27,480 nucleotides of DNA from a virus: positions 1 to 27,480 of IMG/VR virus record IMGVR_UViG_3300035070_002496, one strand, 5' to 3'. Position numbers and translations under genes: made by a program. Below, piece by piece: positions 1-27,480 of this stretch; position 1 is the stretch's first letter; every line of letters starts with the position of its first letter. The notes beneath the pieces are model-generated. The model saw nothing but the letters and a program-made list of their open reading frames with translations, was not told where the DNA came from and did not search any database.

Positions 1-152
1 ACTTGGTCTACACTCATGTCCTGATCGACAGGTCTTGAACGTGGATGTGTCCAACGGACTTCAATATCACGAATAACTTTTTTAGCCTCTTGGATCGCTT
101 CGTTTTCGTTTGCTCCAAGTGGAATGTCAATGTGTAGTCTGTATTGTGTCAT
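1..152 (-). CDS. Hypothetical protein, 3' part outside window
   Basis: The first 50 codons of a reading frame run off the left edge of the window. The protein starts MTQYRLHIDIPLG and continues with an acidic helix-like stretch (NENEAIQEAKKVIRDIE). I do not recognise a family. It begins 2 nt from the stop of the upstream gene (154-510) and is the last visible member of the leftward operon. The ATG at 152 is the natural start because it sits directly at the end of the preceding gene. The function is unknown. Confidence 0.6.
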   Translation of the reverse strand, partial: MTQYRLHIDIPLGANENEAIQEAKKVIRDIEVRWTHPRSRPVDQDMSVDQ

Positions 153-153
153 G

Positions 154-510
154 TTAAACCTTTGGAATATCTGATATGAATTTGTGTTCGATTATATCCT
201 TGCGAGATATTTTAACCCATCCAGATTTATTGTCAAGATTATTGTCATAGTTTTTGTTCAACGCCCACAAGATGATGTCATCAGATTTTTGTGTGACTCC
301 AACTCTAGAGTATTGTCGTGACTCAGACGATGGTAAGGCGTTTTTCGAAAGTGTTCCTACAAACTTTACAAACTTTTCTTTATAAGGACACTTCGATCTT
401 ACGGTAAATGATACGAGTCCCTTTTCGAGTTCATCTATAATCCTACGACGATCCTCGACAATTTTATTTTGCCTAGGCGTATGATTTGTTTGACCACAAC
501 CGCATCCCAT
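154..510 (-). CDS. Hypothetical protein with MGCGCG N-terminus
   Basis: A 118-residue protein with a cysteine-rich start (MGCGCG), then a charged helix (residues about 17-31) and a mixed region with a central KCPYKEK segment. No enzyme motif is visible. The same MGCGCG start occurs in the small protein at 24790-24963, and a CGCG motif follows the leader of the protein at 15933-16259, so this may be a recurring phage motif, possibly for metal binding or disulfide formation. Its start codon shares a base with the stop of the upstream gene (510-908), which implies translational coupling. The function is unknown. Confidence 0.65.
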   Translation of the reverse strand: MGCGCGQTNHTPRQNKIVEDRRRIIDELEKGLVSFTVRSKCPYKEKFVKFVGTLSKNALPSSESRQYSRVGVTQKSDDIILWALNKNYDNNLDNKSGWVKISRKDIIEHKFISDIPKV

Positions 511-908
511 TAGACTTCTTGCTCTTTCTCCGTTTTGTTTACTTTGACAGTCTTCATCGTAAACTTAACTGTTTTATTTCTTTTTTCAACTTCTTCATTC
601 CAATATGCAATTACATCTCTTGGATTTTCGAGTTGTGTAAGTTGGTATGCAAAAACCGCTTCGCGGGATCTTTGATTATAATTTTTGTCAACACACCTTG
701 CAGGACCGTTCGCCTCAACACCACGAAGATCTCCGTAATCAAACATTTCAGAATCTACAAGCACAAGTAAGAATCTCTCGTCCGACAATTTTTGTTGGGG
801 TGGTGGTGGAGGGGGATTACCGCGAGCGACCTCTTTGACCGCTTCTGGTTTTTTCGGCTCTTCCCGCTTGGGTTCTTCGCGTTTGATTTCTCTTTTTCTG
901 AATTCCAT
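510..908 (-). CDS. Hypothetical protein with charged N-terminus and polyproline
   Basis: A 132-residue protein with three visible parts. Residues 1-28 are a Lys/Glu/Pro repeat (KREEPKREEPKK). Residues 31-38 are a six-proline run. The rest is a compact domain beginning near KLSDERFLLVLVDSEMFDYG and ending in a Lys/Thr/Val-rich tail. It looks like a flexible linker joined to a small domain. I do not recognise the domain. It lies between the tiny membrane ORF 911-1012 and gene 154-510 in the leftward operon. Confidence 0.65.
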   Translation of the reverse strand: MEFRKREIKREEPKREEPKKPEAVKEVARGNPPPPPPQQKLSDERFLLVLVDSEMFDYGDLRGVEANGPARCVDKNYNQRSREAVFAYQLTQLENPRDVIAYWNEEVEKRNKTVKFTMKTVKVNKTEKEQEV

Positions 909-910
909 GA

Positions 911-1012
911 TTAAGATCCCTCATTATCTTTTTTGTCAGTGACGTAGATGTATATTGCTCCGATTGCAACATATACCAAAACACCAATTTCAAATGCATC
1001 TGCTAAAATCAT
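911..1012 (-). CDS. Tiny membrane protein (33 aa)
   Basis: This is a 33-residue ORF filling the gap between the lysozyme gene and gene 510-908. It encodes one hydrophobic helix (IGVLVYVAIGAIYIYV, residues about 9-24) followed by a short charged tail (TDKKDNEGS). Its stop lies 2 nt before the next ATG. There is no clear Shine-Dalgarno sequence, and a TATAAATA box ends 7 nt upstream, so initiation is uncertain. Its position next to the lysozyme would suit a lysis accessory protein, but that is inference. Confidence 0.45.
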   Translation of the reverse strand: MILADAFEIGVLVYVAIGAIYIYVTDKKDNEGS

Positions 1013-1017
1013 CAGTA

Positions 1018-1572
1018 TTATTTATACAGAATATTTGCAACCTTCGTCCAATACTTTTTCGTTGACTCTTTACGATATCCATTAGGACCGCCATTATGAA
1101 TGCGTGCGATATCTTCAAAAGTTACAGGTCGCTTCAATCGATTCTCTGTAGCATATCGATTCATATAAGCGATAACGATTTCGTGAGCATAATCGCAGTT
1201 GAAACAATCATTATAACTCCCACCAATATTGCTAAATTCTGTAGCATCCTGCCAGTAATCTCTCCAGATCTGGTAGCATCCAATCGCCTGCCCGTGATCG
1301 CCAACAGCATCAGGATTACCATTAGACTCAACAATCCGTATAGCAGCATACAAGTCCTCCAGCGTCACTTCATCCACTTTTTCTATGTATGAATCTAACG
1401 TGTCGTTTCTTGTAAAAACTACACCCGCAAGCGGTTTAGGTGGAGTCGTAGTCTCCGCAACGGGTTGTGATCCCAAGTTTCTGGAAACATTGTCAACCAC
1501 ATCCATCACCATATAGGTTCCACACATTGTGAGGGAACCAATCAAAAATAAATTCGACCAATCAACTTTCAT
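1018..1572 (-). CDS. Membrane-anchored lysozyme-like muramidase (endolysin candidate)
   Basis: A 184-residue protein with an N-terminal hydrophobic segment (residues about 8-24), a Pro/Thr-rich linker (about 40-48) and a C-terminal lysozyme-fold domain (about 65-184). Catalytic-type features are AAIRIVESNGNP with candidate Glu82, then GQAIGCYQIWRDYW (95-107), a Cys pair in CFNC (123-126) and IARIHNGGPNG (155-165). The last motif and the YQI...YW pattern resemble i-type (destabilase) lysozymes, which cleave peptidoglycan; a transglycosylase SLT relative is the alternative. The N-terminal anchor would suit export as a signal-anchor endolysin. It overlaps the SprT-like gene by 11 nt. The holin and spanin candidates lie far away near 25200-26200 on the other strand. 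Confidence 0.8.
   Translation of the reverse strand: MKVDWSNLFLIGSLTMCGTYMVMDVVDNVSRNLGSQPVAETTTPPKPLAGVVFTRNDTLDSYIEKVDEVTLEDLYAAIRIVESNGNPDAVGDHGQAIGCYQIWRDYWQDATEFSNIGGSYNDCFNCDYAHEIVIAYMNRYATENRLKRPVTFEDIARIHNGGPNGYRKESTKKYWTKVANILYK
1019..1026 (-). promoter_or_regulatory. T4-type late promoter core TATAAATA
   Basis: An exact TATAAATA reads on the minus strand, overlapping the stop codon of the lysozyme gene. Transcription would start about 6-7 nt downstream, almost at the ATG of 911-1012, so it may mainly serve gene 510-908 and those after it. The match is seen directly; activity is inferred. Confidence 0.4.
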
Positions 1573-1918
1573 TTTTCAACCTTTCACGTTGTTTCCATCT
1601 GAGGTAATCCAGAGCGATTGCGCCTTGTGCGCCTTCTGCTTCTTGCTCCCCATCCCCACGCCATTTGTTTCGTACCCACTGACGAACATGTACGAGTTCG
1701 TGAGCGAGAGTTTCTGCAAACGATTGCAAACTCTGTTCGGGGTGAACCCGAATATGAAATCTGTTCTTACCGAGATTTGTGCAGTCACCCCAACAATCCA
1801 TACGATTATCGTATTCACAAATGATCTTGACCTTGCCGAGTTTATTCTCACGAATAAACCACTTCGTCATATCATTCATAAAATCTTTTCGTGTTTTACA
1901 ACCCTTATAAAAGTCCAC
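1562..1918 (-). CDS. SprT-like zinc metallopeptidase domain protein
   Basis: The protein carries ETLAHELVHVRQW, an HExxH zinc-protease motif with the H-E-L-x-H pattern of SprT/M78-type small metallopeptidases. I place the start at the GTG at 1918 (product beginning MDFYKG), because GGAGA lies 6 nt upstream of it and the longer upstream frame would overlap gene 1939-2232 by over 120 nt. This gives 118 residues. The third zinc ligand is probably in the downstream acidic helix (RGDGEQEAEGAQ). The C-terminus overlaps the lysozyme start. The substrate is unknown; such domains can act on DNA-protein crosslinks or other proteins. Confidence 0.75.
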   Translation of the reverse strand: MDFYKGCKTRKDFMNDMTKWFIRENKLGKVKIICEYDNRMDCWGDCTNLGKNRFHIRVHPEQSLQSFAETLAHELVHVRQWVRNKWRGDGEQEAEGAQGAIALDYLRWKQRERLKNES

Positions 1919-1938
1919 TGCATTTCTCCGCGATTTTT

Positions 1939-2232
1939 TTATGAACGAGAACCCATACTCGTAACCTGATCTTGGTACTTCTCTTCCATTTTCAGAACGT
2001 AGTCCATTCCCACTTTCGTGTCTCCAGTCGATCTCGCTTCGTAATGCATCGCATTGTGCTTCCACAACGAAACCGCATCGCTCTTCGTCATATAGTTCGT
2101 GACTCCCGTAGGGGAAACAACGAAGAAATCGACATCGAGTTGATGTTCTTTTGATTCTGAAAGATCAATGAAATTCCAAGTTTCATAGATGCCATTTTTC
2201 TTGTAGGTTTGTGTGTGCTTCTTGAGATTCAT
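1939..2232 (-). CDS. Hypothetical protein
   Basis: A 97-residue protein beginning MNLKKHTQTYKKNG. The ATG at 2232 is chosen over an ORF extending to 2304 because it overlaps the stop of the upstream gene as ATGA and has AGGAGA 7 nt before it. The C-terminal half contains TKSDAVSLWKHNAMHYEA, which resembles SKESAVQLWKVLVDKYG at the end of gene 2552-2965, so the two genes may share a small helical module. No known function is recognised. Confidence 0.65.
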   Translation of the reverse strand: MNLKKHTQTYKKNGIYETWNFIDLSESKEHQLDVDFFVVSPTGVTNYMTKSDAVSLWKHNAMHYEARSTGDTKVGMDYVLKMEEKYQDQVTSMGSRS

Positions 2233-2552
2233 CGTGCAGTCTCCTTCACCATTACTGCTTCTTCGATCCAATGTCGATGATTTGAATGACTCGCACTGAA
2301 CCATTCATATTCTGCGAGAGGAATACCAGCGGAAGTGATATCGCCATTTCGATCTGATTCGTAAATGAAAGTTTCATTCACACTGATTCCTCCCCACTGC
2401 GGATCTTGTGCGAAGTACGCTGCACTTGCGATGAAGTATTGATCCTGAAATCGCCACAGTGTTTTATAGTGACGCTCATCAATACGATCACCCATCGCAT
2501 TCAGTTCAATCGTGTCAGTGACAACACCAACGAAAGTTACTTCTGGTTCCAT
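2229..2552 (-). CDS. Hypothetical protein
   Basis: A 107-residue mixed alpha/beta protein starting MEPEVTFVGVVTDTIELN, rich in aromatic residues (RFQDQYFIASAAYFAQDPQWGG). It is coupled at both ends: its start shares a base with the upstream stop (TAATG) and its stop overlaps the next start (ATGA). No motif is recognised. It belongs to the run of three similarly sized unknown genes between 1939 and 2965. Confidence 0.65.
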   Translation of the reverse strand: MEPEVTFVGVVTDTIELNAMGDRIDERHYKTLWRFQDQYFIASAAYFAQDPQWGGISVNETFIYESDRNGDITSAGIPLAEYEWFSASHSNHRHWIEEAVMVKETAR

Positions 2553-2965
2553 TATTTCTTCTCCACAAACCCATACTTATCGACGAGAACCTTCCAGAGT
2601 TGCACTGCACTCTCTTTGGAGAATGCTACGCTCTCCACGGCAGTCACGGATGGAAGATCATTGTAATCAACGTGTTCGTGAACATTCGTAGGAGTCACAT
2701 CATCGTGCCACTCATGGTTGTGTCCATTGTCATACAATCGAACGAATGCGTGTGCAGGGTAGTGTTCAGTTGCCTCCACGATACGAAAGTTATAGTATCG
2801 GTTTGGATTACTGACCAGTTCCAGAGTGTAACTCTTTGGTTCTGGTTCGATTTGTCTGTATGGTGGTTGTGTAAAGTTCTCTGTCATATCGTCCAAGATT
2901 TTCTCCATTTCTGAAATCGTGTTGATAGCGGAGTCGAGCAAAGTCACATTGTTTTCTTCGTTCAT
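2552..2965 (-). CDS. Hypothetical protein
   Basis: A 137-residue acidic protein with an N-terminal helical segment (LLDSAINTISEMEKILDDM, residues about 9-27), a linker, and a C-terminal domain with a His-rich patch (NGHNHEWHDD and NVHEHVDY). The His cluster could bind metal, but no catalytic motif is evident. The C-terminal SKESAVQLWKVLVDKYG resembles a segment of gene 1939-2232. The Shine-Dalgarno sequence is weak. The function is unknown. Confidence 0.65.
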   Translation of the reverse strand: MNEENNVTLLDSAINTISEMEKILDDMTENFTQPPYRQIEPEPKSYTLELVSNPNRYYNFRIVEATEHYPAHAFVRLYDNGHNHEWHDDVTPTNVHEHVDYNDLPSVTAVESVAFSKESAVQLWKVLVDKYGFVEKK

Positions 2966-2978
2966 GCGTTTAGTTTAC

Positions 2979-3161
2979 TCAATTCTTCGATCTTGTCAAT
3001 GGTGCAAGTAAGAGAATTTGCAGCCATACGATTGCGAACCATTGTGGTACGCCATATGAAATGTTCGTGGCGAACAGTGTATTCAAACTGGCGATGGTGA
3101 GAAGAGGAGTCCCAACTAGGAGTCCCAGCATAATGGCGATAAGTAGTATATTACTTTTCAT
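2979..3161 (-). CDS. Small two-helix membrane protein
   Basis: A 60-residue protein, nearly all hydrophobic: a first helix at residues about 4-25 (LLIAIMLGLLVGTPLLTIASL) and a second at about 40-54 (WFAIVWLQILLLAPL), ending in the charged tail TRSKN. It is preceded by the sequence TAAGGAATCC, which recurs almost identically before gene 3276-3446. It may be an inner-membrane accessory or holin-like protein; the sequence alone does not decide. Confidence 0.6.
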   Translation of the reverse strand: MKSNILLIAIMLGLLVGTPLLTIASLNTLFATNISYGVPQWFAIVWLQILLLAPLTRSKN

Positions 3162-3174
3162 AATGGATTCCTTA
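3159..3174 (-). repeat. Repeated leader before two small membrane genes (copy 1)
   Basis: On the minus strand the 16 nt ending in the ATG of gene 2979-3161 read TAAGGAATCCATTATG. The second copy at 3444-3459 differs at one base. It includes the probable ribosome-binding segment AAGGAA. Confidence 0.6.
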
Positions 3175-3279
3175 CCCCCAACTACTAAGAAGTTTCAGAA
3201 GCATCATAAATCCAGCAGGATGCCAGTACCAACGAAGAACGTCCACCAGTTCAATAAAGTCGTATTCGTTTCCAGTCAT
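3172..3279 (-). CDS. Tiny hypothetical protein (35 aa)
   Basis: A 35-residue ORF starting MTGNEYDFIELVDVLRWYW and ending in a hydrophobic, aromatic-rich segment (HPAGFMMLLKLLSSWG). Its ATG overlaps the stop of gene 3276-3446 as ATGA, and it ends 10 nt before the start of gene 2979-3161, so it sits exactly in a gap between two coupled genes. That placement is the main support. The C-terminal half could lie in or on a membrane. The function is unknown. Confidence 0.5.
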   Translation of the reverse strand: MTGNEYDFIELVDVLRWYWHPAGFMMLLKLLSSWG

Positions 3280-3446
3280 TTCATTTCTCCTTTTTCGATT
3301 TTGCTCTGGATCTTGTTTTGATAACGATTTTCAATATCTCTCGCTTGATTCTTAATGTGTTGCGAAATTGTATAGATCGAGAGAGCGGTATAACCAAGCA
3401 TGATTCCGCTGATGATATACATGAGTGTTGGGAGATAATTTTCCAT
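3276..3446 (-). CDS. Small single-pass membrane protein (56 aa)
   Basis: A 56-residue ORF with one hydrophobic segment (residues about 5-25, LPTLMYIISGIMLGYTALSIY) followed by a charged, probably helical tail (NQARDIENRYQNKIQSKIEKGEMK). The arrangement of one membrane helix plus an extended charged helix is compatible with an inner-membrane spanin or a regulatory membrane peptide. It is preceded by TAAGGAATCC and overlaps the next ORF by ATGA. Confidence 0.55.
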   Translation of the reverse strand: MENYLPTLMYIISGIMLGYTALSIYTISQHIKNQARDIENRYQNKIQSKIEKGEMK

Positions 3447-3459
3447 AAGGGATTCCTTA
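3444..3459 (-). repeat. Repeated leader before two small membrane genes (copy 2)
   Basis: On the minus strand this reads TAAGGAATCCCTTATG, ending in the ATG of gene 3276-3446, and matches copy 1 at 15 of 16 positions. The 81 bp between it and gene 3528-3821 otherwise hold no ORF that I can support. Confidence 0.6.
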
Positions 3460-3527
3460 TAAAGTTTTTGGTTCCAATTTGCTAGGCCCAGGCTCGGCTA
3501 GGAGTCCCAGACCCGTGGCACTGTTTG

Positions 3528-3821
3528 TCACGCCGTAACAGGTACGTCCGTGTGTGCTTCGGTTACAGGTGTGTCGTCTGCACTCCGACTCATAAACTCT
3601 GCATGCGCAGTTACGACTTCGGGAATGTTGAACACACCTCGACCTGCTCTACGGGATTGGTCATGGGTGATCCAGTTCGGAATCCACTTCTTACCCTTAT
3701 GAATCATTGACACTGCACGAAGTTGCTCCCGCGTAAACACAGGGGTTGTGCAGTCAAGTCCGACAGTAGGTGCAGCAGCGATGATCGCATCGACGTAACG
3801 TTGTTGTTGCTTACTCAGCAT
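3528..3821 (-). CDS. Standalone paralogue of the ATPase N-terminal domain
   Basis: A 97-residue protein whose first about 70 residues align by eye with residues about 9-71 of the AAA+ protein at 4649-5947. Both have the order L-S-x-x-Q-x-x-x-V, a V-F/V-x-R-x-x-L helix, then P-x-W-I-T-x-D and an R-G-x-(F/Y)-x-(I/L)-P-E stretch. Here these read KQQQRYVDA, FTREQLRAV, IPNWITHDQ and RGVFNIPEVV. The fold may be a small helical or winged-helix-like module. It may compete with or adapt the ATPase. It overlaps gene 3811-4101 by 11 nt, within the same operon as the ATPase. Confidence 0.7.
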   Translation of the reverse strand: MLSKQQQRYVDAIIAAAPTVGLDCTTPVFTREQLRAVSMIHKGKKWIPNWITHDQSRRAGRGVFNIPEVVTAHAEFMSRSADDTPVTEAHTDVPVTA

Positions 3822-4101
3822 GGTTTTCTCCTGGCATAAGTGCCTTGATAAATTCTTGATGGGTTTCGGATACTACTCGCATCCAGTCTTGTTCTTCGTC
3901 TGTGAGCATGTCTTGGTCTGCTCCGACCAGACGAAGTTTTGCCGTAAATCCGTGGATTTGCATGGCATATTTTTTAATCAGTTCCAACGGGACATCTTCG
4001 CTCGTGAGCATCTCGTTGAAAATCTGATTGATGGTCGATTGAATACCTTCCTCTTCGATCACCAGTTCGTTGATGGCGTCGGATGTATAGGTGGTACTCA
4101 T
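3811..4101 (-). CDS. Hypothetical acidic helical protein
   Basis: A 96-residue protein, acidic and mostly helical by composition (DAINELVIEEEGIQSTINQIF, ELIKKYAMQIHGFTAKLRLV). No catalytic motif is seen. It is coupled to the upstream gene by an ATGA overlap (4098-4101) and overlaps the downstream gene. Being encoded in the ATPase operon suggests an accessory role, but this is inference from position only. Confidence 0.65.
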   Translation of the reverse strand: MSTTYTSDAINELVIEEEGIQSTINQIFNEMLTSEDVPLELIKKYAMQIHGFTAKLRLVGADQDMLTDEEQDWMRVVSETHQEFIKALMPGENHAE

Positions 4102-4379
4102 ACGAAGTTCCCCGCTCGGTCTTCGTCCGCAAGATAGGCGAATCCTTCTGCGGTCACTCCGTGTTCGTCCATGAGGCGATCTTCCAGATCGTACGGATCC
4201 CAGTGTTCGTCGTGAACATCGGCTTCGAGATCGAAGTATTCGTCATCGTCCAGTTCGATGGCATCGAGATCCTCATCGTCGGGATCGTCGTTGATAGCGA
4301 TTTCGGAGAGGGTTTCGAGGATGGTGGGATCGTCTTGGTGAATCCCGTCCTCCCAGTCACAGCGTTCTGCGTAAGTCAT
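4098..4379 (-). CDS. Highly acidic hypothetical protein
   Basis: A 93-residue protein with a strongly acidic centre (DDPDDEDLDAIELDDDEYFDLEAD, given here in part only) and a C-terminal segment MDEHGVTAEGFAYLADEDRAG. The composition resembles DNA-mimic or inhibitor-type phage proteins, but no specific family is recognised. Its stop overlaps the start of gene 3811-4101. A gap of 30 nt separates it from the upstream gene. Confidence 0.6.
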   Translation of the reverse strand: MTYAERCDWEDGIHQDDPTILETLSEIAINDDPDDEDLDAIELDDDEYFDLEADVHDEHWDPYDLEDRLMDEHGVTAEGFAYLADEDRAGNFV

Positions 4380-4409
4380 GTGTTTATTTTACCTTTCGGG
4401 CTAGGGCTG

Positions 4410-4652
4410 TCAACATGCAATCTTGGAAATTTGTGGTGGGTTGATCCAAGTGTAGTTCAAACCATTCACAAGGTGGCTGAAATCTTCGAGCGATTGTGGG
4501 TCGGTGAACATCCACGATCGGCGTTGGGTATTCCATCGAGCGAAAGAGGCGATTCGTTTACCACAATGCTGCTCGACGCCATTCTTATCCTTATAGCCAA
4601 TGACGACTTCAAACGCTGGTTTCTCTCCTGGCTGGAGAGAATCCAGCATCAT
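4410..4652 (-). CDS. Hypothetical protein
   Basis: An 80-residue protein with probable beta structure (FEVVIGYKDKNG, RIASFARWNTQRRSWMF) and a short C-terminal part NGLNYTWINPP. The start overlaps the stop of the AAA+ ATPase gene by ATGA, so the two are translated together. It may assist the ATPase. No known family is recognised. Confidence 0.65.
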   Translation of the reverse strand: MMLDSLQPGEKPAFEVVIGYKDKNGVEQHCGKRIASFARWNTQRRSWMFTDPQSLEDFSHLVNGLNYTWINPPQISKIAC

Positions 4653-5947
4653 TCGAAAGGGCAGTCCGAAGACGCACCACCTTCCGATTGGGTTTCACTC
4701 TCGTCTGCCATGACTACTTCGGCATCGATCTTAGTGTAGAGTGAGATGAAACCCTCTTTGGTTTCGTCATCGAATCGGGAAACCGCCATGTTGATCGCGG
4801 TCATTTTGTCTCCGAAGATCGCGTTCGCTTTCACGATGTCGATCAAACGTCGGGTGGTGATGATTTCGTCAACCGCACCTTCGTAGAATGATTTGCGAAT
4901 GGTATCAGCCCACTTGGTGAGGTTGATAGCGAACGCCTCGTCATCGCATCCCAGAGATTTCATCGCCTTGCGGACGATCTTCTTCTCGGTGGATCGCGGA
5001 GCGTACTCCTGTTCCATCGTCACGGGGAATCGGTCCAAGAAGGCTTCGTTCATCGCACCAGTACCGATGAATCGTCCATCGTCGCTACCTTTACCCTTGG
5101 TGTTGGCAGTGGCGAACACGGTGAAACCAGCAGCGGGGGTAATCCACTCGTTGGTTTTCTTAAGGAAGACACCCTTACCTTCGAGAACAGATTGAAGGCA
5201 CATGATACCCAGACCAGCGAGGTCGATTTCATCGAGAAGAAGAACGGCACCACGCTTCATGGCTTCGACCACGGGACCGTAAACAAACTTGGTTTCACCA
5301 TCGATCAAACGGAAACCACCGAGCAGATCATCTTCGTCAGTGGCTTTGGTGATGTTCACGCGGAAACACTCACGACCAGCAGCGGCACACGCTTGCTCGA
5401 TACCAGTGGTCTTACCGTTACCAGAAAGACCAGTAACGAACACAGGGTAGAACATGTTCGAATCGATAATTTTCTTGATCGAATCGAAGTGACCCCAAGG
5501 CACGTAGGTTTTGATTTTGTCGGGAATGAGGGTAGCACGATCACCACCAGTAGCACCCATAATGCTCGCAGCGAGATTCGCGGAAGCGGCAGCAGGCGCG
5601 TTGATAGCGGCGGGGGTAGGTGCATTTGCACCACCCTGCAAACCGATGGTGGATGGGGGAGCGGGCAAGGGGGCAAGTTCTTCGTCAGTGTCACGGACCA
5701 ATTGGGGAACACCTTCGGCGGAGATCAATTCAACCAGTTCGGGAAGATCATATTCGCCACGCATGTCCAAAGCACGACCAGAATCTTGAGTGATCCAAGA
5801 CGGGGGGCAAGCGTAGATGCCCGAAGCATCACAAACGGACTTCAATTCCTGACGGGAAACGACAGGACCACGCACACCGTGAGCGGCGAGGGCGCGGACG
5901 AATTTGGATTGACGGGCGGACAAGTTACGAAGTTTAAAAGTAGTCAT
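4649..5947 (-). CDS. MoxR/CobS-like AAA+ ATPase
   Basis: A 432-residue ATPase. Residues 1-72 form a small N-terminal domain shared with gene 3528-3821. An Ala/Pro-rich linker follows (about 90-130). The AAA+ core has Walker A GLSGNGKTT (173-181), Walker B LLLDE (236-240), sensor-1 FATANT (278-283) and a likely arginine finger in FLDRFP (R306). The order and spacing match MoxR/CobS-type ATPases, which remodel targets together with a VWA-domain partner. CobS-like genes are well known in T4-like cyanophages, where a metabolic (cobalamin) role has been discussed. Here the divergently transcribed partner at 6219-8393 is a CobT-like VWA protein, so a two-component chaperone is the best reading. The target is unknown. 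Confidence 0.85.
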   Translation of the reverse strand: MTTFKLRNLSARQSKFVRALAAHGVRGPVVSRQELKSVCDASGIYACPPSWITQDSGRALDMRGEYDLPELVELISAEGVPQLVRDTDEELAPLPAPPSTIGLQGGANAPTPAAINAPAAASANLAASIMGATGGDRATLIPDKIKTYVPWGHFDSIKKIIDSNMFYPVFVTGLSGNGKTTGIEQACAAAGRECFRVNITKATDEDDLLGGFRLIDGETKFVYGPVVEAMKRGAVLLLDEIDLAGLGIMCLQSVLEGKGVFLKKTNEWITPAAGFTVFATANTKGKGSDDGRFIGTGAMNEAFLDRFPVTMEQEYAPRSTEKKIVRKAMKSLGCDDEAFAINLTKWADTIRKSFYEGAVDEIITTRRLIDIVKANAIFGDKMTAINMAVSRFDDETKEGFISLYTKIDAEVVMADESETQSEGGASSDCPFE

Positions 5948-6010
5948 ACGTCTAGTTTAATAAACCCCAAATAGACCTCAAGGCTAATCTTCGAAAAAAT
6001 CACCCCCAAA

Positions 6011-6027
6011 CTGACACATTCTGTCAG
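6011..6027. promoter_or_regulatory. Palindromic operator candidate, copy 1
   Basis: CTGACA-CATTC-TGTCAG: perfect 6-bp arms around a 5-bp spacer, extended to 7 bp (A...T) on the outside. Its spacing and symmetry fit a dimeric repressor site. It lies 63 bp from the start of the ATPase gene. Confidence 0.6.
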
Positions 6028-6151
6028 TCTCCCAAAAACCCCTCTGGCAGGCTGTAAACGCGGTTTCTCAGCACCCTAACAGAACCCGAACAAAAAGTTG
6101 ATAGTTGATAGCGTGTTGTTTTGCGACATGGACCCCTCAGATCCCGCAATC

Positions 6152-6168
6152 CTGACAGATTGTGTCAG
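6152..6168. promoter_or_regulatory. Palindromic operator candidate, copy 2
   Basis: CTGACA-GATTG-TGTCAG: the same arms and spacer length as copy 1, 141 bp away, and 50 bp before the start of the VWA gene. Two identical-arm sites flanking a divergent promoter region suggest cooperative binding or looping. Confidence 0.6.
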
Positions 6169-6185
6169 TTTCGCCCAGAAAACCC

Positions 6186-6210
6186 TTGCAATACAGGTAG
6201 TTATGTTAAA
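6186..6210 (+). promoter_or_regulatory. Possible promoter of the VWA gene
   Basis: TTGCAA is followed after 15 bp by TAAAAT, directly before the ATG at 6219. The spacing is shorter than the ideal 17 bp, so this is only a candidate. No TATAAATA box is present here, so the pair is probably not controlled as late genes. Confidence 0.3.
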
Positions 6211-6218
6211 ATAAAAGC

Positions 6219-8393
6219 ATGACTATTGCTAAATCATCGTTGGATTCTCTCTCGGTTCTCTCTCGCTGCCTTGCGACTGAGAACATTATCGTTCGTCAAG
6301 ATTCGTCCGCCCAAACCGCATCGTTCGATTTGGAATCGCGTGTTCTTACTTTGCCCGTTTGGGAAAACATGAATCGTAATCAATACGACATGTTGATCGG
6401 TCACGAAGTCGCCCACGCCCTCTACACTCCTGCCGACGTTTGGGGTGCTACCATCGATGCGTTCGATGGTGACAAGGCTTTGTTCCAACGTGTGGTGAAC
6501 ATCATCGAAGACGAGCGTATCGAACGCATGATCAAGGCAAAGTTTCCTGGCTTGCGACGAGACTTCCACGTTGGTTACGAACGATTCGCCGAGAACGATC
6601 TTTTCAACATCGCTGGTAAAGACGTTTCCGAATTGCATTTTATGGATCGTGCAAACATCCACTTCAAGATCGGTCCATTCATGGATGTGCCTTTCTCTGC
6701 CGAAGAGCGTGCGATCCTCGACCGATTCACCGCGAACAAATCGTTCGATGATGTGATCGCCCTCGCCCGTGAATTGTACGATGCTGCCCAAGAGGATATG
6801 CAGAACGACGATCAAGGCGAAGCCGAACAAGGTGAAGGTGAAGGTGAAGGTGAAACTATCAACAGCGATGCTGCTGGTCAGTCTATGGACCAAGACGGTG
6901 AACAGGACGGCGAGTCTGGTGATGCTGGTAACGGTCAAGGCGAATCCGAAGGTGACGATGCCGAAGGTGACAACGCTGGTGAATCCAAAGGTGAAGGTAC
7001 TATGGAATCCGCCGAAGACGGCGAAGACGATGGTACTTCTGCCGAAGGCGAAGAGGGTGACGCTCCTGGCGCTGGTAGCCAGCAAGGCGAAGGTGGTAAG
7101 GGTACGACCATCGGTTCCACCAGCGATGCGATGAACGACAATCTCGCTGCCCAAACTCGTTCCGCCAAGCGACCTATGCAGGAAAACGACACTCAATACA
7201 AAGTGTTCCCCCAAGAGTCTGCTGAGAAGTTCGTGGTTTCTTCTGCTGATCTCACCAAGATCATCGGAGTGACCAAGAACGAAGACGCCTGCCGTGCAAA
7301 CCTCACGCAATTCCGTAACGACTCCAAGAAGATCGTGAACCAAATGGTTCAACAGTTCCAACGTAAGTGTGCTGCTGACGAATGGAAGCGTACCGAAACT
7401 TCGAAGACTGGTCGGTTGGACATCAACAAAGTTCACTCCTACAAGTTCAATGATGACATCTTCCTTTCCCAAACCGAAGTCGCCGATGGTAAGTCACACT
7501 GCATCGTGTTCTTCTTGGACTGGTCCGCTTCGATGCGTGAGATTCTCATGCCTTCCATGCAACAGGTTGTGAACCAAGTCGATTTCTGCAAAAAGGCTGG
7601 TATCGACTTCCGCGTTGTCGCCTTCTCCGACCGATTCAACTGGGATGCTGATAACAAGCCCGAATGGAATGCTGGCGAAGAAGCATGCTGCCATGATGGT
7701 TTCGCTCTTCTCGAATTCGTTGACAGCCGCATGAACAAGCGTGCCTTCGAGCGTGGTCTGCTCAACCTCTGGATGATGGCATGCAACGCTGGTCATCACT
7801 GCGAATACAACGGTGTTGCCCCAATGTGGGAAGATATGCAAGCCCATCGTCAACTTGGACTTGGTGGTACTCCTCTCCACAGTGCTTTGGTTTCCGCCGC
7901 TTCGCTGGTCAACGAGTTCCAAGCCGCTACGCGATCACAAATCGCCCACAGCATCTTCGTCACCGATGGTGACGGTCACGGTTCGTTCTACGGTAGTGGT
8001 GACTGCATCATCGCTGACGATGCGAACAAAACTCAAGTCGTGGTCGAAGATTCATATCGCGGTGTCCAAGATACCCTCGCCAAGATGCTCACTCAGAAGA
8101 TCAGCGGTAAGGTCATCAACCTCTTCTTGACCGAATCCAAGCAGTGCAACATGGTCGATCTGCAAGACCAATGGAAAAAAGAAGGTTGGGCTGCTCGGAC
8201 TTGGACCCGTGGATTCTCCGAGTGGATCGACATCAAAGCACAGCCCGTCGTGAATGCAGACGAAGCATTCGACAAGGTGACTGCTAGTGACTCACTCACC
8301 AAAGTTCGCAACGCATTCATGAAGGGTGCCGCGAAGAAGTCTGCGAGTCGCAACCTGATCAACCGAGTGATCGATACGATCTCCGCAGCCTAA
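6219..8393 (+). CDS. CobT-like VWA protein with HExxH metallopeptidase motif
   Basis: A 724-residue protein in three parts. Residues about 40-130 contain GHEVAHALYTP (HEVAH at 62-66) and a downstream helix NIIEDERIERMI, a gluzincin-like arrangement often seen in phage VWA proteins. Residues about 185-310 are a long acidic Gly/Glu/Asp-rich linker with a GEGEGEGE run, typical of CobT. The C-terminal part is a VWA domain with MIDAS motifs DWSAS (Asp434), GGTPLH (near 550) and FVTDGDG (near 582). VWA proteins of this type are substrate-recognition partners of MoxR/CobS ATPases, matching the divergent neighbour at 4649-5947. Whether the HEVAH motif is catalytic is not known. A terminator follows. 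Confidence 0.85.
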   Translation: MTIAKSSLDSLSVLSRCLATENIIVRQDSSAQTASFDLESRVLTLPVWENMNRNQYDMLIGHEVAHALYTPADVWGATIDAFDGDKALFQRVVNIIEDERIERMIKAKFPGLRRDFHVGYERFAENDLFNIAGKDVSELHFMDRANIHFKIGPFMDVPFSAEERAILDRFTANKSFDDVIALARELYDAAQEDMQNDDQGEAEQGEGEGEGETINSDAAGQSMDQDGEQDGESGDAGNGQGESEGDDAEGDNAGESKGEGTMESAEDGEDDGTSAEGEEGDAPGAGSQQGEGGKGTTIGSTSDAMNDNLAAQTRSAKRPMQENDTQYKVFPQESAEKFVVSSADLTKIIGVTKNEDACRANLTQFRNDSKKIVNQMVQQFQRKCAADEWKRTETSKTGRLDINKVHSYKFNDDIFLSQTEVADGKSHCIVFFLDWSASMREILMPSMQQVVNQVDFCKKAGIDFRVVAFSDRFNWDADNKPEWNAGEEACCHDGFALLEFVDSRMNKRAFERGLLNLWMMACNAGHHCEYNGVAPMWEDMQAHRQLGLGGTPLHSALVSAASLVNEFQAATRSQIAHSIFVTDGDGHGSFYGSGDCIIADDANKTQVVVEDSYRGVQDTLAKMLTQKISGKVINLFLTESKQCNMVDLQDQWKKEGWAARTWTRGFSEWIDIKAQPVVNADEAFDKVTASDSLTKVRNAFMKGAAKKSASRNLINRVIDTISAA

Positions 8394-8418
8394 ACCCAAA
8401 AGAATATAGTCATGCGAA

Positions 8419-8443
8419 GACCCCACCTAGTGTGGGGTTTTTC
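8419..8443 (+). terminator. Rho-independent terminator after VWA gene
   Basis: A hairpin with stem CCCCAC/GTGGGG (8421-8426 and 8432-8437) and loop CTAGT, followed by TTTTTCGTTTTT. It lies 28 nt after the stop of the VWA gene. Confidence 0.8.
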
Positions 8444-8474
8444 GTTTTTCGCTATCAACGCAGTTGATCTATGC

Positions 8475-8482
8475 TATAAATA
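8475..8482 (+). promoter_or_regulatory. T4-type late promoter TATAAATA
   Basis: An exact TATAAATA lies 17 nt before the ATG of gene 8500-8760, directly after the terminator, with AGGAG between box and start. This is the clearest late-promoter arrangement in the window. Confidence 0.7.
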
Positions 8483-8499
8483 TAGGGTAGGAGTAGAGT

Positions 8500-8760
8500 A
8501 TGGAATATAGACTGGTCGAGGTGATATGGAGAGATGCTGAAGAACAAGGTACAGTTGGTTGGAATGACCTCGACGATATGATTGAATATGCCAAGACACC
8601 ATGTCCTACCATGCACAGTATAGGATATGTCGTTCACGAGAATGAACATCACATCGCTCTGGCAAGATGTATAGGTAAAGAACAGATCAGTACCATTGAA
8701 AAGATTCCCCTGGGCTTCGTTACAGAAGTTCGAGATTTGACTTATAGAAAGAGGAAATAG
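8500..8760 (+). CDS. Hypothetical small phage protein
   Basis: An 86-residue protein starting MEYRLVEVIWRDAEEQGTVGW. It has alternating hydrophobic residues suggesting a small beta-rich fold (SIGYVVHENEHHIALARCIG, then ISTIEKIPLGFVTEVRDL). The pattern resembles widespread small phage proteins of unknown function. It lies behind a late promoter and ends 1 nt before the zinc-ribbon gene, so the two are co-expressed. Confidence 0.75.
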   Translation: MEYRLVEVIWRDAEEQGTVGWNDLDDMIEYAKTPCPTMHSIGYVVHENEHHIALARCIGKEQISTIEKIPLGFVTEVRDLTYRKRK

Positions 8761-8761
8761 A

Positions 8762-9055
8762 ATGCCGTTATATGATTATAGATGTAGTGAGTGTGACTTG
8801 GACTTCACTGAAGTAACTTCAGTTGCACGGAGAGACTCGATGAAATGTCCAGAGTGTGGCAAAAAGAAGTGTGTGTCCCGTAGTGGTGTATATGAAACCT
8901 CAATGGGTGTCGATATGAACGTAACCCCAGACAAAAAGACTGGCGGAGACTTCTCACGACTTATGGATAAAATGAAACACGGCACACCGAAGCGTTTACA
9001 CGGTCAATTCGATCAAGCAGGTAATCGCAACGCAGGTAAACTTGGACCGCAGTAA
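8762..9055 (+). CDS. FmdB-type zinc-ribbon protein
   Basis: A 97-residue protein beginning MPLYDYRCSECDLDF. Two CxxC knuckles (CSEC at residues 8-11 and CPEC near 29-32) with the YxYRC start are typical of the FmdB family of putative regulatory zinc ribbons. The C-terminal part (DFSRLMDKMKHGTPKRLHG) is basic and unrecognised. Such proteins are common in phages as possible transcription or assembly factors, but their role is not established. It is followed by a terminator shared with the convergent gene. Confidence 0.75.
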   Translation: MPLYDYRCSECDLDFTEVTSVARRDSMKCPECGKKKCVSRSGVYETSMGVDMNVTPDKKTGGDFSRLMDKMKHGTPKRLHGQFDQAGNRNAGKLGPQ

Positions 9056-9160
9056 CCTCCGTTATGCCTCGAATAACTCTATTTAATTAATCATTTAGGC
9101 GATTGCGTTATAAGTTGATTTGAACACGCATTCATACCCTTACTCTATACCGTTCAATAT

Positions 9161-9200
9161 AAAAAACACCGATGGCAGTATCGCTATCGGTGTATATGTG
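9161..9200. terminator. Bidirectional terminator
   Basis: Inverted repeat ACACCGAT (9166-9173) / ATCGGTGT (9186-9193), with A-rich sequence on the left and T-rich on the right. It would stop transcription from both the zinc-ribbon gene and the convergent gene 9236-10363. The rest of the 180-bp gap holds nothing else that I can support. Confidence 0.7.
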
Positions 9201-9235
9201 TTTATATTATGGCGTTTATTCGTCTACAAAAATCG

Positions 9236-10363
9236 TTATCTTTGACGCTTTCTTGCGTTCCATACATGACGTACAACAAAGTAAACCAACACGGTTGCAA
9301 GCACATTTGTAGACGGAATCATAATCGGTTCAAGTGGCGTTAATACGTCTTCCATAACATCGGGTATCTCTATACCTGCTTCGATTATAACATCGGGTTC
9401 TTCCATAACAGCAGGTGGTAATGGATCGTTTGTTTGATAATCACCCACGATGATTTCACCTGCATCGGGTTGTCTTGCGTTCAGTATCTCTGGTAATGCT
9501 TCGAGTAAGTTAGGCGTTTCTGCGATGATCCAATCTTCTGCTGCGATTGCTGCGGTTTGTGCAAGTTGTTCTGCTAAGAGTTCTGGGTCTGTGGTCACTG
9601 GCACATCGAACGTCATCTCTTGCGTTGGTTGTGGAGTTGCAGGTGGCGATTCTGATTCGGATTCTTCGTCCTCGGACTCTTCATCGGATTCGTCCTCTTC
9701 GTCCTCTTCTTCTGGTTCGGGTTCCTCTTTTTCTTCTTCCTCTTCTTCCTCTTCTTCTTCCTCCTCCTCGGCTTCCTCTTCCTCTTCCTCTTTCTTACCC
9801 TTTTCTTTTTCTTTCTCTTCTTCTTCCTCTTCTTTATCTTTTGCTGATTCTTCTTCTGCATTTGCTCTCGCTTGCGATCCTGCAAGACTACCTGCACCAG
9901 CACCACCTCCACCGAAACCGCCACCACCGAAGTCACCTACAGCAAACCATTCACCTTTGGATGCATCGTATCGATATGATTGTCCATCTGCACCCGTGGA
10001 TGTTGTACCATCGGGTGGAGCAGGAACAAATCCAGGCGGTATTGTACCAGGCGCAATCGAGTTTATAGTTTCTTCTACACCAGCAATCGTGCTGTATACT
10101 TCGTCGAGAACTTCCTTACCAACAACAGCACCAGCGACAGAACCACCAATCGTGAGTTTGGTAATTTGTTGTTGAAGTTTCGCACCTTTGTTTTGTTGTT
10201 GCTCCAGCGCCTCTTCGCACTGCATATACTTTTGTTCACGCAACGATGTAAGACGTTCTCTACACTCAGCGAGTTTCTTTGCACAACCCTCCGAGTCCTC
10301 ACGACATCGTTGTAAATCTATTTCATAATCACCACAGTCACATGGTTTATCTTCGTCTACCAT
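9236..10363 (-). CDS. Membrane protein with glutamate-rich tract
   Basis: A 375-residue protein. The N-terminus is Cys-rich and coiled-coil-like (CDCGDYEIDLQRCRED, then Glu/Gln-rich heptads to about residue 65). A Gly/Ala-rich hydrophobic segment follows (LTIGGSVAGAVVG, about 70-82), then a Gly-rich region (FGGGGFGGGG), an about 70-residue run of almost only Glu, Lys, Asp and Ser, and a C-terminal hydrophobic helix (VLATVLVYFVV) with a basic end. On the DNA the tract is a CTT/CTC-type microsatellite, prone to slippage. No homologue is recognised. It could be a virion or membrane protein of the late region. Confidence 0.7.
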   Translation of the reverse strand: MVDEDKPCDCGDYEIDLQRCREDSEGCAKKLAECRERLTSLREQKYMQCEEALEQQQNKGAKLQQQITKLTIGGSVAGAVVGKEVLDEVYSTIAGVEETINSIAPGTIPPGFVPAPPDGTTSTGADGQSYRYDASKGEWFAVGDFGGGGFGGGGAGAGSLAGSQARANAEEESAKDKEEEEEEKEKEKGKKEEEEEEAEEEEEEEEEEEEEKEEPEPEEEDEEDESDEESEDEESESESPPATPQPTQEMTFDVPVTTDPELLAEQLAQTAAIAAEDWIIAETPNLLEALPEILNARQPDAGEIIVGDYQTNDPLPPAVMEEPDVIIEAGIEIPDVMEDVLTPLEPIMIPSTNVLATVLVYFVVRHVWNARKRQR

Positions 10364-10375
10364 GTGTGGTTCCTT

Positions 10376-10699
10376 TTAGTTTAAGATGAATACATCGAAT
10401 GCGTTACTAAAAGTCAATCCACGAATCTGAATCGGCAGGACTTGAACACCCTCACTTGCGGTAGCACCAAAGATACGAACAACGTCCGAACCAGTTGCTC
10501 CCGAAGGAAGGTAACGACCACCAACATCACGTTGCTCAATCGGATTGTATGTTGTGAATTCTGCTTTCACTGCATCCGATCCACCTGCGTGAAGTGGTAC
10601 AAGCATGATCGCTCTGTGTGCATCGACACCCCTTGCACCAACACCATCGCCTGCGTTGAGTTTACGAATCTTGGAATAGAAATTTCCGCCGTCTGCCAT
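10376..10699 (-). CDS. Hypothetical small protein, possibly structural
   Basis: A 107-residue protein starting MADGGNFYSKIRKLNAGDG. The sequence is Gly- and beta-rich (RAIMLVPLHAGGSDAV, VQVLPIQIRGLTFS), with little charge at the C-terminus (SNAFDVFILN). This style resembles small virion surface or decoration proteins, but there is no diagnostic motif. AGGAG lies about 7 nt before the start. It is 12 nt upstream of gene 9236-10363 and probably shares its transcript. Confidence 0.65.
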   Translation of the reverse strand: MADGGNFYSKIRKLNAGDGVGARGVDAHRAIMLVPLHAGGSDAVKAEFTTYNPIEQRDVGGRYLPSGATGSDVVRIFGATASEGVQVLPIQIRGLTFSNAFDVFILN

Positions 10700-10716
10700 G
10701 TGAATCTCCTTTTACC

Positions 10717-10734
10717 TATATATGTATATAAACA
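10717..10734. promoter_or_regulatory. AT-rich divergent late-promoter region
   Basis: The 44 bp between two divergent starts contain TATATATGTATATAAACA. On the minus strand this gives TATACATA (10728 to 10721), one base from TATAAATA and well placed for gene 10376-10699. On the plus strand it gives TATAAACA (10727-10734), also one base off but very close to the ribosome-binding site of gene 10744-12456. Confidence 0.4.
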
Positions 10735-10743
10735 GGAGATAAC

Positions 10744-12456
10744 ATGAACCAGTATCAACCACACTCTAACGTCACGTTCGAAGATCGTCAAACGATGAAC
10801 AAATTCATCAACGCGAACAAGGCTAACCCTTTCATCACACGCATTGAACCCGTCCGAGATTCAAAGGACACACTACAAGTGTCATTCCGTGACGAACAGT
10901 CCAAGGCGCAATTCGAATCTAAACTGGACGAGTCGATCAAACTTATGAGAACTCCTACTCGTATACAGAAGAAGAAGCAAACTCGAAAGGCGAAAGATCA
11001 AAAACTTGACTCAAGAGGTCTGGGTGTAACTCGTCAGAGTGGTCTTGGAAAAAAGATGCTCAAGGCAGGTAAAGGTAAGCACGATTGTGCATCCAAAGTC
11101 GAACACGCTGAGTGGGGTGTTGGTTCGTGTATACGAGAGCAGCACGCTGCACCAGACGCGGAAGGAAACATCGCATGGTACGATGTTATGTTCGAGCATG
11201 GACTTGAAAAGCAAGTGTCTACGGACGAACTTGACATTCTGATCAGCGAGATGCATGAGGATCATGACCATCACGATGGTGAAGAACTCGACGAGAAGGT
11301 GAGCAGCCTAAAAAAATCTGATGCCCCCTTCACAGTTGTTGCCATCAAAGGGGGCAAGGTCTTAGACCAAATGAATAGCGTCGAACTCAGTGATGTAAAA
11401 GATGCAATCAAATTCATGAAGACAGACAAGAAAGGTGCAAAGATTTCTGTCGAAGCAAAGGGTGGTAAGGTTGTCCACACCGAGAGTCGAGATCGTTTCG
11501 ACTATCTCGACAGACAGGCTGCATCGCAAGATCGTGATTTCGCTGCAAAAAAGTTTATGGATGCATTGAAAAAGGCAGGGATCAAAGCGAAGTATCATCG
11601 CAGTTTAGGAAAAGTGGAAGTTGAAAAAGGCGACTTGAGAAAAGCACAAGGTATCGGTAAGAGACTCAAAGTTGATAAAGAGGGTGTTCGTATCGATGGT
11701 ACTTTGAATAAATCATACAAGGGTGTGTTTGACAAGAATGAAGATGTGAACGAAAGAAGATTCGATCCATCTAAGAATCCAACCGCAAAGATCGACAAAG
11801 AGTTTGATGATGCGAGGGATGCGTTGAGAAAGGCTGGTATTCCACACATGGGTCAGCGTGCTATCGGTTCTATGAATCGAGAGCGTAATAAATTCAGAGT
11901 GCATCCCAAGTTTGAAAAGAAAGCAAGACAGGCTCTGAAGAGGTTCCCAAAAGTGGATCTCGAAATCAATGACAAGATGCCTGAGCAACCAATGAAAAGT
12001 AAGAGAGAGGGCGTAGAGGAAGCAGTCAAATATCCACATAACATGTACGACCCCAAGACTGGAAAACGTTATGTGGCAAAGAACCGTCAAGATCATATGC
12101 GAATGAGTCGAATGGGATATGACCATGTTCCTAAAGCGATGAATAAATCTACGATGAAAGAAGCAAATGATCCTCATATGGTCACTGAGTTATACTTGTT
12201 TATAACAAACGATTCAAATCTTAATCGACAGATGATACAGTCATTAATTAAGAACTATCGTAAAAAACTTCAGAAGGGTTCGTATGACGAAGAACTTGCA
12301 ATCAAAGGTTTCATGAATGTTGTAAACGCTGGTATTAAAGCCTACGCGAAAGAGTTTAGTGTAGGTGAGCGTATGAAAGTATCGAAGTCTGATCGACAAG
12401 AAGTGGCGAAGAAACTCTCGAACTTTTACCGTGATGACATCATGCACGGCTATTGA
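10744..12456 (+). CDS. Modular polyprotein-like internal virion protein candidate
   Basis: A 570-residue basic protein built from short modules joined by LxE-type sites: LDE|S (61-63), ISE|M (167-169), LDE|K (182-184), VEE|A (424-426), and related VNE|R (335-337) and MKE|A (471-473). Residues 271-318 and 357-408 look like two copies of one module (DALKKAGIKAK... and DALRKAGIPHM...). A central part (HAEWGVGSCIREQH... to about 165) may be a small beta domain. The last 97 residues (from NDPHMVTELYLFITND) resemble a conserved module of T4-like marine phages. LxE is the consensus of the T4 prohead protease gp21, so cleavage during maturation is plausible. No catalytic site is seen. Confidence 0.7.
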   Translation: MNQYQPHSNVTFEDRQTMNKFINANKANPFITRIEPVRDSKDTLQVSFRDEQSKAQFESKLDESIKLMRTPTRIQKKKQTRKAKDQKLDSRGLGVTRQSGLGKKMLKAGKGKHDCASKVEHAEWGVGSCIREQHAAPDAEGNIAWYDVMFEHGLEKQVSTDELDILISEMHEDHDHHDGEELDEKVSSLKKSDAPFTVVAIKGGKVLDQMNSVELSDVKDAIKFMKTDKKGAKISVEAKGGKVVHTESRDRFDYLDRQAASQDRDFAAKKFMDALKKAGIKAKYHRSLGKVEVEKGDLRKAQGIGKRLKVDKEGVRIDGTLNKSYKGVFDKNEDVNERRFDPSKNPTAKIDKEFDDARDALRKAGIPHMGQRAIGSMNRERNKFRVHPKFEKKARQALKRFPKVDLEINDKMPEQPMKSKREGVEEAVKYPHNMYDPKTGKRYVAKNRQDHMRMSRMGYDHVPKAMNKSTMKEANDPHMVTELYLFITNDSNLNRQMIQSLIKNYRKKLQKGSYDEELAIKGFMNVVNAGIKAYAKEFSVGERMKVSKSDRQEVAKKLSNFYRDDIMHGY

Positions 12457-12498
12457 TTTTTAACTTGCAATTCATTTATTAAGTGATAGGATTATATT

Positions 12499-13155
12499 AT
12501 GAGTAAAGTGTTTACACACATGAAGGTGGACTTGTCCGAGTCGATGGAAGCAGAGACATCTGATACAGGTCGTAAGTATAGAACACCAATTGGTGATCTA
12601 CCATCTGTGACCACGGTTGTTGGTTGGGAGAAGCGTAAGTTTTTTGCTGCGTGGAGAAAAGAGAATCCATTCGAGAGCAAGCGTGTGTGTCAACGTGGTA
12701 ATGTCTTACATGAGAAGATCGAACATTACCTTGACAACGAGTGGACACCCGAAACAGGCGAAAAGGTTGATGATCTTACGTTAGAGTTGTTTAATCAACT
12801 TAGACCAGAACTCGACAAGATCGATAACATCCATGCGTTGGAAGCACCACTATGGAGTGAGACTACAATGCTCGCTGGTCGTGTTGACTGCATCGCAGAA
12901 TACAATGGTAAGTTATCCATCATTGACTTCAAGGGTAGCACATCAGCGAAAAGTCGTAATCAATGTTTTAGTTACTTCTTACAAGCAACAGCATATGCTA
13001 TCGCTTTCGAGGAGCGAACAGGGACACCAATTGATAACTTTGCAATTCTCATGACATCAGAGGACGGTATCACACAAGTATTTGAGGGTCATCCCAAAGA
13101 CTATGCGAAATCATTATTAGGTGCTATCGAAAAGTATCATGCGGATCAGGGTTGA
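12499..13155 (+). CDS. PD-(D/E)XK exonuclease (RecB/MGME1-like)
   Basis: A 218-residue nuclease. Motifs in order are RGNVLHEKIEHYL (67-78, with His71), a Glu-containing strand (HALEAPLW), GRVDCIAEYNGKLSIIDFKGS (128-147, with Asp130 and the Asp143-x-Lys145 core), and QATAYAIAFEE (162-172) as the RecB-type Q-x-x-x-Y motif. This matches the Cas4/RecB/MGME1 branch that digests single-stranded DNA ends and is common in T4-like marine phages. It acts in the cytoplasm, in recombination, replication or host DNA breakdown. Its 3' end overlaps the convergent gene 13146-14438 by 10 nt. Confidence 0.85.
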   Translation: MSKVFTHMKVDLSESMEAETSDTGRKYRTPIGDLPSVTTVVGWEKRKFFAAWRKENPFESKRVCQRGNVLHEKIEHYLDNEWTPETGEKVDDLTLELFNQLRPELDKIDNIHALEAPLWSETTMLAGRVDCIAEYNGKLSIIDFKGSTSAKSRNQCFSYFLQATAYAIAFEERTGTPIDNFAILMTSEDGITQVFEGHPKDYAKSLLGAIEKYHADQG

Positions 13156-14438
13156 ACACCCATACGGTCGGAGGCTCTGGTGTAACCATTCTTCGACCGC
13201 AAGAATACATTTGATGACTGTCTAAAATCTCTATCGATTTGTATATCCCATTGTGGTATACCCGTGGACGATATGGTAAACTTTACATAGTAAACTTTCT
13301 GGGCGATAGCATCTGCAAACACTTCATGCATTGTCAGCGGACCTCGGTTCTTGCTCTCTGCTGTGAGTATTTTCTCACAAGCATACATCACCTCAATGTG
13401 TGTTGGTTTTTTACCAGAGTTAGCAGTAGGACGTTTCTTTATTGTCTCGTTATGTTCAAAGAATGTTGCGAACTTAGTAACATCATACTGGTCACCTTTT
13501 GCTGCGATGTTTTCCGCAGCACTTACAGTCAAGCCTGGATACTTTTTCTGTAATGATGATTTAGAGTTTACATACTCAGCAGCAGCGAGTATAGGACCAT
13601 TCTTAATACTATTGTCTGCGAGTTTCTGTAATACCTTATATTGTATAGAACCTTTATGCTTTTTAAATATCGCTCCATCTGTTCCATTTTCTTTTCTTTG
13701 TAGCAGCATGAGGATGTCAGGTGGTTTCACCACGTTTGTTGTTTTTGATAACGCCTTTGCCGATACGGTCAATAACTTTTTGTTTTTACCAGACCCCACA
13801 TACAATCCATAATCCATTAGTGGTTCATTCGGTCGTGAAGGGAAATATGACTTAGCATTAATCGGAACTTTTACTTTATTATCTGTTGCTCGGTCAATCA
13901 GTCCATCACGATAAACTGCAAAAGGACCAAGTAACTCACCAAAATCGTTTATGATTGCTTTTTGAATTTGTGCGTTTACACCCGCTGCTTTATAAGCCTC
14001 GGAAAGTTCATTGAGAGTTACCGCTTCACCCTCTGCATGGTACTGTAATAACAAGTTGAGATAGCCTTTTACTGGTCCTGTTAAGTCAGTCCTCTCTTCG
14101 AGTGTATCGATTGATGTTTGATATAAATCATCAAAACTATATTCTTTTTCTTTCACACCGAACGCTTGTGGTTTTAGATCAACTCTACTGGACGCAGCAC
14201 TACCAGGCTTTGACATCGTATCAAACTTGATACGATAGACTCCATTATCACTACGAACTAAGGCTTTTGATTGATATACACCTTCATTGATAAACGTAAC
14301 AGCAGTACCCTTTCTAACATTACCAATGTTTTGCATGTTTTCGGGGTGATATTTAGGAGAGTCTTTTTTTAACGTAGTCTCTATTTCTTTACCGAAGTTA
14401 AAATACTTCGCATAAGCCGCTCGACCTGTTGTTGCCAT
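13146..14438 (-). CDS. Hypothetical protein (430 aa)
   Basis: A 430-residue protein starting MATTGRAAYAKYFNFGKEIE. It appears to contain an SH3-like beta segment (GTAVTFINEGVYQSKALVRS, 44-63), a helical middle part (LYQTSIDTLEER to about 190) and a charged C-terminal domain ending TISSTGIPQWDIQIDRDF... I do not recognise catalytic residues. A well-placed late promoter (TATAAATA at 14453-14460, minus) and GGAGG precede it, so it is probably a late, perhaps virion-associated, protein. Confidence 0.7.
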   Translation of the reverse strand: MATTGRAAYAKYFNFGKEIETTLKKDSPKYHPENMQNIGNVRKGTAVTFINEGVYQSKALVRSDNGVYRIKFDTMSKPGSAASSRVDLKPQAFGVKEKEYSFDDLYQTSIDTLEERTDLTGPVKGYLNLLLQYHAEGEAVTLNELSEAYKAAGVNAQIQKAIINDFGELLGPFAVYRDGLIDRATDNKVKVPINAKSYFPSRPNEPLMDYGLYVGSGKNKKLLTVSAKALSKTTNVVKPPDILMLLQRKENGTDGAIFKKHKGSIQYKVLQKLADNSIKNGPILAAAEYVNSKSSLQKKYPGLTVSAAENIAAKGDQYDVTKFATFFEHNETIKKRPTANSGKKPTHIEVMYACEKILTAESKNRGPLTMHEVFADAIAQKVYYVKFTISSTGIPQWDIQIDRDFRQSSNVFLRSKNGYTRASDRMGVQP

Positions 14439-14452
14439 AGTTTCCTCCGCTA

Positions 14453-14460
14453 TATTTATA
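14453..14460 (-). promoter_or_regulatory. T4-type late promoter TATAAATA (minus)
   Basis: An exact match on the minus strand, 14 nt before the ATG of gene 13146-14438, with GCGGAGG between. It overlaps the plus-strand variant at 14457-14464. Confidence 0.6.
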
Positions 14461-14464
14461 CATA
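14457..14464 (+). promoter_or_regulatory. Late promoter variant TATACATA (plus)
   Basis: One base differs from TATAAATA; it lies 17 nt before the start at 14482 and overlaps the minus-strand box by four bases. The same variant appears upstream of gene 10376-10699. Confidence 0.4.
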
Positions 14465-14481
14465 TAGAGTAGGAGGTTATG

Positions 14482-14844
14482 ATGACAGAAGAAATCCCAG
14501 AGGATTATGCTGACTTTGATTTTGGTTTTACTGCTGCTGATGCAGACGAATTGAATGATCTCTTGAGTGGTGATACCATCACTAGCGACGAGGTTCAAGA
14601 ACTGAAAGATAAACTCGATCAAATACTAGAGATCAACTCCACTTGTGATGGTGCGTTGCAAGTGAAGGCACAATATGATGATCTGCTTAAAGCAAAAATG
14701 AGTGAGATTGAAAAATTAATATTACCCCTGCTTGTCAATCTCAAGAAAAATAGTGGTAAAGACTACTTGCACTGGCCTGGATCACAGAGAAAGACTCAGT
14801 GCGAATTGCAAATGCAAAAGTTAATTAACATCACACGATCATAG
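14482..14844 (+). CDS. Conserved-type phage hypothetical protein
   Basis: A 120-residue protein. Two ATGs lie in tandem (14479 and 14482); the second is preferred because it is 5 nt from the strong GGAGG. The N-terminus is acidic (EEIPEDYADFDFGFTA), the middle is a helical or coiled-coil segment (VQELKDKLDQILEIN...), and the C-terminus contains YLHWPGSQRKTQCELQMQKLINITRS, a pattern typical of a small conserved protein of T4-like marine phages. The function is unknown. It opens the rightward late block. Confidence 0.7.
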   Translation: MTEEIPEDYADFDFGFTAADADELNDLLSGDTITSDEVQELKDKLDQILEINSTCDGALQVKAQYDDLLKAKMSEIEKLILPLLVNLKKNSGKDYLHWPGSQRKTQCELQMQKLINITRS

Positions 14845-14851
14845 GAGAACA

Positions 14852-14968
14852 ATGAAAAAAATATTTACACCCCGTAGAATAGTTTCTAGTCACAAACCAA
14901 AAAAGATCGGATCTTCTGTAAAGAAGTTGAAACCGAGAACGAATAAGACCAGAAAATGGCAGGTGTAG
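14852..14968 (+). CDS. Tiny basic protein (38 aa)
   Basis: A 38-residue ORF preceded by AGGAG 6 nt before the ATG and starting 7 nt after the previous stop. It is extremely basic: MKKIFTPRRIVSSHKPKK, then further Lys/Arg to the end KWQV. The composition suits a nucleic-acid-binding internal virion peptide. Support comes from the ribosome-binding site, spacing and composition; no homologue is recognised. Confidence 0.6.
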   Translation: MKKIFTPRRIVSSHKPKKIGSSVKKLKPRTNKTRKWQV

Positions 14969-14990
14969 ATATATAATTTCAGGAGTAAAC

Positions 14991-15482
14991 ATGAAGCACA
15001 TCATCGATGCATGGACAGACAAATATAAAAAGTCGATTGACTGTAGCAACCCCAAGGGTTTCTCACAGAAGGCTCATTGTGCAGGTCGTAAGAAGAGAGA
15101 AGATGTAAACGAAAAAGTCTATGCAGACTCAGGACTCGGTAAGTGGTTCGGGTCTGGTGGTAAAGGTGGTGCAGGTGGTGGTGGTTGGGATCGCTACAAC
15201 ACCAAGGGAGAAAGAATTGGTAAGTGTGGTGATGGTAAAGAGAGCGAAGGTAAACCAAAGTGTTTGTCAAAAGCGAAAGCAGCAAAACTTCGTGCGCAGG
15301 GTGGTAAGAAAGCAATCGCAAACGCTGTTCGTCGTAAGAAAGCACAAGATCCACAAGTCGATAGACCAGGCACTGGTAACAAACCAATCAACGTATCGAA
15401 TCGCATTAAGAAGAGCGAAAGCGTTAATACCTATATCGATAGAGTGAGAGAACGTCGTGACAAATCCTCGTATACCCCGTAA
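14991..15482 (+). CDS. Basic modular protein with Cys modules
   Basis: A 163-residue, strongly basic protein made of short modules. Residues about 13-37 (KKSIDCSNPKGFSQKAHCAG) are a Cys-x(n)-Cys module found repeatedly in phage modular proteins. A VNE|K site follows, then YADSGLGKWFG and a Gly-rich linker. Next comes a Cys module (GKCGDGKESEGKPKCLSKAKA) with a Lys/Ala-rich helix. The C-terminus is charged (SVNTYIDRVRERRDK). GGAG lies 7 nt before the start. It probably binds nucleic acid or is packaged. Its 3' end overlaps the next gene by 26 nt. Confidence 0.7.
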   Translation: MKHIIDAWTDKYKKSIDCSNPKGFSQKAHCAGRKKREDVNEKVYADSGLGKWFGSGGKGGAGGGGWDRYNTKGERIGKCGDGKESEGKPKCLSKAKAAKLRAQGGKKAIANAVRRKKAQDPQVDRPGTGNKPINVSNRIKKSESVNTYIDRVRERRDKSSYTP

Positions 15483-15936
15483 GAAGGGACAACCAGCAAA
15501 GTCTAAGAAGCACTCTGATCTTTACACTGATGAAGATCCAAAGGGTACGATACACGGTCTTGGATTCAAAGATGTTGCTACCGCACAAGCATCAGTATCA
15601 AAGATTCGTAATTCAGGTAGATCACACGCACACCAAATACAGGCTGCAATTGCTATGGAGCAACGTGCGAGAGTGATGGGTAAGACATCAGAAGCAGCCG
15701 TATATCGTAAATTCATAAATAGTATGAAAAAGAAAACCAAACAAAAGAACGAAGGGACCACCATGAAATCTTTCAAGCAATTCGTAAGCGAAAAGAATAA
15801 ACCAAATGACCCTAAGAAGTGGGCAGCAGCGAAAGCAGCAGCGAGAGCCAAGTTCGATGTGTATCCATCCGCATATGCTAACGCATGGGCATCTAAAAAA
15901 TATAAATCAATGGGTGGTACTTGGAGAAAAGCATGA
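15457..15936 (+). CDS. Basic modular protein with internal capsid-targeting-like leader
   Basis: A 159-residue protein. The first part (residues about 1-102) contains LYTDEDPKGTIHGLGFKDVA and RSHAHQIQAAIAMEQRARVMG, modules typical of T4-like marine phages. At residue 103 a Met begins MKSFKQFVSEK, the same leader that starts the neighbouring genes, followed by the module DPKKWAAAKAAARAKFDVYP ending in WRKA. The gene thus looks like two proteins joined in frame, or one with a second start (see 15763-15936). It begins inside the end of gene 14991-15482 and its stop overlaps the next start. Confidence 0.65.
   Translation: MTNPRIPRKKGQPAKSKKHSDLYTDEDPKGTIHGLGFKDVATAQASVSKIRNSGRSHAHQIQAAIAMEQRARVMGKTSEAAVYRKFINSMKKKTKQKNEGTTMKSFKQFVSEKNKPNDPKKWAAAKAAARAKFDVYPSAYANAWASKKYKSMGGTWRKA
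15714..15721 (+). promoter_or_regulatory. Late promoter variant CATAAATA inside gene
   Basis: One base from TATAAATA, 41 nt before the internal ATG at 15763. It would allow a separate transcript for the short leader-bearing product. The match is seen; activity is inferred. Confidence 0.3.
15763..15779 (+). repeat. Repeated leader-coding sequence, copy 1
   Basis: The 17 nt ATGAAATCTTTCAAGCA are identical to those at 16260-16276. They encode MKSFKQ, the start of the capsid-targeting-like leader. Confidence 0.8.
15763..15936 (+). CDS. Internal in-frame start: short leader-tagged protein (57 aa)
   Basis: An ATG in frame with gene 15457-15936 begins MKSFKQFVSEK. It has GAAGGG 7 nt upstream and a possible late promoter at 15714-15721. 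The 57-residue product would carry the leader at its true N-terminus, with Phe4, Phe7, Val8 and Glu10 aligned to the leaders at 16260 and 17048, then a basic module rich in Ala, Lys and aromatic residues. The first 17 nt are identical to the start of gene 16260-17051. It is probably a real product alongside, or instead of, the long form. Confidence 0.5.
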   Translation: MKSFKQFVSEKNKPNDPKKWAAAKAAARAKFDVYPSAYANAWASKKYKSMGGTWRKA

Positions 15937-16259
15937 AGTCCTTCAAGAGTTTCTTAGAAAACTGTGGTTGTGGTGAGATGGATGAGAAGAAGTCTCCTGC
16001 ATGGGCGCGTAAGGCTGGTAAGAGTCCGTCTGGTGGTTTGAATGCTAAGGGTCGTAGATCATACGAACGAGAGAACCCAGGCAGTGACTTGAAGGCTCCT
16101 GTGTCCGCAAAGACCGCAAAGAAGAATCCTGACGGTAAAGCAGCGAAACGTCGTAAGTCATTCTGTGCTAGAATGAGTGGTATGCCTGGACCTATGAAAG
16201 ATCCCAAGACTGGTAAACCAACACGAAAGGCGCTCGCACTTCGTAAATGGGATTGCTAA
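15933..16259 (+). CDS. Leader-tagged basic protein, DUF6321-like
   Basis: A 108-residue protein. The ATG at 15933 is chosen over an upstream in-frame ATG because it overlaps the previous stop (ATGA), has GGAGA 5 nt before it and begins exactly with the leader MKSFKSFLEN. A CGCG motif follows. The rest has SPSGGLNAKGRRSYERE, PDGKAAKRRKSFCARMSG and GKPTRKALALRKWDC, the pattern I associate with DUF6321, a small basic domain known from phages and large DNA viruses. In the leader the usual Glu10 is Asn, with Glu at 9, so processing may differ. It is probably a packaged, DNA-binding protein. Confidence 0.7.
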   Translation: MKSFKSFLENCGCGEMDEKKSPAWARKAGKSPSGGLNAKGRRSYERENPGSDLKAPVSAKTAKKNPDGKAAKRRKSFCARMSGMPGPMKDPKTGKPTRKALALRKWDC

Positions 16260-16276
16260 ATGAAATCTTTCAAGCA
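16260..16276 (+). repeat. Repeated leader-coding sequence, copy 2
   Basis: Identical to 15763-15779; the starts at 15933 and 23511 are diverged copies (ATGAAGTCCTTCAAG and ATGAAATCATTTAAG). The DNA-level identity suggests recent duplication or exchange of the leader. Confidence 0.8.
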
Positions 16277-17051
16277 GTTTCTATTCGAGTCAAAGATTAA
16301 AGACTTAGCGAAAAACAACGCAGTCGTTCGCGTTGTTCGTAAGCACGCAAACTCATCAGGAGAAAAACTGATGCTTGCGTTGTTGTCTGTTCCTGCAATA
16401 GAAACATTCTTTAGTGACCCATCGAATATCAACAAAGCGAATATCATCGCAAACACTCTGAAGTCTGCAATCTTAGAATACAATCAGGCTGTTTATAAAG
16501 GATGGATAAACCCACGGTCTGGTAAAGTCAGATTACATACAAGAATGCAACCATACCACGTTCAAATGATCGTACAAGATCCGAAGTATTATGGTATAAA
16601 GGAATCGGATATCCATGATGTTCTTACGAAGGAGGCACTTGCTAACAATGCTCCTGATGAAACATTTGCGGACGCTGCTGCCACAAAAGAGTTAGAGAGT
16701 CTCAAGAGTGGACAGCAAGATGTTTCCATAATGGTTGAGTCTTTGGTTATAGAAAAAGGTTGGGTTCGTATTGTCGTGGGTGATTATGGTGAAATTACTG
16801 GTGCAAAGAAGTATTCTGCGTCGAGTAAGGAGTTGCGTAAAATTCTCCAGTTGATCGATACGGAAACCGACGTTACAAATATGAGGAATGTCGAAATTGG
16901 TTTGCAGACTCATAAGAAAAAGTCAGACAATCGTGTGAAAGTGACGCCTTACGATAAACTGGGAACTCAACAAATTGTTAATATTGTCAAGGGACGTAAG
17001 CGTGGAGACAAGCAGACCGAGATTGGTCGTACTATGGCGATGTTTAGATGA
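16260..17051 (+). CDS. Leader-tagged protein of unknown function (263 aa)
   Basis: It begins directly after the previous stop (TAAATG) with MKSFKQFLFES, a close match to the T4 internal-protein leader: Phe4, Phe7, Leu8, Glu10, then Ser. The body is mixed alpha/beta, with GWINPRSGKVRLHTRMQPYH (near 81-100) as its most distinctive segment and a basic C-terminus (KGRKRGDKQTEIGRTM). I do not recognise a fold or active site. The leader suggests capsid packaging with removal of the first ten residues. The last 4 nt overlap the next gene. Confidence 0.7.
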   Translation: MKSFKQFLFESKIKDLAKNNAVVRVVRKHANSSGEKLMLALLSVPAIETFFSDPSNINKANIIANTLKSAILEYNQAVYKGWINPRSGKVRLHTRMQPYHVQMIVQDPKYYGIKESDIHDVLTKEALANNAPDETFADAAATKELESLKSGQQDVSIMVESLVIEKGWVRIVVGDYGEITGAKKYSASSKELRKILQLIDTETDVTNMRNVEIGLQTHKKKSDNRVKVTPYDKLGTQQIVNIVKGRKRGDKQTEIGRTMAMFR

Positions 17052-18241
17052 TGACGTTTCAAACCTATATTACTGAGCAAAAGAATACACACCTTACGCA
17101 CGCAGCGGACTTTGCATTCGAGGGTGGTAAACGCACCACAGAATCGATTGCATTTTTATCATCACTCATACAAATGTTTAAGGGTAAAGCAAAGTCAAAA
17201 GTAAATTTTACTCGTAAGTGGGACGGAGCGCCTGCAATCTTTTGTGGTATCAATCCTGAGAACGGTAAGTTCTTTGTTGGTACGAAGAGTGTATTTAATA
17301 AAACTCCTAAGATAAACTATACGAATGCAGACATAGACAGGAATCATGGTGGTGGTCTTGCTGATAAACTCAAAGAGGCACTGAAACATTTACCGTCACT
17401 CGGTATCAAGGGTGTATTGCAGGGTGACTTTCTTTTTGGTGCAGGTGACACAGAAACGAAAGAGATCGATGGTAAATCATTTCTTACATTTACTCCCAAC
17501 ACAATTACATACGCTGTTGGTGAGGGTGACCTACAAAAACAAATCAAGAGAGCAAAGATTGGTATAATCTTTCATACAAAATACACAGGTGATAATCTAC
17601 AAAATATGAAAGCATCATTTGATGTGAGTCGTGCAGACTTTGGTAAGTCGTCTTCCGTATATGCTGATGATGCAAACTTTCGTGACGTAACAGGTAAGGC
17701 AAACTTCACTGCAAAGGAATATGAAACGGCGGTCAAGTTACTTAATAAGGCGAAAGTATCTGCATCTAAAGCGAGAAAGGGATCGAACGCACTTGCGAAA
17801 AACGCTAAATTATTCTCGCTGATCAACATATACGTTAACGCAAAAGTTAAACAAGGTAAATATGTTTTATCATCAGGTGAATTCTATAAATTCGTAAAAG
17901 CAAAACTCGATGCGGAGGTTAGTAAACTGAAGTCAGAGCGTGGTAAACAAAAAAGAAAAGACGCAAATGATATCATACTGAACAATATAAAATCTATGAG
18001 TCGTGATTTGCAAAATGTATTTCGTTGCAACATGGATATTCAAAACGTGGTATTGCATATATTAAAAAAACTAGATGATATAAAAACACTTCGTACGTTC
18101 GTTCGTACAAGTGATGGTTACAAAGTCACAAGTGATGAGGGATTTGTTGCAAGTTCTTCGGGATCTGTGGTTAAACTTGTAAATCGACTTGAATTTTCTA
18201 GAGCAAACTTTACAGTAGCAAAGAATTGGGTGAAAGGATAA
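17048..18241 (+). CDS. Leader-tagged ligase/nucleotidyltransferase-like protein
   Basis: A 397-residue protein starting MMTFQTYITEQ, which fits the same leader (Phe4, Tyr7, Ile8, Glu10). Residues 51-66 contain FTRKWDGAPAIF: K57-W-D59-G60 matches motif I (KxDG) of covalent nucleotidyltransferases such as ATP-dependent DNA and RNA ligases and capping enzymes, where the Lys becomes adenylylated or guanylylated. Later segments (GVLQGDFLFG; IGIIFHTKYTG) could be motifs III and IV. The C-terminal half is helical and basic, without a recognised domain. The stop is 2 nt before the next ATG. A packaged ligase-like enzyme is the best reading; catalytic activity is unproven. Confidence 0.7.
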   Translation: MMTFQTYITEQKNTHLTHAADFAFEGGKRTTESIAFLSSLIQMFKGKAKSKVNFTRKWDGAPAIFCGINPENGKFFVGTKSVFNKTPKINYTNADIDRNHGGGLADKLKEALKHLPSLGIKGVLQGDFLFGAGDTETKEIDGKSFLTFTPNTITYAVGEGDLQKQIKRAKIGIIFHTKYTGDNLQNMKASFDVSRADFGKSSSVYADDANFRDVTGKANFTAKEYETAVKLLNKAKVSASKARKGSNALAKNAKLFSLINIYVNAKVKQGKYVLSSGEFYKFVKAKLDAEVSKLKSERGKQKRKDANDIILNNIKSMSRDLQNVFRCNMDIQNVVLHILKKLDDIKTLRTFVRTSDGYKVTSDEGFVASSSGSVVKLVNRLEFSRANFTVAKNWVKG

Positions 18242-18243
18242 TT

Positions 18244-18573
18244 ATGAAAAAAGAAGAAGTAAATAAAAAACATACACGAACGTGGGAGAAACTTAATAAT
18301 GACTCTAAGCAAAAGAAGTGGAGAAGAATATTCTTAGAACACTTCGGTGGTGAGTTTATAAAACACGGAAGATATGTAGAATGGAAAGAGTCAGAGGTAG
18401 TAGAAGAACCAGCGACTCGTATTATTTCTATAATAAATCCAAACGGAGAAGAGGATCTGGTAGAAAACTTTTCTAAATACTGTAGAGATCGGGAACTGAA
18501 CAGAGCAGCCATGTATGAAGTTCTGAAAGGTAAACGATCTCAATACAAAGGTTACACTATTAAAGGAGAATAA
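18244..18573 (+). CDS. Small protein with NUMOD1-like DNA-binding motif
   Basis: A 109-residue protein; the start at 18244 (MKKEEVNKK) is chosen because it follows the previous stop by 2 nt with AAAGGA upstream. The N-terminal half is basic and helical (TRTWEKLNNDSKQKKWRRIF). The C-terminal part contains ENFSKYCRDRELNRAAMYEV followed by LKGKRSQYKGYTI, a helix-turn-helix pattern like the NUMOD1-type modules attached to phage homing endonucleases. No GIY-YIG or HNH catalytic motif is present. It may be a DNA-binding factor or a remnant of a homing endonuclease. Confidence 0.6.
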   Translation: MKKEEVNKKHTRTWEKLNNDSKQKKWRRIFLEHFGGEFIKHGRYVEWKESEVVEEPATRIISIINPNGEEDLVENFSKYCRDRELNRAAMYEVLKGKRSQYKGYTIKGE

Positions 18574-18575
18574 CC

Positions 18576-18716
18576 ATGAACGACATAGCAACTAACGTAC
18601 AAACCATCCCAAATTTAGACGGATTATGGTTCCCTATTCTAACGTTCGTTGCAGGCGCGTTGTTCGGTAAACCTTTATGGGAGTATCTCAAAGGTCAATT
18701 TCCGTGGAATAAGTGA
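18576..18716 (+). CDS. Small membrane-type protein (46 aa)
   Basis: A 46-residue ORF with AAAGGAGAAT just before its ATG, 2 nt after the previous stop. It has a polar N-terminus, a hydrophobic segment (LWFPILTFVAGALFG, residues about 18-32) and an amphipathic end (KPLWEYLKGQFPWNK). It is probably a single-pass membrane or virion-associated peptide. The function is unknown. A structured non-coding region follows directly. Confidence 0.6.
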   Translation: MNDIATNVQTIPNLDGLWFPILTFVAGALFGKPLWEYLKGQFPWNK

Positions 18717-18817
18717 ACCTAATCCTTCTGCTCTCTGTAGGAGACAGTCGGAGGAGGTGATTCTTTTACAGACGAGAGAGCAGACGCTCAGAGGGCCCTT
18801 CGGGGCCCTCTTTCTTT
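18717..18817 (+). ncRNA. Structured RNA with exposed Shine-Dalgarno-like loop
   Basis: A perfect 10-bp inverted repeat (TCTGCTCTCT at 18727-18736, AGAGAGCAGA at 18775-18784) encloses a 38-nt loop and is followed by a strong terminator. The loop contains AGGAGGTGAT (18752-18761), which is complementary to ten bases at the 3' end of 16S rRNA, yet no ATG or GTG start lies at a normal distance behind it. The structure is seen directly; that it is a functional RNA, for example one that binds ribosomes, is inference. It could instead be only the 3' end of the upstream transcript. Confidence 0.45.
18791..18817 (+). terminator. Strong rho-independent terminator
   Basis: An 8-bp GC-rich stem GAGGGCCC/GGGCCCTC with TTCG tetraloop (18791-18810), followed by TTTCTTT. 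It ends the unit beginning near 14482 and immediately precedes a late promoter. Confidence 0.9.
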
Positions 18818-18824
18818 ATAAATA
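18817..18824 (+). promoter_or_regulatory. T4-type late promoter TATAAATA
   Basis: An exact match 15 nt before the ATG at 18840, with AGGAG between, immediately after the terminator. It restarts transcription for the large modular genes. Confidence 0.7.
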
Positions 18825-18839
18825 CAATTAGGAGTCAAT

Positions 18840-20159
18840 ATGTCCAGAGCAATATTTACATATGGTAGATTCAATCCACCCACTATGGGACACGATGTAT
18901 TGATTAATAAACTCAAGTCTATCGCTGGTGGTGATGCTGTCTTTGTGTTTGCAAGTCAGTCGAATGACCCCAGTAGAAACCCTTTTGATTATAAAACCAA
19001 GACAAAGTATATGAAAAAGGCGTTTCAGGGTGTGACGGTTGTAGACTCACCAAAAATAAAGAACATGTTTGATGCGATTGAAATGCTTGGTAAGAAACAT
19101 GATGAGGTCGTGATGGTTGTTGGTGGTGATCGTTTAGCGTCTATAAAAAGATCTGTCCCTGCATCAGCGAAGAGAATGGGAATCAATCTAAAGGTGGTAA
19201 GTGCAGGAGCAAGAGATCCCGATGCAGAGGGAGCAAAAGGAATGTCTGCATCTAAAATGCGTGCAGCAGCAGCGAGAGATGATTATGATGCATTTCGTCT
19301 CGGATGTCCTAAGTCGTTATCAAAGAAAGACTGTTTACAGATGTTTAAGGAACTAAAAAAAGTTATGAATGTAAAAGAAGCACTCGAAGAAAACTGGTTT
19401 GATTATGGTGAGTTTGAGATGTTCTGTGAGCGTGTTGTAAGTCTTGCACAACGTCGTGCTATTGGTCGTAGGATGAAAAGACTTGCACCAAAACTTGCAA
19501 GAATTCGTAAACGTAAAGCAAGATTTCGCAAAGATACAGGTAAGTTAGAAAAAATTGCTCGTAAAAAAGCAAAACTTACACTTCGTCAAAAACTGTTGGG
19601 TGGTAAAAGGTTCCAAGACTTATCAATCGGTGCAAGAGTGGCACTTGATAAACAACTTGCTAAAAGATCAGCAGCGGTTGATAAATTATCCAAGAAGTTA
19701 CTGCCTAAGGTAAAGGTAGCGGAAAGAGAGCGACTGCAAAAACTTCGTAATCCTGCTCCCCAAAGTTCTCAGCAGGATGAAGAGTTTATTGGTGAGTGTT
19801 GGAAAACACATGTGCAAAGAGGTTACAAAATGAAGGGTGGAAAGCGTGTCCCAAACTGTGTTCCACGAAACGAAGGTAAACAATTTCTTCGTGAACCAGA
19901 GATTCTCGATAGACTTGTAAAGCAACTGATGGACAAAGGTATGGACAAGAATAAAGCATATGCTATCGCCACAAGTTCACTACAAAAAAGAGGCGTTTTG
20001 AAAAAGGGAACTCAACAACTCACCAGTAAGGGTGAAGGTAGAAATAGCATGTCAGCGGCTGAAAGAGCGAAAGACAGAGCGGCTAAAAGATCAGGTAAAC
20101 GAGTATCTGATTATAAATATAATAACCGAACAAACATAGCAACCTTAAAGGATAAGTAA
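18840..20159 (+). CDS. NadM-like nucleotidyltransferase fused to basic modules
   Basis: A 439-residue protein. Residues 1-145 are a HIGH-superfamily nucleotidyltransferase: GRFNPPTMGHDVLI (9-22, with the T/HxGH motif at 15-18), VVMVVGGDRL (90-99) and MSASKMR (135-141, equivalent to ISSTxxR). Such enzymes transfer AMP or CMP to substrates including nicotinamide mononucleotide. After LEE|N (near 181-183) comes a very basic helical region (LAQRRAIGRRMKRLAPKL...). Then IGE|C, a Cys module (CWKTHVQRGYKMKGGKRVPN), LRE|P, and a C-terminal module ending VSDYKYNNRTNIATLK typical of phage modular proteins. The layout suggests a packaged enzyme with cleavable DNA-binding modules. The substrate is unknown. 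Confidence 0.75.
   Translation: MSRAIFTYGRFNPPTMGHDVLINKLKSIAGGDAVFVFASQSNDPSRNPFDYKTKTKYMKKAFQGVTVVDSPKIKNMFDAIEMLGKKHDEVVMVVGGDRLASIKRSVPASAKRMGINLKVVSAGARDPDAEGAKGMSASKMRAAAARDDYDAFRLGCPKSLSKKDCLQMFKELKKVMNVKEALEENWFDYGEFEMFCERVVSLAQRRAIGRRMKRLAPKLARIRKRKARFRKDTGKLEKIARKKAKLTLRQKLLGGKRFQDLSIGARVALDKQLAKRSAAVDKLSKKLLPKVKVAERERLQKLRNPAPQSSQQDEEFIGECWKTHVQRGYKMKGGKRVPNCVPRNEGKQFLREPEILDRLVKQLMDKGMDKNKAYAIATSSLQKRGVLKKGTQQLTSKGEGRNSMSAAERAKDRAAKRSGKRVSDYKYNNRTNIATLKDK
20112..20119 (+). promoter_or_regulatory. T4-type late promoter TATAAATA inside gene end
   Basis: An exact match 39 nt before the ATG at 20159, inside the last codons of gene 18840-20159. It would give extra transcription of the 837-residue polyprotein gene. 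Confidence 0.5.
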
Positions 20160-22672
20160 TGTCAGATAGAAAACCTCTAATGAAATGGATGGACTCGTTC
20201 GAGAAAGAACTCAAAAAACGAGGTGGATCATATAAAACTGTAGATCCTGTAGATGCATTAAAAATGTATTATAAGGGTGTTGATCCTAAAAAGGCTGCAA
20301 CTCAACTCAAAGAAAGCAGAAGTGAATTTGATGTGGATGCATCACCCATGATTCGTAAATACATCGAACAAGGTAAAGGTATCGTAGCGTCTGCAAACTC
20401 AACATTGGGTGGTAACTCGAAGTTTGTCGTGATGAAAAGACCTACCGCTATGGGTAGAGCAGGTCAAGACCAGTTTATGATGGCAACAATCAGCGATCCG
20501 AAAAGAGGTCGCATCAAAATGTTCTCGTATCATGGAACACACCCATCCAAAGATGGTGCGATGAAGATGGCAAAAAGTAGAAAACTCGCAGAGTCCGTTA
20601 AACTCGAAGAGAAAAAAGATCCTAGAATGAGTATCGTGAGTAAAAAAGTTACCAAGTTAGCAGATAAAGAAAGAGACTTACTCGCATCTGCAATCAATAT
20701 GTCTGGTGGATCTGCTGGCGCTCCGATGGCAAACAGAGCGAATCTGGATAGGTTTAATGACGGTGTGATTATTCCTGCTATGACTTTCCTTCGTAAGAAC
20801 ATGTCTTCATTGACTCCCGAAGGTAAGAAACTTGGTAAGAAAATCCTAAAGGTTTTAGGTGAGGCTGTTGAACTCGATGAAGGCATCGTTTCCGATAAAC
20901 TGTATCGGGCATCACACAATAAGAAACCAAATCCAAATGAGACAGGTGGTTGGTACTTTGGTTTCACCACTCACCCCGATGATATTATGTATCAGTCTCC
21001 TAACAAGATGAAATATAAAGACGCAAAGAAAGAAGCAGAAAGGATTGCGAAGGAGAAAGGTCATAAGAAGGTCTATGTAATGGCATCATATGATCCAGAA
21101 CTAGATGAATCCTCGCTTCCAGCCTACGACGCTAGATTGCTGAGACAGGCATTGGTGCTTGGAAAAAATGCATTCAAAGCAGGCAAAAAGCGAGAGCCTA
21201 TTAAAGATCCAAACCTTAAGAAACTGAGAGGTTTCGCATCAGGTAAAGGTAAGAATGATGTAATGAAACAATGGTTGAAGGGTTGGGATGAAATGAATCT
21301 CAAGGATGACGTTCAAATCGACGAGATGTCTGCAAAGCAACACTACAACAAAATGAAGGCACAAGGAAAAATCGGTCGTGGTGGTCGAGTCGTGACACCC
21401 ATTGATCGTAATCGTTTCCCAAATCGTGAGCGTGAAGGTCTTGAGGGACCATTCAGAAATCGTAAGACCTCCTTGATCTACTATTACGACAAGAAGGCTG
21501 GTAAATACTATGATCCACAATCCGACATGTACCTTGATGTTAGGGATGTGATGGATTCGGTCGAAGAAGGATTGCGTCAAGACCTCAAAAATCTAAAAAA
21601 AGATGAGGGACTAAGACAGGCGATGTCTGGACCGAGAGAAACTCCTGCTCAAAAGCGTAAGCGAAAAGAGAAGGATAACTTTGATCTCTATAAAAAGAAA
21701 CAGAGAAGAGTCGCTGCACTTCGTGGAGACAAGTCTAGTCGTAAACTTACGCCTGGTCAAGAGAAGCACTACCGTCAAACAGTAAACCTCAGTCAAATTA
21801 AAGCATTGAGTGGGGTGAAAAAGGAATCAGTCGAAGAAGCGATGGCTGATCGTAAAGTCGTTAGCACACCGTCTCTTGGTAGTCTGAATGCTCCATCGTC
21901 AAACTTTCGTATGAATCTTCCACCGACTGGTAAGATGAAAAAACAGATGCAACAGATCATGAAAAAGGATGCATCGTATCGTCGCAAGATGTCAAAACTG
22001 GTGCAAAAATCAGAAACACAAAAAGACGGTACAATTACACTTCACTTTGCAACTGCACGAAAGCGAACCAGTTTCCAGAAACTCTTACACCAAGGAATCA
22101 AAGAAGGCATCTGCGAGCAAACTTTTAAAAAAAAAGCAGTTGACACAGCGAGAGCAGCATCGCAACAAAAAATAGATATGATCCAGAAAAGGATTGATGC
22201 ACTCAAACAGCGTCAGTCAGGACAGTCACAGTTAGATGATATTAAGAAAAAACAAGCAGCAAACTTAGCACATAAGGCTGAGATGGAGAAAAAACTCGCA
22301 GCATCAAAGGCTCGTATTGCAGCACTGAGAAAACAATTAAAAGATGATCGTGATTACAAAAAAGAGTATGAAAATTATCACAGTAAACCTGAGCAACGTG
22401 CAAACCGATCCAAAAGAGTTCTTGCTCGTCGTGAGATGATCAAGAACGGTCGTGCTGCTAAGGGTGATGGTAAAGATGTTGATCATAAAGATGGAAACCC
22501 ACAAAACAATTCACCATCGAATCTTCGAATGATGTCAGTAAATGCAAATCGTGGTCGTAATAATAATAAAAACGAAGAGCATGGTGCAGGTGATGAAGGA
22601 ACAAATGCTTTATTGAAGAAGTATCGCAAGGACACGCCAGGTCAAAATACTGTGGGTGAAGAGGGCTATTGA
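20159..22672 (+). CDS. Large modular polyprotein-like protein with HNH nuclease end
   Basis: An 837-residue basic protein with at least ten LxE/IxE/VxE sites: LKE|S (50-52), LAE|S (143-145), LEE|K (149-151), LGE|A (233-235), LDE|G (239-241), LDE|S (315-317), IDE|M (387-389), VEE|G (468-470), VEE|A (558-560), IKE|G (647-649) and ICE|Q (651-653). They fall between segments that look like separate small modules. Residues about 660-735 are a coiled coil. Residues 737-802 are HNH-like: RANRSKRVLARREM, then DVDHKDGNPQNNSPSNLRMM (773-792) with the D-H-x-D-G-N...N-x-x-N-L core of HNH homing-type nucleases. The sites match the T4 prohead-protease consensus, so processing into pieces including a nuclease is plausible. 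It is coupled to the previous gene by TAATG. Confidence 0.75.
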   Translation: MSDRKPLMKWMDSFEKELKKRGGSYKTVDPVDALKMYYKGVDPKKAATQLKESRSEFDVDASPMIRKYIEQGKGIVASANSTLGGNSKFVVMKRPTAMGRAGQDQFMMATISDPKRGRIKMFSYHGTHPSKDGAMKMAKSRKLAESVKLEEKKDPRMSIVSKKVTKLADKERDLLASAINMSGGSAGAPMANRANLDRFNDGVIIPAMTFLRKNMSSLTPEGKKLGKKILKVLGEAVELDEGIVSDKLYRASHNKKPNPNETGGWYFGFTTHPDDIMYQSPNKMKYKDAKKEAERIAKEKGHKKVYVMASYDPELDESSLPAYDARLLRQALVLGKNAFKAGKKREPIKDPNLKKLRGFASGKGKNDVMKQWLKGWDEMNLKDDVQIDEMSAKQHYNKMKAQGKIGRGGRVVTPIDRNRFPNREREGLEGPFRNRKTSLIYYYDKKAGKYYDPQSDMYLDVRDVMDSVEEGLRQDLKNLKKDEGLRQAMSGPRETPAQKRKRKEKDNFDLYKKKQRRVAALRGDKSSRKLTPGQEKHYRQTVNLSQIKALSGVKKESVEEAMADRKVVSTPSLGSLNAPSSNFRMNLPPTGKMKKQMQQIMKKDASYRRKMSKLVQKSETQKDGTITLHFATARKRTSFQKLLHQGIKEGICEQTFKKKAVDTARAASQQKIDMIQKRIDALKQRQSGQSQLDDIKKKQAANLAHKAEMEKKLAASKARIAALRKQLKDDRDYKKEYENYHSKPEQRANRSKRVLARREMIKNGRAAKGDGKDVDHKDGNPQNNSPSNLRMMSVNANRGRNNNKNEEHGAGDEGTNALLKKYRKDTPGQNTVGEEGY

Positions 22673-22673
22673 G

Positions 22674-23294
22674 GTGCAAGACTTCTACGAACTTGGTGCG
22701 TTGATCGCTGCCTTAATTGGTGGAATTGTAACCTATTTCTTTCCATCTATAAGAGGTAAATTATCAGGTGAGGTGGTAGGCGATAAGGATTTACCAAAGT
22801 CTTTTAACTGGGACATACACTCCAACGTTCATGAATTATTGACTGAGTTGCGCATCAACACAGACTCAGCACGCGCACAGATCGTTCAGTTTCATAATAC
22901 GGGTGAGTTTGTCGATGGAATATCCATGAAAAAACTCACTTGTACCCACGAATCTCTTAACTCTGGTGTATCTGGTCAGGGTGGTCTACTCAAAGATCAG
23001 ATGATCACTATGTTCTTACCACTTATAAACAAAGTGAAAGACAATGATCCTAAAATTTATATGGTCGGTGAATGTCCAGAGTCTTACTGTAAACAATTCG
23101 CTGAATCATCAAGCGTAATGGCTTTTAGTGTATTACCACTGCGAAATAGTGCATGGATAATTGGATACGTTACGGTGCAGTGGTGTAGTATGAGTAAAGT
23201 CGATGACATTCAAGAGAAGAAAGTTCTCGATAGTTTAGAGTCAATTCGTGATCAAATCGAAGTCCACTTGAACAGACAGAACAAAAAAGTATAA
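22674..23294 (+). CDS. Membrane-anchored GAF-like protein
   Basis: A 206-residue protein starting at GTG 22674 (product beginning MQDFYELG), 1 nt after the previous stop; an earlier GTG at 22656 is possible but has no ribosome-binding site. An N-terminal membrane helix (LGALIAALIGGIVTYFF, about 7-23) is followed by a soluble domain containing IHSNVHELLTELRINTDSAR and IVQFHNTGEFVDGISMKKLT, a pattern seen in GAF-like sensor domains. The end is an amphipathic helix. It could sense a ligand at the membrane or be an internal virion protein. Four Cys residues lie in the domain. A late promoter sits at its 3' end. Confidence 0.65.
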   Translation: MQDFYELGALIAALIGGIVTYFFPSIRGKLSGEVVGDKDLPKSFNWDIHSNVHELLTELRINTDSARAQIVQFHNTGEFVDGISMKKLTCTHESLNSGVSGQGGLLKDQMITMFLPLINKVKDNDPKIYMVGECPESYCKQFAESSSVMAFSVLPLRNSAWIIGYVTVQWCSMSKVDDIQEKKVLDSLESIRDQIEVHLNRQNKKV

Positions 23295-23297
23295 ATA
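23290..23297 (+). promoter_or_regulatory. T4-type late promoter TATAAATA
   Basis: An exact match 16 nt before the ATG at 23314, overlapping the stop codon of the preceding gene, with AAGGAG between box and start. Confidence 0.65.
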
Positions 23298-23313
23298 GAG
23301 TAAGGAGAAGAAT

Positions 23314-23511
23314 ATGCCAAACTTTAAATCAACAGACATCACCAACGAAGTTTTCCAAAGAAAAGGTAGAATTGGAAAAATCTGGAGAAAGCGTTTTGCT
23401 TTAGAAAATGGTGGTAACTTTTTAAACACCGTTAAAGGCTGGGTATGGGATGATGGAACCACCGTCACCAAAAGTAAACCCAAGAAGCCTAGCACAAGAA
23501 AGGCTAAGTAA
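23314..23511 (+). CDS. Small basic protein (65 aa)
   Basis: A 65-residue basic protein: MPNFKSTDITNEVFQRKGRI, a central GKIWRKRFALENGGNFLN and a Lys/Ser/Thr/Pro-rich tail (KSKPKKPSTRKAK). It is driven by a late promoter. Its composition suits a DNA-binding or packaged protein. Its stop overlaps the next ATG by one base (TAATG). No family is recognised. Confidence 0.65.
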   Translation: MPNFKSTDITNEVFQRKGRIGKIWRKRFALENGGNFLNTVKGWVWDDGTTVTKSKPKKPSTRKAK

Positions 23512-24017
23512 TGAAATCATTTAAGGACATTAAGCAAATCATGGAAGACTACGGTGCTTTAGGCACTAATGCTGTCGGTGGAGATAGCATGAGTGCGATT
23601 AGTCAAGATGTAGGCACCCACAACGTCGAAAGGGAATCCGAGGTATATCGGGTAAATGTGTTTTTGAACAACTACTTCAAAGAGGGTTGTCTTGATCCTG
23701 TTCAAAAGTTTAATCAACTGAGAGCGAAGTTAAATATCGTTGGACTGGACTTCCAAGTTGATAATAATCTTGTGCAGACAGAAGGAACATTTGAGTTTCC
23801 TGTCACAAGACACGGTGGATCGTTCGGTACAACGCCTACCCATGATTTAAATCAGGGTTTCTATAAAGACGACGGTATTCGTGGTCTTTCAATGTCTCTT
23901 CGTGGAGAGGTTCAAAAGAATGACACTGGTTATGCTTTAAGCGTGCGATTAGAGTCTGTTCCAGCAAAAGATACAGACTTTGAAAGACCTGCACCAGTGG
24001 AACGTGATAATGAATAA
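23511..24017 (+). CDS. Leader-like-tagged hypothetical protein (168 aa)
   Basis: A 168-residue protein starting MKSFKDIKQIMEDYG. It shares MKSFK with the capsid-targeting-like leaders but has its IxE site two residues later (Ile10-Met-Glu12). The body has a segment VYRVNVFLNNYFKEGCLDPVQKFNQL (given in part) and a beta-rich C-terminal half (VQTEGTFEFPVTRHGG, GLSMSLRGEVQ). No known fold is recognised. It is tightly linked to both neighbours by one-base overlaps, in a late unit from 23314. Confidence 0.65.
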   Translation: MKSFKDIKQIMEDYGALGTNAVGGDSMSAISQDVGTHNVERESEVYRVNVFLNNYFKEGCLDPVQKFNQLRAKLNIVGLDFQVDNNLVQTEGTFEFPVTRHGGSFGTTPTHDLNQGFYKDDGIRGLSMSLRGEVQKNDTGYALSVRLESVPAKDTDFERPAPVERDNE

Positions 24018-24409
24018 TGAGTCAAAAATTGAACGATCAGACCTTTTTACTTTATGCTATGAAACACTACACTAATCCACAGTGTAGTAGCATAGAAGAT
24101 TTTAACGAGGATCTAAATCGTATCAAATATTTGAAAAGACTTTTTGGTAGGTATCACCAAAAAGGCACACTCAAAGAAAGACTCATATTAAATCATATAA
24201 TAATATTGGGTAACATTTTTGGACCAGTGAATGCATCAAGAATATTGTTTTTCAAAATAGATGTAGAACTACATTCCTATCTAAAAACATTTTTGATGTA
24301 TTTAAATTACATACCTGATTTAAAGTATGATATACCAGAGGTAGACATTGATGATATACCAATCGATTTAAGCATAGTTAAAAAGTTAGGGGGATTGAGA
24401 AATGAATAG
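24017..24409 (+). CDS. Conserved-type phage hypothetical protein (130 aa)
   Basis: A 130-residue helical protein: LNDQTFLLYAMKHYTNPQCS, an EDFNEDLNRIKYLKRLFGRY segment and LKERLILNHIIILGNIFGPV. The pattern resembles a small conserved protein of T4-like marine phages of unknown function. The C-terminus is acidic (DIPEVDIDDIPIDLS). It overlaps the next gene by 8 nt and the previous one by 1 nt. Confidence 0.7.
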   Translation: MSQKLNDQTFLLYAMKHYTNPQCSSIEDFNEDLNRIKYLKRLFGRYHQKGTLKERLILNHIIILGNIFGPVNASRILFFKIDVELHSYLKTFLMYLNYIPDLKYDIPEVDIDDIPIDLSIVKKLGGLRNE

Positions 24410-24815
24410 ATTAGTAAATGCATTTGTAATCTATAAATTTATCAAACTTCTCGTTACTCCCTTCAACAAAACTGATGCGTTTAAATTGGGTATCATTGAT
24501 GCTAAGGGTAATTATCTTAAAAAACAAAAAGACCTTGAGACAAGAGAAGAAAAATTAGCGAGTAACATATTTACTCGACTGGTATTTAATCTTAAAAAAT
24601 TATTAGCAAAGGTTCCAGGCGGTAGTTCTCAAATAGCAACGTTCGCTGCTGGTCTTGCATTGATTCGTGAAGAAGTTGAAAAGATTGGTGCAGACGGTGA
24701 TTTAGTAGAAGAGGCTTTTCATGATTATGTCAAAGAGCATCATAACCTAGATATTAAGGAAGAATTGTTAGAATACAAGGAGAGTAAAGATGGGTTGTGG
24801 TTGCGGAGGAAATAA
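24402..24815 (+). CDS. Conserved-type phage hypothetical protein (137 aa)
   Basis: A 137-residue protein with an N-terminal amphipathic part (LVNAFVIYKFIKLLVTPFN), the segment KTDAFKLGIIDAKGNYLKK, a basic helix (IFTRLVFNLKKLLAKVPGG) and an acidic C-terminal helix (EEAFHDYVKEHHNLDIKEE). The order resembles a conserved phage protein found next to homologues of gene 24017-24409. It has a possible peripheral-membrane or capsid role; this is not established. It overlaps the next ORF by 26 nt. Confidence 0.7.
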   Translation: MNRLVNAFVIYKFIKLLVTPFNKTDAFKLGIIDAKGNYLKKQKDLETREEKLASNIFTRLVFNLKKLLAKVPGGSSQIATFAAGLALIREEVEKIGADGDLVEEAFHDYVKEHHNLDIKEELLEYKESKDGLWLRRK

Positions 24816-24963
24816 AGGTAGACGAGTAAATCCAAGTAGATCTCCTGCTCCTAGACGAACTATTAGGACTAGTAATCCTACTACTACTCGTAAAAATGGT
24901 AGAGATACCTTCATGGAAGAACTAAGAAGAAGAAAAATGGAAGTTTCGAGGAGACGTAAATGA
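24790..24963 (+). CDS. Small basic protein with MGCGCG N-terminus (57 aa)
   Basis: A 57-residue ORF in the overlap between genes 24402-24815 and 24960-25190, starting MGCGCGGNKGRRVNPS, with many Arg, Ser and Pro and a C-terminal helix (FMEELRRRKMEVSRRRK). GGAG lies 10 nt upstream and its stop overlaps the next ATG (ATGA), so translational coupling is clear. The same N-terminus occurs in gene 154-510. It is probably nucleic-acid-binding; the function is unknown. Confidence 0.65.
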   Translation: MGCGCGGNKGRRVNPSRSPAPRRTIRTSNPTTTRKNGRDTFMEELRRRKMEVSRRRK

Positions 24964-25190
24964 AATCGTGGAGAGAGAAAAAAGAAGAGATTGGTAACAC
25001 CGCATCAAGCGGTGCAATCGCTGGTCTTGGATCTCCGCCCGATGACTTTCCTGTGGTTCGTAAGAAAAAGAAAAAACTTGATGGTAGGTCAAGAGAGTTT
25101 AAAGAAAAAGTAAAACAACTAGAAAAGCAAAGACGAGCGAGACAAGTAAAAGAACTTAAGAAGAAATATAACGTACTATTAGGGTACTAA
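24960..25190 (+). CDS. Small basic protein (76 aa)
   Basis: A 76-residue protein starting MKSWREKKEEIGNTASSG, then the low-complexity segment AIAGLGSPPDDFPVVRKKKK and a strongly charged helix (SREFKEKVKQLEKQRRARQV) to the end. It overlaps the previous gene by ATGA. The start MKSW recalls the leader genes, but the later leader positions do not match. It is probably a small internal or nucleic-acid-binding protein. Confidence 0.65.
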   Translation: MKSWREKKEEIGNTASSGAIAGLGSPPDDFPVVRKKKKKLDGRSREFKEKVKQLEKQRRARQVKELKKKYNVLLGY

Positions 25191-25202
25191 TGGGAGAACA
25201 CA

Positions 25203-25649
25203 ATGGATTTTTTATCACCTGATTTTTTATCACTACTGACTGGTTCCGCGACTGGTTTCTTATTTAAAGCGATGGCTGAACGTCGTGCGCAGGATCAAGA
25301 ACGATTCAAGATGGCGATGGGAGTCGCAGAAAAAGAAAACGAACATGCTGATGCTGCCGTGAGTCGTGTCTCAATTGACGCAGGTAAACTGGTTCGTCGG
25401 TTTATTGTGCTTTGTATCATGTTTGGTACAATCCTTGCACCATTCATCATCGCTTACAGCGACGGTGTTACCACCGTGGTTGAGCATGAGTCCACAGTCT
25501 ATAAGCCATGGGACTTGCTCGGTTTGTTCGGTGAAGAGAAAGTAAGAACATACACTCCTGTAGAAGGCTACCTATACACTGAAGAGAATAGGCAGATTCT
25601 TGTTACGATTGTTGGATTCTACTTCGGAACCGCAGTCAGAGGTAAATAA
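25203..25649 (+). CDS. Membrane protein, holin-like candidate (148 aa)
   Basis: A 148-residue protein with a short N-terminal hydrophobic segment (FLSLLTGSATGFLF), a charged helical stretch (residues about 25-60), a clear membrane helix (IVLCIMFGTILAPFIIAY, about 69-86), a loop, and a C-terminal hydrophobic helix (ILVTIVGFYFGTAV). Two or three membrane segments directly before two small envelope genes would fit a holin or other lysis membrane protein. No family-specific motif is recognised. GGGAG lies before the start. Confidence 0.6.
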   Translation: MDFLSPDFLSLLTGSATGFLFKAMAERRAQDQERFKMAMGVAEKENEHADAAVSRVSIDAGKLVRRFIVLCIMFGTILAPFIIAYSDGVTTVVEHESTVYKPWDLLGLFGEEKVRTYTPVEGYLYTEENRQILVTIVGFYFGTAVRGK

Positions 25650-25676
25650 AAATATTAAAGAATTGAAAGGCATTTT

Positions 25677-25889
25677 ATGAACAACAATGTAGTTTTAAAA
25701 AGAATTTGTATCTTCTTTTTGGGTTTAGGAATCGGTTTAGTCGCAGGACATAAACACGGTGTCTCTGAAATGAAAGAACGTTTCCATAATAGAGTGATGA
25801 AGAAAGCAGAAAAGCCTGTGCAACGAAATAGAGTACCAGAACCACGGGGTAAAACTTTCTTTGAAAAGAAACAGCGTGTCCCCCGATGA
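25677..25889 (+). CDS. Small single-pass membrane protein, inner-membrane spanin-like
   Basis: A 70-residue protein with one N-terminal membrane helix (ICIFFLGLGIGLVAGH, residues about 10-25) followed by a basic, partly helical tail (SEMKERFHNRVMKKAEKP). Its stop overlaps the start of the lipoprotein gene (ATGA). A membrane protein directly followed by a lipoprotein is the typical Rz/Rz1 order. The tail is short for an i-spanin, so it could instead be a small holin or accessory. Confidence 0.55.
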   Translation: MNNNVVLKRICIFFLGLGIGLVAGHKHGVSEMKERFHNRVMKKAEKPVQRNRVPEPRGKTFFEKKQRVPR

Positions 25890-26134
25890 GATATCTTTTC
25901 GTTATGTTGTTGGTGGGTTGTGCAGGCGTCAAGAGTGTGAGGGATGAACCCTTCATTGACATTGATATTGACGGACAACCACGAATAGTTCACACACTCG
26001 AATCTGCAAGTCAAATAGAAACACCTGACCTTATTGGTGCTGGTGATGCTCTTGGTGTTGACACAATGTATCGCATGGAGGAAGATGCGTTAAAAAAAGG
26101 GTTAACCCCTACTATGTTATACTCGCAGTATTAA
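25886..26134 (+). CDS. Lipoprotein, outer-membrane spanin candidate (0-frame product)
   Basis: An 82-residue product starting MRYLFVMLLVGCAGVKS: a short hydrophobic signal ending in the lipobox LVGC (Cys12), so it is predicted to be lipidated. The mature part is acidic, then MYRMEEDALKK near codons 61-71. At codons 69-71 (TTA AAA AAA) there is a slippery A7 run, with GGAGG 10 nt upstream of it; slipping -1 there adds a membrane helix (see 25886-26205). Lipoproteins of this size next to a small membrane protein are typical outer-membrane spanins. The short 0-frame tail (GLTPTMLYSQY) has no features. Confidence 0.65.
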   Translation: MRYLFVMLLVGCAGVKSVRDEPFIDIDIDGQPRIVHTLESASQIETPDLIGAGDALGVDTMYRMEEDALKKGLTPTMLYSQY

Positions 26135-26205
26135 TAGCAGGGGGAATGTATTATTACGAGTTTAAGTATCAGATGCGTCGGGCGCGTTCGCGTGAGACAA
26201 AGTAG
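25886..26205 (+). CDS. Possible frameshift product: lipoprotein with C-terminal membrane helix (u-spanin-like)
   Basis: If translation slips by -1 at the heptamer A-AAA-AAA (26092-26098), reading continues for 35 codons to a TAG at 26203-26205. The added part is RVNPYYVILAVLIAGG followed by MYYYEFKYQMRRARSRETK: a membrane helix with a basic end, in the -1 frame, with no start codon before the helix. The 106-residue product would have an N-terminal lipobox and a C-terminal membrane helix, the architecture of unimolecular spanins such as T1 gp11. GGAGG (26077-26081) lies 10 nt before the slippery run, as in dnaX. An undercounted A in the run would also explain it. Confidence 0.5.
26077..26101 (+). 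promoter_or_regulatory. Programmed -1 frameshift signal candidate
   Basis: Shine-Dalgarno-like GGAGG (26077-26081), a 10-nt spacer, the slippery run of seven A in frame as A-AAA-AAA (26092-26098), then GGG. The short palindrome GGGTTAACCC follows at once (26099-26108) but gives at most a 3-bp stem. Confidence 0.5.
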
Positions 26206-26752
26206 TATAAAGATACTTACAGATATAATAAGAATCTACAATATCTGAAACAGGATTAGAGACTGACTTAGACGATGGTGTTATAAGAGACATCAAGTCA
26301 ACGTCAGTTTCTTTTTTAAACGCCTCATACATCGCATCTTTATTCGCGTTACCCTTACCAGTCGCAAACTTTTTGATTTGACTTGGTGGTGTCACGCTTA
26401 ACGGTAACCTCTTCTGCCATATTTTAAACTTCAACACACCAGTATTCTCAGCGATCTGAAATAATCGATTACTATTTGATGAGTAAGCGTAACCCTCCAG
26501 ACATACATGATCTACTGGTAGAATCTTTTCCATAGCCCAGTCTGATATAGAATCATATCTCTCTGAGTCGTCCATGAATATTTGAAAACTATCCCCTGCG
26601 ATGTTTGCTCCATACATCCGTGCGTGTTTCTTTGTGTTGGTCAAAAAGTAAAACATACACTGTTGGAAACTAAAAGTTTTATTATAGTCACCCGCGAAAA
26701 TACAAATCGCTGGACCACGGAGACTATAATCTATTCCTGCAAGGTTCATCAT
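26162..26752 (-). CDS. RuvC-like Holliday junction resolvase
   Basis: A 196-residue RNase H-fold nuclease. Acidic residues expected for RuvC are present: Asp8 in AGIDYSLRGPAI, Glu86 in HVCLEGYAYSSNSNRLFQIAE (83-102), and Asp170/Asp173 in VSDIVDSYYICKY (168-180). The VTPPSQIKKFATGKGNANKD segment (120-139) matches the RuvC motif with Lys before the catalytic C-terminal helix. In T4-like phages it would resolve branched DNA before packaging. ATGATG forms the start, a CATAAATA box lies just upstream, and no clear ribosome-binding site is visible. Its 3' end overlaps the putative frameshift extension on the other strand by 44 nt. Confidence 0.85.
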   Translation of the reverse strand: MMNLAGIDYSLRGPAICIFAGDYNKTFSFQQCMFYFLTNTKKHARMYGANIAGDSFQIFMDDSERYDSISDWAMEKILPVDHVCLEGYAYSSNSNRLFQIAENTGVLKFKIWQKRLPLSVTPPSQIKKFATGKGNANKDAMYEAFKKETDVDLMSLITPSSKSVSNPVSDIVDSYYICKYLYTTLSHANAPDASDT

Positions 26753-26758
26753 ATAAAT

Positions 26759-26766
26759 TATTTATG
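26759..26766 (-). promoter_or_regulatory. Late promoter variant CATAAATA
   Basis: On the minus strand, CATAAATA ends 6 nt before the ATG of the resolvase gene. It is one base from the core TATAAATA and very near the start, so its role is uncertain. Confidence 0.3.
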
Positions 26767-26776
26767 CGAAGGATGG

Positions 26777-27415
26777 TTATCCTTTCTCGAAAGAGAACGA
26801 TTGTCGTAGACGACTTGAAACAGAGCGACCTTGAACCTTAGCAGGCTCAAACTTCCACTGCTTGATTGCAGCAAGAGCAGAGCGGTCGAAAGATGGATTC
26901 GTGGTGCGTTGGACTTTCGGATCTTGCACCCGACCACTTTCATCAACAATAAAGATTACGACCACGGTTGCAGGTGCTTGACGTAACAAGGTAGAAGTTA
27001 GACGAGGCTGCACTACGCTCAACCGACGAGCCTTCTGATCAAGTTCTGACGAAGAGAAGATTTCATTCATTTCCTCACTACTGGACATAGCACTTTGCAA
27101 CTGGACACCGAAATCACCACTCAAAAAATCTCCAAAGCCAGGATTTAGCATAACTTCTAACTGACTTATATCAAGTGGTTCAGGAGTAGAATCCATTTTT
27201 GGTGGATCTGGTTCAGGTTCTGGTTCAGGGTCATCGGGTTCATCCATCGGAGGCGGTGGAGGTGGTGGAACGCTGACGATTTCCATCGTTCGTGCCACGG
27301 AATCACCTTGGAACGGAGAGTTGATTGCTTGAAGCAAAGGCAATAGCATAAAGAAGAATGCTGTGCATCCCAATCCAAGAACGAAAGCAACAAATGTTCT
27401 GATTAGCCTTCGCAT
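26777..27415 (-). CDS. TonB-like periplasmic-spanning protein
   Basis: A 212-residue protein with the order of TonB: an N-terminal membrane helix (FVAFVLGLGCTAFFFMLLPLL, residues about 8-28), a proline-rich region (PPPPPPPMDEPDDPEPEPEP, about 50-69), a linker and a C-terminal TonB domain (about 136-212). The last contains ATVVVIFIVDESGRVQDPKV and FDRSALAAIKQWKFEPAKV, matching the strand-helix-W-x-F/F-x-P pattern of the family. In bacteria TonB energises outer-membrane receptors with ExbB/ExbD. A copy in a phage genome is unusual. Its start overlaps the end of the upstream EF-hand-like gene by 13 nt, so the two are coupled. Confidence 0.8.
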   Translation of the reverse strand: MRRLIRTFVAFVLGLGCTAFFFMLLPLLQAINSPFQGDSVARTMEIVSVPPPPPPPMDEPDDPEPEPEPDPPKMDSTPEPLDISQLEVMLNPGFGDFLSGDFGVQLQSAMSSSEEMNEIFSSSELDQKARRLSVVQPRLTSTLLRQAPATVVVIFIVDESGRVQDPKVQRTTNPSFDRSALAAIKQWKFEPAKVQGRSVSSRLRQSFSFEKG

Positions 27416-27480
27416 CCCCAGTTTCCAAGAATGGTAGTCAGGTCAAGGAAACCAACCACACCATCGGCATTTGCATCACC
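27403..27480 (-). CDS. C-terminal end of EF-hand/dockerin-like protein (5' part outside window)
   Basis: The last 25 codons of a leftward gene entering from the right edge. They encode GDANADGVVGFLDLTTILGN followed by WGCEG and a stop. D-x-N-x-D-G-x-x-x-x-x-D-L is a calcium-binding EF-hand-like loop, and the ILGNWG ending is typical of dockerin-type repeats at the C-termini of secreted or surface proteins. The stop lies inside the start of the TonB-like gene, so they form one unit. It may be a host-binding or virion surface protein; the rest is out of view. Confidence 0.6.
   Translation of the reverse strand, partial: GDANADGVVGFLDLTTILGNWGCEG

Follow-up and report, generated by a model that had tools for sequence, protein, structure and literature searches.

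One catalogue of spanins lists 528 two-component and 58 unimolecular spanins (u-spanins), the latter falling into 13 families with six singletons, and family similarity is not a defining feature of them (PMC6139136). None of the 58 u-spanins has a periplasmic cysteine. That u-spanins arose from o-spanins through extension at the C terminus was considered speculative there, because no u-spanin resembled any o-spanin. The same work reports no frameshifted spanin, its sole mention of frameshift concerning the relative frames of nested genes, and we found no spanin made by programmed frameshifting in the open-access literature that was searched, where the papers retrieved for spanins with ribosomal frameshifting concern other genes, judged by title and abstract.

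We describe a locus from a phage of a lineage described as marine. The window, that is the whole stretch of DNA that was analysed, comprises 27,480 bases of an IMG/VR virus record. It probably holds a unimolecular-spanin-like gene that is interrupted by a programmed -1 frameshift and would also yield a shorter lipoprotein lacking the membrane helix. Gene callers that ignore frameshifting would annotate only the o-spanin-like lipoprotein and miss the membrane anchor.

Layout of the locus and its recoding elements

Features of the locus are collected in Table 1. The lipoprotein gene, whose translation begins MRYLFVMLLVGCAGV..., has no Shine-Dalgarno (SD) sequence of its own in the window; at gene starts in this phage SD sequences were found for 21 of 35 genes, against 15% of random positions. 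Translational coupling to the upstream gene is likely, given the 4-nt overlap of the two genes and the lack of an SD at the lipoprotein start.

Table 1. Features of the spanin-like locus in window coordinates
Feature	Coordinates	Strand	Description
Holin-like membrane protein, 148 aa	25203..25649	+	phrog_38283 (unknown function), E 1.7e-18; hydropathy peak 64-85
70-aa protein	25677..25889	+	N-terminal membrane helix, basic C-terminal part; putative i-spanin-like layout; 4-nt overlap (ATGA) with lipoprotein gene
0-frame lipoprotein, 82 aa	25886..26134	+	ORF; lipobox LVGC, residues 9-12, Cys12 at 25919-25921
Internal SD-like GGAGG	26077..26081	+	Exactly 10 nt ahead of slippery run
Slippery heptamer A_AAA_AAA	26092..26098	+	Last base of codon 69 and codons 70-71 (TTA AAA AAA)
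-1 frame extension	26098..26205	+	35 codons and TAG: RVNPYYVILAVLIAGGMYYYEFKYQMRRARSRETK; stop at 26203-26205
Predicted C-terminal membrane helix	26101..26157	+	Hydropathy; fused residues 73-91, then basic tail
Hairpin	26106..26143	+	-13.5 kcal/mol (60-nt window -15.7); begins 7 nt past slippery run

A sequence-only reading had proposed a -1 frameshift at an in-frame run of seven A residues (A7) in codons 69-71, with GGAGG at the spacing known from E. coli dnaX, and both elements are present as it described. Its account of the extension, 35 codons encoding a helix with a basic end and no prior start codon, was likewise exact: the -1 frame has no ATG, GTG or TTG codon ahead of the helix, the only ones (offsets 260 and 287) lying within the helix or past it. 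The hairpin was missed by that reading; its presence besides the SD-like site and the A run means that all three dnaX-type elements are in place. The fused product has 106 residues, about 61 of them predicted to be periplasmic. The mean Kyte-Doolittle hydropathy of the helix is 1.17 in the window and its near-copy L002 and 1.8-2.9 in the other relatives described below.

In-frame A_AAA_AAR alone is not rare, occurring eight times in the plus-strand genes of the window. The genes of the window contain 26 slippery heptamers in frame, of which only that at 26092 is combined with an SD-like site, a hairpin and an open -1 extension encoding a helix. Counting against frameshifting, E. coli ribosomes slip less on A_AAA_AAA than on A_AAA_AAG (PMC5009743).

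The end of the -1 extension overlaps a RuvC-like resolvase gene (26162-26752, minus strand) tail to tail by 44 nt. Also on the minus strand are a gene for a TonB-type protein (26777-27415; TonB_C, E 4.8e-13) with an N-terminal helix and a proline-rich linker, near the phage contig end, and an ATPase gene (4649-5947) matching phrog_249, annotated as porphyrin biosynthesis (CobS-like), at E 4.1e-108.

Close relatives and uninterrupted homologues

Searches of IMG/VR yielded, with the window, 23 copies of the gene representing 18 distinct sequences (the window clade), whose fused products range down to 46% identity to that of the window; one further, more divergent relative, L081, is counted apart. 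All 18 have a lipobox, a stop in the 0 frame, an A run in the phase of the window's, and a -1 frame helix followed by a positively charged tail; the G-A-G-D motif of the 0-frame part is also conserved, and L081 keeps the -1 layout too. The homologue check that had been suggested, persistence of the slippery run and the -1 helix, thus held in every close relative found. An assembly or sequencing indel is ruled out, because 18 distinct sequences and L081 share the layout.

The A run is A7 in 16 sequences, each with an SD-like site and a hairpin, and A9 in three (L005, L023 and L081). It has the in-frame form X_XXY_YYZ, in identical phase throughout the window clade. SD-like sites and hairpins were scored by the rules of PMC4066793, which for hairpins ask for a start 4-10 nt downstream and a stability of at least 7.6 kcal/mol. 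SD-like sites were found at spacings of 10-14 in 16/16 A7 sequences, and hairpins, with differing stem sequences, at offsets of 5-7 nt and energies of -13.5 to -23.8 kcal/mol, again in all 16. In the 13 A7 sequences folded against shuffled controls, the hairpin regions gave z-scores of -1.8 to -5.1; within their own loci such regions rank among the most stable 0.2-10% of 60-nt windows. Stem changes within class 2 of the relatives agree with the hairpin, if weakly, one pair being changed on both sides and several on one side only. Given this weak covariation, the case for the structure comes from folding energy and position. By eye, the SD-like sequence before the A run at 4872 of L010 was seen to lie inside a self-complementary stretch (GAGGATTTTGAATCCTC), a possible upstream hairpin; similar stretches with an SD occur at similar positions in L008 and L020 and are absent from the window.

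Codon usage at the slip site is constrained. The codons NNA-AAA-AAA are invariant in the 16 A7 sequences, the residue before the two lysines being leucine or serine. Both slip-site lysines are always AAA in these sequences, a codon used for just 59% of the lysines in the window; at the 17 other fully conserved 0-frame residues the codon varies in 15 cases. Past the 0-frame stop, dN/dS of the -1 frame is 0.33 in class 2 and 0.36 in class 3, the lowest of the three frames in both. For class 1 (three sequences, including the window) the value of 0.73 comes from few sites and is not that of the lowest frame.

The holin-like gene is the constant upstream neighbor of the lipoprotein gene in all relatives. 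More distant loci were chosen by their phrog_38283 gene and the next gene was read; many of these loci are near-copies of one another. In 63 of 68 further holin-linked loci that gene runs as one reading frame through lipoprotein and C-terminal helix; two others are cut by a contig end, two are ambiguous, and the fifth is L081, which needs a -1 shift at A9. Loci L024-L042 are likewise in-frame. L068, L092, L096 and L099 share G-A-G-D with the 0-frame part of the window's gene and continue into the helix without a change of frame. When only the -1 extensions were used to build a profile, it matched the helices of these four loci and of in-frame L102 at 16.2-18.8 bits, against a best score of 11.8 bits among 2800 control sequences with the C-terminal 35 residues shuffled. 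Both halves of the split gene thus match one continuous protein.

In a tree of the holin-like protein the frameshifting phages, L081 included, group in one clade (99/93); its sister is in-frame L068, and both sit within a set of in-frame lineages. The branch to L081 is long, and the bootstrap is not fully settled. From this position the frameshift looks to be derived from an unbroken gene. The sister lineages, which produce this anchored protein from a single-frame gene, argue strongly by comparison for a real -1 product, and they make the slip look like a genuine control point under selection. It is very likely that the frameshift occurs and serves a function.

Translation would start at 25886, where the ATGA overlap most likely couples it to the upstream gene. 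On reaching A_AAA_AAA, ribosomes would be stalled by the SD inside the gene and by the hairpin beyond the run, and a fraction would slip back by one base and make the 106-aa protein, with an outer-membrane lipid anchor, a periplasmic part, an inner-membrane helix and a basic cytoplasmic tail. At lysis such a protein would join the two membranes or bring about their fusion. Ribosomes that do not slip would stop at 26134, leaving the 82-aa lipoprotein without helix. With one fraction slipping and the rest stopping there, the efficiency of slippage would decide how much full-length spanin is made and in what ratio the two lipoproteins stand, whatever role the short form may have.

Searches outside these loci gave little. 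Phage C75C1 and Verrucomicrobia phage P8625 have distant holin-like genes, with no frameshifting lipoprotein seen in the stretches read; a tblastn search of GenBank phages gave no real match, and GTDB genome contigs gave none.

Nature of the products and the route to the long form

The long product is probably a u-spanin-type protein. It has the architecture that the sequence-only reading assigned to it, an N-terminal lipobox with a C-terminal helix that occurs only in the -1 product, and cysteine is absent from the predicted periplasmic part in all 18 lipoproteins and fused products. No significant match to known spanin families was found with the protein, while T1 gp11, the control, matched its own family; neither the protein nor the region had an informative match in Pfam, PHROGs, PDB sequences or Rfam. 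Lacking similarity to known spanins, the assignment draws on architecture and context. In L028 the gene order is tail spike, holin-like gene, lipoprotein-helix gene, TerS-like gene and T7-type TerL gene. T7-like phages carry lysis genes at such a place.

The protein might instead be a genuine lipoprotein with a helix that is not a spanin, such as a lysis regulator or antiholin retained in the inner membrane. The absence of similarity to known spanins would fit such a role, as would the short periplasmic parts of several in-frame relatives, whose 31-37 residues are short for crossing an intact periplasm. Serine or alanine after the lipobox, the architecture shared with T1 gp11, the adjoining holin-like gene and the T7-like packaging cassette of L028 speak for a spanin, and we regard the non-spanin role as unlikely.

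No Pfam family matched the holin-like protein, which is a putative holin. In almost every locus examined (25203-25649 in the window; L024-L153), phrog_38283 is followed by a lipoprotein gene with a C-terminal helix, with at least 470 loci confirmed among the first 599 candidates, and the pair is a candidate for a large unannotated holin/u-spanin lysis module. A gene that by eye resembles staphylococcal nuclease lies between the holin-like and spanin genes in L006, L011, L012, L015, L017, L020 and L068 and is missing from others, including the window, a pattern of recurrent insertion or loss. The window also has a Destabilase/SLT lysozyme-like gene (1018-1572, minus strand; PF05497, E 4.7e-14), a possible endolysin.

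The sequence-only reading held that one gene could make two spanin forms. The long form has u-spanin architecture, so that part stood; the short form fared less well as an o-spanin, its natural partner being without the expected cysteine and absent from one frameshifting lineage. That partner would be the 70-aa protein, and the pair of them would act as a two-component spanin while the -1 product acts as a u-spanin, giving one locus two systems of outer-membrane disruption. Like the genes of overlapped spanin pairs, the 70-aa gene and the lipoprotein gene overlap, by 4 nt in all 18 window-clade loci, and in-frame L068, the sister, has no such upstream gene. L081/L155 lack it as well and frameshift without it, so the strict tie between frameshifting and this membrane gene that was at first suspected does not hold. 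Beyond its helix the upstream protein has no cysteine in 17 of 18 cases, unlike the two-component spanins of PMC6139136, and the 0-frame tail after the slip site varies from 1 to 14 residues. The C-terminal part of the upstream protein is strongly basic (+4 to +11), which hints at a cytoplasmic side for it. We consider a two-component spanin with the 70-aa protein possible and do not favor it; two dedicated systems at one locus seem improbable. It is equally doubtful that the lineage is a living link between the kinds of spanin, with the u-spanin ancestral and the frameshift fixing the ratio of u-spanin to an o-spanin that works with the upstream protein. With both architectures coming from one gene, and with the in-frame version in related phages, the relation of o-spanins to u-spanins becomes testable here.

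A programmed ribosomal slip remains the preferred route to the long form. Alternatively, RNA polymerase could insert an A at the run. Polymerase slips more readily on long A runs, and transcriptional slippage is a reasonable alternative in L005 and L023, where an A9 run occurs with ordinary folding and no SD-like site; in L081 the A9 run is accompanied by just AGGA at 8 nt. These three, which do not display the full SD-hairpin set, may use it. The run is no longer than A7 in the window and in 15 further distinct sequences, all of which conserve an SD-like site and a hairpin spaced as for ribosomal frameshifting, and SD sequences have no known role in polymerase slippage, which makes this route quite unlikely for the gene in general. 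Translation of the helix by independent or coupled re-initiation, for which class 2 relatives offer a GTG directly ahead of the helix, is highly improbable, there being no start codon before the helix in the window or in other class 1 and class 3 relatives, and one continuous protein in the in-frame relatives.

Comparison with known systems

As a two-gene arrangement the locus resembles the overlapped two-component spanins of phage P2, in which a membrane-helix gene overlaps a lipoprotein gene by a few bases. It differs from them in lacking a post-helix cysteine, in the very basic C-terminal part of the membrane protein, in the absence of that protein from L081/L155 and in having a u-spanin-type product as well.

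As a signal it resembles that of E. coli dnaX, with an internal SD 10 nt upstream of an A-run heptamer and a stem-loop downstream. The heptamer here is A_AAA_AAA rather than A_AAA_AAG, and the slip adds a membrane anchor, whereas in dnaX it truncates the protein. In Thermus thermophilus, dnaX is expressed by transcriptional slippage at an A9 run; L005, L023 and L081 resemble that gene in their A9 runs, and the window differs from it in combining A7 with an SD-like site and a hairpin.

As a protein the long form is most like T1 gp11 (phrog_1804), the archetype of u-spanins, with which it shares a lipobox, a cysteine-free periplasmic segment, a C-terminal helix, a basic tail and a lysis-gene context. 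Sequence similarity between T1 gp11 and the window protein is not detectable. T1 gp11 is encoded as 133 aa in one frame; here the predicted periplasmic part is shorter and the helix is reached in the -1 frame.
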